Assembly: GCF_000155955.1 (NCBI RefSeq)
Contig: NZ_GG697142.2
Coordinates: 427,006-485,224, forward strand
Source of the DNA: Mitsuokella multacida DSM 20544
GTDB lineage: Bacteria; Bacillota; Negativicutes; Selenomonadales; Selenomonadaceae
Direction: 5' to 3'
Length of the DNA: 58,219 bases
Shown here one piece after another: positions 1-58,219 of the stretch. The position numbers and the translations under genes are program-made. Position 1 is the first letter of the stretch, and the number at the start of each line of letters is the position of its first letter. The notes under the pieces were generated by a model. The model saw only the letters and a list, made by a program, of their open reading frames with translations, was not told the DNA's origin and did not search any database.

Positions 1-1302
1 GGCATCGCGGGCACGTGTGTCGGCGGCGGCGCGACCGTTGGTACGGCACAGCTTGCGGCGATGGCCGGCCTCTCGGCCTGGTGGTTCACCATCGGCTCGG
101 GCGTCGGCCTCATCATCATGGGCCTTTTCTACGCCAAGCCGCTGCGCCGCACGGCCCTTGAGACGATCCCGCAGTTTCTCGCGCAGAACTTCGGCCTGAC
201 CTGTGGCGTCTTCTCGAGCATCGTCTCGTCCATCGGCATCCTGTTCAGCGCCGTGGCGAGCTGTCTGCCGGCCATCTACATCATCGCTGCAATCTTCGGC
301 ATCTCCTTCCTGCCCGCGACAATCCTGCTCGTGCTGGCCGTCGCGGCCTACGCCTTCTTCGGCGGCATGAAGAGCGCCGGCGTCGGCGGCATCCTCAAGA
401 TGATCGTCATCTGGATCACGATGGCCATCGCCGGCACCATGGCGGCGCATTCGCTGTTTGCAGACCCCGCCATCTCCGCGGCTCTGCCAGCTGGCGCCTT
501 CAACCTGCTGCACGGCGACATGAGCCATATCCTCGCGAACTTCTCGTCCGTCGTCATCGGCATGCTCTGCACGCAGTCGTACATCCAGGCCATCTTCTCC
601 GCGTCGAACCCGCGCACGGCGTCCGTCGCGGCCTTTACGGCGGCGCTCATCAGTCTGCCGGTCGGTCTGCCGTGCGCGATGGTCGGCATCTACATGGGCG
701 CGGCCCATCCAGAAGTTACGCCAATCCTCTCGCTGCCGACCTACCTATTGACGGAGCAGCCTTCCCTGCTCGGCGGCATCGCGATGGGCGGCATCATGCT
801 CTCACTCATTGGCTCGATTGCCGGCCTCTCGCTCGGCATCGGCACGATGCTCTCGCGCGACATCTTTCATCGCGCGCGCGTGACGCTGCGCGCCCGCAAG
901 ATCCACAAGATCGCCGAAGACCCCGAGAGCCAGGAGATCGACATCACGGAGATTCCGACGGTCAACCATCCGTACCATCTCTCTGAGCTCTCCGTCACGC
1001 GCCTGATTGTCCTGCTGACGATCGCGCTCGCCGCCTTTATCGCGATGGTCAACGAGGGCAGCCAGGTCCTGTTCTGGAACTACCTGTCCATGGCCCTTCG
1101 AAGCGGCGGCATCTTCCTGCCGCTGAGCTTCGCCATCTTCGCGCCGGGCACCATCACCAATCTGAGCGCCACGCTCTCGATGGTGCTCTCGACCGCCGCG
1201 GCCCTCCTTGCCGTCTTCCTCGGCGCCGCCGGCAACCCGCTGTTCTTCGGCCTCGCCATCAGCGCCCTCTGTCTCGTCCCGTGCTGGCTGCGCCATCGCT
1301 GA
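1..1302 (+). CDS. Sodium:solute symporter (SSS family), 5'-truncated
   Basis: The reading frame is open from the first base, so the start lies outside the window; 433 residues are visible. The protein is a run of hydrophobic helices. Near the visible N-terminus is a glycine-rich stretch followed by VGTAQLA and then GLSAWWF, typical of SSS/SSF sodium:solute symporters, which move an organic solute inward with Na+. A polar loop at about residues 296-325 (RARKIHKIAEDPESQEIDIT) interrupts the helices, followed by further membrane segments to the C-terminus. The substrate cannot be told from the sequence. No neighbour helps: the next gene downstream is a lactate dehydrogenase fusion behind its own promoter. 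The family call is good, the solute unknown. Confidence 0.85.
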   Translation, partial: GIAGTCVGGGATVGTAQLAAMAGLSAWWFTIGSGVGLIIMGLFYAKPLRRTALETIPQFLAQNFGLTCGVFSSIVSSIGILFSAVASCLPAIYIIAAIFGISFLPATILLVLAVAAYAFFGGMKSAGVGGILKMIVIWITMAIAGTMAAHSLFADPAISAALPAGAFNLLHGDMSHILANFSSVVIGMLCTQSYIQAIFSASNPRTASVAAFTAALISLPVGLPCAMVGIYMGAAHPEVTPILSLPTYLLTEQPSLLGGIAMGGIMLSLIGSIAGLSLGIGTMLSRDIFHRARVTLRARKIHKIAEDPESQEIDITEIPTVNHPYHLSELSVTRLIVLLTIALAAFIAMVNEGSQVLFWNYLSMALRSGGIFLPLSFAIFAPGTITNLSATLSMVLSTAAALLAVFLGAAGNPLFFGLAISALCLVPCWLRHR

Positions 1303-1386
1303 GATGCGCTCTCGACACAGGGGAGAAGTTCACGCGGGCATTCGCCATCTCGCTGTTCTTCGGGTAACAGCCTTTCGAAAAAGTGC

Positions 1387-1414
1387 AGTGAGACTGCAAA
1401 AGTGAGACTGCAAA
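1387..1414 (+). repeat. Perfect 2 x 14-bp tandem repeat upstream of the ldh promoter
   Basis: The 14-mer AGTGAGACTGCAAA occurs twice head to tail (1387-1400 and 1401-1414). It ends 7 bp before the predicted -35 element of the HPr-LDH gene. Its position suits an activator-binding direct repeat, but a chance duplication is possible. Confidence 0.6.
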
Positions 1415-1421
1415 TATGTTA

Positions 1422-1450
1422 TTGATTTCACACGCTCGGCGTCGTATAAT
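1422..1450 (+). promoter_or_regulatory. Predicted promoter of the HPr-LDH gene
   Basis: TTGATT at 1422-1427 and TATAAT at 1445-1450 are separated by 17 bp. The same TTGATT-17-TATAAT layout is found before malate dehydrogenase. Confidence 0.7.
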
Positions 1451-1509
1451 CTTATTGGTGATATACACGAACCACATTTTTATGGTTTTTAATTGGGAGG
1501 ATCTTATCA

Positions 1510-2808
1510 ATGAAAAAATTCCAAGTCGTCGTGAAGTGCTCACTCGGTATCCATGCGCGTCCCGCAGCGCAGATCGCGCAGGCATGCAGCAACCTGCGGG
1601 CAGCGGTAACGCTCGAGGCCGACAATGAGACTGCCCAGGGCAACAACGTGCTGGAGATCCTGAATCTCCATGTCGCGAAGGGCGCAACGGTCAATGTTAC
1701 GGTGGACGGCCCCGACGAGGAAGAGGCTGCAAAGCAGATCCAGGCAGTCTTTGAGGCGATGGGTCCGAAGGATAAGAAGATCCCTGTACTCAAGGTTGCC
1801 TTCTTCGGCACGAAAGACTATGACCGCCTCTATTTCAGCGAGCTCGCGAAGGATCGTGGCGAGGGTACGTACAACGTTGAGCTCAAATATTTCGCGAGCC
1901 GCTTGACGGATGAGACGGCACATCTCGCCAACGGCTATGACGCCGTCTGCATCTTCGTCAACGACGAGGCACCGCGCTCTGTCATCGAGCAGCTGCACGA
2001 TGGCGGCGTCCGCCTGATTCTCCTGCGCTGCGCCGGCTTCAACAATGTCGACAAGAAGGCCGCTGCCGAGTACGGCATCACGGTCCTGCGCGTACCGGCT
2101 TACTCCCCGTACGCGGTGGCAGAGCATGCGATGGCGACGCTGCAGGCCGCGAACCGCCGCCTGCACAAGGCGTACAACAAGGTGCGCGACAACAACTTCG
2201 ACCTCACGGGTCTGCTCGGCGTCGATCTCCACAACAAGGTCGCTGGCATTCTCGGCACGGGCCGCATCGGCCAGTGCATGGCGCGCATCTGCAAGGGCTA
2301 TGGCATGACGGTCATCGGCTGGGATGCGTTCCCGAACAAGAAGCTCGAAGAGGAGGGCCTGCTCACCTATGCCTCGAAGGAGGAAGTCCTGAGCCGCTCC
2401 GACCTCATCTCCATTCACGCACCGCTCATCATGGGCGAAGGCGGCACGTATCATCTCATCGATGAGAAGGCCATCTCTCTCATGAAGGACGATGTCATGC
2501 TCACGAACGCTGCACGCGGCGGCCTCATCGATACGGAAGCGCTCATCGCTGCTCTCAAGAAGGGCAAGTTCCATGCGGTCGCGCTCGATGTCTACGAGGG
2601 CGAGGACGCCAATGTCTACACGGATCACAGCTCCGACGTTCCGACGGAAGACATCACGGGCCGCCTGCTCATGTTCCCGCAGGTCATCCTCACGAGCCAT
2701 CAGGCATTCTTCACGCGCGAGGCCCTGCAGGCCATCGCAACGGTGACGATGGAGAACGCCCGCAATTTCAACGAGGGCTGCCCGCTCGGCGCTGCTGAAG
2801 TAAAATAA
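1510..2808 (+). CDS. HPr phosphocarrier domain fused to D-lactate dehydrogenase
   Basis: A 432-residue two-domain protein. Residues 1-88 are a full HPr domain: the phospho-accepting His15 sits in the motif SLGIHARPA, and the LNLHVAKGA segment is HPr-like. The position of the regulatory Ser46 is Asn46. A short linker (about 85-93) leads to a D-isomer-specific 2-hydroxyacid dehydrogenase of D-LDH type (94-432) that opens with KVAFFGTKDYDR. It has the NAD-binding GTGRIG at 249-254 with Asp272 beyond the next strand, and catalytic Arg336, Glu363 and His397 (SHQAFF). Known for the families: HPr relays phosphate from enzyme I to PTS EII proteins, and D-LDH reduces pyruvate to D-lactate with NADH. 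Inference: the HPr domain lets PTS state act on the lactate branch, or the protein is bifunctional. The start has GGGAGG upstream. No enzyme I or EII gene lies in the window. Confidence 0.93.
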   Translation: MKKFQVVVKCSLGIHARPAAQIAQACSNLRAAVTLEADNETAQGNNVLEILNLHVAKGATVNVTVDGPDEEEAAKQIQAVFEAMGPKDKKIPVLKVAFFGTKDYDRLYFSELAKDRGEGTYNVELKYFASRLTDETAHLANGYDAVCIFVNDEAPRSVIEQLHDGGVRLILLRCAGFNNVDKKAAAEYGITVLRVPAYSPYAVAEHAMATLQAANRRLHKAYNKVRDNNFDLTGLLGVDLHNKVAGILGTGRIGQCMARICKGYGMTVIGWDAFPNKKLEEEGLLTYASKEEVLSRSDLISIHAPLIMGEGGTYHLIDEKAISLMKDDVMLTNAARGGLIDTEALIAALKKGKFHAVALDVYEGEDANVYTDHSSDVPTEDITGRLLMFPQVILTSHQAFFTREALQAIATVTMENARNFNEGCPLGAAEVK

Positions 2809-2824
2809 GCATAAGTTCAACTGG

Positions 2825-2860
2825 TCCTGTCTGCATGAATGCAGGCAGGATTTTTCTTTT
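2825..2860 (+). terminator. Rho-independent terminator after HPr-LDH
   Basis: TCCTGTCTGCAT pairs with ATGCAGGCAGGA across a 2-nt loop (one G-U), followed by a T-rich tract. A second hairpin follows at about 2913-2935. Confidence 0.85.
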
Positions 2861-2986
2861 TGCCGTGGAATTAGATTATTAGATTAAAAGAATACGAAAG
2901 AGTTCAAGAGCCCCTGCTGTCTCTCACAGCGGGGTCTCGTGCTACATGATACAATGCGTGATAGGACCAGGATGGGGGGGAGTGGT

Positions 2987-4408
2987 ATGGATAAAGATTG
3001 GACGCCGGACATCTACGGCGATGTCCCGGTGGCGTATGCTGTCTATAAGCTGCTCTTTGCGAAGGACGGCAGGACGGTCCGGGACACGGAGTACGTCTTT
3101 GTCAACGAGATCTACTGCGAGATGGCGGGGGTGAAAAAGGAAGATCTTTTGGGGAAGTCTTTCTTCTCTGTCTATGCGAATGGAGATCCGATCTGGATGA
3201 CGTACTGCACGAAGGCCTACCAGGAGGGGAAGGCCTTTCATGACTGCATCTATGCGCCGGAGATCGGGCACTGGCTCGACTTCACGATCATGCCGCTCAA
3301 GATCCCGGGCTATGTCGCCTATACGTTCACGAATGTCGACCTCGACCGTGCGCAGCAGCTCAAGATGAAGCGCGAGTACACGACGAATGATGTGATCCTG
3401 CGCATCTCGAAGATTCTCAACGGCGAGGACGACTATGAGACGGCGATGAACCACGCACTGCGGGAGCTCAGCCGCGTGCTGCGTCCCGACCGGCTCTACA
3501 TCCTCGAGACGGACCGCAAGACCGTCTCGAACACCTTTGAGTGGTGCGCGGCCGGTGTCAAGTCGGAGCTGGCGACGCTGCAGCAGCTCGACTATGCGAA
3601 GTACATCGGCGGCTGGGAGAGATTCCTCGAGACGGCGTCGAGTGTCGTCATCGATGACATCGAGGTCCTCAAGGATGACGACCCCGTCGACTACGAGAAC
3701 CTCAGGCGGCAGGGCGTCGAGCGCCTCATCGCGACGCCCATCTACCACGGTGGCAGGCTCATCGGCTATCTCTGTGCCGACAATTACGAGTGGGACAGCC
3801 GCGTCAACACGGTCGCCGTCTTCGAGACGGTGTCGTACTTCATCGCGGCCAAGCTCGCGAACCACCGCCTCTTGGAAGAGCTCGACCATCTGAGCCGCTA
3901 CGATACGCTGACGGGCCTGCGGAACCGCAATGCGTTCAACCTGGCGGTCGACACGCTGATGCAGCGGCGCGGCGCTGTGGGCGTCGTCTACGCCGATGTC
4001 AACGGCCTCAAGGAGATCAACGACAAGTACGGCCATCGGGCTGGCGATGAGGCCCTAAAGCGCACGGCCGACCTGCTCGCGGACTGCTGCGGCCGCGAGC
4101 ATGCCTACCGCGTCGGTGGCGACGAGTTCCTCGTCCTGATGCCGCAGGTCGCTAGGCATGAGTTCGAGGCGCGCTTCGCGCAGCTGCGCGCGCGTGTCGC
4201 GGACGACGTCTCGCTGGCCATCGGGGCCGACTGGCTCGCCGATGCGGCCGAGCTCGACGAGGCCATCTCCAAGACGGACCGCCGCATGTACCGCGACAAG
4301 GTCGCGCACTACGAGCAGGTCGGCAAGAAAGAGCTGCCGCGCCATGAATTCTATCTGACGGTGAAAAAAAGTTTACAAGATAAGGTGAATGATGTTAAGA
4401 TAGAATAA
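2987..4408 (+). CDS. PAS-GAF-GGDEF diguanylate cyclase (copy 1)
   Basis: 473 residues from ATG 2987, chosen because the paralogue downstream starts at the matching residue and a G-rich site precedes it; earlier in-frame ATGs exist at 2939 and 2972. A PAS-like domain (about 10-120; VNEIYCEMAGV) is followed by a GAF-like domain (about 145-300) and a C-terminal GGDEF domain (about 305-455). The metal-binding Asp337 (YADVNGLKEIND) and the intact GGDEF at 377-381 predict active synthesis of cyclic di-GMP from two GTP. No RxxD inhibitory site stands at its usual place before GGDEF, so product feedback of the classical kind is unlikely. No transmembrane segment is seen, so it is probably a cytosolic sensor. 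The ligand is unknown. It is a tandem paralogue of the next gene. Confidence 0.88.
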   Translation: MDKDWTPDIYGDVPVAYAVYKLLFAKDGRTVRDTEYVFVNEIYCEMAGVKKEDLLGKSFFSVYANGDPIWMTYCTKAYQEGKAFHDCIYAPEIGHWLDFTIMPLKIPGYVAYTFTNVDLDRAQQLKMKREYTTNDVILRISKILNGEDDYETAMNHALRELSRVLRPDRLYILETDRKTVSNTFEWCAAGVKSELATLQQLDYAKYIGGWERFLETASSVVIDDIEVLKDDDPVDYENLRRQGVERLIATPIYHGGRLIGYLCADNYEWDSRVNTVAVFETVSYFIAAKLANHRLLEELDHLSRYDTLTGLRNRNAFNLAVDTLMQRRGAVGVVYADVNGLKEINDKYGHRAGDEALKRTADLLADCCGREHAYRVGGDEFLVLMPQVARHEFEARFAQLRARVADDVSLAIGADWLADAAELDEAISKTDRRMYRDKVAHYEQVGKKELPRHEFYLTVKKSLQDKVNDVKIE

Positions 4409-4475
4409 GAAAATAAAAGCGGATTGTTTTGTTCGGATTGCAGAGCATGACGTGATTTTAGGCAAGGTGATCACG

Positions 4476-5894
4476 ATGGAGAATCTTTGGATGCCGGACA
4501 TCTATCACGACGTCCCGGTGGCGTATGCAGTCTTTGACTTGATCTTTGCGGAGGATGGCAAGACCGTTCAGGACACGAAGTACGTCTTTGTCAACAAGAT
4601 TTACTGTGAGATGGTGGGGAAGACGGAGGAGGAGCTCGTGGGGAACTCCTTCCGGTCCATCTACGAGAAGGTGAACCCCATCTGGATGACGTACTGCGCG
4701 AGAGCCTGTCACGAGGGCAAGGCCATCCGCGACTGCATCTACGCGCCGGAGATCGACCATTGGCTGGATTTCACGATCATGCCGCTCGCGCAGCCGGGCT
4801 ATGTCGCCTACACGTTCATGAATGTCGACCTTGACCGCGCACGGCAGATGGAGATGAAGCGCGAGTACACGACGAACGACATCATCCTGCGCATCTCGAA
4901 GATCCTCAGCGGCGAGGAAGAGTATGACGTGGCGATGAACCACGCGCTGCGGGAGCTCAGCCGCGTGCTGCATCCGGACCGGCTCTACATCCTCGAGACG
5001 GATGGTAAGACGGTCTCGAATACGTTCGAGTGGTGCGCGCCGGGCGTCACGCCGGAGATTGACACGCTGCAGAATCTCGACTACGCGCAGTACATCGGCG
5101 GCTGGGAGAAGTTCCTCGAGCATTCGACGAGCGTCATCATCGAGGACATCGAGATCCTGAAGGACGATGATCCCGTCGACTACTGGAACCTCAAGCGGCA
5201 GGGCATCGAGCGCATCATCGATGCGCCGTTCTATCACGACGGCAAGCTCATCGGCTACCTCGGCGTCGACAACTACGAGAAGAGTGAACTGGTCAATACG
5301 GTCACAGTGCTCGAGACGGTGTCGTACTTCATTGCCTCGAAGATCACGAACCACCAACTGATGGTCGAACTCGAGCATGCGAGCCGCTATGATGCCTTGA
5401 CAGGGCTGCACAACCGCAATGCCTGCATCGAGAAGATCGACTTCCTCATGCAGCACTCGAGCTCGATCGGCATCGTCTACGCCGATGTCAACGGCCTCAA
5501 GGAGATCAACGACACGCGCGGCCATCAGGCGGGTGATGAAGCGCTCAAGCGGGCGGCCCACCTGCTCGCGAAGTGCTACGGCAGTGAGAATGCCTACCGC
5601 ATGGGCGGTGACGAATTCCTCGTGCTGATGCCGCTCGTCAAAGAGCTCGACTTCAAGGCGAGCTTCCGCCGCCTGCGCGAGATGGTCGGCCGCGAGCAGG
5701 AACTGTCCATCGCCCTCGGCAGCGACTGGGTGGCAGACACCACGCACCTGAACGAAGCCATCTGCCGCACCGATCGGCGCATGTACGGCGACAAGGTCGA
5801 GTACTACAACCGCCGCGGCAAGCAGTACGAGAACCGCCACGACATCCGCAGCTGCCGCCGCATCCTTGACACGACCCTTCCCCTCGAAGACTGA
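4476..5894 (+). CDS. PAS-GAF-GGDEF diguanylate cyclase (copy 2)
   Basis: 472 residues from ATG 4476, behind AAGGTGA; a GTG at 4452 is an alternative start. Domain order and length match copy 1: PAS-like (about 10-120), GAF-like (about 145-300) and GGDEF, with the GGDEF motif again at 377-381. Long blocks are identical or near-identical between the two copies (for example MKREYTTND and RLYILETD), while the PAS and GAF ligand regions and the C-terminal tail have diverged. The I-site RxxD is also absent here. Only 67 bp separate the copies, so they may be co-transcribed. Inference: a gene duplication gave two cyclases reading different signals. Confidence 0.88.
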   Translation: MENLWMPDIYHDVPVAYAVFDLIFAEDGKTVQDTKYVFVNKIYCEMVGKTEEELVGNSFRSIYEKVNPIWMTYCARACHEGKAIRDCIYAPEIDHWLDFTIMPLAQPGYVAYTFMNVDLDRARQMEMKREYTTNDIILRISKILSGEEEYDVAMNHALRELSRVLHPDRLYILETDGKTVSNTFEWCAPGVTPEIDTLQNLDYAQYIGGWEKFLEHSTSVIIEDIEILKDDDPVDYWNLKRQGIERIIDAPFYHDGKLIGYLGVDNYEKSELVNTVTVLETVSYFIASKITNHQLMVELEHASRYDALTGLHNRNACIEKIDFLMQHSSSIGIVYADVNGLKEINDTRGHQAGDEALKRAAHLLAKCYGSENAYRMGGDEFLVLMPLVKELDFKASFRRLREMVGREQELSIALGSDWVADTTHLNEAICRTDRRMYGDKVEYYNRRGKQYENRHDIRSCRRILDTTLPLED

Positions 5895-5927
5895 CGCGGC
5901 ACGGTCGGACTCCTGCGCGGCTTTGCG

Positions 5928-5956
5928 TTGCATTTTGGCGCGCGTTGTGATAAGAT
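5928..5956 (+). promoter_or_regulatory. Predicted promoter of the T-box-valS unit
   Basis: TTGCAT at 5928-5933 and TAAGAT at 5951-5956 with 17-bp spacing. The T-box leader begins just downstream. Confidence 0.5.
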
Positions 5957-5962
5957 GGTTCC

Positions 5963-6221
5963 GTATAAGGCAAAGACGATGACGAAGAGGAGTAGGGATC
6001 TTCCCTGGCAAAGAGACGGGACGGCTGGTGCGAGTCCTGGCAGGGAGATGCGGAAGGTCGCTTCGTAGTCGCTCCGCTGAGGCTCGTGCTTAGGCGGGGA
6101 CGTGGGCGGCGTTAACGCGAGAGTCATGCGGCAGTGCTGCATGAGAAGATTGGTGGTACCACGAAGGCAGGCGCTTTCGTCCTTTTGGACGGAGGCGCTT
6201 TATTTTTTGAGGAGGATTACA
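5963..6221 (+). ncRNA. T-box leader (tRNA-Val sensing) of valS
   Basis: The stretch between the second GGDEF gene and valS holds the ordered landmarks of a T-box riboswitch. There is a GGAGTAGGG motif near 5989, an apical GGCTGGTGCGAGTCC segment near 6022-6036, a GAAGGTCGCTTC segment whose GTC at 6057-6059 suits a valine specifier, and the conserved TGGTGGTACCACG at 6151-6163, which pairs with the uncharged tRNA acceptor end. A terminator follows (GCGCTTTCGTCC/GGACGGAGGCGC, about 6169-6207) with a T-run just before the valS ribosome site. Known mechanism: uncharged tRNA-Val stabilises the antiterminator and lets valS be transcribed. The exact specifier was read by eye. Confidence 0.9.
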
Positions 6222-8900
6222 ATGCCAGAGAAAGAAGAGCTCGGGAACAACATCCCGAAGGTTTATGACCCGCAGTCGTTTGAGAAGAAGTGGTATGAGT
6301 TCTGGGAGAAGAATAAGTTCTTCCACGCGGAGGTCGACAAGAGCAAGAAGCCGTACAGCATGGTCATCCCGCCGCCAAACGTCACGGGCCAGCTGCACAT
6401 GGGCCACGCGCTCGACAACACGCTGCAGGACATCCTGATCCGCTACCACCGCATGCAGGGCTACAACACGGTCTGGATCCCGGGCTGCGACCACGCCGGC
6501 ATCGCGACGCAGGCGAAGGTCGAGGGCGCGCTGCGCAAAGAGGGCACGAACCGCTATGAGCTCGGCCGCGAGAAGTTCCTCGAGCGCGTCTGGGACTGGA
6601 AGGAGAAGTTCGGCAGCCGCATCATGTTCCAGCTGCGTTCGCTTGGCTCCTCGCTCGACTGGGACCGCGAGCGCTTCACGATGGACGAGGGCTGCAGCCG
6701 CGCCGTCCGCGAAGTCTTTGTGAGCCTCTACGAGAAGGGGCTCATCTATCAGGGCACGCGCATCACGAACTGGTGCCCGTCGTGCAACACGGCCATCTCG
6801 GACATCGAGGTCGAGCACGAGACGGAGCAGGGCCATCTCTGGCATCTGCGCTATGAAGTCGAGGGCGAGCCGGGCAAGTACGTCGAGATCGCGACGACGC
6901 GCCCAGAGACGATGTTCGGCGATACGGGTGTCGCCGTCCATCCGGATGACGAGCGCTACAAGGACCTCGTCGGCAAGACGCTGATCCTGCCAATCGTCGG
7001 CCGCCGCATCCCGCTGTTCGCCGACGAGTACGTCGACAAGAACTTCGGCACGGGCGCCGTCAAGGTCACGCCGGCCCACGACCCGAACGACTTCGAGATG
7101 GGCCAGCGCCATCACCTCGAGGAGATCAAGGTCATCGGCAACACGGGCAAGATGCTCGAGGGTGCCGGCAAGTATGCGGGCATGGACCGCTATGAGTGCC
7201 GCAAGGCGCTCGTCAAGGAGCTCGAGGAGACGGGCGTGCTCGTCTCGGTCGAGGAGCATGAGCACTCCGTCGGCCACTGCTCGCGCTGCCATTCGACGAT
7301 CGAGCCGCTCGTCTCGAAGCAGTGGTTCGTCAAGATGGAGGGCCTCGCAAAGCCGGCCATCGAGGCCGTCAAGGACGGGCGCATCCAGTTCGTGCCGGAG
7401 CGCTTCACGAAGACCTACATCAACTGGCTCGAGAACATCCGCGACTGGTGCATCTCGCGCCAGCTCTGGTGGGGCCACCGCATCCCGGCCTGGTACTGCG
7501 ACGACTGCGGCGCGACGAGCGTCTCGCGCACGGACCTCACGAAGTGCCCGCACTGCGGAAGCCACCACATCCATCAGGATGAGGACGTGCTCGACACGTG
7601 GTTCAGCTCGGGCCTCTGGCCGTTCGAGACGTTCGGCTGGCCGGACAAGACGCCGGAGCTCGAGCAGTTCTACCCGACGGCGACGCTCGTCACGGGCTAC
7701 GACATCATCTTCTTCTGGGTCGCGCGCATGGTCATGATGGGCCTCGAGTTCGGCAAGGATATCCCGTTCCACCATGTCTTCATCCACGGCCTCGTGCGCG
7801 ACAGCCAGGGCCGCAAGATGAGCAAGTCGCTCGGCAACGGCATCGACCCGGTCGAGGTCATCGAGAAGTACGGTGCTGACACGCTGCGCTTCATGCTGAT
7901 CACGGGCAACACGCCAGGCAACGACATGCGCTTCTACTGGGAGCGCGTCGAGAGTGCGCGCAACTTCGCCAACAAGATCTGGAATGCCTCGCGCTACATG
8001 CTCATGAACTTCGAGGGCTTCGACAAGAGCTTCAAGCCGGAGGCCGCGGACTTCACGCTTGCCGACAAGTGGATCCTCTCGCGCTACGCCAAGACGGCGG
8101 AGGGCGTGACGAAGAGCCTCGACAACTTCGAGCTCGGCGAGGCTGGCCGCATGATCTACGAGTTCATCTGGAACGAGTTCTGCGACTGGTACATCGAGCT
8201 CACGAAGGCGCGCCTCTATGACAAGGAGAATGAGCGCGCGAAGAACACGGCGCTCTACGTCCTCTCGTACGTCCTCGAGCACACGCTGCGCCTGCTGCAT
8301 CCGTTCATGCCGTTCCTCACGGAGGAAATCTGGCAGAAGGTGCCGCATGACGCGCAGTGGAAGAGCATCATGATCGCCGACTGGCCGACGGCCGACGAGG
8401 CACTGCGCGACGACGCTGCCGAGGCGCAGATGACGGCCATCATGGAGACGATCAAGACGGTCCGCAACCTGCGCGCCGAGGTCGGTGCGGCTCCGGGCCA
8501 CAAGAGCGAGGTCATGCTGCACTTCACGGAGAGCAGCCTGCGCCCGGTCTTCGCGGAGAACGAGGGCTACCTCAAGGCACTAGCCGCAGCTGAGCCGGTC
8601 ACGCTGCTCGCAGACGATGCCGAGAAGCCGGAGAACGCCATGGCCGGCGTCGTCGGCGGCGTCGAGATCTACCTGCCGCTCAAGGGCCTCATCGACGTGG
8701 AGAGGGAGACGGCCCGCCTGCAGAAGGAGCTCGACAAGCTCGAGAAGGAGATTAAGCGCCTCACGGGCAAGCTCAGCAACGAGGGCTTCCTCAAGAAAGC
8801 GCCGGAGGCTGTCGTCGCCAAGGAGCGCGAGAAGCTCGCTGGCTATGAGGAGAAGAAGCAGGCGGTCGAGGGCCGTATCCAGGACCTCGCCAAGCTTTGA
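6222..8900 (+). CDS. valS: Valyl-tRNA synthetase
   Basis: 892 residues, the usual bacterial ValRS length. The start at ATG 6222 lies behind GAGGAGG; the frame is open further upstream, but that part is the T-box. Class I signatures are present: HMGH at 59-62 inside [13 protein letters not shown], and KMSKS at 532-536. A CP1 editing domain lies between them, followed by an anticodon-binding domain and a C-terminal coiled coil (about 820-892; [16 protein letters not shown]). The enzyme charges tRNA-Val and edits mischarged threonine. It is controlled by the T-box leader and followed after 17 bp by folC, as is common in Firmicutes. Confidence 0.98.
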
Positions 8901-8917
8901 GAATGGAGCGACGCGCT

Positions 8918-10222
8918 ATGAATTATCAGGAAGCCATTTCCTATCTGGAAGGGCTCAAGATCTTTGGCATCCGCCTGGGCCTCACGCGCATCGAGCGGCT
9001 CTTGGAGCTTTTGGATATGCCGCAGGACCGCTACCGCACGATCCACGTGACGGGCACGAATGGCAAGGGCTCGGTCTCGGCGATGGTCGAGGGCGTCCTG
9101 CGCCGCAGCGGCATCCATACGGGCTTCTACAGTTCGCCGCATCTCGTCTCGTACACCGAGCGCATCCGTGTCGATGGGCAGAACATCAGCGAGCAGGACT
9201 TCGCCGAGGGCATGACCGTCATCCGCGCGAAAATCGATATGATGCTCGCGGAGGGGGCGGAGTGCCCGACGCAGTTCGAGGTGCTCACGGCACTGGGCTT
9301 CTACTACTTCGCGAAATGTCAGGTCGAGTACGCCGTCATCGAGGTCGGCCTCGGCGGCACGCTCGACTCGACGAATGTCATCACGCCGGAGGTCTCGGTC
9401 ATCACGAATGTCACGATGGAGCACGCCGACAAGCTCGGCGGCACGCTCCAGAGCATCGCGGAGAACAAGGCCGGCATCATCAAGGAGGGCGTGCCCGTCG
9501 TGACGGCCGCTAAGGGAGAGCCGCTTGAGGTCATCCGCGCGGTGGCTGAGGAGAAGAACGCCGACATCTTCGTGGCCGGCGAGGATTTCTGCTCGCAGTT
9601 CCTCTCGTGTGATGGACGGACGCAGAAGCTCGAGTTCACCTCGGAGCTTTTAGGCATCGACCATGAGCCGTACGAGCTGCACCTGCTCGGCGTCCATCAG
9701 GTGGAGAACAGCGCCGTCGCGCTGATGACGATACGCCTGCTCCACAACATCGATGACCGCATCACGATGAAGACGGTTACCGAGGCCCTGCGGCTCGTGA
9801 GCTGGCCCGCCCGCTTCGAGCGGCTCGAACTCGGGCAGCAGGCCATCGTCGTCGACGGCGCGCACAACCCCGCCGGCATGAAGGCCCTGCGCGAGAGTCT
9901 CGACGAGATTTTCCCGGCCGAGGAGCGCGTGCTGCTCTTGGGCATCCTCAAGGACAAGGACATCGACACGATGCTCGATATCCTCTTGCGCCCGAATGAC
10001 ACCGTTGTCGTGACGGTGCCGCAGTCGGAGCGCGCCGACTCGGCCGCAGATCTCTTGCGCCGCGTCGCGCCGGCTGTGCAGCACGTCGAGGCTTTTGAGA
10101 ACAACACAGAGGCGCTCAATCGCGCCCTGGAACTCGCCAACGGTGAGAAGCTGCTCGTCATCGCGGGCTCTTTATACCTCGTCGGCGGCGTGCGCCAGAT
10201 GCTGCTGAAGCGGGAGGGATGA
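8918..10222 (+). CDS. folC: Dihydrofolate synthase / folylpolyglutamate synthase
   Basis: 434 residues from ATG 8918 (GGAG about 9 bp before). ATP-binding loop VTGTNGKGS at 44-52, Mur-ligase-like central domain, GLGGTLDSTN and the C-terminal DGAHNPAG motif are all present. It adds glutamate to dihydropteroate and then to folates, in the cytosol. It directly follows valS and is probably co-transcribed under the same T-box. TTG 8897 or ATG 8903 would overlap or abut valS but lack a better ribosome site. Confidence 0.95.
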   Translation: MNYQEAISYLEGLKIFGIRLGLTRIERLLELLDMPQDRYRTIHVTGTNGKGSVSAMVEGVLRRSGIHTGFYSSPHLVSYTERIRVDGQNISEQDFAEGMTVIRAKIDMMLAEGAECPTQFEVLTALGFYYFAKCQVEYAVIEVGLGGTLDSTNVITPEVSVITNVTMEHADKLGGTLQSIAENKAGIIKEGVPVVTAAKGEPLEVIRAVAEEKNADIFVAGEDFCSQFLSCDGRTQKLEFTSELLGIDHEPYELHLLGVHQVENSAVALMTIRLLHNIDDRITMKTVTEALRLVSWPARFERLELGQQAIVVDGAHNPAGMKALRESLDEIFPAEERVLLLGILKDKDIDTMLDILLRPNDTVVVTVPQSERADSAADLLRRVAPAVQHVEAFENNTEALNRALELANGEKLLVIAGSLYLVGGVRQMLLKREG

Positions 10223-10226
10223 GTGC

Positions 10227-12242
10227 ATGAAGCGAAATAAGACAAGTGAGACGGGCACGCACATCCGCGAGAAGCGGCGTGCCCTCGCGCATGACCGCTG
10301 GAAGCGGCGCGCGACCGCGATTGCCTGGTATGGCCTCTTGGCCGAGGTGTTCTTCCTGCCACTCTCGCCGAGTGTGGCGACGGTCGCGCTGCTCATCGGC
10401 ATCGCGGGGACGGCCTTGCGGTTCTACGTGGACAAGGAATTCCACTTCCGCCACCTGCGCTTCGACGTGCCGGCGGTGCTCTTCGTGGCCGTCAGCGGCC
10501 TGTCGGTGCTGTCCTCGCCGGACCGCGGGTTCAGCTTTTACAACTATTACAACCTCGTCGGCGTCTACGTGCTGACGTATCTCCTGATTGGGCAGAACGT
10601 CCGGGAGCCCGGGCAGATGAAGTCCATCCTGCGCATGGCCTGCGCGGCGGCGGTCATCGTCCTGCTCTACGGCTACTACCAGTTCCTGTTCGGCATCGAC
10701 ATCAGCTCGATGAAGTGGGTCGACGGCGATGCCTTCCCGGAACTGCGCAAGCGCGTCTTCTCGACCTGGGAAAACCCGAACATCCTCGCAGGCTACCTCG
10801 ACATCATCATCTGCCTGGCCTTCGGCCTCTTCATGAAGTGCCGTGACCGCGAGCGCCGCATCCTCCTGGGTGCCTTCATGCTCGCGGCGGCGGCATGCCT
10901 CGCGATGACGTACGCGCGCGGGGCCTGCCTCGTCATCGCTGTCATCCTCGCGGGCTACGGCGTGCTCCGCGACCGCCGCGTGCTCGTCGCCTGCATCCTC
11001 GTCGTCGCCATCCTCTTCGTCCTCGACCCGATGCTCTACGAGCGCATCACCTCGGTCTTCACGAAGGTCGACACCTCGACGGAGATGCGCCTGGCCTTCT
11101 GGGAGAGCACGGTCGCGATGATCCAGGACCATCCGTTCCTCGGCATTGGCTGGGGCGCGTACTGGATGGTCTATCCCGAGTACGACTTCTACCTGCAGGG
11201 CGCCAACGTCCTGATCGTCCATGCCCACAACATCTACCTCAACTACATGGCAGAGATCGGTATTCCCGGTGCTGTCGCGTTCTTCTGGTTCTTCTTCGGC
11301 ACGATGATCATGGCCCTGCGCACGCACTTCCCTGCGGATACTGGAGCCGCCGAGCAGGCGACGCCGTTTGGCAAGTACCAGATGCCGTTCCGCTGGAACC
11401 GGCTCTGGCATGACTGGAAGGAACACGACATCCTCGCCGGCCTTAGCCTCGGCATCGGTCTCGCCGTGCTGTCCGTTGCGCTCAACGGCCTGACGGACGA
11501 CCTGCTCTTCAACATCCCGTCGTCGATGCTGCTCTGGATGCTCGCGGCGCTTGCCGGCGCGCTCTCCTGCATGTGTCCCGAGAAAGTGGACACAGCGGAA
11601 AACGAAACCAGCGGCAACGACTTCCTGAAGAAATTCCAAGTGACGGTCCGCAAAGGCGCCAAGGACGCAAAGGAAGCCGCAATGGATGCGAAGGATAAGG
11701 TGCAGGACAGAGTCCAGGACAAGGTCCACGGCATGCTCTACCGCGAGCTGCCGGCCGACGCCGATGCATCCGATAAGGATAAAGCGGAGGCATCTGCGGT
11801 CAAGCCTGCTCCGCGCAAAGAAGCGCCTTCAGGCGATAAGGCACCGGCAGCAGAGCAGCCGGAGACGCCGCGCGACCCGATGGACGAGCTGGCCGAAGAG
11901 GTCCGCAAGGCCCTCTTGCAGCGCAAGCAGGAAGAAGAAGCCGCGGCCAAGGCTGCAGAGGAAGCCGCAAAGCCGGCAGAAAAGGCAGCTGAGACTGCTG
12001 AACCGGTTGAAGCTACTGAAGCCGCGCCGGATGACAAGCCTCAGAAGCAGGAACCGGCAGAGCAGTCCGCAAAGCCGGCTGAGCCGCAGGAGGCAGAAGC
12101 AGAAGCGCCGGAAAGCGATACTGCTGCAAAAGACACAGACGAAGTAAACGAAGCAGCAGAAGAAAAAAATGCAGAGAAGAAAGCAGAGAAGGAGGCAGGC
12201 AGCCATGAAGAAACCAAACGCGATATCAAAGGCGACGATTGA
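10227..12242 (+). CDS. O-antigen ligase/Wzy-like membrane protein with long charged C-terminal tail
   Basis: 671 residues. Residues 1-450 form a polytopic membrane protein with an ENPNILAGYL segment and a large loop holding HPFLGIGWGAYW and HAHNIYLNYMAEIG, as in the O-antigen ligase/polymerase (Wzy/WaaL) superfamily, which transfers or polymerises undecaprenyl-linked glycans on the outer face of the inner membrane. From about 455 the protein changes: an amphipathic repeat region (AKDAKEAAMDAKDKVQD), then about 160 residues rich in Ala, Glu, Lys and Pro, predicted disordered. The tail is absent from ordinary family members. It lies 4 bp after folC, and its last 38 bp overlap rex. The glycan substrate is unknown. 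Confidence 0.8.
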   Translation: MKRNKTSETGTHIREKRRALAHDRWKRRATAIAWYGLLAEVFFLPLSPSVATVALLIGIAGTALRFYVDKEFHFRHLRFDVPAVLFVAVSGLSVLSSPDRGFSFYNYYNLVGVYVLTYLLIGQNVREPGQMKSILRMACAAAVIVLLYGYYQFLFGIDISSMKWVDGDAFPELRKRVFSTWENPNILAGYLDIIICLAFGLFMKCRDRERRILLGAFMLAAAACLAMTYARGACLVIAVILAGYGVLRDRRVLVACILVVAILFVLDPMLYERITSVFTKVDTSTEMRLAFWESTVAMIQDHPFLGIGWGAYWMVYPEYDFYLQGANVLIVHAHNIYLNYMAEIGIPGAVAFFWFFFGTMIMALRTHFPADTGAAEQATPFGKYQMPFRWNRLWHDWKEHDILAGLSLGIGLAVLSVALNGLTDDLLFNIPSSMLLWMLAALAGALSCMCPEKVDTAENETSGNDFLKKFQVTVRKGAKDAKEAAMDAKDKVQDRVQDKVHGMLYRELPADADASDKDKAEASAVKPAPRKEAPSGDKAPAAEQPETPRDPMDELAEEVRKALLQRKQEEEAAAKAAEEAAKPAEKAAETAEPVEATEAAPDDKPQKQEPAEQSAKPAEPQEAEAEAPESDTAAKDTDEVNEAAEEKNAEKKAEKEAGSHEETKRDIKGDD

Positions 12243-12834
12243 CCGTCTGCCGCTCTATTTCCGCACGCTGCGCCTGCTGCAGGATGAGGGCCGCGACATC
12301 ATCTCATCGGATGAGCTCGGCCGCCGCCTCGGCATCACGCCGGAGCAGATCCGCAAGGATCTCGCGTCCTTTGGCCAGTTCGGCAAGAAGGGCGTCGGCT
12401 ACTACGTCAATGAGCTCAAGCGCAACATCGGTGGCATCCTCGGCCTCGACAACCACTGGAATATCGCGATTGTCGGCATCGGCCATCTCGGCGTCGCGCT
12501 CGCGAACTACCAGAATTTCGTGACGCTCGGCTTCAACCTCGTCGCGCTCTTCGACCAGGACCCCAACGTCATCGGCCGCACGGTCAACCACGTCAAGGTG
12601 GAGGATGTCCGCCGCCTCAAGGCCATCGTCAAGGAGCGCAACATCCAGATCGGCATCATCGCGGTGCCGGCTGCCTTTGCGCAGGGCGTGGCCGACCTGC
12701 TCGTCGATGCCGGCGTCAAGGGCATCTGGAACTTTGCGCCGATCAAGATGAAGGTCCCCGAGACGATGCACATCGTCAACGAAGACCTCTCAATCGGTCT
12801 CAGCACGCTCTCGTATCACATCACGCGCATGTGA
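12205..12834 (+). CDS. rex: Redox-sensing transcriptional repressor Rex
   Basis: 209 residues from ATG 12205 (GGAGG at 12191-12195). The N-terminal winged helix contains LGITPEQIRKDLASFGQFG, and the Rossmann domain has GIGHLG at 91-96. Rex binds DNA when NADH/NAD is low and releases it when NADH rises, controlling fermentation and NADH-oxidising genes. The start lies inside the end of the preceding membrane-protein gene (38-bp overlap), which suggests translational coupling. No clear Rex operator (TTGTGA-N-TCACAA type) was found before the lactate or malate dehydrogenase genes here. Confidence 0.97.
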   Translation: MKKPNAISKATIDRLPLYFRTLRLLQDEGRDIISSDELGRRLGITPEQIRKDLASFGQFGKKGVGYYVNELKRNIGGILGLDNHWNIAIVGIGHLGVALANYQNFVTLGFNLVALFDQDPNVIGRTVNHVKVEDVRRLKAIVKERNIQIGIIAVPAAFAQGVADLLVDAGVKGIWNFAPIKMKVPETMHIVNEDLSIGLSTLSYHITRM

Positions 12835-12847
12835 TACCGCAGACAAG

Positions 12848-12874
12848 AAGCACGCTCTTAGGGCGTGCTTTTTT
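12848..12874 (+). terminator. Rho-independent terminator after rex
   Basis: AAGCACGC / GCGTGCTT stem with a 7-nt loop followed by T6; it closes the T-box-valS-folC-wzy-rex unit. Confidence 0.9.
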
Positions 12875-13009
12875 GCTGTCAGGCAGGAACTCAGAAGAAA
12901 AGCGAGAATAATAAGAAGCAGGATACATAGGCAATGTCAGAAACGATAAATCATTTTTATGGAACTGCCCGGAGCGCGGCTCTGAGCAGGCAAATAAGGA
13001 GGTCTTTCT

Positions 13010-14512
13010 ATGGTTGATATTCTCGATCGTGTGCGCAACAAGGCGCTGCAGTCCAAGATCGTGACGCCGGAGGAGGCAGTGGAACTCATCAAGCCGGGCA
13101 TGACGATCGCGACGAGCGGCTTCACGTCCTCGGCCTACCCGAAGGCGGTGCCGCTCGCGCTCGCGGAGCGCATGAAGAAGGACCCGTTCACGGTCAACAT
13201 CATGACGGGTGCCTCGACGGGACCGGAGTTTGACGAGGCGCTCGCCTCGGTCCACGGCATCAAGAAGCGCCTGCCGTTCCAGACAGACCGGACGCTGCGC
13301 AGCCAGATCAATGACGGCACGGTCGACTACATCGACATCCATCTGTCGGAGGTCGCACAGCTCTCGCGATGTGGCTACCTCGGTCATATCGACGTCGCGG
13401 TCATCGAGGCCTGCGCCATCACGGAGGAGGGCAACATCATCCCGACGACGGCCGTCGGCAACTCGGCTTCGTTCATCCAGTCGGCGGACATCGTCATCGT
13501 CGAAGTCAACAACGCGCAGCCACTGGAGTTCGAGGGCATGCACGACGTCTATCTGCCGCTCGACCCGCCGAACCGCCTGCCCATCCCGATCATTCACGTC
13601 GACGACCGCATCGGCACGCCGTACATCCCGTGCACGCCCGACAAGATCCGCTGCATCGTGCCGTGCGACATCGCGGACCACACGCGCTCGCTCGCGCCGC
13701 TCGATGCGACGTCGCAGAAGATGGCTGACCTGACCATCGAGTTCCTCAAGCGCGAGATCGAGGCGGGCCGCATGCCGAAGAACCTGCTGCCGATCCAGTC
13801 GGGCGTCGGCAATGTCGCCAACGCCGTCACGGCGGGCTTCGTCCACTCCGACTTCCGCGACCTCACGGTCTATACGGAGGTCATCCAGGACGGCATGCTC
13901 GACCTCATCGATGCGGGCAAGCTCAGCTTCGCGTCGGGCACGGCCTTCTCGCCGTCGCCTGAGGGCATGGCGCGCTTCTTCAAGGACATCGATAAGTACA
14001 AGAAGTACATGATCCTGCGCCCGCAGGAGATCTCGAACAGCGCGGAGGTCATCCGCCGCCTCGGCGTCATCGCGATGAACACGGCCATCGAGGTCGACAT
14101 CTACGGCAACGTCAACTCGACGCACATCGCGGGCACGCAGATGATGAACGGCATCGGCGGCAGCGGCGACTTCGCGCGCAACGCCTACCTGACCATCTTC
14201 TACACGCCGTCGGTCGCCAAGGGCGGCGCCATCTCGGCCGTCGTGCCGTTCTGCTCGCATGTCGACCAGCCGGAGCACGATGTCGACGTCATCATCACGG
14301 AGCAGGGCGTGGCCGATCTGCGTGGCAAGTCCCCGCGTCAGCGCGCCAAGGAGATCATCGAGAACTGCGCGCATCCCGACTACCGACCGCTGCTGCGCGA
14401 CTACTTCGAGCGCGCCGACGCGAAGACAAACCACGCGCACACGCCGCATCTCCTCGATGAGGCGTTCTCGTTCCACCAGCGCTATCTGGAGACGGGCAGC
14501 ATGAAAATGTGA
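13010..14512 (+). CDS. Acetyl/succinyl-CoA:carboxylate CoA-transferase
   Basis: 500 residues with AAGGAGG before the start. It is a member of the acetyl-CoA hydrolase/transferase family (Cat1/AarC/ScpC type): QSGVGNVANAV at 263-273, catalytic Glu290 in VYTEVIQDG, and GIGGSGDFARNAY near the oxyanion region. Such enzymes move CoA between acyl groups through a glutamyl-CoA intermediate. With mmdA/mmdC next door the likely job is succinate activation from propionyl-CoA or acetyl-CoA in the succinate-propionate pathway. The exact acyl pair cannot be read from sequence. The 175 bp upstream, after the rex terminator, show no strong promoter. Confidence 0.88.
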   Translation: MVDILDRVRNKALQSKIVTPEEAVELIKPGMTIATSGFTSSAYPKAVPLALAERMKKDPFTVNIMTGASTGPEFDEALASVHGIKKRLPFQTDRTLRSQINDGTVDYIDIHLSEVAQLSRCGYLGHIDVAVIEACAITEEGNIIPTTAVGNSASFIQSADIVIVEVNNAQPLEFEGMHDVYLPLDPPNRLPIPIIHVDDRIGTPYIPCTPDKIRCIVPCDIADHTRSLAPLDATSQKMADLTIEFLKREIEAGRMPKNLLPIQSGVGNVANAVTAGFVHSDFRDLTVYTEVIQDGMLDLIDAGKLSFASGTAFSPSPEGMARFFKDIDKYKKYMILRPQEISNSAEVIRRLGVIAMNTAIEVDIYGNVNSTHIAGTQMMNGIGGSGDFARNAYLTIFYTPSVAKGGAISAVVPFCSHVDQPEHDVDVIITEQGVADLRGKSPRQRAKEIIENCAHPDYRPLLRDYFERADAKTNHAHTPHLLDEAFSFHQRYLETGSMKM

Positions 14513-14537
14513 CGTGTGACCAGAATTTAGTATCAGC

Positions 14538-14566
14538 TTGCAATTTCTGGCGAAATAGTGCACAAT
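14538..14566 (+). promoter_or_regulatory. Predicted promoter of mmdA
   Basis: TTGCAA at 14538-14543 and CACAAT at 14561-14566 with 17-bp spacing. Confidence 0.45.
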
Positions 14567-14610
14567 AAGAGAGCAGAACTATGCTCATGACTCATATAGG
14601 AGGGTTCTAA

Positions 14611-16140
14611 TTGGCAAGCGTCCAGGAAAAAATCGCTCAGATGAACGCGATGAAGGAGCACATCCGTCAGGGTGGTGGCGCCGCTCGCGTTGAGAAACAG
14701 CATGCTCAGGGAAAATATACGGCGCGCGAGCGCCTCGAGAAGCTCTTTGACGAGAATTCTTTCGTCGAGCTCGATATGTTCGTCAAACACCGCTGCACGA
14801 ACTTCGGCATGGACAAGAAGGACATGCCGGGCGACGGCATCGTCACGGGCTACGGCACGGTCGACGGCCGTCTGATCTACGCCTATGCGCAGGACTTCAC
14901 GGTCTCGGGCGGCAGCCTCGGTGAGAAGCACGCCCACAAGATCTGGAAGGTGCAGGACCTCGCGCTCAAGATGGGTGCGCCGTGCATCGGCATCAACGAC
15001 TCGGGCGGTGCCCGCATCCAGGAGGGCGTCGATGCGCTCTCGGGCTTTGGCGGCATCTTCTTCCGCAATACGGCCGCCTCGGGCGTCATCCCGCAGATCT
15101 CGGTCATCATGGGACCGTGCGCGGGCGGCGCCGTCTACAGCCCGGCCATCACGGATTTCATCTTCATGGTCAAGAACACGAGCCAGATGTTCATCACGGG
15201 CCCGGCCGTCATCAAGTCGGTCACGGCTGAGGAAGTCACGCCGGAACAGCTCGGCGGCGCGCTGACACACAGCACGCGCTCGGGCGTCGCGCACTTCGCC
15301 TGCGAGGATGAGGACGACTGCATCGCGAAGATCCGCGAGCTGCTCTCGTACCTGCCGAGCAATAACCTCGAGGATGCGCCGGCTGTTGAGCCGACGGATG
15401 ACCCGAACCGCCAGGATGAGAGCCTCAACTCCATCGTGCCGGACAATCCGAACATGCCGTACGACATGAAGGAGGTCATCCGCTCGCTCGTCGACAACGG
15501 GGAGTTCTTCGAGATCCAGAAGCTCTTCGCGACGAACATCATCATCGGCTACGCGCGCCTCGACGGCAAGGTCGTCGGCATCGTCGCGAACCAGCCGAAG
15601 GTCATGGCGGGCTGCCTCGACGTCGACGCCTCGGACAAGGCAGCGCGCTTCGTCCGCTTCTGTGATGCCTTCAACATCCCGCTCTTGACGCTCGTCGACG
15701 TCCCGGGCTTCCTGCCGGGCGTCAACCAGGAGCACACGGGCATCATCCGCCACGGCGCGAAGATGCTCTACGCCTACAGCGAGGCGACGGTGCCGAAGGT
15801 CACGGTCATCACGCGCAAGGCGTACGGTGGTGCCTACATCGCCATGTGCTGCCACGAGCTCGGTTCGGATCAGGTCATGGCTTGGCCATCGGCTGAGATT
15901 GCCGTCATGGGTCCGTCGGGCGCGGCCAACATCATCTTCCGCCGCGACCCGGACAAGGAAGCCAAGACGCAGCAGTACATCGATGACTTCTCGAACCCGT
16001 ACGTCGCAGCTGAGCGCGGCTACGTCGACATGGTCGTCGAGCCGAAGGAGACGCGCCCGCTGCTCATCACGGCCTTCAGCGCCTTGGCGAGCAAGCGCGA
16101 GGTCGGCCCAGCGAAGAAGCACGGCAATATCCCGCTTTGA
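14611..16140 (+). CDS. mmdA: Methylmalonyl-CoA decarboxylase alpha subunit / acyl-CoA carboxyltransferase
   Basis: 509 residues from TTG 14611 behind AGGAGGG. This is a carboxyltransferase of the biotin-dependent MmdA/PccB family with two crotonase-like halves: ARERLEKLFD near the N-terminus, GSLGEKHAHK and INDSGGARIQEG in the first half, and DVPGFLPGVNQEHTGIIRHG and RKAYGGAYIAM in the second. In the Na+-pumping decarboxylase the alpha subunit moves CO2 from methylmalonyl-CoA to biotin, giving propionyl-CoA. It is followed by a short epsilon-like gene and mmdC, which supports the decarboxylase reading. A carboxylase beta subunit (PccB) is the alternative, because mmdB is missing here. Confidence 0.88.
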   Translation: MASVQEKIAQMNAMKEHIRQGGGAARVEKQHAQGKYTARERLEKLFDENSFVELDMFVKHRCTNFGMDKKDMPGDGIVTGYGTVDGRLIYAYAQDFTVSGGSLGEKHAHKIWKVQDLALKMGAPCIGINDSGGARIQEGVDALSGFGGIFFRNTAASGVIPQISVIMGPCAGGAVYSPAITDFIFMVKNTSQMFITGPAVIKSVTAEEVTPEQLGGALTHSTRSGVAHFACEDEDDCIAKIRELLSYLPSNNLEDAPAVEPTDDPNRQDESLNSIVPDNPNMPYDMKEVIRSLVDNGEFFEIQKLFATNIIIGYARLDGKVVGIVANQPKVMAGCLDVDASDKAARFVRFCDAFNIPLLTLVDVPGFLPGVNQEHTGIIRHGAKMLYAYSEATVPKVTVITRKAYGGAYIAMCCHELGSDQVMAWPSAEIAVMGPSGAANIIFRRDPDKEAKTQQYIDDFSNPYVAAERGYVDMVVEPKETRPLLITAFSALASKREVGPAKKHGNIPL

Positions 16141-16161
16141 TTTGGATTCGGAGGATATACG

Positions 16162-16317
16162 ATGAGATTTGATGTAAGAGGTGTCAAGCCGGAGGTCGTC
16201 GCGGCGATTGCGGCAGCCATCCAGATGATGACACGGCCAGAGCACAAGGTCGTCGCACTGCGCATCCGCCGCAGCGACGAGTGGTCGCTCTCCGCGCGCG
16301 GCGGCAGACGCGGCTAA
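16162..16317 (+). CDS. 51-residue MmdE/OadG-tail-like subunit
   Basis: A short gene, too small for usual ORF cut-offs, with GGAGG 6 bp before ATG 16162 and a stop at 16315-16317. It has an Ala-rich helix (VVAAIAAAIQMM), then VVALRIRR, SDEW and a terminal RGGRRG. This layout resembles the C-terminal end of OadG/MmdD gamma/delta subunits and the separate epsilon subunit MmdE described in Veillonella. It has no membrane helix, unlike MmdD. Its place between mmdA and mmdC is that of mmdD/mmdE in known operons. The assignment rests on this pattern and position. Confidence 0.65.
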   Translation: MRFDVRGVKPEVVAAIAAAIQMMTRPEHKVVALRIRRSDEWSLSARGGRRG

Positions 16318-16386
16318 GCGATAAGGCAAAGCGTAAACGAGTAGATTCAGGGAATCGACAGATATACAGGTTGGAGGAAACGTTTC

Positions 16387-16794
16387 ATGAAAAAGTTCAA
16401 CATCAAGGTCAACGGCATCTCGTATGAAGTCGAGATCGAGGAAGTCAAGGAAGGCGCTCCGCAGGCTGCCGCACCGCAGGTCACCAAGGTGACTCCAAAA
16501 GTTGCTGCTCCGAAAGTCGCTGCCCCGAAGGTCGAGGCACCGAAGGCCCCGGCGAAAGAGGCCGTCGCTGCAGGCGCTGGCGAACACTCCATCGATGCGC
16601 CGATGCCGGGCAAGATCGTCAAGGTCCTCGTCGAAGAAGGCCAGAGCATCAAGGCCGGCGATGTGCTGCTCGTCCTCGAGGCCATGAAGATGCAGAACGA
16701 GATCACGGCCGATGCCGACGGCACGGTCAAGGCCGTCAACGTCGAGGCGGGCCAGAACGTCAAGGTCAAGGAATCCCTTGTGATCCTCGGCTGA
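16387..16794 (+). CDS. mmdC: Biotin carboxyl carrier subunit of methylmalonyl-CoA decarboxylase
   Basis: 135 residues from ATG 16387 with GGAGG upstream. It has a short N-terminal domain (1-22), a flexible Pro/Ala/Lys-rich linker with repeated APKV units (about 24-58), and a C-terminal biotinyl domain (about 66-135) whose biotin lysine is Lys101 in EAMKMQNE. It carries the carboxyl group between the alpha subunit and its partner. A strong terminator follows at once, so the operon ends without mmdB, the membrane carboxybiotin decarboxylase. Confidence 0.93.
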
Positions 16795-16823
16795 TTGGGC
16801 AAACGGTTATAGGGCAATGCGAG

Positions 16824-16855
16824 AAGGGGCTGTCAGGGATGATGGCCTCTTTTTC
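16824..16855 (+). terminator. Rho-independent terminator after mmdC
   Basis: An 11-bp stem (AAGGGGCTGTC with GATGGCCTCTT, some G-U pairs), a 6-nt loop and a T-tract. Confidence 0.8.
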
Positions 16856-16885
16856 TTGACAGCATCGCGCGCTCTCTCTTATAAT
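16856..16885 (+). promoter_or_regulatory. Predicted promoter of the metal-binding lipoprotein gene
   Basis: A consensus TTGACA at 16856-16861 and TATAAT at 16880-16885, 18 bp apart, directly after the mmdC terminator. Confidence 0.75.
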
Positions 16886-16932
16886 TGAGAGGATATTTCA
16901 ATAAAATTTGCTGAAGAGAAGGGAGAATCCTT

Positions 16933-17829
16933 TTGAAAAAAATCCTTATGGCCATGCTGCTCGTGCTGCTGGCGGTCACAGCGGCTGGCTGCGGCACGCA
17001 GCAGCAGGGCAGCCACGACAAGAAGTTCCGCATCGTCACTTCGTTCTACCCGATGTACATCGATGCCATCAACATCACGAAGGGCGTCGACGGCGTCGAG
17101 GTCATCAATATGACGAAGCCGCAGACGGGCTGCCTGCACGACTACCAGCTGACGACGGAGGACATGAAGACGCTCGAGAAGGCTGACGCCTTCATCGTCA
17201 ACGGCGCGGGCATGGAGAGCTTCCTCGACAAGGTCATCAAGCAGCAGAAGAACCTCAAGGTCATCGACGCCTCGAAGTCGGATGAGATCAACTTCCTCAA
17301 GGACGGCGATGAGATCAACCCGCATGTCTGGCTCAGCGTGACCTACAGCATCGCGCAGGTCGAGGCCATCACCTCGCAGCTCTGCGAGGCCGACCCGGAG
17401 CACGCTGACGCCTACCGCAAGAACGCGCTCGACTACGTCACGAAGCTCACGGCCCTGCGCGAGGAAATGCACAAGGAGCTCGATGACCTGCCGCACAAGG
17501 ACATCGTGACGTTCCACGAGGCCTTCCCGTACCTTGCCAAGGAGTTCAAGCTCAACATCATCAGCGTCATCGAGCGCGAGCCGGGCACGGAGCCGACGCC
17601 GCACGAGCTCGAGGAGACGGTCGCCAAGGTCAACGCGCTGCCAGTCAAGGTGCTCTTCACCGAGCCGCAATACTCGCCGGTCGCCGCGCAGACGATCGCG
17701 AGCGAGACGGGCGCTAAGATGTACGAGCTCGACCCCGTCGTCACGGGCGAGGCCAACGAAGAGGCGATGGACGCCTACATCACGGCGATGAAGAAGAATA
17801 TGGAAGTGCTCAAGGAGGCATTGCAGTGA
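16933..17829 (+). CDS. ZnuA/TroA-type metal-binding lipoprotein
   Basis: 298 residues from TTG 16933. The lipobox VTAAGC puts the lipidated cysteine at Cys20. It is a cluster A-I substrate-binding protein for Zn2+ or Mn2+ uptake, with probable ligands His69 (CLHDYQ), His131 (NPHVW), His195 (FHEAFPYL) and Asp267 (ELDPVV). The His-rich loop common in ZnuA is absent, so the metal is uncertain. No ABC permease or ATPase gene is adjacent, and terminators lie on both sides, so it is a single-gene unit that must use a transporter encoded elsewhere. Confidence 0.88.
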   Translation: MKKILMAMLLVLLAVTAAGCGTQQQGSHDKKFRIVTSFYPMYIDAINITKGVDGVEVINMTKPQTGCLHDYQLTTEDMKTLEKADAFIVNGAGMESFLDKVIKQQKNLKVIDASKSDEINFLKDGDEINPHVWLSVTYSIAQVEAITSQLCEADPEHADAYRKNALDYVTKLTALREEMHKELDDLPHKDIVTFHEAFPYLAKEFKLNIISVIEREPGTEPTPHELEETVAKVNALPVKVLFTEPQYSPVAAQTIASETGAKMYELDPVVTGEANEEAMDAYITAMKKNMEVLKEALQ

Positions 17830-17865
17830 TTGCCTGACTGAGCTTGATTGGTCAAGGAGAGAAGT

Positions 17866-17899
17866 CTCCCGCACGGATTGTGCGGGAGGCTTTCTTTGT
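17866..17899 (+). terminator. Rho-independent terminator
   Basis: CTCCCGCAC / GTGCGGGAG perfect 9-bp stem, 5-nt loop, then GCTTTCTTTG. Confidence 0.85.
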
Positions 17900-17928
17900 T
17901 TGCGAAATGCAACTGATGAGGATATAAT
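17900..17928 (+). promoter_or_regulatory. Predicted promoter of the exported CsgG/FlgT-like cluster
   Basis: TTGCGA at 17900-17905 and TATAAT at 17923-17928, 17 bp apart. Confidence 0.6.
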
Positions 17929-17973
17929 AAAACTTATTGAAGATTAGGGGAGAACCAGAAAACGGAGGACCAT

Positions 17974-18852
17974 ATGGAGTCATTCAGGAAATTCTTGGTA
18001 CAGGGGACAAAGCGCAGTCTGCTGACCTTGTCGGCGCTCTGCCTGCTCAGCGCCCCGGCGGCGGCGCAGTCGGTTGTCGTCGACGGTGTCGGCGCAGATG
18101 AGCGCGCCGCACTCATCGATGCTTCGCGCGCGGCTGTCGAGCAGGTTGCGGGCACGTTCATCGACTCGCGCACGCTCGTCGAGAACGCCGCGGTCAAGCT
18201 CGACCAGATTTACACGAAGGCACAGGGCTTCGTCACGGGGACAGAGATCCTCGCGAAGGAACAGCAGGGCGGCCTCGTCCATCTGCGGGCCCGCATCGAT
18301 GTCGACACGGACCCCGATGCGCAGCTCATGAACAACCTCAGCATGATCATGATGCTCAATGACCCGCGCATCGCCGTCGTCGTGCGCGAGGCGGGCGGCG
18401 GCCACGACCGCGCGGCAGAGTCGGCGCTCGACGACAAGCTGCTCGACCTCGGCTTCTCACATGTCGTCGCCTCAGAGCGCACGGCGGGGATTGACCTCAG
18501 CGGTCTCGGCTCTGCCGCTTCGCGCACAGCAGCCGGCCAGTCGCTCGGTGCCGACTACCTCGTGCTTGGCCGCGTCCAGTCGCAGGCCGTCGACATCTCC
18601 TTGCCCGACGGGGAGGACGGCAACTACCGCAAGACGCAGCTCAAGTCGGGCCACGCACGCCTGACCGTCGATGTCATCCGCACGGCGACGGGCGAGGTCG
18701 TCGGGACCTTCACGACCTCGGCGAAGGGCGTCGGCACGAGCGAGACAATGGCGCAGGCCAAGGCCGTCGAGAAGGCATCAGCCAAGGCGGCCGAGCGCCT
18801 CGAGGAGAAGTTCCGCCACCTCGGCTCCGAGGCCGGCATCCACGAATGGTGA
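17974..18852 (+). CDS. Exported FlgT-N/CsgG-like protein (cluster gene 1)
   Basis: 292 residues with a Sec signal peptide (about 1-31; cleavage near APAAA-QS, no lipobox). Residues 35-110 resemble the FlgT N-terminal domain: an Ala-rich helix (DASRAAVEQVAGT), then VENAAVKLDQIYTKAQGFV and a beta strand. The C-terminal half carries the core motif shared by all five genes of the cluster: GADYLVLGRV (base 18547 onward), then LTVDVIRTATGEVVG. No flagellar genes are nearby, so a flagellar role is not supported. It is probably periplasmic in a diderm cell; function unknown. Confidence 0.75.
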   Translation: MESFRKFLVQGTKRSLLTLSALCLLSAPAAAQSVVVDGVGADERAALIDASRAAVEQVAGTFIDSRTLVENAAVKLDQIYTKAQGFVTGTEILAKEQQGGLVHLRARIDVDTDPDAQLMNNLSMIMMLNDPRIAVVVREAGGGHDRAAESALDDKLLDLGFSHVVASERTAGIDLSGLGSAASRTAAGQSLGADYLVLGRVQSQAVDISLPDGEDGNYRKTQLKSGHARLTVDVIRTATGEVVGTFTTSAKGVGTSETMAQAKAVEKASAKAAERLEEKFRHLGSEAGIHEW

Positions 18853-18881
18853 GTGATATCTTGCAGGAGAGGAGAATCCTT

Positions 18882-19550
18882 ATGATAGAGAACGTAAGCG
18901 GACGGCTTGGTCGCACGATTGCCGCGCTCTGCATGTGCCTTGCCTTCATGGCGGGCACGTGCATGGCGGCGAGCCTCAAGAGCCATCCGACGGTCGGCAT
19001 CCTGCCGCTTGAGAACCGGGGCCTCGTCTCAGAGGGCTGGGACCGCGAGGAGATGGGGGCAGCCGTCGAGTACGTCTATACAGACCTTCAAGATTCCGGA
19101 CGATTCAAGCTGCTCGACAGGACGCGCCAGCGCGCGCTGACCGATGAGTACGCGCACGACATGTCCGGGCTCGTCGACGAGGATACGGCGCCTGTCATCG
19201 GCGATCAGTACGGCGCGCAGTATCTGCTCATGGGCAGCATCATCGGCGTGACGACGCGCCGCTCGGAGACGACGGTCGTCGGCGCGGGCACGAAGCGCGC
19301 GCAGGTCACGGCGACTGTTAGCCTGCGCCTCGTCGACACGGAGACAGGTGAGGTCGTGCTGGCGGCGACGGGCCGCTCGCGCAAGAACAACACGCTCGTC
19401 AAGGCACCGCTCGGCCTCATCCGCATCGGCACGGAGCAGGTCGACAAGGAGCAGGTCAATGAAGCGCTCGAAGATGCCATCCACGATGCCGTCGACGGTC
19501 CGCGCGGCCTGCTCGCGCGCATGGACGGCAAGGCAAAGTCGAAGCGCTGA
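18882..19550 (+). CDS. Exported CsgG-like protein (cluster gene 2)
   Basis: 222 residues from ATG 18882, behind AGGAGAGGAG; an in-frame ATG at 18846 would overlap the previous gene. Signal peptide about 1-31 (cleavage near TCMAA). The mature part opens with VGILPLENRG, like the CsgG fold, and continues with a helix ending DSGRFKLLDRT, then YGAQYLLMGSIIGV (base 19212 region) and VSLRLVDTETGEVVLAA. CsgG proteins are lipoproteins that form outer-membrane export pores; this one has no lipobox cysteine, so it probably keeps only the periplasmic domain fold. Its partners are the other four cluster proteins. Confidence 0.75.
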   Translation: MIENVSGRLGRTIAALCMCLAFMAGTCMAASLKSHPTVGILPLENRGLVSEGWDREEMGAAVEYVYTDLQDSGRFKLLDRTRQRALTDEYAHDMSGLVDEDTAPVIGDQYGAQYLLMGSIIGVTTRRSETTVVGAGTKRAQVTATVSLRLVDTETGEVVLAATGRSRKNNTLVKAPLGLIRIGTEQVDKEQVNEALEDAIHDAVDGPRGLLARMDGKAKSKR

Positions 19551-19599
19551 TGGCTGCGTGCTGTGTTTATAAACTGTGTTTATCGATGGAGGACAAGCG

Positions 19600-20448
19600 A
19601 TGCAGATTTCACTCAAGCGACTATTCCTGCTGATGGCCCTGCTGCTGTCTCTTGCTCTGACGAGCACGCCTGCTCAGGCTGCCGGGCTCTTCGGCGGTCC
19701 ATCGGGCAGTGCTGTCTTTGTCGGCGAGGTGCAGAGCTACGGCGACTATGAGCTCAAGGCGGATGCCTGCGCGACGTTCGTCGACAAGCTCGCCGATGCC
19801 TTGCGCCAGCAGGGGATAGCGGTCAGCGGCCGCGCGGACCTCACGAACGAGGAAGGGCGCCACGATGCGATCGGCAGCGGCGATGAAGCGGCGAAGCTTT
19901 CGGAGATCCACATGGACGCCATCGTCCACGGCCACCAGTTCGACCGCGGCTACACGGCGGCCAAACTCGCGCACTACGCGGACATGACGATGGGCCGCGC
20001 CTACTTCCATCAGGAGGACCGCTTGGCCGCCTGGAAGAAGAGCACGCAGACGTATCGCCTCTCGCCTGAAAAGCAGCGCACGGCGGCGGCCATCGCCGGG
20101 AAGTACGGCGCGAAGTATCTGCTCTTCGTCAACCTCAAGGATTTCGACGTGCGCCTCAAGCACAGCATCTTCGCGACGCATACGGAGCGCGAGACGAAGG
20201 GCAAGAAGCTCAGCGCTTCGCTCGACTACTACCTCGTCAATGCGCAGACTGGCCGCGTCTACGAGAAGCACATCGAGAACAAGAAGACGGCGCAGATGAT
20301 CAACTTCGGCCTCGGCAAGACGGGCAAGGGCATGGACGTCGATACCCTCTTGGGTGAGGTCATGGAGACCTCGGCGAAGGACATTGCCGTGGATATCAAG
20401 AAAAAGGGCTTGGACGAGGTGAAGAGCGATGGCACGGCGCAGCAGTAA
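19600..20448 (+). CDS. Exported CsgG-like protein (cluster gene 3)
   Basis: 282 residues from ATG 19600, with GGAGG 5-6 bp before it. Signal peptide about 1-28 (TPAQAA). Mature protein: FVGEVQSYGDYELKADACA, then a region with HMDAIVHGHQF and, after base 20101, YGAKYLLFVNLKDFDV and LDYYLVNAQTGRVYEK, the core motif of the cluster. The C-terminus is basic and Gly/Lys-rich. It overlaps gene 4 by 20 bp, so the two are probably translationally coupled. Function not recognised. Confidence 0.7.
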   Translation: MQISLKRLFLLMALLLSLALTSTPAQAAGLFGGPSGSAVFVGEVQSYGDYELKADACATFVDKLADALRQQGIAVSGRADLTNEEGRHDAIGSGDEAAKLSEIHMDAIVHGHQFDRGYTAAKLAHYADMTMGRAYFHQEDRLAAWKKSTQTYRLSPEKQRTAAAIAGKYGAKYLLFVNLKDFDVRLKHSIFATHTERETKGKKLSASLDYYLVNAQTGRVYEKHIENKKTAQMINFGLGKTGKGMDVDTLLGEVMETSAKDIAVDIKKKGLDEVKSDGTAQQ

Positions 20449-21073
20449 TCTCTCATGGAAGTGTCTGACCGCCTTACTGCTGGCCGCCCTGATGATCGTC
20501 CTGTTCAGCAGCATCACGGCGGAGGCGGCCCAGCCGCGCGTTGCCATCGTCGGCTTTACGAGCCGCATCCACAAGACGGACCTCACGCTGACGGACCTCA
20601 AGGAGCCGCTGCCCGAGCTGCTGAGCGTGGCGCGCGACCAGCTGACAGCAGAGCTTGCGGGCGAGCAGAAATTTGCGCTCTACGACTTCGGCGAGCAGAC
20701 AACAAAGGCGCGATGCGATGAGGCTGCCTTTGTCGATGCGCTCGGCGAGGGTACCATTGCGCCGGAGCTCGCAGGCAAGGCCGACTACTACGTCTTCGGC
20801 TACTTGACGACGCTCGGCAAGGTCAAGGCGCAGAGCGGCGCGCTCGGCCTTTCGGGCAGGGACAAGACGGTCTACGCGGAGCTCTCCCTGCGCGTCATGG
20901 ACGCGCACACGGGGGCCATCGTCTTCGTGACGAAGGCCGACTCGCGCCGCAAGGCGGAGCTCTCGTACAACGCCATCTGGCAGCGCCACGACAGCGGCGA
21001 GGAAGATGCGATACGCGCAGCCCTCGAGGACGCCGCCATCAACCTCGCGGCGCAGTTCAAGCAAGCCATGTGA
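20429..21073 (+). CDS. Exported CsgG-like protein (cluster gene 4)
   Basis: 214 residues. The start lies inside gene 3, behind GAGGTGAAG. Signal peptide about 1-34 (ITAEAA). Mature part: VAIVGFTSRIH at the first strand, a helix (LSVARDQLTAELAG), FALYDFGEQT, then KADYYVFGYLTTL (base 20777 onward) and AELSLRVMDAHTGAIVFV. This is the shortest and clearest single copy of the shared core. Function unknown; predicted periplasmic. Confidence 0.72.
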   Translation: MARRSSNLSWKCLTALLLAALMIVLFSSITAEAAQPRVAIVGFTSRIHKTDLTLTDLKEPLPELLSVARDQLTAELAGEQKFALYDFGEQTTKARCDEAAFVDALGEGTIAPELAGKADYYVFGYLTTLGKVKAQSGALGLSGRDKTVYAELSLRVMDAHTGAIVFVTKADSRRKAELSYNAIWQRHDSGEEDAIRAALEDAAINLAAQFKQAM

Positions 21074-21092
21074 GAGGATTGGAGGATAAGGC

Positions 21093-22400
21093 ATGATCGG
21101 TAGGATTGGTAAGAGAGGAATATGGCGCGGTCTGGCGCTCGGCTGCCTGCTGGCGGCCGCACTGCCGCTCGTGCAGCCTGCAGCATCTGAGGCGGCGGGC
21201 AATATCTGGATGGATGAGAATGCGGAGGTACAGGCGAAGTCCTTCAAGAAGGTCGTCCTGTTCCCCGTCCGCTACCTCGATGCGCCGGACGGCCGCGTCG
21301 ATCAGTTCCGGGGCTACAATGCTGCCCTTGCGAAGCGCATCCAGAAGCGCATCAAGCGCACGAACTTCATGAACTTCGAGGACCCCGGCGATACGAAGGC
21401 GGCCGACAAGAAGCGCGAGAAGCGCGAGATCCTGCGCGACAATCCGGCCTATCACGAGCTCTTGCGCCACTTCGGAAGCGAAACAGAGCGCGCGAAGGCC
21501 GTCTACGACACGACGGGTGCGGAAGGGTACCTCTTGCCGCACATCCGCTATGAGCAGGAGCGCGTCGACCACTCGCCGGCGACCTGGACGCGGGTCAAGA
21601 TGGAGCGGTACTACGACATCGAGAACGGCCCGTATGGCGACAAGTCGAAGTGCAATTACCAGAGCTGGTATGCCGACCACCTGATCCCCGCGCACGACTC
21701 GACGCTGCAGATGCTCGACATGGACTTCCGCCTCTACGATGCGGCGACGGGCAAAGAGGCCATGACGCTCATCGACTACTACCGCAACTATGGCGTCGAC
21801 CAGTGGCATGCGTTTGATCAGATCGCCAAGAACTTCACGGGCGACTGGAACCGACTCAAGAAGGACGGCGACCGCAAGGTACCCGCGGGCGCGCCGACGC
21901 TGGGCTTCCGCAATCTTGAATTGCCGTGGAATGCTTCGCAGGACGAGTTCGCCATCAAGACCATCTACTACGCCTGCAAGGATGAGGCGGGCGACGACCT
22001 GCGGCGCGTCAAGGTCGACTATGCGCCAAACGGCGGCCGCTACTACGTGACGGGCGCCATCACGGACTACGCGCGCGGCGAGACCTGGTGTCCGCCCACG
22101 GCCTCGGCCGTCACCGTGCGCGACCGCACTGAGGAATTCAAGTGGTACGACGACAAGGGCACGGAGCACAAGGGGCGCCGCATCTACTACAAGACGGAAG
22201 TGTCGGACTCGTACGGCTATTACCGCTTCTGGTACCGCGTGGCGGCAAAGCTCTCGCTCGTCGATTCGCGCACGGGCGATGTCGTACTCTCGCGCTATCT
22301 CGAGGCAGAAGACTCCGACCGCTACGCCAATGCCCTGCGCGAGATCTTCAAGCGCTTCTATAAGGATGTCGACAAGGCCATCGGCGTATCGGGCGATTGA
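21093..22400 (+). CDS. Large exported protein of the CsgG-like cluster (gene 5)
   Basis: 435 residues with GGAGGATAAGG before the ATG. Signal peptide about 1-35 (ASEAAG). Mature part: VVLFPVRYLDAPDGRVD, an Arg/Lys-rich segment, then TGAEGYLLPHIRYEQ (about base 21513) and LDMDFRLYDAATGKEAM, with a second core-like element near the end (AAKLSLVDSRTGDVVLSRYL). It is rich in Tyr and Trp. I do not recognise a named family. It is the last gene of the cluster and is followed by a terminator. Confidence 0.7.
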   Translation: MIGRIGKRGIWRGLALGCLLAAALPLVQPAASEAAGNIWMDENAEVQAKSFKKVVLFPVRYLDAPDGRVDQFRGYNAALAKRIQKRIKRTNFMNFEDPGDTKAADKKREKREILRDNPAYHELLRHFGSETERAKAVYDTTGAEGYLLPHIRYEQERVDHSPATWTRVKMERYYDIENGPYGDKSKCNYQSWYADHLIPAHDSTLQMLDMDFRLYDAATGKEAMTLIDYYRNYGVDQWHAFDQIAKNFTGDWNRLKKDGDRKVPAGAPTLGFRNLELPWNASQDEFAIKTIYYACKDEAGDDLRRVKVDYAPNGGRYYVTGAITDYARGETWCPPTASAVTVRDRTEEFKWYDDKGTEHKGRRIYYKTEVSDSYGYYRFWYRVAAKLSLVDSRTGDVVLSRYLEAEDSDRYANALREIFKRFYKDVDKAIGVSGD

Positions 22401-22453
22401 CAGTCCGACTACTCCCGACTGTTTCGGCCTACGGTCCGACTGAATCAACCAGG

Positions 22454-22493
22454 GTCACCGCAGCGATGTTTTTCGCTCTGCGGTGACTTTTTT
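22454..22493 (+). terminator. Rho-independent terminator closing the exported cluster
   Basis: GTCACCGCAG / CTGCGGTGAC perfect 10-bp arms with inner pairing, then a T-run. Confidence 0.9.
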
Positions 22494-22494
22494 C

Positions 22495-22550
22495 TTGCAA
22501 TAAGTCAAAAAAACAAATATAATAAAGATGATAATAGTCAAATAGTCAAT
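22495..22550 (+). promoter_or_regulatory. ctsR promoter with CtsR-type operator repeats
   Basis: TTGCAA at 22495-22500 and TATAAT at 22518-22523 are 17 bp apart. CtsR heptamers (AGTCAAA type) occur at 22503-22509 in the spacer, and at 22536-22542 and 22544-22550 just after the likely start point. The last two begin 8 bp apart; the usual CtsR direct repeat has a 10-bp period. Confidence 0.7.
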
Positions 22551-22570
22551 AAAAAATGAAGGTGATTATC

Positions 22571-23023
22571 TTGAGTAATATTGCAGATCTGATCGAGGCC
22601 TACATCCTGCGCCAGCTCGCAGCGAAGCAGGATGGCAAAGTGGAACTACGCCGAACGGATATCGCCGATGAGATATCGTGCGCACCATCGCAGATCAGCT
22701 ACGTGCTGTCGACGCGCTTCACGCCGGCTAAGGGCTTTGTCGTCGAGTCGCGCCGCGGCCTCGGCGGCTACATCCGCATCGTGCAGGTGCCGCTCAAGAA
22801 TCTCGTCTATCAGGATATGATGGACAAGATCACGGAGGAGACGGATTACGCGACCGTCCAGTCGATGGTGCATTACCTCTTGCAGCACGCGATGATCACG
22901 AACCGCGAGGCTGCGCTGATGATGCAGGTCGTCTCCTCGGTCTACCAGTCGGAGGGCATGTCACCAAAGGAACGTGTCCACCTCTTGAAGTCCATGCTGC
23001 TGACGGTGGAGAATTTCTCGTAG
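22571..23023 (+). CDS. ctsR: Class III stress gene repressor CtsR
   Basis: 150 residues from TTG 22571, behind GAAGGTGAT; this start gives MSNIADLIEAYIL, matching the family N-terminus, whereas ATG 22556 would add five residues and overlap the ribosome site. Winged-helix region with CAPSQISYVLSTRFT, and the beta-wing RRGLGGYIRI that contacts DNA. CtsR represses clp and mcs genes; McsB and heat relieve it. First gene of ctsR-mcsA-mcsB-clpC, with its own operator repeats upstream (autoregulation). Confidence 0.97.
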   Translation: MSNIADLIEAYILRQLAAKQDGKVELRRTDIADEISCAPSQISYVLSTRFTPAKGFVVESRRGLGGYIRIVQVPLKNLVYQDMMDKITEETDYATVQSMVHYLLQHAMITNREAALMMQVVSSVYQSEGMSPKERVHLLKSMLLTVENFS

Positions 23024-23110
23024 GACCGTCGGCTGCCATGCGGCCGGCTGACGGGAAACGCAGAGAATCGTCATCAAGGGACAGGAGAATAGGTCAGAAG
23101 GAGGAGTATT

Positions 23111-23671
23111 ATGTTATGTGAGGATTGCGGCCGCAACCGCGCGGTCGTCCATATTACACAGATCGGGCCGGATGGCAAGATCGAGAAGAACCTCTGTGAG
23201 AAGTGCGCGGCGAAGTACGGCGAATTCCTCATGGAGAACCAGAGACAGCGGAATGTATCGATGAATGACTTCCTCAAGGGCGTCTTCAGCGCGCCGACGA
23301 AGGAGACAAAGCCGCAGGGCGGGGCGGCGACGGAGCTCGTCTGCTCGAATTGCGGCATGAGCTACCGCGACTTCCAGCAGACGGGCAAGATCGGCTGCAG
23401 TGTCTGCTACGCGACGTTCCGCCGCCAGCTCGAGCCGCTCTTGCGCCGCATCCACGGGTCGAGCACGCATAGCGGCAAGATCCCGCACCGCACGGGCGGC
23501 ACGCTTGAGATGAAGCACACGATCGAGAGCCTGCGCAAGTCGCTCAAGGAGTGCGTCGCGCAGGAGGAGTACGAGAAGGCCGCGGAGCTCCGCGACAAGA
23601 TCCGCCTGCTCGAGCATGAGCTGGCAGAAAAAGAGAATGCGGAAGGAGGCGAGAGCCATGTCGGTCAATGA
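23111..23671 (+). CDS. mcsA: McsA, zinc-finger activator of McsB
   Basis: 186 residues with GGAGGAG before ATG 23111. Four CxxC pairs bind zinc: LCEDC (3-6), LCEKC, VCSNC and GCSVC. A C-terminal UVR-type helix pair follows (CVAQEEYEKAAELRDKIRLL). McsA stimulates the arginine kinase McsB and modulates CtsR. Its end overlaps mcsB by 14 bp. Confidence 0.95.
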   Translation: MLCEDCGRNRAVVHITQIGPDGKIEKNLCEKCAAKYGEFLMENQRQRNVSMNDFLKGVFSAPTKETKPQGGAATELVCSNCGMSYRDFQQTGKIGCSVCYATFRRQLEPLLRRIHGSSTHSGKIPHRTGGTLEMKHTIESLRKSLKECVAQEEYEKAAELRDKIRLLEHELAEKENAEGGESHVGQ

Positions 23672-24746
23672 ACTCCTGCGCAGCAGCCGTCTCTCATGGC
23701 TCGCCGCTTCAGGCAAGGAGAGCGATGTCGTGCTCTCGAGCCGCATCCGCCTTGCGCGCAATTTCCGCGAGATCCCGTTCCCGAACCGCGCGGACTTCAA
23801 CCAGCTCGCCGAGGTGCGCCTCGAGGCCGAGAAGCTCTTGCCGGGCATCGCGGCCGACCTCGGGCAGGACTTTGACCTTCTCGACCTCGAGCGCATCACG
23901 CCGTTGCAGCGCGATGTCCTCATCGAGAAGCAGCTCATCAGCCGCAACTTCATCCAGAATCCGCAGCACCGCATCGTCTTCATCACCGCAGACCGTGCGA
24001 CGAGCATCATGGTCAACGAGGAGGACCACCTGCGCATCCAGTGCATGGCGCCGGGGCTCGACCTCGACACGCCGTTTGCGCGCGCTTCGCATATCGACGA
24101 CATGGTCGAGTCGCAGGTCGACATCGCCTTTGACGAGAAGATGGGCTACCTGACCTCGTGCCCGACGAATCTCGGCACGGGCCTGCGCGCCTCGGTGCTG
24201 CTGCATTTGCCGGGCCTCGTCTTCACGCGCAATATCCAGAGCATCATGAATATCTCGCCGCAGCTCGGCCTCGCCATCCGCAGTGTCTACGGTGACGAGA
24301 CGGAGAGCGTCGGCAACCTGTTCCAGATCTCGAACCAGCTGACGCTCGGCTTCTCGGAGGCGGAGATCATCGAGAACCTCAAGACGGCCGTCATGGAGAT
24401 CGTCTCGCACGAGCGCCAGGCGCGCAAGGCGCTGGCCCTCTACATGAAGGAGCGCCTCGAGGACGAGGTCTGGCGCGCCTACGGCACGCTGCGCTACGCG
24501 CGCTTGCTGTCGGAGAAGGAAGTGCTTGAGCTCTTGTCGAAGGTGCGCCTCGGCATCGACCTCAAGCTCATCAACGAGGTAGAGGCCGGCTGCTTCTCGG
24601 AGATCCTCATCAGCAGCCGCACGAGCTACTTGCAGAACCTCGCGGAGAACGAGAACTTATCGAAGAACGAAATAGACAGGCTGCGGGCGGAGCATGTGCG
24701 CAAGGCCTTGCTCTCCTACGCCCGCGGTCAGGAGAACCAGAAATGA
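23658..24746 (+). CDS. mcsB: Protein arginine kinase McsB
   Basis: 362 residues from ATG 23658 (AAGGAGG 10 bp upstream, inside mcsA). It belongs to the ATP:guanido phosphotransferase family: VLSSRIRLARNF near residue 30 and CPTNLGTGLRASV in the catalytic half. It phosphorylates arginines on CtsR and on proteins destined for ClpC-ClpP. The stop overlaps the clpC start (ATGA). Confidence 0.97.
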   Translation: MSVNELLRSSRLSWLAASGKESDVVLSSRIRLARNFREIPFPNRADFNQLAEVRLEAEKLLPGIAADLGQDFDLLDLERITPLQRDVLIEKQLISRNFIQNPQHRIVFITADRATSIMVNEEDHLRIQCMAPGLDLDTPFARASHIDDMVESQVDIAFDEKMGYLTSCPTNLGTGLRASVLLHLPGLVFTRNIQSIMNISPQLGLAIRSVYGDETESVGNLFQISNQLTLGFSEAEIIENLKTAVMEIVSHERQARKALALYMKERLEDEVWRAYGTLRYARLLSEKEVLELLSKVRLGIDLKLINEVEAGCFSEILISSRTSYLQNLAENENLSKNEIDRLRAEHVRKALLSYARGQENQK

Positions 24747-27265
24747 ACTATCGCAATCACTTCACGAGCCGCGCCATCAAGGCGATTGAGTTCGCTCAAT
24801 ACGCCGCGCGCGAGCTCGAACAAGATTATATCGGGACGGAGCACATCCTGCTCGGCCTGCTGCACGAAGAGGGCAGTGTCGCCTTCGCGGCGCTGCAGGC
24901 TGCCGGACTGACCTTTGACGCGGTCATGCAGCGCGTCGAGGCCATGGTCGCGGGCGATGCGGAGTACCCGTCCGACAATCCCTACTACACGCCGCGCGCC
25001 AAGCGCGTCATGGAGGGGGCGGTCGAGGAGGCACAGACGCTCGGCCACAACTACATCGGCACGGAGCACATCCTGCTCTCCTTGCTCGAGGAAACGGAGG
25101 GCGCGGCGGCAGAACTGCTCATCGGCATGGGCGTCGATATCGATGCCCTGCAGGGCGAGGTGCTCGACCGCATCGACCACCCGCATCCGGAGGGCGACGG
25201 CGAGCCGAGCCGCGCGGAGAAGGCGAAGGGGCGCCAAGCGCCGCAGCTCATCAAGAAGTACGGCCGCAACCTCAACGACATGGCCAAGGAAGACCGCATG
25301 GACCCCGTCATCGGGCGCGATAAAGAGATCCAGCGCGTCATCCAGATTCTCGCGCGCCGCACGAAGAACACCCCGATCCTCTTAGGCGAGCCGGGTGTCG
25401 GCAAGACGGCCATCGCCGAGGGACTCGCACAGCGCATCGTCGAGGGTTCGGTGCCGTACATGCTGCAGGACAAGAAGGTCGTCTCGCTGTCGCTCGCCTC
25501 GCTCGTCGCCGGCGCGAAGTACCGCGGCGAGTTCGAGGAGCGCCTCAAGGGGCTCATCGACGAGGTGCGCCAGGACGGCACGATCATCCTGTTCATCGAC
25601 GAGATGCACACGCTCGTCGGCGCGGGCGCGGCGGAGGGCGCACTCGATGCGGCCAATATCTTGAAACCCGCCCTGTCGCGCGGCGAGATCCAGATCATCG
25701 GCGCGACGACGCTCGACGAGTACAAGAAGCACCTCGAGAAGGATGCCGCGCTCTCGCGCCGCTTCCAGACCATCCTCGTCGAGGAGCCGAGCATCGAGGA
25801 CGCCAAGAAGATTCTCATGGGGCTGCGCGGCAAGTACGAGGCCTTCCACTGCGCCCATATCGAGGATGCGGCCATCGAGGCGGCCGTGCGCCTCTCGCAC
25901 CGCTACATCACCGACCGCTTCCTGCCAGACAAGGCCATCGACCTCATGGATGAAGCGGCCTCGAAGGTCCGCATGAAGCAGGTCGCCCAGCCGGAGAAAC
26001 TGCAGGAGATCCGCGCGCGCCTCGAGAAGCTCGGCGTGGAGAAGGAAGCAGCAATCTCCGCGCAGGACTACGAGCGCGCCGCGCGCATCCGCGATGATGA
26101 GCAGAAGGTCAAGGACGAGCTCGAGGAGGCCAAGCGCCGCTTCGAGAAGCGCGGCAAGAGCCGCATCACGGTCACGGCCGACGATATCGCCGACGTGGTC
26201 GCGCAGTGGACGGGCGTGCCCGTGCGCCAGATCGCGGCGAAGGAGTCCGACCGCCTGCTGCACATGGAGAAAATCCTCACGCGCCGCGTCGTCGGCCAGC
26301 AGGAGGCCGTCGAGGCCGTCAGCAAGGCCATCCGCCGTGCGCGCGCCGGCCTCAAGGATCCGAAGCGCCCAATTGGCTCCTTCCTGTTCCTCGGTCCGAC
26401 GGGCGTCGGCAAGACGGAGCTTGCGAAGGCACTCTCGGAGGCGCTTTTCGGCACGGAGGACGCCATCATCCGCTTCGACATGTCGGAGTACATGGAGAAG
26501 TACGCCGTCTCGCGCATGGTCGGCGCGCCCCCGGGCTACGTCGGCTACGAGGAGGGCGGCCAGCTCACGGACGCCGTGCGCCGCAAGCCGTACTCCATCA
26601 TCCTGCTCGACGAGATCGAGAAGGCGCATCCTGACGTCTTCAACGTGCTGCTGCAGGTACTCGACGACGGCCGCCTGACGGACGGCAAAGGTCGCACCGT
26701 CGACTTCCGCAACACCGTCATCATCATGACGAGCAACGCCGGTGCAACCCTCCTGAAGAAGAGCGCGCCGGCTCTCGGCTTTGCCGTCGGCTCCGGCGAC
26801 GAGAAGCAGGAGGCGGAGGATGCGGCCAAGAAGCGCGTGCTCGGCGAAGTGCGCCATATCTTCAAGCCGGAATTCCTCAACCGCATCGACGAGCTCATCG
26901 TCTTCCATCCGCTCGGCCGCGAAGAGCTCTCGAAGATCATCGACATCCTCTTGCGCGACGTCCGCACGCGCCTCGCGGAGAAGGAGATCCGCCTCGAGGT
27001 CAGCCCCGCGGCCAAGAACGTGCTCGTCGAGAAGGGCACGGACTTCAAGTACGGCGCGCGCCCGCTGAAGCGCGCCATCCAGAAGCTCATCGAGGACGAG
27101 ATCGCCGAGCACCTGCTCGCGCGCGACTTCAAGCGCGGCGACACGATCCAGGTGCGCAAGAACGGCGCGAAGCTCGACTTCGTGCGCAAGGAGACGGAGA
27201 AAGATCGCAAAGACAGTAAAGAGAAGAACGTACAGGATAAGGCCGAGAAGCCAGTGGAGGCATGA
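24743..27265 (+). CDS. clpC: AAA+ unfoldase ClpC
   Basis: 840 residues. Double Clp-N domain (1-150; two copies of YIGTEHILL), AAA-1 with Walker A GEPGVGKT at 215-222, a middle domain carrying a UVR motif (about 420-467), AAA-2 with GPTGVGKT at 551-558, and a ClpB-D2-type C-terminus. The C-terminal tail is Lys/Asp/Glu-rich. ClpC unfolds proteins for ClpP, including arginine-phosphorylated ones marked by McsB. Last core gene of the CtsR operon; a 45-residue ORF starts within its last codons. Confidence 0.98.
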
Positions 27266-27399
27266 TGGGGCGAAAGAACACACTGCGCCCGGAAGGCCTC
27301 TGGGCGAGGCTGCAGAACTTCATCCTGAACGCCGTATGGTCCATCGCCTGGCTCGGGCGGTGGACCATACGTCTGCTCAGGCGCCTGCTGCAGCGCTGA
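27262..27399 (+). CDS. 45-residue basic amphipathic protein between clpC and radA
   Basis: A small ORF whose ATG overlaps the clpC stop (ATGATG), preceded by GGAGG at 27256-27260. The sequence has a hydrophobic, Trp-rich middle (FILNAVWSIAWLGRW) and a basic end (TIRLLRRLLQR), as in membrane-binding peptides. Its codons contain a 15-bp-arm hairpin (27334-27370). I do not recognise it. Overlap and ribosome site support translation; conservation is untested. Confidence 0.5.
   Translation: MMGRKNTLRPEGLWARLQNFILNAVWSIAWLGRWTIRLLRRLLQR
27334..27370 (+). repeat. Long hairpin inside the 45-residue ORF
   Basis: GTATGGTCCATCGCC (27334-27348) pairs with GGCGGTGGACCATAC (27356-27370), 14 of 15 Watson-Crick plus one G-U, with a 7-nt loop. 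No T-run follows, so it is not a classical terminator. Confidence 0.7.
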
Positions 27400-27436
27400 A
27401 CTTTGTGAGATACACGAGAAGATTGGAGGATGTATC

Positions 27437-28822
27437 GTGCCAAAGAAAAAGAAAACCGTCTACGTCTGCCAGGAATGCGGCTACGACACCCCGAAGTGGA
27501 TGGGGCGCTGCCCGGGCTGCGGCGCTTGGAACACGCTCGTCGAGGAGACCGTCGCGCCGGAGCCGACGACGAGAGGAGGCGGCCTGCGCCTCGGGCTCTC
27601 CGATGCCCAGAAGCCGCAGCCAATCGCTGAGGTCAAGCTCGAGGACATGCCGCGCTTCCTGACGGGCTCTGGCGAGCTCGACCGCGTCTTGGGCGGCGGC
27701 ATCATCCCGGGCTCGATGGTCCTGATTGTCGGCGACCCGGGCGTCGGCAAGTCGAGCCTGACGCTGCGCGTCTGCGCCGACGTCGCGCGGCAGGGCAAGA
27801 AGGTCCTCTATGTGACGGGCGAGGAGAGCACGCGGCAGGTCCGCATGCGCGCCGACCGCCTGCAGGCGCTTGCCGACGACCTGCTCGTCGTCAGCGAGAC
27901 GAACCTTGAAACGATCGAGACGCATGTGGAGAACGTCAAGCCGGAGCTGCTCGTCATCGACTCCATCCAGACCATCTTCAAGCCGGATGTGCAGAGTGCG
28001 CCGGGCAGCGTCTCGCAGGTGCGCGAGTGCGCCGTCGACCTCTTGCGCATCGCCAAGACGAACGGCATCGCCGCCTTCGTCATCGGTCACGTGACGAAGG
28101 ACGGCACGCTGGCCGGCCCGCGCGTCCTCGAACACATCGTCGACACCGTGCTCTACTTCGAGGGCGAGCGCAACGCCGAGTACCGCGTCTTGCGCGCTGT
28201 CAAGAACCGCTTCGGCAGCACGAATGAGCTCGGCCTCTTCGAGATGCGCGACGTCGGCCTCGTCGACGTGCCCGACGCCTCGAAGCTCTTCCTGTCGGAC
28301 CGTGAGCAGGACACGGGCACCGTCATCATCCCGACAGTCGAGGGCACGCGGCCGCTGCTCGTCGAGCTGCAGGCGCTTGTCGCGCCGACGCCCTACGTGC
28401 CGCCGCGCCGCACGGCCGATTCCGTCGACATCAAGCGCATCCAGCTGCTCTTGGCCGTGCTCGAGAAGCGCGTCCACCTGTCGGTCGGCGCCTGCGACGT
28501 CTACGTCAAGGTGGCGGGCGGCATCCGCATCGACGAGCCGGCGGCGGACCTCGGCATCTGCGTCGCGATGGCCTCGAGCTTTGCGAACAGGCTCTTGCGC
28601 CCCAAGACCATCGTCTTCGGCGAAGTCGGACTATCGGGCGAAGTGCGCGCCGTGAGCCAGGCCGACCTGCGCATCCACGAGGCGAAGCGCCTCGGCTTCC
28701 GCCACGTCGTGCTGCCGATGAAGAACTACCGCCAGCTCAAGGGCAGCGTCGAGGGCATCACGCTCTACGGCGCCGAGACCATCGGCGACGCACTGCGCCT
28801 CGCCATGCCGCGCGAGTCGTGA
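27437..28822 (+). CDS. radA: DNA repair protein RadA (Sms)
   Basis: 461 residues from GTG 27437 with GGAGG upstream. A zinc finger (Cys11, Cys14, Cys25, Cys28), RecA-like ATPase with GDPGVGKSS, the RadA signature VKNRFGST, and a Lon-like C-terminal domain (VAGGIRIDEPAADLG). RadA helps branch migration in recombination. In many Firmicutes it follows clpC, as here. Confidence 0.97.
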   Translation: MPKKKKTVYVCQECGYDTPKWMGRCPGCGAWNTLVEETVAPEPTTRGGGLRLGLSDAQKPQPIAEVKLEDMPRFLTGSGELDRVLGGGIIPGSMVLIVGDPGVGKSSLTLRVCADVARQGKKVLYVTGEESTRQVRMRADRLQALADDLLVVSETNLETIETHVENVKPELLVIDSIQTIFKPDVQSAPGSVSQVRECAVDLLRIAKTNGIAAFVIGHVTKDGTLAGPRVLEHIVDTVLYFEGERNAEYRVLRAVKNRFGSTNELGLFEMRDVGLVDVPDASKLFLSDREQDTGTVIIPTVEGTRPLLVELQALVAPTPYVPPRRTADSVDIKRIQLLLAVLEKRVHLSVGACDVYVKVAGGIRIDEPAADLGICVAMASSFANRLLRPKTIVFGEVGLSGEVRAVSQADLRIHEAKRLGFRHVVLPMKNYRQLKGSVEGITLYGAETIGDALRLAMPRES

Positions 28823-28841
28823 GGCAGATGACTGCTGTCCG

Positions 28842-28870
28842 TTCCATCTGTCCGTTATCCGTGCTATAAT
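28842..28870 (+). promoter_or_regulatory. Predicted promoter of the carboxypeptidase gene
   Basis: TTCCAT at 28842-28847 and TATAAT at 28865-28870, 17 bp apart. Confidence 0.5.
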
Positions 28871-28939
28871 GAGACCGTAATCATCAAAGCAATCGGTAAT
28901 GAGTAATTATGGGTAATCATGGAAGGAAAGGGTGATTCT

Positions 28940-30118
28940 TTGGGAATCCTGCGGTATATCCGTAAACTGGGCCGGATGGGAGTCGGCACCATGCTGCTAG
29001 CTGTCTGCCTGTCGCTGTCGTCGATGACGTCGGTGCGAGCTGCAACAGCAGAGCCTGACATCCAGGCAGAGGCGGCCATCCTCATCGACGCCGACACGGG
29101 GCGCGTGCTCTGGTCGAAGAACGGCGAGGAGCGCCACTATCCGGCCAGCATGACGAAGATGATGACGTGCCTCTTGGGCATCCAGCTCCTGCCGCCCGAC
29201 GCGAAGATCACAATCTCGCAGGCAGCGGCCAGCACGGAGGACCTGCCGCTGCACATCGCGCGCGGCGACGTCCTGACGTCGGAGGAGCTCATGCGCGGCA
29301 TGATGATGGTCTCCGACAACGGCGCAGCCGTCGCCATAGCGGAGCACATCGACGGCAGCGCGGCCGTCTTCGCGGAGCGCATGAACGAGAAGGCACAGGA
29401 ACTCGGCATGGTGAACACGCACTTCGCCAATCCGAACGGCCTGACAGACCCCAATCACTACTCGACGCCGCACGACATGGCGCGGCTCGCGCAGTACGCG
29501 ATGAAGAACCCCGTCTTCCGGGACTTCGTGCGCCAGAAGGAGCGCCGCGTCACGTGGATCGCGCCAGCGGGCAAGACGCTCTTAGCGGAGAACACGAATG
29601 AGCTGCTCGGCCACTACGAGGGCATCACGGGCATCAAGACGGGCTGGACGAGCGCGGCGGGCGGCTGCCTCGCGGCCTCGGCCGAGCGCCAGGGCGTGCA
29701 CCTCATCGCCGTGCTGATGAAAGCGCCGAGCGAAGACGCGCGCTTCCCCGAGATGCGCGCGATCCTCGACTACGGCTTTGCGAATGTGACGCTCGCCAAG
29801 GGGCCGACGGCAAAAGAGGCCTCGCGCCACGTCTGGGTCAAGGGCGGCACGCAGGCGCGCACCGTCGTGCGCCCGGCGACCGACATCGAGTACCCACTGC
29901 TGCCGGGCGAAGAGGCGAGCCATGTCAAGGTCAACTACGACGTGCCGAAGGTCATCGATGCGCCGCTGACGGCCGGCACAAAAGTCGGCTCGGCCATCCT
30001 CACCTATGACGGCGAGGAGATTGGCCGCGTCGATATGGTGGCCGAGGCTGTGCCCGAGGGGTTCAGCATCGGCTCCTGGCTCGTCGGACTCTTCGAGGGT
30101 CCGCTTTCCTGGTTCTGA
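28940..30118 (+). CDS. D-alanyl-D-alanine carboxypeptidase (class C low-mass PBP)
   Basis: 392 residues if TTG 28940 is the start, favoured by AAAGGGTGAT just before it; ATG 28919 has no ribosome site. Signal peptide about 1-34 (SVRAA). Penicillin-binding motifs: SMTK (Ser70-Lys73), SDN (125-127) and KTG (233-235). A PBP5-type C-terminal beta domain and an amphipathic end (SIGSWLVGLFEGPLSWF) anchor it to the membrane. It trims the terminal D-Ala of peptidoglycan stem peptides. Confidence 0.95.
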   Translation: MGILRYIRKLGRMGVGTMLLAVCLSLSSMTSVRAATAEPDIQAEAAILIDADTGRVLWSKNGEERHYPASMTKMMTCLLGIQLLPPDAKITISQAAASTEDLPLHIARGDVLTSEELMRGMMMVSDNGAAVAIAEHIDGSAAVFAERMNEKAQELGMVNTHFANPNGLTDPNHYSTPHDMARLAQYAMKNPVFRDFVRQKERRVTWIAPAGKTLLAENTNELLGHYEGITGIKTGWTSAAGGCLAASAERQGVHLIAVLMKAPSEDARFPEMRAILDYGFANVTLAKGPTAKEASRHVWVKGGTQARTVVRPATDIEYPLLPGEEASHVKVNYDVPKVIDAPLTAGTKVGSAILTYDGEEIGRVDMVAEAVPEGFSIGSWLVGLFEGPLSWF

Positions 30119-30132
30119 GCAATCCTTAGAAA

Positions 30133-30162
30133 TTGACAGCGAATTTAAGGATATGGTATAAT
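30133..30162 (+). promoter_or_regulatory. Promoter of tRNA-Leu
   Basis: A consensus TTGACA at 30133-30138 and TATAAT at 30157-30162, spacing 18 bp, about 17 bp before the tRNA. Confidence 0.85.
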
Positions 30163-30179
30163 TATCTGCGTTGATTTGA

Positions 30180-30264
30180 GCGGATGTGGCGGAACTGGCA
30201 GACGCGCTGGATTTAGGATCCAGTGCCGCAAGGCGTATGGGTTCGAGCCCCTTCATCCGCACCA
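30180..30264 (+). tRNA. tRNA-Leu (anticodon UAG)
   Basis: The 85-nt class II tRNA has acceptor arms GCGGATG / CATCCGC, anticodon stem CTGGA / TCCAG with loop TTTAGGA (anticodon TAG), a long variable arm, T-arm GGGTTCGAGCCCC and an encoded CCA end at 30262-30264. Confidence 0.97.
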
Positions 30265-30274
30265 GCCAAAGACG

Positions 30275-30308
30275 ACAGGCAGCATCTTTGATGCTGCCTG
30301 TTTTTATT
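30275..30308 (+). terminator. Rho-independent terminator after tRNA-Leu
   Basis: ACAGGCAGCATC / GATGCTGCCTGT, a perfect 12-bp stem with a 3-nt loop and TTTTATTT. Confidence 0.92.
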
Positions 30309-30321
30309 TGCGGAGGTTTTC

Positions 30322-31632
30322 ATGAATATCTTTTCCCTGCTGCGGCGGCTCTCGTCGTTCCAGATCATCGTGCTGAGCTTTGCCCTGCTCATCGGCTCCG
30401 GCACGCTTCTGCTGATGACGCCATGGGCGACGCAGGACGGGCAGGGGGCCGCACTGCTGCCCGCCTGCTTCACGGCCGTCTCGGCTTCGTGCGTGACGGG
30501 CCTGACGGTCGTCGACACGGCTTCGTACTGGTCGCACTTCGGGCAGCTCGTCATCCTCATGCTCATCCAGGTCGGCGGCCTCGGCGTCGTGACGATGGCT
30601 GTCGCCATCACGGTCGGCATGGGCCAGCACGTCGGCCTCATGCAGCGCAGCACGATGCAGGACGCCATCTCAGCCCAGCAGATCGGTGGCATCGTGCGCA
30701 TGCTGCGCTTCGTCCTGAAGTTCACGGCCGGCACAGAGCTCTTGGGCGCCTGCCTGCTGCTGCCCGTCTTCGCGCGCGACTACGGCTGGCTGCAGGGCGG
30801 CTGGATGGCGGTCTTTCACTCTATCTCGGCCTTCTGCAATGCCGGCTTTGACCTCATGGGGCCGCGCGGCGGTTCGCTGATGGCCTATGCCGGCGACCCG
30901 CTCGTCAACCTGACGATCATGGGGCTCATCATGGCCGGCGGCCTTGGCTTCTTGACCTGGGCGGACCTCTCGGTCAATCGGCTGCACTGGCGCCGGCTGA
31001 CGTTCCAGACGCGCATCATCCTCATGATGACGGTCGTCCTCGTCGCCGTGCCGGCGCTCGTCTTCTTCACGCAGGAGCCGATCAGCGGCTGGCAGGCGCT
31101 CTTCCAGTCGGTCACGACGCGCACGGCAGGATTCAACACGATGGACATCGAAGATTTGAGCGAGGGGAGCCGCTGCATCATGGTCCTCTTGATGATGACG
31201 GGCGGCGCGCCGGGATCGACGGCCGGCGGCATCAAGACGACGACGGCCTTTGCGCTGCTCATGGCGATGGTCTCCGTCCTGCGCATGCGCGGCGACGTCG
31301 AGTGCCAGTCGCGCCGCATCCCGCTGGAGACAGTGCGCCAGGCGCTAGCCATCTTCGTGATGTACGCGCTCCTGTTCTTCGGCGTGAGCATCGCGATAGG
31401 TTTTGTCGACCACGCGGAGATGATCGACGCGATGGTCGAGGTCTCGTCGGCGCTCGGTACAGTCGGACTGTCAATCGGCCTGACGGAGAAGCTGTCGCCC
31501 GTCTCACAGGTGATGCTGATGCTCCTGATGTACTTCGGCCGCGTCGGCGCGCTGACGATGATCTACGCGCTGCACAAGCGCCAGAAAGCCGTGCCGTGCC
31601 GCCTGCCGGAGGGCAAGCTGACCGTCGGCTGA
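30322..31632 (+). CDS. ktrB: Potassium uptake channel subunit KtrB/TrkH
   Basis: 436 residues, with GGAGG before the start. Multi-pass membrane protein with four pore-like repeats; selectivity-filter glycines can be seen in SCVTGL, FCNAGF, TRTAGF and ALGTVGL. Length fits KtrB rather than the longer TrkH. It conducts K+ with Na+ coupling together with the cytosolic ring protein encoded 41 bp downstream. It lies behind the tRNA-Leu terminator, so its own promoter is not obvious. Confidence 0.93.
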   Translation: MNIFSLLRRLSSFQIIVLSFALLIGSGTLLLMTPWATQDGQGAALLPACFTAVSASCVTGLTVVDTASYWSHFGQLVILMLIQVGGLGVVTMAVAITVGMGQHVGLMQRSTMQDAISAQQIGGIVRMLRFVLKFTAGTELLGACLLLPVFARDYGWLQGGWMAVFHSISAFCNAGFDLMGPRGGSLMAYAGDPLVNLTIMGLIMAGGLGFLTWADLSVNRLHWRRLTFQTRIILMMTVVLVAVPALVFFTQEPISGWQALFQSVTTRTAGFNTMDIEDLSEGSRCIMVLLMMTGGAPGSTAGGIKTTTAFALLMAMVSVLRMRGDVECQSRRIPLETVRQALAIFVMYALLFFGVSIAIGFVDHAEMIDAMVEVSSALGTVGLSIGLTEKLSPVSQVMLMLLMYFGRVGALTMIYALHKRQKAVPCRLPEGKLTVG

Positions 31633-31673
31633 TGGCAGGATAATCCCTTTACTGATACAATGAGGTAACAAAG

Positions 31674-32321
31674 ATGAAATCCATATTATTGATTGGCCTC
31701 GGACGCTACGGCCGCCATGTCGCGCGCAAGCTCCACGCGATGCATCACGAGATCATGGCGGTGGACAAGAATGAGGAACTCGTCAACGAGGTGCTGCCCT
31801 ACACGAACAGCGCCCTGATCGCGGACAGCACGGACGGGCACTTCCTCGAGTCACTCGGCGTGCGCAACTTCGATGCCTGCATCGTCGCGATCGGCGACGA
31901 CTTCCAGAGCTCGCTCGAGACGACGCTGCGCCTGCGCGAGCTCGGCGCGAAGTACATCGTCGCGCGCGCCTCGAGCAGCATCCACGAGAAGTTCCTCTTG
32001 CGCAACGGCGCCGACGAGGTCGTCTACCCCGAGAAGCAGCTGGCCCTCTGGACGGCCACCCGCTGTGGCTCGGACCATCTGCTCGACTACTTCGAGCTCA
32101 GCAAGAACTACGCCATCTATGAAATCGCCATGCCAGAGGCGTGGGCAGGCCACACGGTCGGCGAGCTCGCCATCCGCCGCGTCTACCACGTCAACGTCCT
32201 CGGCGTCCGGCACGAGGGCAGCCTCGACGTGGAGATCACGCCGAAGACCGTCCTGCAGGCGGACGATTCCATCCTGCTGCTCGGCGCGCAGGAGTCCATG
32301 AATAAGCTGATGCACATCTGA
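31674..32321 (+). CDS. ktrA: KtrA-type RCK regulatory subunit
   Basis: 215 residues. N-terminal Rossmann RCK domain with GLGRYGRH at 8-15 and Asp/Lys at the end of strand 2 (VDKNEE), followed by an RCK-C domain (about 135-215; EITPKTVLQADDSILLLG). KtrA forms an octameric ring under KtrB and gates it with ATP/ADP, and often cyclic di-AMP through the RCK-C domain. It pairs with the upstream ktrB. Confidence 0.93.
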   Translation: MKSILLIGLGRYGRHVARKLHAMHHEIMAVDKNEELVNEVLPYTNSALIADSTDGHFLESLGVRNFDACIVAIGDDFQSSLETTLRLRELGAKYIVARASSSIHEKFLLRNGADEVVYPEKQLALWTATRCGSDHLLDYFELSKNYAIYEIAMPEAWAGHTVGELAIRRVYHVNVLGVRHEGSLDVEITPKTVLQADDSILLLGAQESMNKLMHI

Positions 32322-32364
32322 TGCAGGCTTGTATCGCATTGAAGAATAGAAAGGAAGAGGCAAA

Positions 32365-33570
32365 GTGGAGACAAGGCGTTTATTCGACGAAGATGTCATG
32401 CAGAAGGAATGTGAGGCAGAGGTCGTGCGCACGGAACCGTATCACGGGGGCTTCGCCGTCGTGCTCGACCAGACGGTGTTCTTCTCAGAAGGCGGCGGCC
32501 AGCTCAGCGATACGGGCACGCTGACGGCGGCGGGCAAGGTGCTCGCCGTCACGCATGTCCACGAGAAGGCGGGCGAGATCTTCCACGAGACGAAGGAGCC
32601 CTTGGAGCCTGGCACGAAGGTGCAGGCAAAGCTTGACTGGCAGGTCCGCTTCGACCACATGCAGCAGCACTGCGGCGAGCACATGCTCTCATATGCCTTC
32701 TACAAGCTCTTCGGCGCGCACAATGTGGGCTTCCACATGAGCGCGGACATGGTCGGCATCGACCTCGACAAGGAGGTCGACTGGCAGCAGGCCCTGCAGG
32801 CCGAGCGCTTCACGAACCGGCAGATTCAGGAGGACCGCCCAATCACGACGAAGCTCGTGCCGGCCGAAGAGGCGGCCAAGATGAACCTGCGCAAGTTCAA
32901 TGACAAGCTCACGGGTATCCTGCGCATCGTCTCGGTAGAGGGCAGCGACTCCTGCACCTGCTGCGGCACGCATCCGACCTCGAGCGGCATGGTCGGACTC
33001 GTCAAGATCTTCAAGGTCGAGAAGCACAAGGAGGGCTCGCGCGTCAGCTTCCTCTGTGGACGCGAGGCGCTCGAGCGCGTCGAGCAGTACATGCTCGCGG
33101 CCCTCGATGCCTCGAACCTCCTGTCCATCAAGGAGACGGAGCTGCCGGATGGCGTTGCGCGCCTGCAGCAGGAGAAGAAGGAGCTCTCTGAGCGCCTGAC
33201 GGAGTGCACGGGCAAGCTCCTCGAGTACCGCATCGCGGAGATGCAGGCGCATCCGACCGCGACAAAGGCGGGCCACAAGAAATTCGTCTTCCTCGAGCCA
33301 GACATGATGCCGAAGGAGGCCAAGGCCCTTGCCAAGCGCCTCGGCGAGATCCCGGAGTCGTTCTCGGCCATCTTCTACCGCAACGGCGAGCGCCTCAACT
33401 ACATGTTCCTCGCAACAGACGGGGCAGAGCTCAGTTGCCAGCAGGTCATCCGCACGGTCAACGAGGCCTTCGGCGGCCGCGGCGGCGGACGCCCCGAGTC
33501 GTGCCAGGGCAGCGCCGCCTGCCCCGAAGATTGGCAGGCCAAGGCAGAGGCGCTTATGTCGGTCCTTTGA
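32365..33570 (+). CDS. Alanyl-tRNA editing protein AlaX (long form)
   Basis: 401 residues from GTG 32365 behind GAGGCAAA. It matches the editing half of AlaRS without the synthetase: GGGQLSDTG, zinc ligands His98 and His102 (HMQQHCGEH) and Cys199/His203 (CCGTH). A coiled coil (ARLQQEKKELSERL) and a DHHA1 domain with GGRGGGRPESCQG follow. It hydrolyses Ser- or Gly-tRNA-Ala in trans. A shared terminator separates it from the opposing accC. Confidence 0.93.
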   Translation: METRRLFDEDVMQKECEAEVVRTEPYHGGFAVVLDQTVFFSEGGGQLSDTGTLTAAGKVLAVTHVHEKAGEIFHETKEPLEPGTKVQAKLDWQVRFDHMQQHCGEHMLSYAFYKLFGAHNVGFHMSADMVGIDLDKEVDWQQALQAERFTNRQIQEDRPITTKLVPAEEAAKMNLRKFNDKLTGILRIVSVEGSDSCTCCGTHPTSSGMVGLVKIFKVEKHKEGSRVSFLCGREALERVEQYMLAALDASNLLSIKETELPDGVARLQQEKKELSERLTECTGKLLEYRIAEMQAHPTATKAGHKKFVFLEPDMMPKEAKALAKRLGEIPESFSAIFYRNGERLNYMFLATDGAELSCQQVIRTVNEAFGGRGGGRPESCQGSAACPEDWQAKAEALMSVL

Positions 33571-33577
33571 GCCATGA

Positions 33578-33621
33578 CCCCATAAAAAAAGAGCCCCATT
33601 CGGGGCTCTCTTTTTTATGGG
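33578..33621. terminator. Bidirectional terminator between alaX and accC
   Basis: GAGCCCC-ATT-CGGGGCTC core flanked by an A-run on the left and a T-run on the right, so it can stop both convergent units. Confidence 0.93.
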
Positions 33622-33628
33622 ATATGAA

Positions 33629-34996
33629 TCAGGCAAAGTAGTTCTTGCCGTTCTCCTTCTGCGCCTCGTACGTGGCGATGCGCTTCTTGATGAACTGCGT
33701 GTCGATGTTGCCCGTGCGGAAATAGCTGTCGCTGAGGATCTTCTGGTGCAGCGAGATCGTCGTCTTGACGCCGTCGATGCGGAACTCCTTGAGGGCGCGC
33801 TGCATGATCTTGATGGCGTCGCCGCGCGTGCGGCCGTGGACGATGAGCTTCGCGATCATCGAATCGTAGTACGGCTCGATCGAGAGACCGGCCGTCACGC
33901 CCGAATCAAAGCGGACGCGCGGGCCGCTCGGTTCGTGCAGGAACGTGATCTGGCCCGGCGACGGCATGAAGTTGTTGTCCGGGTCCTCGGCGTTGATGCG
34001 GCACTCGATGGCATGGCCCTGGAAGTGGACGTCAGCCTGCGTGATGTCGAGCGGCTCGCCGGCAGCGATGCGGATCTGCGTGCGCACGATGTCGATGCCC
34101 GTGACTTCTTCCGTGACGCCGTGCTCGACCTGGATGCGCGGGTTGATCTCCATGAAGTAGAACTGGTTGTCCTTGAGGTCCAAGAGGAACTCGACCGTGC
34201 CGACGTTGGAGTAGTGGACGCTCTTGGCGGCCTTGACGGCCAGCGTGCCGACCTGCTTGCGCATCTCATGCGTCAGCGCGATCGACGGGGACTCCTCGAG
34301 GAGCTTCTGGTTGCGGCGCTGGATGGAGCACTCGCGCTCGCCGAGGTGGATGACCTCGCCGTAGTTGTCGGCGACGATCTGGACTTCGATGTGGCGCGAA
34401 CGCTCGATGTAGTGCTCGAAGTAGTAGTTCGTCTTCTTGAGGTCGACGAGTGCGTCGAGGATGTTCTTGAGGTCATCCTCGTTGTGGGCTACGTACATGC
34501 CCTTGCCGCCGCCGCCCGAGACCGGCTTGAGGATGACGGGGTAGCCGACTTCCTTGGCCATCTTGATGGCTTCTTTGTTGTTCTTGAGCGGCTCGCTGCC
34601 CTTGGCCATCGGGATGCCGGACGGCTGCATCGAGGCGCGGGCGACATCCTTGTCGCCGACGAGGCGGATCGTCTCCGGCATCGGGCCAATCCAGGTGATG
34701 CCGTGCGCGGTGACCTGCTCCGCGAAGTCCGCATCCTCCGAGAGGAAGCCGTAGCCTGGATGGATGGCATCGGCGCCCGTCTCGAGCGCTGCGCGCAGGA
34801 TCGAGTCTTTATTGAGGTAGCTGTCCGTGGCATCGGCGCTGCCGACGCAGACGGCGTGGTCGGCCAGCTGGACGTGAAGTGCATTCTCGTCTGCTTCCGA
34901 GAAGATGGCAACGGTCTCGATGTCGAGCTCTTCGCAGGCGCGGATGATGCGCACCGCAATCTCGCCGCGATTGGCGATCAGAACGCGTTTGAACAT
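33629..34996 (-). CDS. accC: Biotin carboxylase (AccC-type), orphan
   Basis: 455 residues, start behind GGAGGG on the minus strand. ATP-grasp biotin carboxylase with RVLIANRGEIAVRI at the N-terminus, the glycine loop KPVSGGGGKGM, the ERECSIQRRNQK segment and EINPRIQVEHGVTE. It carboxylates biotin on a carrier protein using ATP and bicarbonate. There is no accB or carboxyltransferase next to it. It could serve acetyl-CoA carboxylase, a split pyruvate carboxylase, or the MmdC-like carrier at 16.4 kb. A TATAAT lies at 35042-35037 on this strand. Confidence 0.95.
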   Translation of the reverse strand: MFKRVLIANRGEIAVRIIRACEELDIETVAIFSEADENALHVQLADHAVCVGSADATDSYLNKDSILRAALETGADAIHPGYGFLSEDADFAEQVTAHGITWIGPMPETIRLVGDKDVARASMQPSGIPMAKGSEPLKNNKEAIKMAKEVGYPVILKPVSGGGGKGMYVAHNEDDLKNILDALVDLKKTNYYFEHYIERSRHIEVQIVADNYGEVIHLGERECSIQRRNQKLLEESPSIALTHEMRKQVGTLAVKAAKSVHYSNVGTVEFLLDLKDNQFYFMEINPRIQVEHGVTEEVTGIDIVRTQIRIAAGEPLDITQADVHFQGHAIECRINAEDPDNNFMPSPGQITFLHEPSGPRVRFDSGVTAGLSIEPYYDSMIAKLIVHGRTRGDAIKIMQRALKEFRIDGVKTTISLHQKILSDSYFRTGNIDTQFIKKRIATYEAQKENGKNYFA

Positions 34997-35140
34997 AGGG
35001 GAATCCCTCCTGTATCACAGTATTACGATAGCAGATATTATAACCAGCTGCTAATTCTAAATCTGCCTTGATTTTATCACATGCCCCGTGGAAATGCAAT
35101 GCCTCTGGCCATCCCCTCGCGGAATCCAATGGAAACCTTA

Positions 35141-35169
35141 GTGATTTGCATGAGGATTTGCGGTATAAT
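35141..35169 (+). promoter_or_regulatory. Predicted promoter of uvrC
   Basis: GTGATT at 35141-35146 and TATAAT at 35164-35169, 17 bp apart. Confidence 0.5.
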
Positions 35170-35201
35170 GGAATGAAATTCAACAGAAAGGTCGTGAGCG
35201 A

Positions 35202-37073
35202 TTGACGGACATCGTCGCGGAGAAACTCAAGCTGCTGCCGGACAGCCCCGGCGTCTACATCATGAAGGATGCCAATGGGCGCATCATCTACGTCGGCAAG
35301 GCGGTCGTCCTCAAGAACCGCGTGCGGCAGTACTTCCAGCACAACAAGAACCATTCGCCGAAGGTCAAGGCGATGGTCTCACATATCGCGGACTTCGAGA
35401 TTATCATGACGCACTCCGAGGTCGAGGCGCTGATCCTCGAGTGCAACCTCATCAAGAAGCACCGCCCGCATTATAACATCAGCCTCAAGGACGACAAGAG
35501 CTATCCCTACGTCAAGGTCACGGTGCAGGAGGAGTACCCGCGCGTCTTTTTGACGCACCGCGTGACGAAGGACGGCGCGCGCTACTTCGGCCCCTACACG
35601 GACGTCACGGCCGTGCACCAGAGCCTCAAGCTCCTGCGCAAGCTCTTCCCGCTGCGCACCTGCCGCCACCTGCAGGAGCGGCCGTGCCTCGAGTATCACA
35701 TCAAGCGCTGCCTCGCACCGTGCGTCGGCAAGGTCACCGAGGAAGACTACGCGGCGATGATCCGCGCCGTGCTGCTCTTCCTCGAGGGGCGCACGGCGGA
35801 CGTCGAGCGCGAGCTCAAAGTCCGCATGGAGCAGGCGGCCGAAGCCTTCCACTTCGAAACGGCGGCGCGCCTCCGGGATCAGCTGCGCGCCGTCCAGAAG
35901 ATCGCGGAGAAGCAGAACATCGTCACGGGCGCGGGCGACCAGGACGCCATCGGCCTCGCGCGCTCGGAGATCGGCGTCTGCGTGCAGGTCTTCTTCATCC
36001 GCGCGGGCAAGATGATCGGTCGCGAGCACTTCCTCTTGCAGGGCAGCGAGGAGGAGAGCGACGCCGACATCCTCGCCGCCTTCCTCTCGCAGTACTATCA
36101 CCGCGCCGCCTTCGTGCCGCGCGAGATCCTGCTGCCGATGGCCATCGCCGAAGCGGAGCAGGCACTGCTTGAGAGCTGGCTGACCGAGAAGAAGCAGGGC
36201 ACGAAGGTGCAGCTCCTCTTGCCGCAGCGCGGCACGAAGCGCGACATCGTCGCGATGGCCGAGAGCAATGCGGCAAAATACCTCGCCGACGAGGCCGCGC
36301 GCATCAAGCAGGCCGACGAGAAGACGATGGGCGCCGTGCGCGAGCTCGGCCACTACCTCGGCCTCAAGAAGATGCCTTACCGCATGGAGTGCTTCGATAT
36401 CTCGCATATCCAGGGCTCGGAGACGGTCGCCTCGATGGTCGTCTTCGAGGGCGGCCTGCCCAAGAAGTCGGACTACCGGCGCTTCAAGATCCAGAGCACG
36501 GAGGGCAAGCCCGACGACTTCCTCTCGATGCGCGAGGTCACGACGCGCCGCTATGTCGGACTGCCCGAGGAAGAACTGCCCAACCTCATCGTTATCGACG
36601 GCGGCAAGGGGCAGCTCTCGTCGGCGCTCGAGATCATCCGCGGGGCGGGCGGGCACAAGGATGTGCCCGTCGTCGGCCTCGCCAAGCAGTTCGAGCTCGT
36701 CTTCAAGGAGGGCGAGAGCGAGCCGGTCGTCCTGCCGCGCCACAGCCAGGCGCTCTACCTCATCGAGCGCATCCGCGACGAGGCGCACCGCTTCGCCATC
36801 ACCTACCACCGCAAGCTGCGCGGCAAGCGCAACCTCGTCTCCGTTCTCGACCACATCGTCGGCATCGGGCCGAAGCGGCGCCAGGCGCTGCGCAGCCACT
36901 TCGGCACGATCGCCCGCATCCGCGAGGCGAGCGTCGAGGAGCTGCAGCAGGCACCGGGCATGAACCGGCCCGCCGCCGAAGCCGTCTACCACTTCTTTGA
37001 GGCTCAGCGCGACCTTACGCGCTATCACGCAGATGAAGAAGATAGAGGAACTAGAAAGGAAACCGATATATGA
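35202..37073 (+). CDS. uvrC: UvrABC excinuclease subunit C
   Basis: 623 residues from TTG 35202 with GAAAGG upstream. GIY-YIG nuclease domain at the N-terminus (PGVYIM and IIYVGKA), a Cys-containing segment (CLEYHIKRCLAPCVG), UVR domain (about 205-235), RNase H-like nuclease (ECFDISHIQGSETVASMVVF) and a C-terminal helix-hairpin-helix (IGPKRRQALRSHFG). It makes both incisions around UV-type lesions. It overlaps the PHP gene by 4 bp (ATGA). Confidence 0.97.
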   Translation: MTDIVAEKLKLLPDSPGVYIMKDANGRIIYVGKAVVLKNRVRQYFQHNKNHSPKVKAMVSHIADFEIIMTHSEVEALILECNLIKKHRPHYNISLKDDKSYPYVKVTVQEEYPRVFLTHRVTKDGARYFGPYTDVTAVHQSLKLLRKLFPLRTCRHLQERPCLEYHIKRCLAPCVGKVTEEDYAAMIRAVLLFLEGRTADVERELKVRMEQAAEAFHFETAARLRDQLRAVQKIAEKQNIVTGAGDQDAIGLARSEIGVCVQVFFIRAGKMIGREHFLLQGSEEESDADILAAFLSQYYHRAAFVPREILLPMAIAEAEQALLESWLTEKKQGTKVQLLLPQRGTKRDIVAMAESNAAKYLADEAARIKQADEKTMGAVRELGHYLGLKKMPYRMECFDISHIQGSETVASMVVFEGGLPKKSDYRRFKIQSTEGKPDDFLSMREVTTRRYVGLPEEELPNLIVIDGGKGQLSSALEIIRGAGGHKDVPVVGLAKQFELVFKEGESEPVVLPRHSQALYLIERIRDEAHRFAITYHRKLRGKRNLVSVLDHIVGIGPKRRQALRSHFGTIARIREASVEELQQAPGMNRPAAEAVYHFFEAQRDLTRYHADEEDRGTRKETDI

Positions 37074-37969
37074 ACATCATTGACCTGCACGTCCATTCGC
37101 TCGTCTCGGACGGCAGCTATACACCGCATGACCTCGCGCGCCACGCCAGGGAAGTGGGGCTCTCGGCCTTCGCACTGACAGACCACGACAATATCGCAGG
37201 CAACGAGGAGGCCGCCGCTGCGGCCAAGGAGCAGGGAATCGACTTCATCAATGGCATGGAGCTCACGGCCGACTTCATGGGCCGCAAGCTCCACATCGTC
37301 TGCCTCGGCTTCGATGCGGAGCACCCCGCCTTCCAGAAGCTTTACGAAAGGATCCGCAGCGTCAAGGAAGGGAAAATCCCGGAGATCATCGACTACGTGC
37401 GCGCGAAGGGCATCGACATCTCGCTCGAGAAGGTCCAGCCGTTCGCGTTCGGCAAGCTCGACCGCTACGCCATCATGCGCTACCTCGTCTCGCTGCACCT
37501 CTACGACAGGGCGCAGCCGCTCTGGGACAACTACCTTGACCCGGCCGTGCGCGAGCTCGGCCTCGACCAGAACATGCCCGCAGAAGAAGCCCTGCCCGCC
37601 ATCCACGCGGCGGGCGGCGTGACCTCGCTCGCGCACTTCCACAAGAACATCGGGCTCAAGGGGCTCTCGCGCGCCGAACAGGAAGAGGCCATCGCGCGCC
37701 TGCACGCATTGGGGCTCGACGGCATGGAGCGCTGGTACCCGAACTACACGGCAGAGGACAGCGCCTTTGCCGCCCATATGATTGAGAAGTACGGCCTGCT
37801 CGTGACGGGCGGCACGGACTTCCACGGCAGCAACCGCCCGCAGATCGAGATGGGCCACGGCATTGCAGGCAACATGGCCATCCCATATGAAGTCTATACG
37901 AAAATCATTCTTACCTGCAAAAAATTTCGCAAGGAGCAGCAGGAGAATGCAGGGGCGACCGCGAATTAA
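37070..37969 (+). CDS. PHP-domain phosphoesterase (RNase AM/YciV-like)
   Basis: 299 residues. PHP metal ligands: DLHVHSLVSDG at the N-terminus, TDHDN, GMELTAD, LAHFHKN and GTDFHGS near the C-terminus. Family members act on 3',5'-nucleoside bisphosphates or trim RNA 5' ends. It is co-transcribed with uvrC through the ATGA overlap, a pairing seen in related bacteria. Substrate not determinable. Confidence 0.88.
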   Translation: MNIIDLHVHSLVSDGSYTPHDLARHAREVGLSAFALTDHDNIAGNEEAAAAAKEQGIDFINGMELTADFMGRKLHIVCLGFDAEHPAFQKLYERIRSVKEGKIPEIIDYVRAKGIDISLEKVQPFAFGKLDRYAIMRYLVSLHLYDRAQPLWDNYLDPAVRELGLDQNMPAEEALPAIHAAGGVTSLAHFHKNIGLKGLSRAEQEEAIARLHALGLDGMERWYPNYTAEDSAFAAHMIEKYGLLVTGGTDFHGSNRPQIEMGHGIAGNMAIPYEVYTKIILTCKKFRKEQQENAGATAN

Positions 37970-38035
37970 AGAGCCGAAGAAGTATTTAGTGTAAGATATT
38001 TTTTAGGATATCAAGAGTCAAAGGAGGCTTTTCTG

Positions 38036-38197
38036 ATGAAAGTTTGGGTTTGCACGGTCTGTGGCTGGATCTATGATGAGGCAAAAGGTGATCCCGATTA
38101 CGATCTCGCACCGGGCGTTCCGTTCGCGGACCTGCCGGATGATTTCGTCTGCCCGCTCTGCGGCGTAGGCAAGGACATGTTCGAGGAACAAGCCTGA
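38036..38197 (+). CDS. Rubredoxin
   Basis: A 53-residue gene with AAGGAGG before ATG 38036. Two CxxC knuckles bind one iron: Cys6/Cys9 (CTVCG) and Cys39/Cys42 (CPLCG), with the family core [10 protein letters not shown] and the aromatic VWVC start. It is a cytosolic one-electron carrier, often used for oxygen or peroxide detoxification in anaerobes. It is a single-gene unit with a terminator behind it. Confidence 0.97.
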
Positions 38198-38217
38198 CAA
38201 GCGCATAGCAATAGGGA

Positions 38218-38245
38218 AGGGGAGCCATTGGGTTCCTCTTTTTCA
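38218..38245 (+). terminator. Terminator after rubredoxin
   Basis: AGGGGAGCC pairs with GGTTCCTCT (two G-U), 4-nt loop, T5. The rest of the 315-bp gap to mdh is AT-rich and holds only the mdh promoter as far as I can see. Confidence 0.7.
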
Positions 38246-38374
38246 TGTATCCTGCCAGATTCTGCGGCATCGTATCACACTGGGCATCGTGACATCGGGC
38301 CATCCATTTCCAGATGAAATTGCATGGCATGAATAAATTATGCTAATGATGCAATAAAATGTACACAGAATCCA

Positions 38375-38403
38375 TTGATTTTTTGAGGTTACTTTGCTAT
38401 AAT
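38375..38403 (+). promoter_or_regulatory. Predicted promoter of mdh
   Basis: TTGATT at 38375-38380, TATAAT at 38398-38403, spacing 17. Same hexamers and spacing as the HPr-LDH promoter. The transcript would have a 5' leader of about 100 nt. Confidence 0.75.
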
Positions 38404-38512
38404 TTACACGTAATGAATCATAAGTCTGATGCATACTTTGTTGGCATTCCGAAAGCGGATTCTGACAAGTTGCGCAGAATGTCGCTTTCAAACTATAAGG
38501 AGGCAATTTATT

Positions 38513-39481
38513 ATGAAGGTAACAGTTGTTGGTGCAGGTAATGTTGGTGCAACGGTTGCAAACGTTCTTGCCACGAAGAAGTTCTGCAGCGAGGTCGTCC
38601 TCGTCGATATCAAGGAAGGTGTTCCGCAGGGCAAGGCCATGGATATCATGCAGACGGCTCATATGCTGAACTTCGACACGACGGTAACGGGCGTTACGGC
38701 TCTGCCGAACGATCCGGAAGGCTATGCTCCGACGGCTGGTTCTGATGTTGTCGTTGTCACGTCCGGTATGCCGCGCAAACCGGGCATGAGCCGCGAGGAC
38801 CTCATCGGCGTCAACGCAAAGATTGTCAAGAGCGTTGTTGACCAGGCCCTCAAGTATTCCCCGAATGCTTACTTCATCATCATCTCCAACCCGATGGACG
38901 CTATGACGTTCCTGACGCTCAAAGACACGAAGCTCCCGCGCAACCGCATCCTCGGCCAGGGCGGCATGCTCGACAGCAGCCGTTTCCGTTATTTCCTCGC
39001 ACAGGCTCTGACGAAGGCTGGCTATCCGGCTACGCCGGCTGACGTTGATGGCATGGTCATCGGCGGCCATAGCGACAAGACGATGGTTCCGCTCGTCAGC
39101 TATGCAACGCTGCGCGGCATCCCTGTAACGCAGCTGCTGAGCAAGGAAGCTCTCGACGACGTCGTTGCCAACACGAAGGTCGGCGGCGCTACGCTGACGA
39201 AGCTCCTCGGCACGTCCGCTTGGATTGCACCGGGCGCTGCAGCTGCAACGATGGTTGAAGCCATCGCTCTCGATGCCAAGAAGCTCATCCCGTGCTGCGT
39301 CTACCTCGAAGGCGAGTATGGCGAGAAGGACCTCTGCATCGGCGTACCGTGCATCCTCGGCAAGAACGGCCTCGAGAAGATCGTCGAGATCAAGCTCGAT
39401 GGCGAGGAGAAAGCAAAGTTCGAGGAAAGCGTCCAGGCTGCTCGCAACACGAACGCAAAACTCGGCGATGCCCTCAAATAA
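38513..39481 (+). CDS. mdh: Malate dehydrogenase (LDH-like type)
   Basis: 322 residues from ATG 38513 with AAGGAGG upstream; the longer frame to 38429 lacks a ribosome site. NAD loop VGAGNVG at 6-12, the substrate-loop MPRKPGMSRED (Arg marks malate rather than lactate specificity), ISNPMDAMTF, and the catalytic His in GGHSDKTMVPL. It reduces oxaloacetate to malate in the succinate branch. Codons ending in T (GTT, GCT) are much more common than in neighbours, a usual sign of high expression. Confidence 0.95.
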   Translation: MKVTVVGAGNVGATVANVLATKKFCSEVVLVDIKEGVPQGKAMDIMQTAHMLNFDTTVTGVTALPNDPEGYAPTAGSDVVVVTSGMPRKPGMSREDLIGVNAKIVKSVVDQALKYSPNAYFIIISNPMDAMTFLTLKDTKLPRNRILGQGGMLDSSRFRYFLAQALTKAGYPATPADVDGMVIGGHSDKTMVPLVSYATLRGIPVTQLLSKEALDDVVANTKVGGATLTKLLGTSAWIAPGAAAATMVEAIALDAKKLIPCCVYLEGEYGEKDLCIGVPCILGKNGLEKIVEIKLDGEEKAKFEESVQAARNTNAKLGDALK

Positions 39482-39510
39482 TTGCCTCTTGCAAATCGCA
39501 AACGCATAAG

Positions 39511-39541
39511 AAAAGCTCCTGCTTCGGCAGGAGCTTTTTTC
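39511..39541 (+). terminator. Rho-independent terminator after mdh
   Basis: AAGCTCCTGC-TTCG-GCAGGAGCTT with a stable tetraloop and T6. Confidence 0.93.
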
Positions 39542-39548
39542 TGTCCGG

Positions 39549-39578
39549 TTGACGATGGTAGCGGGACTGGGCTATGAT
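39549..39578 (+). promoter_or_regulatory. Predicted promoter of tadA
   Basis: TTGACG at 39549-39554 and TATGAT at 39573-39578, spacing 18. Confidence 0.65.
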
Positions 39579-39624
39579 ATTCGTATCGAGAATGGAATGA
39601 CCGTACTAGACAGGAGGATATTTA

Positions 39625-40134
39625 ATGCAGGAGGATGCCTACTACATGAGGCTTGCGCTCGAGGAGGCGCAGAAGGCCTATGACCTCGAGGAGGTGCCGA
39701 TCGGCGCGGTGCTCGTCGACCGCGAGGGGGAGGTCGTCGCGCGCGGCCACAACATGCGCGAGGTCTGGCACGATGCGACGGCGCATGCCGAGATGATCGC
39801 GATACGCGAGGCCTGCGCGAAAGAGGGCCGCTGGCGCCTCTCGGGCCTCACGCTCTACGTGACGATCGAGCCGTGCCCGATGTGCGCCGGTGCCATCGTC
39901 ATGAGCCGTGTCGACCGCGTCGTCTACGGCAGCACCGACGCGAGGGCCGGCGCCTGCGAGTCCGTCTTCAACATCCCGGGTTGCCCCGCGCTCAACCACC
40001 GCCCCGAGATGACCGCCGGCGTCCTGCAGGAAGAGTGCGCCGGCATCATGAAGCGCTTCTTCAAGGAGCGCCGCGCGAAGCGCAAGGCACTCAGGCAGCA
40101 GGCTGCTGGATCGCCTGAGACTGCTGAGCGCTGA
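39625..40134 (+). CDS. tadA: tRNA adenosine(34) deaminase
   Basis: 169 residues with AGGAGG before ATG 39625. Zinc deaminase motifs: His54-Ala-Glu56 (TAHAEM) and Pro-Cys84-Pro-Met-Cys87. It makes inosine at position 34 of tRNA-Arg. The C-terminal 14 codons (basic, then QQAAGSPETAER) overlap the 3' end of the convergent phytase gene by 44 bp. Confidence 0.95.
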   Translation: MQEDAYYMRLALEEAQKAYDLEEVPIGAVLVDREGEVVARGHNMREVWHDATAHAEMIAIREACAKEGRWRLSGLTLYVTIEPCPMCAGAIVMSRVDRVVYGSTDARAGACESVFNIPGCPALNHRPEMTAGVLQEECAGIMKRFFKERRAKRKALRQQAAGSPETAER

Positions 40135-40993
40135 GCCAGTCGCTCCAGCGCTGCGCGAAGTCGGTCGCGCGGTTCTCGCGCACGTATTGGGCGAAGCGGC
40201 AGATGCCCTCGTAGCGCGCGCCGCTGCTGAGGTCGGCGCCGCCGAGGGCCCGCTGATGCGCGATGGCTTCGTCTGCCGTGCGGTCGGGGCGCTCCAAGAT
40301 CTCGTAGAGCACCATAAAGGTCGTCGTGCGGCCCTGACCAGCCTGGCAGTGGAAGTAGAGCCAGCCGTGCTCTTTTGGCAGGCTGCGGTAGAAATTGACG
40401 AAGTCGTCGATGGCTTGCGGCTCGGGCCAGCGCATGTCCGTCGCGGCGATGCGCACGTAGCCGAGGCCGCTCTTGCGCGCGACATGGCGCTCGGTGGCAA
40501 AGCCCGTGACGGACTCGGCAAATGTGTAGGGGATATGGGCTTCATCGTAGTGGCCCATCGGCACGGCCCGCACGTTCGTGCCCACTGCATCTGCAAGCCG
40601 CTGCCGCTCATCCTGCTCGACAGCGGCGGCGGACATGCCTCGATTGGCCGCATTGGCCACCCCATGCCAGCTCACGGCATCTTCATTGAGGTAGCCATGC
40701 GACTCCTGCCGCAGGTCGATGACCCAGAGGGGCGTATCGTCAGGCAGGCCGAGCTGTTCATGGAGATGCACCAGCGCAGTCTTTGAAGGCTGCCCGCCGC
40801 CCGCCATCCGCAGCGACTCGTCCCTGCGGAAGTGGATGGGCGGGGCCGCGCGGTCGTCATCGAGCCGCCACGCCGGCTCTGTGGGGATGGCAGCTTCTGC
40901 TGCCGGTGCGGCGAGCAGTGGCAGGGCACAGAAGCAGGTGAGCAGTAAGAACAGTAAGGACAGGGTTCTTTGGGGCGATGGTCGTGCAATCAA
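40091..40993 (-). CDS. Secreted PTP-like phytase (myo-inositol hexakisphosphate phosphatase)
   Basis: 300 residues from TTG 40993 (minus) with AAAGGAGG before it. Signal peptide about 1-34 (AAEAA). The P-loop is His215-Cys216-QAGQG-Arg222-Thr; Asp186 in ATDMRWPEP is the likely general acid; DLRQESHGYLN is the family marker. PTP-like phytases of Selenomonas and Mitsuokella strip phosphates stepwise from phytate by a cysteinyl-phosphate intermediate. Exported to periplasm or surface. Convergent with and overlapping tadA; no other phosphate gene nearby. Confidence 0.93.
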   Translation of the reverse strand: MIARPSPQRTLSLLFLLLTCFCALPLLAAPAAEAAIPTEPAWRLDDDRAAPPIHFRRDESLRMAGGGQPSKTALVHLHEQLGLPDDTPLWVIDLRQESHGYLNEDAVSWHGVANAANRGMSAAAVEQDERQRLADAVGTNVRAVPMGHYDEAHIPYTFAESVTGFATERHVARKSGLGYVRIAATDMRWPEPQAIDDFVNFYRSLPKEHGWLYFHCQAGQGRTTTFMVLYEILERPDRTADEAIAHQRALGGADLSSGARYEGICRFAQYVRENRATDFAQRWSDWLSAQQSQAIQQPAA

Positions 40994-41103
40994 TGAGAAA
41001 CCTCCTTTGAGCGTTTGTTGATTTGACTCTTAACTTTTTGGTAGTACGGCTTGTGATGCTGATATACTATAATAGTAGAATCCTGTCAGAAAGGAGTCAA
41101 GCA

Positions 41104-42465
41104 ATGCATTTTGGGAAACATCTGCAAATCGACATGCTGCACGGACCCATCATCGGGCCGATGATCTTGTTTGCGCTGCCACTGGCCATGACCGGCGTCC
41201 TGCAGCAGCTCTTCAACACGGCCGATGTCCTGGTGCTCGGCCAGTTCGTCAGCACGGAAGCACTGGCGGCCGTCGGCAACAATTCGCCGATCATCGGCCT
41301 GCTCGTCAACCTGTTCATGGGCGTCTCGCTTGGCGCCAATGTCGTCATCGCGCGCTTCATCGGGGCGCACGATCTCAAGGAGACCATCCGGGCGGTGCAC
41401 ACGTCCTTCCTGCTGGCACTGATTTTCGGCGTGCTGGTGGCCGTCATCGGCGAGCTCATGGCCCGGCCGATGCTCGAGGCCCTATCGGTCCCAACCTCCG
41501 TGATGCCGCTGGCGGAAACGTACCTGCGCATCTACTTCCTCGGCATGCCGGCCATCGGCCTCTACAACTTCGAATCCGCCATCTACCGGAGCCGCGGCAA
41601 CACTTGGATGCCACTGCAGGCGCTGGCGGCGGCGAGCGGCCTCAACGTCGTGCTGGACCTCCTGGCCGTGCTCGTCTTTGACTGGGGCGTGGCCGGCGTC
41701 GCGGCGACCACGGCGCTGTCGAATTACCTGAGTGCCTGGATCCTCTACCGCGGCCTCTGCCACGAGCACGGCATCATCCGGCTGGAGCCCGGCGCCATCC
41801 GGCTCGAGCGCAGCTACGCCAAGGAGATCCTGCGCATCGGCCTGCCGGCCGGCATCCAGGGCATGGTATTCTCGCTCTCGAATCTCGTCATCCAGGCGGC
41901 CATCAACAGCCTCGGGGCGGTCGTCATGGCCGCATCGACGGCAGCATTCACGATTGAGATCAACATCTACGTCCTGCTCATCGCCTTCGGACAGGCCGTC
42001 ACGACGTTCGTCAGTCAGAATTACGGCGCGGGCAATCTGCCGCGCTGCCGCCGCGTGACGCAGCTCGGCCTGCTTGTGACGATGGTTGTGACCGTCGTGC
42101 TCTCTGCGCTGGCCTGCATCTTCGCAGACCCCTTGCTCGCGCTCTTCAACGACAATCCGGCCGTCATCGACGTCGGCCGCATCCGCATCTACTACATCAT
42201 CGGCTTCTACTTCCTCTGCGTCTTCATCGAGATCCTCTCGGGCGCGATGCGCGGCTACGGCCATTCGCTGCCGCCGGCACTCCTGATGCTCGTGACCGTC
42301 TGCGGCGTGCGCATCACCTGGATCTACACAGCCTTTGTGGCCGAGCCGACGTTCGCGACCATCATGATCTCCTATCCGCTGAGCTGGGCCGCTACGGTCA
42401 TACTGCTCGTCTTCATCTACCTGTTCTACCGGCGCCACATCACGGCGCGGAAGGTCCTCATCTGA
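41104..42465 (+). CDS. MATE-family efflux transporter
   Basis: 453 residues from ATG 41104 behind AAAGGAGT; the frame runs open to 41023 without a ribosome site. Twelve predicted membrane helices in two similar halves. Typical MATE features: PLAMTGVLQQLFNTADV in helix 1-2, GVSLGANVVIAR and the second-half FVSQNYGAGN. It exports drugs or metabolites using Na+ or H+. It diverges from the phytase gene. Confidence 0.93.
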   Translation: MHFGKHLQIDMLHGPIIGPMILFALPLAMTGVLQQLFNTADVLVLGQFVSTEALAAVGNNSPIIGLLVNLFMGVSLGANVVIARFIGAHDLKETIRAVHTSFLLALIFGVLVAVIGELMARPMLEALSVPTSVMPLAETYLRIYFLGMPAIGLYNFESAIYRSRGNTWMPLQALAAASGLNVVLDLLAVLVFDWGVAGVAATTALSNYLSAWILYRGLCHEHGIIRLEPGAIRLERSYAKEILRIGLPAGIQGMVFSLSNLVIQAAINSLGAVVMAASTAAFTIEINIYVLLIAFGQAVTTFVSQNYGAGNLPRCRRVTQLGLLVTMVVTVVLSALACIFADPLLALFNDNPAVIDVGRIRIYYIIGFYFLCVFIEILSGAMRGYGHSLPPALLMLVTVCGVRITWIYTAFVAEPTFATIMISYPLSWAATVILLVFIYLFYRRHITARKVLI

Positions 42466-42481
42466 GTATCAGGAGGTATAA

Positions 42482-42516
42482 AAACAGCCTGCATCGTGCG
42501 ATGCAGGCTGTTTGTT
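42482..42516. terminator. Bidirectional terminator between MATE and panE-like genes
   Basis: AAACAGCCTGCATCG / CGATGCAGGCTGTTT perfect 15-bp arms with a 2-nt centre; an A-run on the left (AAAA) and TTTGTTT on the right. Confidence 0.88.
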
Positions 42517-43467
42517 TCAGGCGAGGCCGTGTGCCTTGCCCCATGTATCGATCTTAGTGTAGAGCGGAACGGGCACGTGGTACTTCTGGCCGAGCGTGAC
42601 GATGCGGGAGACGAGTCCTGCAAATTCAGACGGACCGCCGCTGGCGACGTCGCGCTGCATGGAGGTCGTGAGCCCCGGCGCGAAGGCGTCCATGAGCCGC
42701 AGGTCGGTCGCGACGAGGTCGCGGTCGAATGTGATGCCCATCGCGTGGCCGAGCGCTTCGACTTCCTTGATGAGTCCGATGAAGGTCTCGCGGACCTCGC
42801 CGGGCACCTGGAACGCTTCGCTCGTGACATCGAAGTAGAGACCCGCTGCGCCCATCGGCGAGACGAAGGAGAACTTCGTCAGGGCGTCGCGCTGGATGTC
42901 ATCCGTGAAGTGCGCGTGGATGTCGGCCGCGCGCATGATTTTCTCGAGCGCTTCGGCCTTGGCGGCGAGGCGGCGGTCCTCTCCGGGACGGAAGCCGTAG
43001 AAGACGCGCAGGATCTCCTGCGGCTGCTCGATAATGCCGGGGCCGCCGCGCTTGGCGAAGACGTAGATGCAGCCGTCGAGCACGGTGAGGCCAGCGAGTT
43101 TCTCCTGCATGACGGCGCCTGTGCCGAAGACGTTGAGAATCGGGATGATGAGCGTGTCGGGGCCGGCGACGCGGCGCGCGAGCGCGATGGCCGTCTCGAG
43201 GCTGTAGTACTTGACGCAGACGAAGAGCACATCGGGCGTCTCGTGGTAGTCGGCGGCATTGAGCGCCTTGACCTTCGGGATGCAGATATCGCCGCGGTGA
43301 TTCGTGTGGATCGTCAGCCCTTTTTCCTGCATGGCGGCGAGGTGTGCGCCGCGCGCGAGGAAGGTCACATCATTGCCGGCGTTCGCGAGGTAGCCGCCGA
43401 TGACGCCGCCCGTGCCGCCGACGCCGAAGATGGCAAATTTGAGATTCGTATGGTTTGTCATGTCCAT
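42517..43467 (-). CDS. Ketopantoate-reductase-family (PanE/ApbA) oxidoreductase
   Basis: 316 residues; ATG at 43467 (minus), behind AAAGGAAT; a longer frame to 43503 is possible. NADP loop FGVGGTGGVIGGY, catalytic-type lysine in LTKFSFVSPMGA, and the all-alpha C-terminal domain. The family reduces 2-dehydropantoate, but many members have other 2-oxoacid substrates; no pantothenate gene is nearby. It follows the PPC-domain gene by 37 bp and shares its transcript. Confidence 0.82.
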   Translation of the reverse strand: MDMTNHTNLKFAIFGVGGTGGVIGGYLANAGNDVTFLARGAHLAAMQEKGLTIHTNHRGDICIPKVKALNAADYHETPDVLFVCVKYYSLETAIALARRVAGPDTLIIPILNVFGTGAVMQEKLAGLTVLDGCIYVFAKRGGPGIIEQPQEILRVFYGFRPGEDRRLAAKAEALEKIMRAADIHAHFTDDIQRDALTKFSFVSPMGAAGLYFDVTSEAFQVPGEVRETFIGLIKEVEALGHAMGITFDRDLVATDLRLMDAFAPGLTTSMQRDVASGGPSEFAGLVSRIVTLGQKYHVPVPLYTKIDTWGKAHGLA

Positions 43468-43504
43468 GGGGGATTCCTTTCTTGTAGCTGCGGTGGGAAG
43501 CATC

Positions 43505-43927
43505 TCAGAACTGCCAGATGTTCAATCCTGTCTCCTCGCTCTTGCGGCGGTCGACGCTGCCCGCGAGCTTCGTGATGACAATCTCGGCCGTCGCGCTGAT
43601 GATGGCCTCGTTGAGGTGGCCACCGTGTGCCGCGCCCTGCTCGTCGCCGACGGCGATGTGGAAGTGGCTGTAGGGCTTGCCCGCCATCGTGTCGATCGTG
43701 CCCGTCAGCGAGAGCATCTCGAAGGCGCCCTCGAGCGTATTGGCCTTGTAGTGCTGCTCAGGTACGTTGTAGACGCCCATGACGACTTTCTTGACCGCGC
43801 CTAGTCCCTGGACCATGGCGAGCGCAATATGCTCTTCCTTGGCGACCTGCATCAGCGAGGTGACAATCTCGTCGTTCGGGTCGAGACGCACGAGGATGTG
43901 CTGGCTGTCGATATTCTTGTATTCCAT
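43505..43927 (-). CDS. PPC-domain (DUF296) protein
   Basis: 140 residues, with AAAGGAGTGAT before the start on the minus strand. Single PPC domain: ILVRLDPNDEIV, a GLGAVKKVVMG strand, then the putative metal site HFHIAVGDE with His88 and His90, plus His101 and His104 (HGGHL). PPC proteins in bacteria are trimeric with unknown function; plant versions carry AT-hooks, absent here. First gene of a two-gene unit with the PanE-like reductase, so a role beside that reductase is likely. Confidence 0.85.
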   Translation of the reverse strand: MEYKNIDSQHILVRLDPNDEIVTSLMQVAKEEHIALAMVQGLGAVKKVVMGVYNVPEQHYKANTLEGAFEMLSLTGTIDTMAGKPYSHFHIAVGDEQGAAHGGHLNEAIISATAEIVITKLAGSVDRRKSEETGLNIWQF

Positions 43928-44015
43928 TTTGCATCACTCCTTTATTGGATGGATTCGCTTTTTCCGCGCGAAATCCTTCCAGGTGTGACTTAACACATTT
44001 TTTACAAGGGGATGC

Positions 44016-44045
44016 TGGACAAGATCGCGGCGTTGGTAATATAAT
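44016..44045 (+). promoter_or_regulatory. Possible promoter of the corA leader
   Basis: TGGACA at 44016-44021 and TATAAT at 44040-44045, spacing 18. Confidence 0.5.
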
Positions 44046-44057
44046 GAAATGCGGAAA

Positions 44058-44088
44058 AGCTGCCAGCACGCACGGCAGCTGCATTTTT
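44058..44088 (+). terminator. Early terminator-like hairpin in the corA leader
   Basis: AGCTGCC / GGCAGCT with a 9-nt loop followed by GCATTTTT, only about 15 nt after the likely transcription start. Confidence 0.6.
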
Positions 44089-44109
44089 CTTGTGAATTGT
44101 GACAGAGAA

Positions 44110-44246
44110 GAAAGGCTGGTGAGATCATGGACGATCACCCTAGTGCGATAGATCCCAAACGAAGGTATACGAGTGGGGGAGTGGTCTCCATGGCCCGCCG
44201 GTAAGAGCAGCAGGCAGGAGCCTCCCCGAGAAAGGAGATTCTATCC
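44110..44246 (+). ncRNA. Structured 5' leader of corA (candidate metal-responsive element)
   Basis: The 319-bp gap before corA contains hairpin GGTGA-N12-TCACC (44116-44137), a closing stem GGGGAG (44176-44181) / CTCCCC (44222-44227), and TCTCC (44185-44189), which is complementary to the Shine-Dalgarno core GGAGA (44234-44238). This suits translational control. I could not match it to a known Mg, Mn or Ni/Co riboswitch consensus. Confidence 0.35.
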
Positions 44247-45200
44247 ATGCTGCAGATCTACAAATCCCTGGAGAGCGGTCCTCTCCAGGAGCTGACGCTC
44301 AAGACACTCGAGAAAGGAGCCTGGATCAACATCGTCGACCCGACGCCGTACGAGCTCAAGGTCGTCAGCAACCTCACCGAGGTTGACCCCGACTTCCTGC
44401 GCTCCGCACTCGATGATGAAGAGCGCTCGCATACGGACGTCGAGGAGAACTCAGTCATGGTACTGACGAATGTGCCGGTTTTCCGCGGCGAGGACAGCTA
44501 CGACGCTCTGCCGCTGGCCATCATCGTGACGGATGAGTTCATCATCACCGTCTGCCTCGAAGAGACGCCGGTCATCACAGAGTTCAACGAGCGCACGTCG
44601 CGCCTGTTCCGCACCTACAAGAAGACGCGCTTCTTGTTCCAGATCCTCTACAAGTCGGCGACGTACTTCCTGCGCTACCTGCGCCAGATCTCGAAGCTCT
44701 CGGAGGAGATCGAGGACCAGTTGCGCCACGACATGAAGAATAGCGAGATCCTGCGCCTCCTCGAGCTGCAGAAGGGCCTGACGTACTTCAACGCGGCCAT
44801 CCGCTCGAACGGCGCTGTGCTCGACAAGCTGCTGCGCATGCGCAACAACACGAGCCTGACGCCCATCCTCAAGGCGTACGAAGAGGATGAGGACCTCCTG
44901 GAGGACGTCATCATCGAGAACAAGCAGGCGAAGGAAATGGTCGAGATGTACAGCAAGATCCTCGCGCGCCTCGCCGATACGTTCTCGTCGATCATCTCGA
45001 ACAACCAGAACCTCGTCATGAAATTCTTGGCCGCGATGACGATCATCCTGGCCATCCCGACGGTCGTCTCGAGTTTCTTCGGCATGAACGTGCCCGTGCC
45101 GTTCGCCGACAACGCGCATGGCTTCCTCTACGTCATGTGCATCGCCTTCAGCATCAGCATCGTCAGCGCCTATGTGCTCTGGCACCGCGATATGTTCTGA
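44247..45200 (+). CDS. corA: CorA-family divalent cation transporter
   Basis: 317 residues with AAAGGAG before ATG 44247. A large cytosolic N-terminal domain rich in acidic residues, a long helix, and two C-terminal membrane segments; the selectivity motif Gly-Met-Asn is at 279-281 (FFGMNVPVPF). CorA pentamers import Mg2+, sometimes Co2+ or Ni2+. Followed after 11 bp by a 75-residue gene. Confidence 0.93.
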   Translation: MLQIYKSLESGPLQELTLKTLEKGAWINIVDPTPYELKVVSNLTEVDPDFLRSALDDEERSHTDVEENSVMVLTNVPVFRGEDSYDALPLAIIVTDEFIITVCLEETPVITEFNERTSRLFRTYKKTRFLFQILYKSATYFLRYLRQISKLSEEIEDQLRHDMKNSEILRLLELQKGLTYFNAAIRSNGAVLDKLLRMRNNTSLTPILKAYEEDEDLLEDVIIENKQAKEMVEMYSKILARLADTFSSIISNNQNLVMKFLAAMTIILAIPTVVSSFFGMNVPVPFADNAHGFLYVMCIAFSISIVSAYVLWHRDMF

Positions 45201-45211
45201 GGAGGAGAGCT

Positions 45212-45439
45212 ATGGTCCTTGCCGAATCAAAACTCCGGGTCGGCGTCATCTACGGCGACCCCGAGAATAACGAATACGTCTACATGCCGGGCAGCGAGCT
45301 CGGCGTCAAAGACCCCCTCTGCGTCTACGAAGCAGAGGGCCTGCGCGAAGATGTCGACATGCGCGAAGCCCTGCGCCTCATCTGCGTGCGGAGCCTCAAG
45401 CCCACACGCCACCCCGTCTGGGGTGAGAGCTCCTGCTGA
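45212..45439 (+). CDS. 75-residue hypothetical protein downstream of corA
   Basis: ATG 45212 with GGAGGAG 5 bp before it. Soluble, acidic in the middle: LRVGVIYGDPENNEYVYM, then a helix (EDVDMREALRLICVRSL) and a short tail ending SSC. I do not recognise the family. Its stop codon (45437-45439) lies in the loop of the transcription terminator. Tight spacing to corA suggests a shared transcript. Confidence 0.65.
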   Translation: MVLAESKLRVGVIYGDPENNEYVYMPGSELGVKDPLCVYEAEGLREDVDMREALRLICVRSLKPTRHPVWGESSC

Positions 45440-45454
45440 AGGAGCTCTTTTTTT
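45425..45454 (+). terminator. Terminator overlapping the end of the 75-residue gene
   Basis: AGAGCTCCT-GCTGA-AGGAGCTCT followed by T6; the loop contains the TGA stop. Confidence 0.9.
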
Positions 45455-45463
45455 AGCGAGACG

Positions 45464-45507
45464 AAAAGACACATGCTGCAATTGCGATTGCTTCATGTGT
45501 CTTTTTT
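45464..45507. terminator. Second terminator hairpin
   Basis: AAAAGACACATG / CATGTGTCTTTT arms, 18-nt loop; T-run on the right and A-run on the left. It may serve the minus-strand gene ending at 45585 as well. Confidence 0.7.
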
Positions 45508-45584
45508 GTGTGATGCAGTTGAGGCGAAGTGAGGATAGGAAAGTCCGACAAGAACCTGCCAGAAGTTCGCGTGGCAGAATCTTG

Positions 45585-46298
45585 TCAGGTCGTATCGTCT
45601 TCGCCGCGGTAGAAGCGGGTCGGCCCCGTCTCAAAATCGTGTTCATGGTCAGCCGGGACAGACAGGTCTGAGAGCCGCTGCCAGTCGAGTTCGAGCATCC
45701 GCGTCGTCGGCATCATCGCGATGACATTCTCGACGTCCGTGCGGACCTCGTGCCAGATGGGAACACCGTCTTCATCGCGCTCGTCGCGGTAGAAGCGGAT
45801 TGTGTGCGTCTCAAGGTCCTGCGTATAGGCAGCCTTGAACCACAGGTCCGTCGCGTGCGCGCGCTTGCCGGACCAGGCGTGGTAGCTCCAGGTCATCGTC
45901 GCGATATCGAGGTAGAGCAGCCTGTCCTCGGTCACCCACATCTCGCCGCTTGGGTCGCCCTCTGGATAGAGATTGTAGATCTTGCCGTCCTTCCATGTAT
46001 AGGCCTGCCAGACATGCCAGCCCTCCGGATCGCCAATCAGGAGCTCCGGCACGGTGTCCTCATCCATCCAGACGAAGGCGTAGCCCGTCCCCTCGGGGCC
46101 GGCCACCTTGGCCGCAGCGCTCAATGGCCAGTCGCCAATCGTATCACGGTTTTCGGCAATGGCTTCGCGGTACCCGCTCAGGAACGCCTGATAGTCCATC
46201 CAATAAGGCAACGGGCTTTCTTCACAAGCGCTTGCTGTTGGCACATACAGCAGGCATCCCCAGATGAGCACCAGTATCGTCAAACATCGCTTTAACAT
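45585..46298 (-). CDS. Secreted hypothetical protein
   Basis: 237 residues, start behind GGAGGTGAT on the minus strand. Signal peptide about 1-24 (PTASA-CEE). Mature part rich in Trp, Tyr and Asp/Glu: YAFVWMDEDTVPELLIG, KIYNLYPEGDPSGEMW, FYRDERDEDGVPIWHEV and a His/Asp/Glu-rich end. The pattern resembles secreted proteins that record element-like beta repeats, but I do not recognise a named family. Divergent from the lipoprotein gene at 46494, with hairpins in between. Confidence 0.7.
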   Translation of the reverse strand: MLKRCLTILVLIWGCLLYVPTASACEESPLPYWMDYQAFLSGYREAIAENRDTIGDWPLSAAAKVAGPEGTGYAFVWMDEDTVPELLIGDPEGWHVWQAYTWKDGKIYNLYPEGDPSGEMWVTEDRLLYLDIATMTWSYHAWSGKRAHATDLWFKAAYTQDLETHTIRFYRDERDEDGVPIWHEVRTDVENVIAMMPTTRMLELDWQRLSDLSVPADHEHDFETGPTRFYRGEDDTT

Positions 46299-46342
46299 AG
46301 CATCACCTCCGCAACATAAAATCCTCTCATCAATAGTATATG

Positions 46343-46412
46343 ACAGGCGGCTCTCATGCCGTCCTGTATGAAATGACAGGTCAGCCCGATGTTTTTTGCT
46401 GACCTGTCATTT
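46343..46412. repeat. Two adjacent hairpins in a divergent intergenic region
   Basis: Hairpin 1: ACAGGCGGC (46343-46351) with GCCGTCCTGT (46358-46367), one bulge. Hairpin 2: perfect 15-bp arms AAATGACAGGTCAGC (46371-46385) and GCTGACCTGTCATTT (46398-46412). Both share the ATGACAGG word. Confidence 0.75.
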
Positions 46413-46493
46413 TGTACAGTACGGTCGGGATTCCCTGCATTGTATACTGGAAGTGAATCAAGAAGCGATTATAAGGAAAGGGGAGAAAGGGAA

Positions 46494-47210
46494 ATGAGCA
46501 ATGTGAAGCGGATGTTCCTGGTCCTGCTGCTCGTCGCGTTCTCTGTGGCAGCAGCAGGCTGTATCAAGGCAGATGAGAGCGTGACCATCAAGGAGGATGG
46601 CTCCAGCACGATGGTGACGCGCATGGTCGGCAATATGTTTGCCGCGGAGGCACTGAAGGGCTCGAAGGATGAATTCGTCAAGGAGAATCCCGATGCCGTC
46701 GTCAAGGAAATCCAGGACGGCGATATGACAGGCTACGAGGTTGAGGTCTCCTATCCGGACATCGAGACGCTCGCGGCCAAGGGCGGCGATATGTTCACGG
46801 CGGTGGAAGGCCGCAATGTTGGCGCCGTAGTGGCGAAATCGTGGTTCTACGACACCTATACCTTTGACCTCTTCGTCAAGGGTGAAGAAATGGATACGGG
46901 CGCGCAGGACCCCGAGAGCAAGAAGATGGTGCAGAGCATGCTCGACCAGATCCAGTACCGGTTCACGCTGAACCTGCCCGTCAAACCGGAGACACAGAAC
47001 GCAGACCGTGTCTCGAGTGACGGCAAGAGCCTGACCTGGGACCTCAAGGCGACGATCGCAGAGGGCAAGGATATCCAGATGCAGGCGAGCTATCGCATCT
47101 ACAACCAAGCGCACATCGCCATGACGGTCGGCGGCATCGTGTTCCTTCTGCTGCTCGCGGGCGGCTTCCTCTATCTGCGGCGCAGGAAACAGGCAGATGA
47201 GCTGGCATAA
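46494..47210 (+). CDS. LppM-like membrane-anchored lipoprotein
   Basis: 238 residues from ATG 46494 behind a GGGGAGAAAGGG site; the frame is open to 46389 without a ribosome site. Lipobox AAAGC near residue 22-23, then VTIKEDGSSTMVTRMVG, a beta-rich domain and, after RFTLNLPVKPE and a Tyr-rich strand, one C-terminal transmembrane helix (MTVGGIVFLLLLAGGFLYL) with a basic end. This layout fits LppM/DUF3153-type lipoproteins of unknown role. It is a single gene with a strong terminator behind it. Confidence 0.75.
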   Translation: MSNVKRMFLVLLLVAFSVAAAGCIKADESVTIKEDGSSTMVTRMVGNMFAAEALKGSKDEFVKENPDAVVKEIQDGDMTGYEVEVSYPDIETLAAKGGDMFTAVEGRNVGAVVAKSWFYDTYTFDLFVKGEEMDTGAQDPESKKMVQSMLDQIQYRFTLNLPVKPETQNADRVSSDGKSLTWDLKATIAEGKDIQMQASYRIYNQAHIAMTVGGIVFLLLLAGGFLYLRRRKQADELA

Positions 47211-47230
47211 GGACAGACTGAATCCGAACA

Positions 47231-47261
47231 CCCGGTACGAAAAACGTACCGGGCTTTTTTT
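47231..47261 (+). terminator. Rho-independent terminator after the lipoprotein gene
   Basis: CCCGGTACG-AAAAA-CGTACCGGG, C, T7. Confidence 0.93.
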
Positions 47262-47362
47262 GATGCAACAGAGTTGCTCCTTGAGAAAGAGTATGCTATC
47301 CTATTAGCCAATCAGAGGTGGGATCTTGGATATTTGATTTGCTTAAGTGGGGAGGAATCATT

Positions 47363-48256
47363 ATGGAACTGCGCGTCCTCAAGTATTTTCTGGCCGTCGC
47401 GCGCCATCGCAATATCACGCGGGCGGCAGAGGAGCTTCACTTGACGCAGCCGACGCTCTCGCGGCAGCTGCAGGACCTCGAGGAGGAGCTTGGCACGCCG
47501 CTCTTCACGCGCGAGAAGCGCCGCATGGAGCTGACGGAAGCCGGCCTCTTCCTCAAGGCGCGCGCCGAGGAGATGACGGCCATCGAGACAAAGACGCTCG
47601 ACCAGTTCGCTCATCTCGAGGACTTCATCGCGGGTGACGTCTATCTCGGCTGCGGCGAGATACAGGCCGTGCGGCTCGTCGTGCAGGCCCTGACGCCTTT
47701 GGGCCGCGCCTACCCGCAGATCCACTTCCACTTCGTCAGCGGCAATGACGAGCAGACCTTCGACGCCCTGCAGAAGGGCGTGCTGGACTTCGGCCTCTTG
47801 TGCCAGCAGACGCCGCCGGCGGACTTCGTCTACCGTCAGGTTCCGTTCGACGACGAATGGGGGCTCTATCTGCGCAGGGACCATCCGCTCGCGCAGAAGC
47901 AGGCCATTGCGCCGCAGGACCTCTACGAGGAGCAGCTCATCCTCTCGTGCCAGCTCCTGCGCGACCACGTCTTTGCGCACTGGCTCGGCAAGGACCCCGA
48001 AGAACTCGACATCCGGGCGACCTACAACCTCGTCTACAACGCCGCCTTCCTCGTCGAGCAGCGCCTGGGGCTCCTGCTGTCCTTCAAGGGACTGGTTCCC
48101 ATCGAAGGGCCCGAGCATCCCGACCTGACCTTCCGGCCGTTTTCACCGGCGTTTTCCTCCCACAACTACCTGATCTGGAAGAAAGAGCAGGTCTTCTCGC
48201 GCGCCGCCGCCATCGTGCGCGCCCGCATCGAAGAAGCCTTCGGCTCACATGATTGA
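47363..48256 (+). CDS. LysR-family transcriptional regulator 1
   Basis: 297 residues from ATG 47363 with GGGGAGGAA before it. N-terminal HTH (RHRNITRAAEELHLTQPTLS) and a periplasmic-binding-like effector domain (about 90-295). It precedes the hydrolase gene and may regulate it through the long palindrome at 48318-48387. The effector is unknown. Confidence 0.92.
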   Translation: MELRVLKYFLAVARHRNITRAAEELHLTQPTLSRQLQDLEEELGTPLFTREKRRMELTEAGLFLKARAEEMTAIETKTLDQFAHLEDFIAGDVYLGCGEIQAVRLVVQALTPLGRAYPQIHFHFVSGNDEQTFDALQKGVLDFGLLCQQTPPADFVYRQVPFDDEWGLYLRRDHPLAQKQAIAPQDLYEEQLILSCQLLRDHVFAHWLGKDPEELDIRATYNLVYNAAFLVEQRLGLLLSFKGLVPIEGPEHPDLTFRPFSPAFSSHNYLIWKKEQVFSRAAAIVRARIEEAFGSHD

Positions 48257-48317
48257 TGAATGGGTCAATGCCTGATAGGCATGAAATGGAATTTAAACCA
48301 AGTATTGGTAATACAAA

Positions 48318-48387
48318 CACCTCTTGCTATATAATAAAACCAGTTCAAGGAATGAGTTGAAATGGTTTTATTATATAGCAAGAGGTG
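48318..48387. repeat. 70-bp near-perfect palindrome before the alpha/beta hydrolase
   Basis: The 25-bp arms 48318-48342 and 48363-48387 are perfect complements; one mismatch (43/62) and 5 more paired bases (TTCAA/TTGAA) follow, leaving an 8-nt loop. Each arm contains TATAAT on its own strand (48330-48335 plus; 48375-48370 minus). On the plus strand the hairpin is followed by CTTTTT. Confidence 0.9.
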
Positions 48388-48393
48388 CTTTTT

Positions 48394-49536
48394 ATGGTAA
48401 AGAAAAAAATCTGGAAGAAGATGGCGGCGATGGCCGTGCTTGGCACTGCTTTTGTCCTTGGCGGTCACGCCATGGCAGCAGAGGCAGCGGCGAATCCGGC
48501 AGCTGCGGCAAACGAGACGAAGACTGTTGTGGAGCAGAAAGGGGCAGAGAAATTGCATCTGACAAATGAGTGGGATAAGACGTTCCCCGAGAGCAAGGAA
48601 GTCAATCATCGGAAGGTCACCTTCCACAACCGCTACGGCATCGAGCTCGCGGCAGATCTCTATGAGCCGAAGAACGCCAAGAAGGGCAGCCTTGCGGCCA
48701 TCGCTGTCAGCGGTCCGTTCGGCGCAGTCAAGGAGCAGGCTTCGGGCCTCTACGCGCAGGAACTTGCGAAGCGCGGCTTCCTGACGATTGCATTCGACCC
48801 GTCCTTCACGGGTGAGAGCGGCGGTGTGAACGGCGTGCGCAATGTCGCTTCGCCGGACATCAACACGGAGGACTTCTCGGCAGCCGTTGACTTCCTTTCG
48901 ACGGAGTCAGACGTCAACCCGGACCGCATCGGTATCCTCGGCATCTGCGGCTTCGGCGGCATGGCGCTCAATGCAGCGGCCATCGACACGCGCATCAAGG
49001 CGACCGTCACCTCGACGATGTACGACATGAGCCGTGTGATTGCCAACGGCTACTTCGACTATGAGAAAGATGCGGGGACACTCGCCAAAGAGCGTATGGC
49101 AAACCGCAAGGCCTTGAACGCCCAGCGCACGGAAGACTATCGCACGGGCACCTATAAGCGTGCGGGCGGCGTCGTCGACCCGCTGCCGGCCGATGCTCCG
49201 CAGTTCGTCAAGGATTACTACGCCTACTACAAGACGAAGCGCGGCTATCATCCGCGTTCCGTGAACTCCAATGAGGGTTGGAACGCGACGAGCGCGCTCT
49301 CATTCATGAACATGCCGCTGCTCTCCTACGCCGGTGAGATCGAGATTCCGGTGCTCGTCATCCATGGCGAGAAAGCCCATTCGCGCTACTTCAGCGAGGG
49401 TGCCTTCAAGAAGCTCAAGGGCGCGAACAAAGAACTCATGATCATCCCGGGTGCCAACCACACGGACCTCTACGACAACATGGAGAAGATCCCGTTCGAC
49501 AAGATCACGGCGTTCTTCCAGAAGTACCTGAAGTAA
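48394..49536 (+). CDS. Exported alpha/beta hydrolase (Cys nucleophile type)
   Basis: 380 residues from ATG 48394 behind AGAGGTG. Signal peptide about 1-28 (HAMAA). Alpha/beta hydrolase core: LAAIAVSGPFGAVKEQ, FDPSFTGES, the nucleophile elbow GICGFGG with Cys185 as in dienelactone hydrolases, VLVIHGEKAHSRYF and catalytic His356 (GANHTD). It probably cleaves an ester, lactone or thioester in the periplasm. Such proteins commonly sit with DoxX, flavodoxin, AKR and CMD genes, as they do here. Confidence 0.85.
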   Translation: MVKKKIWKKMAAMAVLGTAFVLGGHAMAAEAAANPAAAANETKTVVEQKGAEKLHLTNEWDKTFPESKEVNHRKVTFHNRYGIELAADLYEPKNAKKGSLAAIAVSGPFGAVKEQASGLYAQELAKRGFLTIAFDPSFTGESGGVNGVRNVASPDINTEDFSAAVDFLSTESDVNPDRIGILGICGFGGMALNAAAIDTRIKATVTSTMYDMSRVIANGYFDYEKDAGTLAKERMANRKALNAQRTEDYRTGTYKRAGGVVDPLPADAPQFVKDYYAYYKTKRGYHPRSVNSNEGWNATSALSFMNMPLLSYAGEIEIPVLVIHGEKAHSRYFSEGAFKKLKGANKELMIIPGANHTDLYDNMEKIPFDKITAFFQKYLK

Positions 49537-49561
49537 GCCGTAGGTACCAATCCAGTCCCCC

Positions 49562-49644
49562 AGCGAGCGCATCGCTCCCCCGCGCTGCGCTCGCTTCTTT
49601 TGCCCCGTCTGTCCCATCTCCGATGCGGACAGGCGGGACTTTTA
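49562..49644 (+). terminator. Two consecutive terminator-type hairpins after the hydrolase
   Basis: AGCGAGCGCA / TGCGCTCGCT (49562-49595) with TCTTTT, then CCCGTCTGTCC / GGACAGGCGGG (49604-49637) with ACTTTT. Confidence 0.75.
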
Positions 49645-49710
49645 CTATGAATTTCTTTGTGCGACAGCAATACGCAAGCATTTGATACCTAGTCAATGAA
49701 AAAATCGTTC

Positions 49711-49778
49711 TTGTGTCTATCACATACTTTATATATCATATAAGTAGATAATAAATATCCGTTAAATATTGTGATAGA
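49711..49778 (+). promoter_or_regulatory. doxX promoter region with spaced inverted repeat
   Basis: TTGTGT (49711-49716) and TATCAT (49734-49739), spacing 17. An inverted repeat TCTATCACA (49716-49724) / TGTGATAGA (49770-49778) flanks the start point with a 45-nt spacer. Confidence 0.5.
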
Positions 49779-49795
49779 AATAAGGAGCGATTATC

Positions 49796-50254
49796 ATGAA
49801 ATCATTGCAGTACATCAACAGCATCATCGCGTCGAAGAAGGACATTGGCCTTCTCGTCTTCCGCATCTTGATCGGCCTTGCCTTCATCTGGCACGGCGTG
49901 CCGAAGCTCTTGAGCGGCCCTGAGGGGTGGACGGCGCTCGGCTCGATGATGGGCGCACTCGGCATCCATCTCTTCCCGACGTTCTTCGGCCTGCTCTCCG
50001 GCATCGCAGAGACATTCGGCGGACTCTTCATCCTGCTCGGCCTGTTCTACCGCCCGATGGCCCTTTTCCTCGTAGGCAATCTCATGATGGCGACTTCCAT
50101 CGAGCTCGCCTCCGGCGCACCGCTCTTACAGGCCTCGCGTCCGTTTGAGGAAGGCGCATTCTTCCTCGGTGTCATCTTCGCCGGTCCTGGCCGCTACAGC
50201 CTCGACTACCTGCTTCACAATGAAGTCGGTGAAGAAGAGCACCGCTTGATCTGA
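49796..50254 (+). CDS. DoxX-family membrane protein
   Basis: 152 residues with AAGGAGCGATT before ATG 49796. Four membrane helices: GLLVFRILIGLAFIWHG (with the family HG-P motif), LFPTFFGLLSGIAETFGG, PMALFLVGNLMMA and a C-terminal GAFFLGVIFAGPGRYSLD. DoxX/MauD-type proteins are linked to redox stress and thiol metabolism. The biochemical role is open. It lies between an exported hydrolase and an MBL-fold hydrolase in the redox island. Confidence 0.88.
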   Translation: MKSLQYINSIIASKKDIGLLVFRILIGLAFIWHGVPKLLSGPEGWTALGSMMGALGIHLFPTFFGLLSGIAETFGGLFILLGLFYRPMALFLVGNLMMATSIELASGAPLLQASRPFEEGAFFLGVIFAGPGRYSLDYLLHNEVGEEEHRLI

Positions 50255-50319
50255 TATCGGTTTTTTTGATGTAAGTTTCTTGCTTGTGCTATGCGTAAAA
50301 AAAATAGCAGATGATTTTC

Positions 50320-50357
50320 GATAAGCATTTCACAGGAAATGCTTATTTTGCTATCAT
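50320..50357 (+). promoter_or_regulatory. Shared palindromic operator, copy 1
   Basis: GATAAGCATTTC (50320-50331) and GAAATGCTTAT (50336-50346) with a 4-nt centre. TATCAT at 50352-50357 with TTCACA at 50329-50334 (17 bp apart) puts the -35 in the palindrome. An outer pair ATAGCA/TGCTAT encloses it. Copy 2 is at 56201. Confidence 0.75.
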
Positions 50358-50401
50358 GGAGAGGATGAAATGACGGAAACAGAGACGGAATGGAGAAAAA
50401 G

Positions 50402-51511
50402 ATGAATCGACGGACTTTTATACTGGGGGGATTGGGTGTGCTCGGCGCGGCTGCGGTCGGAGGCGCGGGGTATCTGCACTCCGCGCGCTTCGGGCGGCCA
50501 TTCCGGCCGGAGCGCTTGGCGCGCATGCAGGCATCGCCTCATTACATCAATGGGCGCTTTGAATGCCTCGAACCTGTGCGCGTCTTGGAGGACGAGAACC
50601 AGAATCTCGTGACGGGCTGGCTGAACTACTTGACGGAAGACAAGACGGGCTCGGTGCCGGATGCACCACTGCCGAGCGCGAAGACGGACCTCTGGGCACA
50701 GGACGCAAGCGAGGACTTCGTCGTCTGGATGGGCCATTCGACGTTCTACTTGCAGCTCGCCGGCCGGCGCATCCTCATCGATCCGGTCTTCAGCAGCTAT
50801 GCCTCGCCGGTGTTTTTCCTCAATCGCGCCTTTCCGGGCAGCAACGTCTACAGGGCGGCGGACATCCCTGCCGTCGACCTCCTGATCATGAGCCACGACC
50901 ACTGGGACCATCTCGACTATCCGACCATCATGGCGCTCAAGGATAAGATCGGGGAAATTGTCTGCCCCCTGGGCGTCGGGGAGTACTTCGAGGCTTGGGG
51001 CTTTGACCCCGCGCATCTCCATGAGGAGGACTGGGATACGGACATCGAGGTCTTCCCGGACTTCCACGTCCATGTGCTGCCATCCCAGCACTTTTCCGGA
51101 CGCCTGCTCGAGCAGAATGCGACGCAGTGGGCCTCCTTTGCCATCGTGACGTCGGAGCACAAGGTCTACTACAGCGGCGACGGCGGCTATGGCGCGCACT
51201 TCCGCGCCATCGGCGAGCAGTTCGGCGGCTTTGACCTAGCCCTGATGGAAAATGGCCAGTACGACCGCCGATGGCACCGCATCCACATGCTGCCAGATGA
51301 GACAGCGCAGGCGGCAACGGACCTGCGGGCGCGCTATGTCATGCCCGCTCACAATTCGAAGTTTGCCCTGGCCAAGCACACCTGGCAGGCCCCGATGCAG
51401 GATCTGACCGCCGCCAGCACAGGAGCTCCGTGGCAGCTCCTGACGCCCGAGATTGGGGATAAGGTCGCCCTGTGGTCGCCAGACACCTTTCCTGCGTGGT
51501 GGGTTTCCTGA
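50402..51511 (+). CDS. MBL-fold metallohydrolase with Tat-like signal (NAPE-PLD/UlaG-like)
   Basis: 369 residues from ATG 50402 behind GGAG; ATG 50390 is an alternative. The N-terminus has a twin-arginine start (NRRTFILGGLG) and a hydrophobic run, so it is probably exported folded. Metal site: SHDHWDHLD at 164-172, further ligands in SQHFSG, YSGDGGYG and MPAHNSKF. WMGHSTFYLQ and LIDPVF are typical of the NAPE-phospholipase D/UlaG branch. Substrate unknown. Confidence 0.85.
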   Translation: MNRRTFILGGLGVLGAAAVGGAGYLHSARFGRPFRPERLARMQASPHYINGRFECLEPVRVLEDENQNLVTGWLNYLTEDKTGSVPDAPLPSAKTDLWAQDASEDFVVWMGHSTFYLQLAGRRILIDPVFSSYASPVFFLNRAFPGSNVYRAADIPAVDLLIMSHDHWDHLDYPTIMALKDKIGEIVCPLGVGEYFEAWGFDPAHLHEEDWDTDIEVFPDFHVHVLPSQHFSGRLLEQNATQWASFAIVTSEHKVYYSGDGGYGAHFRAIGEQFGGFDLALMENGQYDRRWHRIHMLPDETAQAATDLRARYVMPAHNSKFALAKHTWQAPMQDLTAASTGAPWQLLTPEIGDKVALWSPDTFPAWWVS

Positions 51512-51533
51512 GAGAAAGCTCACCGGCTGTGCG

Positions 51534-52421
51534 TCAGACGGTAAAATCTGGATGCTGTCTGTATATCTGTTGCAGCAGTTGAACGAATTCCATAATAGCA
51601 GGACGATGGTCATTCTTATGCGTGTAGAGCGCGCAGGGAATGGCCGTTTTTGTTTGGAACAGTGTCCAGGAGAATTCACCATTGTGGTCATTGAGGAAGC
51701 CCGGCGCGAGGCAGATGCCGCGGCCTGCGGCGACATTCGTAAGCGTGGTCGCATGGTCGTGGCTGTTGAAGTAATCGAGATGGTAGTTGGCAATCAGCTC
51801 CTGTTGCAGCCTGCGCAGGGCCGGTGGCGAGCCGCCGCCGACCATCAGCGTGCGGCCGATGAGGTCTTCGGGCAGCAACGGCGTTTTATTGGCCAGCGTG
51901 TCGTCTTTCTGGCTGATCAGGTAGATGCGGCTGTCGAAGAGGGGATGGGTGACAAGGTCGGGGATCTGCCGGATCTCGTATGTCATGGCGAAGAGGATAT
52001 CCTGTTCTTGGCGCAGGAAGGCATCCTTGCCATGATACCAGTCAAAGGCCGGCTGGATGAGGATTTCCGGATGCATCTCGGCAAAGGTGCGGATGGCCTG
52101 CGGCAGGAAATAGAGCGCCGACCGGATGGGCAGCACGATGCGGATGCTGTCCTGGTATTTGGCGCTGAAGTTCTGGCCCTGTTCGATTGCCGCTTGCAGC
52201 GCTTGCTGGATGGTCTGGAGTGTCGTGACGAATTGTGCCCCGGCCGGCGTCAGGGAGGCGCCGCGGGCGGAACGCGAAAAAATCGCAAAGCCGATTTCTT
52301 CTTCGGCAGCCTTGAGCTGATACGTCAGCGTCGGCTGCGAGATGAAGAGATTCTCAGCAGCGCGGTTGAAATTCTGTGTCTGTGCCAGTTCCAGGATACA
52401 GCGGATCTGTTTCGTGTTCAT
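51534..52421 (-). CDS. LysR-family transcriptional regulator 2
   Basis: 295 residues with AAAGGAGTGAG before the start (minus). HTH: TQNFNRAAENLFISQPTLTYQ, then an effector domain (about 88-290). It is divergent from the aldo-keto reductase operon, the usual place of a LysR regulator relative to its target; an inverted repeat lies between them at 52452-52475. Confidence 0.93.
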   Translation of the reverse strand: MNTKQIRCILELAQTQNFNRAAENLFISQPTLTYQLKAAEEEIGFAIFSRSARGASLTPAGAQFVTTLQTIQQALQAAIEQGQNFSAKYQDSIRIVLPIRSALYFLPQAIRTFAEMHPEILIQPAFDWYHGKDAFLRQEQDILFAMTYEIRQIPDLVTHPLFDSRIYLISQKDDTLANKTPLLPEDLIGRTLMVGGGSPPALRRLQQELIANYHLDYFNSHDHATTLTNVAAGRGICLAPGFLNDHNGEFSWTLFQTKTAIPCALYTHKNDHRPAIMEFVQLLQQIYRQHPDFTV

Positions 52422-52451
52422 GTGAGGCTCACTCCTTTAATCAAATAATTA

Positions 52452-52475
52452 AATCGATAATATAATATATCGATT
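52452..52475. promoter_or_regulatory. Inverted repeat between LysR 2 and the aldo-keto reductase
   Basis: AATCGATA (52452-52459) / TATCGATT (52468-52475), 8-nt AT centre. It abuts the plus-strand -35 (TTAGAA, 52474-52479), which lies 18 bp from TATAAT at 52498-52503. Layout of a LysR target. Confidence 0.65.
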
Positions 52476-52589
52476 AGAAAAATAAAACAACAGGCCGTAT
52501 AATAAAAGCATCAAACAGCGCTGCTGTGATGAGGTGGAACGAAAGACAGGAGCCCCGCACAAGGCGGGAGCAGGAGGAGTGGATTTTTG

Positions 52590-53582
52590 ATGGAATATGT
52601 AAAATTCGGCAATACGGGCATGGATGTCTCGCGCATCTGCCTCGGCATGATGAGCTTTGGCAAACCGGGCAAGGAGAACGGCGTCTTCCCTTGGGCGAAG
52701 GATTACGAGGAAGGCAAAGCGATTTTCAAGAAGGCGATCGACCTCGGCATCAATTACTTCGACACGGCTAATGTCTACCAGATGGGCACGAGCGAGAAAA
52801 TCACGGGCCGTTACATCAAGGATTTCGGCCTGAACCGCGATGAGATTGTCGTCGCGACGAAGGTCAATTTTGAGATGCGTCCGGGACGGCCGAATGGCGG
52901 CGGTCTTTCGCGCAAGAACATCATGGCGGAAATCGATCACAGCCTTGAGCGTCTGGGGCTCGATTATGTCGATGTATACCAGATTCACCGCCTCGATCCA
53001 CACACGCCGATGGAAGAGATCATGGAGGCTCTGCACGATGTTGTGAAGAGCGGCAAGGCGCGCTACATCGGCGCTTCGACCATCTTCGCCTGGCAGCTGG
53101 AACGTTTGCAGCAGATTGCCGAGCAGCATGGCTGGACGAAGTTCGCCTCCCTGCAGCCGCAGTACAATCTCATCTATCGAGAGGAGGAACGCGAGATCCT
53201 GCCGCTCTGCGCGGACCGGGAGATGGCCGTCGTTCCTTGGAGCCCTCTGGCCGGCGGACGCTGCGCGCATCCCTGGGGCACGGTAACGGAGAGAAACAAG
53301 ATGGATGATGTATCGCCTATGGTCTGGGATGCCACCAATGACGTGGACAAGGTGGTCGTGGACAATCTGGAGAAGATTGCCAGGGAACATGGCCGCACCA
53401 TGGCGCAGGAGTCCCTGGCCTGGATGCTCTCGAAACCATACATCACCGCGCCAATCGTCGGCACGACCAGCGTGCAGCATGTGGAAGAAGCTGTCGCTGC
53501 CCTTGACATCAAGCTGGACGAAGATGAAATCGAGGCCTTGGAAGCACCGTATGTCCCCCATGTCAAGACGGGTGCGTATTGA
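52590..53582 (+). CDS. Aldo-keto reductase
   Basis: 330 residues from ATG 52590 with AGGAGGAG upstream. (Beta/alpha)8 reductase with the tetrad Asp58, Tyr63, Lys91 and His133, and NADPH-site features near the end (IVGTTSVQHVEEAV). It reduces aldehydes or ketones. First gene of a run with SDR, broken hydrolase and flavodoxin; probably controlled by LysR 2. Confidence 0.93.
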   Translation: MEYVKFGNTGMDVSRICLGMMSFGKPGKENGVFPWAKDYEEGKAIFKKAIDLGINYFDTANVYQMGTSEKITGRYIKDFGLNRDEIVVATKVNFEMRPGRPNGGGLSRKNIMAEIDHSLERLGLDYVDVYQIHRLDPHTPMEEIMEALHDVVKSGKARYIGASTIFAWQLERLQQIAEQHGWTKFASLQPQYNLIYREEEREILPLCADREMAVVPWSPLAGGRCAHPWGTVTERNKMDDVSPMVWDATNDVDKVVVDNLEKIAREHGRTMAQESLAWMLSKPYITAPIVGTTSVQHVEEAVAALDIKLDEDEIEALEAPYVPHVKTGAY

Positions 53583-53626
53583 GGAATTGGAGGAAGCGAA
53601 TTGGAAAAAAAGGAGAAGGTATTGTC

Positions 53627-54454
53627 ATGAAAAAAGATGTGATGCTTGTAACAGGTGCCGGACAGCTTTCGATGGCGATTGCACGTCGCATGGGATATGG
53701 GAAGAAAATCATTCTCGGCGATAAGAATCTGGGCCATGCCGAAGCAATTGCCAAGATCATGAATCAGGCAGGTTTCGATGTGGAACCCATGGAGATGGAT
53801 CTGTCCTCGCGTGAGGATATCCGGGCCATGATTGCCAAAGCGCAGTCGTACGGTGAGATCAAGGCGCTTGTCAACGGGGCGGGTGTCTCGCCATCGCAGG
53901 CGCCCATCGAGGTGATTCTGAAGGTCGATCTCTACGGCACGGCGGTGCTGATGGAGGAAGTGGGCAAGGTCATCGCCCGCGGCGGCGTCGGCGTGGTCAT
54001 CTCGAGCCAGTCCGGCCACCGCATGCCGGCACTCACGCCGGATCAGGACAGGGCACTCGCCATGACGCCGACCGAGGAGCTTTTAAGCCTTGACTTCCTG
54101 CAGCCGGACAAGATTCGCGACACGCTCCACGCGTATCAGCTGGCGAAGCGCTGCAACGAGAAGCGCACGATGTACGAAGCCGTCCGCTGGGGCGAGCGAG
54201 GTGCGCGCATCAACGACATCGCTCCGGGCATCATCGTGACGCCGCTGGCAATCGACGAGTTCAATGGCCCGCGCGGTGACTTCTACAAAAACATGTTTGC
54301 GAAATGCCCCGCTGGCAGACCGGGCACTGCGGATGAGGTCGCAGATGTGGCAGAGCTCTTGATGAGCGAACGCGCACAATTCATCACGGGCGCGACCTTC
54401 CTCGTGGACGGCGGTGCAACGGCATCCTTCTACTATGGCCCGCTGCAGCCGTAA
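53627..54454 (+). CDS. Short-chain dehydrogenase/reductase
   Basis: 275 residues from ATG 53627 behind AAGGAGAAGG. Cofactor motif TGAGQLSMAIA at 9-19, NGAG at 83-86, serine region SSQSG (126-130) and catalytic Tyr170-xxx-Lys174 (YQLAK). C-terminal FLVDGGATASF is typical. The segment between the serine and the tyrosine is longer than usual (about 40 residues). Substrate unknown; follows the AKR by 44 bp. Confidence 0.9.
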   Translation: MKKDVMLVTGAGQLSMAIARRMGYGKKIILGDKNLGHAEAIAKIMNQAGFDVEPMEMDLSSREDIRAMIAKAQSYGEIKALVNGAGVSPSQAPIEVILKVDLYGTAVLMEEVGKVIARGGVGVVISSQSGHRMPALTPDQDRALAMTPTEELLSLDFLQPDKIRDTLHAYQLAKRCNEKRTMYEAVRWGERGARINDIAPGIIVTPLAIDEFNGPRGDFYKNMFAKCPAGRPGTADEVADVAELLMSERAQFITGATFLVDGGATASFYYGPLQP

Positions 54455-54473
54455 ACCACGAGAACAGGAGAAC

Positions 54474-55406
54474 ATGTACAATGAAGAGGATGAGCAAGAA
54501 GGCGTGGCAGTCCGTAGCATTGGGAAGTCCAAGAAACTGCCGCTGATCTTCCAGCATGGCGGAGCTCAGTCAAAACGCACCTGGGAATCCGGCCCTGATG
54601 GTAGGGAAGGCTTCAATACGATGTTTGTCCGAGCCGGTTACTCTGTATATCTCGTAGATCAGCCTCGCAGCGGCGAGGCCAATCTTTCTACGGAAGCTGT
54701 GACGCCCGATACTCCTTGGGCAACGAACCCCATGTACGGCGACAAGACACTCTATGTACTGTCCCGCGTCGGTCATTATGATGAGGCAGGCAATCCCGTG
54801 CCCAACGCCCAGTTCCCTGCAGGCGAGGAGAATTATCAGGCTTTTGAGCAAAGCTGGACGATCGGCTCCGGTCCTCTGAATAATGACCTGAATGCTGATG
54901 TGCTGGCCAAGTTGGTGAATAAGCAGCAGGATGGCGCCGTGCTGGTCACTCATTCGATGGGCGGCACCATCGGCTGGCGTACCGCTATCCGCACGGACAA
55001 AGTAAAGGCCATTATTGCCTATGAGCCGGGTGGTACGCCCTTTGTCTTCCCAGAAACAGAAATGCCGAAAACCACGGAGGCGAGGTTTTCGGCATTATCG
55101 GCCTCTGCCATGGGCGTACCGATGGAAGACTTCTTGAAACTCACAAGGATCCCGATTGTCCTCTATTATGGGGATTACATCAAGATCGGTTCGGAAAATG
55201 TCGGCGAGGATAAATGGGGCACAGAGTTTGCCATGGCCAAGCAGTTCGTAAAGGCCATCAACCGCCACGGCGGCGATGCAACACTCGTGCATCTGCCAGA
55301 TATTGGCATCAAGGGCAATTCCCACTTTCTCATGCAGGAGAAAAACAACAAGGAGATCCTGAAGCTGGCACTGGACTGGCTCCATGAAAAGGGGTTGGAC
55401 AAGTAA
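54474..55406 (+). pseudogene. Alpha/beta hydrolase (esterase) with deleted and frameshifted N-terminus
   Basis: From about 54532 the frame encodes a good hydrolase: LPLIFQHGGAQSKRTWES, YSVYLVDQPRSGEA, the nucleophile elbow THSMGGTIGW, and a late His (NSHFLMQ). Upstream it fails. The AGGAG at 54466-54470 is spaced for ATG 54481, which opens MKRMSKKAWQSVALGS, a typical signal-peptide start, but that frame stops at 54544-54546. The hydrolase frame can only begin at ATG 54474, 3 nt from the AGGAG, giving an acidic, unlikely leader. Family members usually have a signal peptide and several tens of residues before the PLIFQHG strand. The simplest reading is a deletion near 54530 that also shifted the frame. 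Confidence 0.65.
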
Positions 55407-55433
55407 GCCAGTGCGAAAGGAGAGCGGCATTCT

Positions 55434-55481
55434 GTGAAGGTGTTATTGGTCAATGGAGGAAGAATATGTCAAAAATACTGA
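55434..55481 (+). other. Possible remnant of a flavodoxin-like reductase N-terminus
   Basis: GTG 55434, about 11 nt after AAGGAG, opens MKVLLVNGGR, like the first strand of NAD(P)H:FMN/quinone reductases, but stops after 15 codons, overlapping the flavodoxin start in another frame. Confidence 0.25.
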
Positions 55482-55981
55482 TTGCTTATTATTCCCGCAA
55501 GGGACAGAACTATGTAAACGGCAGTATCAAGAATCTAGCCAAAGGCAATACGGAGCGGGTCGCGGAGTTCATCCAGCAGGCCGTCGGGGGAGATTTGTTT
55601 GAGATTCAGACGGTCAAGGAATATGCCGCAGATTACACGCAGTGCACGCTGGAGGCTAAGGCGGAGCTGCGGGCTAAGGCAAGGCCGCAGCTGAAGGAAT
55701 ATCCGGACAGCCTGGATGGCTACGACACGATTTTTCTAGGCTATCCCAACTGGTGGGGCACCATGCCCATGGCCTGCTACACCTTCCTGGAGAAGTATGA
55801 TTGGGACGGCAAGACCATGATTCCCTTCTGCACCCATGAAGGCAGCGGCATGGGAGGCAGCGAGCGGGAGATAAAGAAGACCTGCCCGGAAGCTGTGTTG
55901 AAAAAAGGCCTGCCGATTCATGGGGCTGAAGCTGCCGCATCTGAAGCTGAGGTCGCTGCTTGGGCCAAGGGCAGCATCTGA
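55466..55981 (+). CDS. Flavodoxin
   Basis: 171 residues with GGAGGAAG before ATG 55466. Flavodoxin fold: KILIAYYSRKGQN for the FMN phosphate, GYPNWWGTMPM for the isoalloxazine ring and FCTHEGSGMGGSE near the third loop. It is a cytosolic FMN electron carrier or small quinone/azo reductase-like protein. Last intact gene of the AKR-SDR run. Confidence 0.9.
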   Translation: MSKILIAYYSRKGQNYVNGSIKNLAKGNTERVAEFIQQAVGGDLFEIQTVKEYAADYTQCTLEAKAELRAKARPQLKEYPDSLDGYDTIFLGYPNWWGTMPMACYTFLEKYDWDGKTMIPFCTHEGSGMGGSEREIKKTCPEAVLKKGLPIHGAEAAASEAEVAAWAKGSI

Positions 55982-56136
55982 TGAGACGCAGAGAGGAAAG
56001 AACGGGACTATGCTGTGACGGCTTGTGGCAGCAATACCGCCCAAAGGGGCTGGAAGAAAAGCGTGTACAGGAACAGCCGGATACCGTTCGTCCCCAGGTA
56101 GACAAGTGGCTGGCATCATTAGGATACCCAAAATAA
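55981..56136 (+). pseudogene. 51-residue ORF, possible 3' remnant of a flavodoxin-like gene
   Basis: The ATG overlaps the flavodoxin stop (TGATG). The N-terminal part is Arg-rich; the end QVDKWLASLGYPK looks like the last helix of flavodoxin-fold reductases. There is no convincing ribosome site or full domain. It may be debris of a deleted gene or an untranslated frame. Confidence 0.25.
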
Positions 56137-56200
56137 TGGACGTGATTTTCCAGTGCAATGCGTGCTGATCTATACGTTTAAGGAATATCAGATAATTTTC

Positions 56201-56238
56201 GATAAGCATTTCAAATGAAATGCTTATCTTGCTATTAT
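56201..56238 (+). promoter_or_regulatory. Shared palindromic operator, copy 2
   Basis: Perfect 12-bp arms GATAAGCATTTC (56201-56212) and GAAATGCTTATC (56217-56228), 4-nt centre. TATTAT at 56233-56238 with TTCAAA at 56210-56215, 17 bp apart. The flank ATTTTC before it and TTGCTAT after it also match copy 1 at 50320. Confidence 0.75.
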
Positions 56239-56308
56239 AAAGGAAAAGGAAAACAACTGTGCCGCAGTTGGCGGCACGGGACATACGAGAAAGAAGGATG
56301 TATCTATC

Positions 56309-57046
56309 ATGGAGAAACAGACAGCAGGACGCAAGGCATTGGGCGATTTTGCACCGCAGTTCGCGGCACTCAACGACGATGTGCTCTTCGGTGAGGTGTG
56401 GGCAAAGGAAGCCGAGCTTTCGCCGAAAATCCGCAGCATCGTGACGGTTTCGGCGCTCGTCGGCAAGGGAACTGCTGGCGATGCACTGCGCTACCATCTG
56501 CAGACGGCGCGGCAGCACGGTGTCACGAAAGAGGAGATGGCCGCACTGCTCACGCATCTGGCCTTTTACGCCGGCTGGCCAAACGCCTGGGCGGCGTTCC
56601 CCGTGGCCAAGGAGGTCTACGCCGATGCCACTGATGCGGAGAATCGCGGCGGCTTCTTCGGCCTCGGTGAGCCCAACGATGCCTATGCCAAGTACTTCAC
56701 GGGCCAGTCGTACCTCAAGGTCCTCTCGAAGAAGGGCGACCCGCTGACCATCAGCAACGTCACGTTCGAGCCGGGCTGCCGCAATTTCTGGCACATCCAC
56801 CACGCCAAACAGGGCGGCGGCCAGGTCATCATCTGCGTCGACGGCGAGGGCTGGTATCAGGAAGAGGGCAAAGCGCCGCAGAGCCTGACCCCAGGTGACA
56901 TCGTCGAGATCCCGGCAGGCGTCAAGCACTGGCACGGCGCCAAGAAAGCGAGCTGGTTCTCCCATCTCGCCTTCGAGATCCCAGGCACGGAGACGAGCAA
57001 CGAATGGTGTGAGCCCGTCACGGATGGCGAATATCCGCAGGACTGA
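56309..57046 (+). CDS. Carboxymuconolactone decarboxylase-like domain fused to a cupin
   Basis: 245 residues. The CMD/AhpD-like helical domain (about 1-110; RYHLQTARQHGVTKEEM, LAFYAGWPNAW) has no cysteine, so it cannot act as an AhpD peroxidase. The cupin (about 130-240) has metal ligands in FWHIHHA and PAGVKHWHG. Such fusions are common next to AKR, flavodoxin and LysR genes in gut Firmicutes; the reaction is not established. Preceded by the shared palindromic operator; followed directly by an IS605-type end. An upstream GAAAGAAGG is the probable ribosome site. Confidence 0.88.
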   Translation: MEKQTAGRKALGDFAPQFAALNDDVLFGEVWAKEAELSPKIRSIVTVSALVGKGTAGDALRYHLQTARQHGVTKEEMAALLTHLAFYAGWPNAWAAFPVAKEVYADATDAENRGGFFGLGEPNDAYAKYFTGQSYLKVLSKKGDPLTISNVTFEPGCRNFWHIHHAKQGGGQVIICVDGEGWYQEEGKAPQSLTPGDIVEIPAGVKHWHGAKKASWFSHLAFEIPGTETSNEWCEPVTDGEYPQD

Positions 57047-57048
57047 TC

Positions 57049-57250
57049 TTGACACTCCCCATGCCTAAAGGCAGGGGATTCTTGGTTCAACGATCACTGC
57101 GCCGCCTCCGAGGAATTGGCGTCTTACACGATCTCCCCAAGCGTGAATTCCCGTGTGCCCCACGGTATGTTTTATTTCCGTTCATGCAACTTTGGATTTG
57201 TCTTCCAAAGCCTTGCGCAGGATGTTCTTTGCGGCGTTCACATCTCTGTC
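57049..57250 (-). ncRNA. Probable omega (guide) RNA region of the IS605 element
   Basis: In IS200/IS605 elements the tnpB 3' end and the right-end non-coding stretch give the TnpB guide RNA, whose guide is the host DNA just past the right end. Here that flank would be the 3' end of the CMD-cupin gene read on the minus strand. Boundaries are approximate. Confidence 0.4.
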
Positions 57251-58219
57251 GTGATGGGTTCCGCACGCTGGGCAATCCCATTCGCGGACACTCAAATCTT
57301 TGGTCAGTGGGTTCTGATAGCCACAAACAGAGCATGTTTGACTCGACGGGTAGAATGTATCGACCTTGAGCAATTCGCCCCCGTGCAGTTCCGTCTTGTA
57401 TGTGAGTTGGCGGAAGAACTCGCTCCAGCTTGCATCGGAAATGGACTTCGCGAGTCTGTGATTTCGCAACATCCCCTTGATGTTCAGATGTTCTACAGCT
57501 ACTGTTTGATTTTCACGAGCAAGCCGTGTCGATATCTTGTGAAGGAAATCCCTGCGGATATTTGCGATACGCTCATGAACGCGAGCAACACGGACACGCG
57601 CTCTTTCACGATTCACCGACTTCGGCATCTTTCGGGAAAGCCGCCGCTGCTCTCGGCGGAGCTTGCGCTGGAGCTTTTTCAGTGGATGTGGGTTCTCTAC
57701 GATATCGCCGTTGCTATCCGAATAGAATACCTTCAACCCAACGTCAATACCAATCTGCTTGCCATCGTTTGGGCAGGACAAGGATCCTCTTTCTACTTCG
57801 ACACAAAGCGAAAGGTAGTATTTGCCTGAGGCAGCCCGGCTTACCGTGGCAGAAAGAATCCGGCCACCGAAGTCACGGCTCTGCTTGATTCTCACAAGAC
57901 CGAGCTTCGGGAGTTTGATCCTCTTGCCGATGATACGGATACCGTTTGTTTGATTGCGCGTCCGATAGGACTGGCTGTGACTATGCTTCGACTTGAAGCG
58001 TGGGTATCTTGCCCGCTTTGCAAAGAAGTTCTGAAATGCGCGATCAAGATTCCGCAGGGATTCCTGCAATGCCATGCTGTCTACTTCAGACAGCCATCTA
58101 GTTTCCTCGCGCTTCTTGAGGTCGGTGAGCAATTTGCTTGTCTTGACGTAAGTCAGCGAATTGTGATTCGCTTTCCATTCGTCGCGACGCACCGCGAGGA
58201 AGTGGTTGAATACGAAACG
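57182..58219 (-). CDS. tnpB: RNA-guided nuclease/transposon protein TnpB, 5'-truncated by the window
   Basis: The frame stays open past 58192 to the window end, where it reads RFVFNHFLAVRRDEWK, the usual TnpB N-terminal region; about 346 residues are visible. RuvC-like residues: Asp in GIDVGLKVF, Glu in VAVEHLNIKG and Asp in DRDVNAAKNI. Zinc ribbon CSVCG/CPACG. All three catalytic residues and both CxxC pairs are present, so the visible part looks intact. Base use is more AT-rich than the chromosome core. Confidence 0.93.
   Translation of the reverse strand, partial: RFVFNHFLAVRRDEWKANHNSLTYVKTSKLLTDLKKREETRWLSEVDSMALQESLRNLDRAFQNFFAKRARYPRFKSKHSHSQSYRTRNQTNGIRIIGKRIKLPKLGLVRIKQSRDFGGRILSATVSRAASGKYYLSLCVEVERGSLSCPNDGKQIGIDVGLKVFYSDSNGDIVENPHPLKKLQRKLRREQRRLSRKMPKSVNRERARVRVARVHERIANIRRDFLHKISTRLARENQTVAVEHLNIKGMLRNHRLAKSISDASWSEFFRQLTYKTELHGGELLKVDTFYPSSQTCSVCGYQNPLTKDLSVREWDCPACGTHHDRDVNAAKNILRKALEDKSKVA

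Follow-up and report, generated by a model that had tools for sequence, protein, structure and literature searches.

The stretch of DNA analysed here (58,219 nucleotides from Mitsuokella multacida DSM 20544, hereafter the window) contains a frame at 1510-2808 that joins HPr, the phosphocarrier of the PTS, to a D-lactate dehydrogenase (D-LDH), which raises the question of whether the fusion is genuine and what an HPr domain might do on a fermentation enzyme. A preliminary description of the window had reported a complete HPr domain and a complete D-LDH in one frame, and both were confirmed: the forward-strand frame encodes 432 aa with no inner stop, and its product exceeded the Pfam cut-offs for PTS-HPr (PF00381, residues 3-82; 76.2 bits against a cut-off of 23), 2-Hacid_dh (103.3 bits against 24.6) and 2-Hacid_dh_C (155.5 bits against 25.1). 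The HPr part also scored as a member of the PTS HPr family in the profile TIGR01003 (73.8 against a cut-off of 47.9), and its best match among solved HPrs in a sequence search was 3le1 (E = 2.4e-12). His15, Arg336, Glu363 and His397 all lie at the positions previously assigned to them, and the NAD loop is present in the LDH part as G249-T-G251-R-I-G254. The features of the locus are listed in Table 1.

Table 1. Positions of the HPr-D-LDH fusion gene, its parts and nearby signals in the window.
Feature	Position	Strand	Basis or remark
Rex-operator-like inverted repeat	1416..1433	+	3 mismatches to the consensus; overlaps TTGATT of the promoter-like site
Promoter-like site, TTGATT-17-TATAAT	1422..1450	+	1 found, mean of shuffles 0.9
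HPr-D-LDH fusion gene, 432 aa	1510..2808	+	Translation, Pfam, full-length relatives
HPr domain, residues 3-82	1516..1755	+	Pfam PF00381; sequence matches to solved HPrs
His15 codon, predicted phosphorylation site	1552..1554	+	His in 105/105 distinct fused proteins
Asn46 codon, position of the HPr-kinase serine	1645..1647	+	Alignment of 105 fused proteins
Linker, residues 83-93	1756..1788	+	Most variable stretch compared
D-lactate dehydrogenase, E. coli LdhA type, residues 94-426	1789..2787	+	phmmer, Foldseek
Arg336, catalytic	2515..2517	+	105/105 fused, 17/17 unfused
Glu363, catalytic	2596..2598	+	105/105 fused, 17/17 unfused
His397, catalytic	2698..2700	+	104/105 fused (gap in L009), 17/17 unfused
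Terminator-like hairpin	2823..2852	+	One of 4 found, mean of shuffles 1.0

A frameshift, a chimeric assembly or chance could also place two domains in one frame. A scan of genome contigs yielded 149 stretches encoding relatives, of which the best 80 were kept and read. Each of these 80 ran from HPr into LDH in a single frame (79 of them 430-435 aa long, L009 401 aa), by which assembly error and chance were ruled out. The same architecture occurs in many independent genomes, including those of the isolates Mitsuokella jalaludinii DSM 13811 and Sharpea azabuensis DSM 18934, and the probability that an artefact explains the fusion is therefore negligible. When domain architectures were compared in Pfam, both parts were detected in 52/52 aligned members; besides them only NAD_binding_2 matched, weakly and in 20 members. 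The complete fused set comprised 124 readings and 105 distinct proteins (the window, 80 from the contig scan, 9 from a Lachnospiraceae sample and 15 from an Erysipelotrichales sample); with 105 distinct fused proteins collected, the fusion is not a sequencing accident.

The LDH part was nearest by sequence to the D-LDHs of Fusobacterium nucleatum, E. coli and its relatives, and Pseudomonas aeruginosa. The best phmmer match was the F. nucleatum D-LDH 5z21 (E = 3.1e-91), and the E. coli LdhA type was closer (5z21, 309.6 bits) than the Lactobacillus type (1j49, 175.8 bits). As expected for the LdhA type, 2-Hacid_dh and 2-Hacid_dh_C domains occur together with the catalytic Arg, Glu and His. Among the best 25 of 29 NCBIfam models matched, the best of those named for D-LDH fell well short of their cut-offs (NF006374, for example, scored 172 against 356), and no LdhA model appeared. 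The best Foldseek matches of the predicted structural model were D-LDHs; because its overall confidence was moderate (pTM 0.73, mean pLDDT 84.7) and its whole fit to solved D-LDHs was loose (rmsd mostly about 5.5-9 Å and TM by target 0.60-0.71 in the 50 matches listed), the model is uninformative on domain packing. Judged from its sequence, the protein is most likely a fermentative NAD-dependent D-lactate dehydrogenase of the E. coli LdhA type, with pyruvate reduction to D-lactate as its predicted activity and a probable built-in PTS input domain.

In the 2.58-Mb M. multacida genome, the fusion is the sole LdhA-type gene, the next best match having 34% identity over residues 167-399. The window also encodes, at 38525-39439, a member of the Ldh_1 (lactate/malate dehydrogenase) family that scores below the cut-off for L-LDH. 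The genome carries three HPr domains, one in the fusion, one in a sigma-54 activator and one as a free HPr of 88 aa that has both His15 and Ser46 and is followed by an enzyme I frame, and no HPr kinase was found in it. The sigma-54 activator (L003 1486-3168 on contig C6) is a 560-aa protein in which HPr is joined to PAS, sigma-54 activator and helix-turn-helix parts, and its gene lies upstream of those for free HPr and enzyme I. Genomes G189, G190 and G191 also gave HPr matches, within frames of 565-569 aa.

The fusion had been expected to be spread in Negativicutes, which did not hold for the family tested: it was rare in Selenomonadaceae (9/189 genomes, a count in which the match of G171 spans residues 1-367 only and G041 has a second, partial match) and commoner in Erysipelotrichales, where 54 of 244 sampled genomes carried it, a further one had it split in two, and 11 gave only unfused matches. 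In the Lachnospiraceae sample, 13/397 genomes were fused and 161 further genomes had a match with E <= 1e-60, which among the matches listed started at residue 56 or later; in both of these samples, similarity to the window protein set the ranking of the matches. Lachnospiraceae and Erysipelotrichales make up the bulk of the 105 distinct fused proteins, the family labels being Lachnospiraceae for 46, Erysipelotrichaceae for 9, Coprobacillaceae for 4, Selenomonadaceae for 6 and Eubacteriaceae for 2, with 37 carrying no family label. Isolates among the kept loci were M. jalaludinii, Selenomonas montiformis, S. azabuensis, Sharpea porci, Faecalibacillus and Lactimicrobium.

For the LDH part, a tree was built from 57 fused proteins of <90% identity and 17 unfused LDHs, the 17 being drawn from the Lachnospiraceae sample only, as its best unfused loci. 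A single branch, supported at 100/100 and with a stem of 1.07 changes per column, separated all 57 fused rows from the unfused ones in a tree where several long branches were flagged, and among these rows no unfused copy was found inside the fused clade. The HPr-part tree, which rests on 84 columns only, split the fused rows from 16 free HPrs with support of 100/99. Since all fused representatives lie on one side of the LDH branch, a single fusion event with later spread is likely. Rows of the three groups surveyed are intermixed among the fused proteins, a pattern suggestive of horizontal spread; part of the mixing may come from misbinned metagenome contigs. A neighbouring pair of genes that could have preceded the fusion was sought and rejected, as the HPr motif was absent from the 17 loci (3-4 kb around unfused LDHs).

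The LDH part has itself changed in the fused clade. At 27 LDH positions, >=95% of fused proteins share a residue that occurs in <=20% of the 17 unfused ones; residue 94 counts among the 27 only because most unfused LDHs have their start Met there. Another is Y201 (Glu in 17/17 unfused). Further changes of the clade are D239 (Asn in 17/17), W271 and G364, and columns 116-119 and 281-282 are filled mainly in fused proteins. The clade-fixed positions suggest mutual adaptation of the LDH and HPr parts. This pattern would also suit a domain that takes no part in phosphotransfer, that is, a structural or stability module acquired as an old accretion and retained since the LDH had adapted to it, as would the long stem and the retention of the domain in one draft genome without a detected PTS (see below).

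Such a module does not, however, predict what was seen in the HPr domain, where G13, H15, A16, R17 and P18 were invariant in all 105 distinct fused proteins, among them the His15 with Arg17 and Pro18 by which the HPr family is recognised. At position 46, by contrast with the HPr-kinase-regulated HPr of Firmicutes, Ser occurred in a single fused protein, the others having Asn (93, including the window protein), Asp (9), Arg (1) or Glu (1). Gln24 and Cys26 were found in 103/105. Cys26 (1585-1587 in the window) is Ala in 15/16 free HPrs. The linker was the most variable of the stretches compared (mean entropy 2.6 bits), yet residues 80-98 had the same length in 98/105 proteins. A set of helix-face positions, which we take to be the enzyme I docking face, showed a mean entropy of 0.93 bits with residues 15-18 left out, against 1.60 bits for the remaining HPr domain, and 276 of 20,000 random sets were equally low. 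The lysines of free HPrs, K28 in 13/16 and K45 in 14/16, are mostly absent from the fused domain, the mean net charge of which is -2.7 against -0.6 for free HPr.

The free HPr-type proteins used in this comparison were 21 hand-picked best matches, from the M. multacida genome and 20 other fusion genomes. The standard motif was found in 16, which entered the column counts and the HPr tree; the other five lacked the sought motif and were read by eye. Ser46 was counted in 10 of the 16 without gaps, and in 11 when a one-residue insertion in L161 was allowed for, as ungapped counts misread this protein after about residue 30. Two of the five read by eye are other HPrs with His15 and Ser46, and three (L153, L159 and L164, all from fusion-bearing genomes) are Crh-like paralogues in which Glu replaces His15 and Ser46 is retained. 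His15 can thus be lost in fusion genomes, which tells against the structural module and, together with the invariant His15, Arg17 and Pro18, makes it an unlikely explanation. As the free set includes Crh-like proteins and the fused domain keeps His15 only, the His15 and Ser46 inputs can be divided between proteins.

Enzyme I takes phosphate from PEP, frees pyruvate and phosphorylates His15 of HPr, the phosphorylation state of which tracks the PEP:pyruvate ratio. Enzyme I above the cut-off was detected in 41 of the 42 fusion genomes tested, and a short free HPr-type protein besides the fusion in 29 of 30. HPr kinase was present in 24/31 fusion genomes, and in 24/24 of those the fused protein is without Ser46. 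One function compatible with these counts is docking: the HPr domain would bind enzyme I, allowing the LDH to use pyruvate at its source and to regenerate NAD where sugar enters, and the His15 phosphate need not alter LDH activity. The two activities of enzyme I, phosphorylation of HPr and release of pyruvate, its presence in 41/42 genomes and the conserved docking face are in line with such channelling; we nevertheless regard it as improbable, as the loss of K28 and K45 would tend to weaken docking, the free HPr-type protein of 29/30 genomes would compete, and enzyme I-HPr complexes are short-lived.

Genome G229 (locus L080, a 1.6-Mb draft) stands apart: searches of it gave no enzyme I above the cut-off, no HPr besides the fusion, and neither EIIC nor HPr kinase, and ribosomal protein S12 was detected. 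Its fused protein (L080 6001-7293) retains His15, with an HPr part among the most diverged of the fused set. Incompleteness or misbinning of the draft may account for this, or the HPr domain may work there without phosphate; a fusion without a detected PTS speaks against a universal need for the PTS. As the fused protein contains the only HPr domain found in G229, and G13, H15, A16, R17 and P18 are kept in 105/105, it might instead be a working phosphocarrier that serves EIIA domains or PRD regulators. The LDH would then be its carrier, or a sensor of NADH or pyruvate occupancy that gates this transfer, with the signal running from LDH to PTS. The failure to find an EIIC in G229, the free HPr-type protein in 29/30 genomes and the loss of the surface lysines in most fused proteins make this role quite unlikely. 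The latter two observations also weaken the earlier proposal that the LDH serves as a scaffold for HPr.

The reading that we prefer is that the HPr domain is a regulatory PTS input that modulates the LDH. Enzyme I would pass the phosphate of PEP to His15 of the fused domain, the phospho-state of which would mirror the PEP:pyruvate ratio and the flux of PTS sugars, and this state, relayed through the short linker within the oligomer, would alter LDH activity. It is most plausible that high sugar flux leads to a dephosphorylated domain and more pyruvate reduction, the direction being a guess. With Ser nearly always missing at position 46, HPr kinase would not be able to act on the fused domain, which would transmit the PEP signal only, and the HPr-kinase arm would be left to free HPr and Crh-like proteins. 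Consistent with this reading are the retention of the G13-P18 motif in 105/105 proteins although the remaining HPr domain varies, the enzyme I of 41/42 genomes with a conserved docking face and a linker of near-constant length, the absence of the fused Ser46 from all 24 HPr-kinase genomes, and the single fused clade with its long stem and fixed LDH positions. By analogy, LDHs of the LdhA subfamily are reported to be allosteric, showing cooperativity and, in two of three tested, enhancement by FBP and Mg2+ (PMC4230899), and E. coli HPr is reported to bind or act on PykF and PfkB (PMC8167557). Against it, the loss of K28 and K45 and the acidic domain might weaken enzyme I docking. On this evidence we consider the chances evenly divided that the HPr domain modulates the LDH as a PTS input, through phosphorylation and a resulting effect that are both predicted. 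More tentatively, and at somewhat less than an even chance, the protein would be an LDH with a covalent allosteric HPr that reads PEP:pyruvate through enzyme I and His15, with the HPr-kinase input removed, so that sugar influx sets D-lactate formation, and the LDH possibly feeds back into the PTS. The preliminary view of a PTS carrier joined to a lactate-forming enzyme is thus partly supported, in that it fits the 105/105 conservation of His15, Arg17 and Pro18, enzyme I in 41/42 genomes and a clade that is fused only; its further suggestion that His15 could switch the LDH fits the conservation, and the switching itself is put forward as a prediction.

Upstream of the fusion gene, GGGAGG occurs at 1495-1500. 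The promoter-like site is no better than chance, given its number relative to shuffled sequence (Table 1), and with the hairpin downstream the fusion gene may be a one-gene unit. The inverted repeat that overlaps the promoter-like site is a weak candidate for a Rex operator. Rex-like sites with <=2 mismatches were found in 9/81 upstream regions against 0.5 in shuffles, and those with <=3 mismatches in 31/81 against 8.1, the shuffles preserving base composition only and some of the 81 loci being near copies. Catabolite-responsive elements with <=1 mismatch occurred in 7/81 upstream regions against 1.3 in shuffles, with no signal in the 81 regions at 2 (21 against 17.3) or 3 mismatches (74 against 70.4). 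The fusion gene is preceded by a sodium:solute symporter-like frame cut by the window start, and followed by two similar GAF/GGDEF proteins in tandem with weak PAS matches (2939-4408 and 4452-5894). A conserved operon partner was considered and rejected, as neighbour clustering gave only groups of few loci: across the 81 loci no neighbour family was common to more than 11, the fusion and its antisense frame excepted, in a rough table for which a simple gene picker took the antisense frame over the fusion in 16/81 loci.

If the preferred reading is true, the fusion would link sugar import to a fermentation product directly and post-translationally in bacteria of the gut and rumen, where sugar import may directly steer lactic-acid production, and it is a ready-made natural chimera for studying the control of an enzyme by HPr phosphorylation. 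S. azabuensis DSM 18934 has no strong LdhA-type match besides the fusion, which scores 682 bits against 94 bits for the runner-up. For another S. azabuensis strain, a D-LDH gene is reported to be highly expressed in low-methane sheep, with PTS genes among the most highly expressed of that strain; the 12-fold rise of the D-LDH gene is similar to that of all reads mapped to the genome, from 937 to 11372 RPM, and the expression section of the paper leaves unspecified whether this gene is the fusion or another (PMC5069950).

Searches of open-licence papers gave no description of an HPr-LDH fusion, and domain databases probably already list the architecture. Compared with the E. coli LdhA-type D-LDHs of E. 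coli, F. nucleatum and P. aeruginosa, the LDH part is 42-45% identical (5z1z, 5z21, 5z20) and has the catalytic Arg, Glu and His in common with them, and the fusion adds an N-terminal HPr domain. Fusions of HPr to further PTS domains are well documented, in multiphosphoryl transfer proteins of the FruB/FPr type and in HPr-EI fusions (PMC2405797). These proteins likewise hold HPr inside a larger polypeptide (PMC2405797), but they join it to PTS domains, and the fusion, from which EI and EIIA domains are absent, joins it to a fermentation enzyme. Regulation of central metabolic enzymes by HPr is also known in trans, from E. coli, where HPr acts on PykF, PfkB, NagB and Adk (PMC8167557); those contacts are between separate proteins, whereas contact in the fusion would be permanent. 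Free HPr (ptsH) belongs to the same family by sequence and has His15-Ala16-Arg17-Pro18 in common with the fused domain, which differs in its covalent attachment to the enzyme, the replacement of Ser46, the loss of K28 and K45 in most proteins, and Gln24 and Cys26. Crh and Crh-like proteins resemble the fused domain as HPr-type proteins from which one of two phosphorylation inputs is gone, but the loss is the opposite one: they drop His15 and keep Ser46, and the fused domain, which is thus not a Crh, keeps His15 without Ser46.
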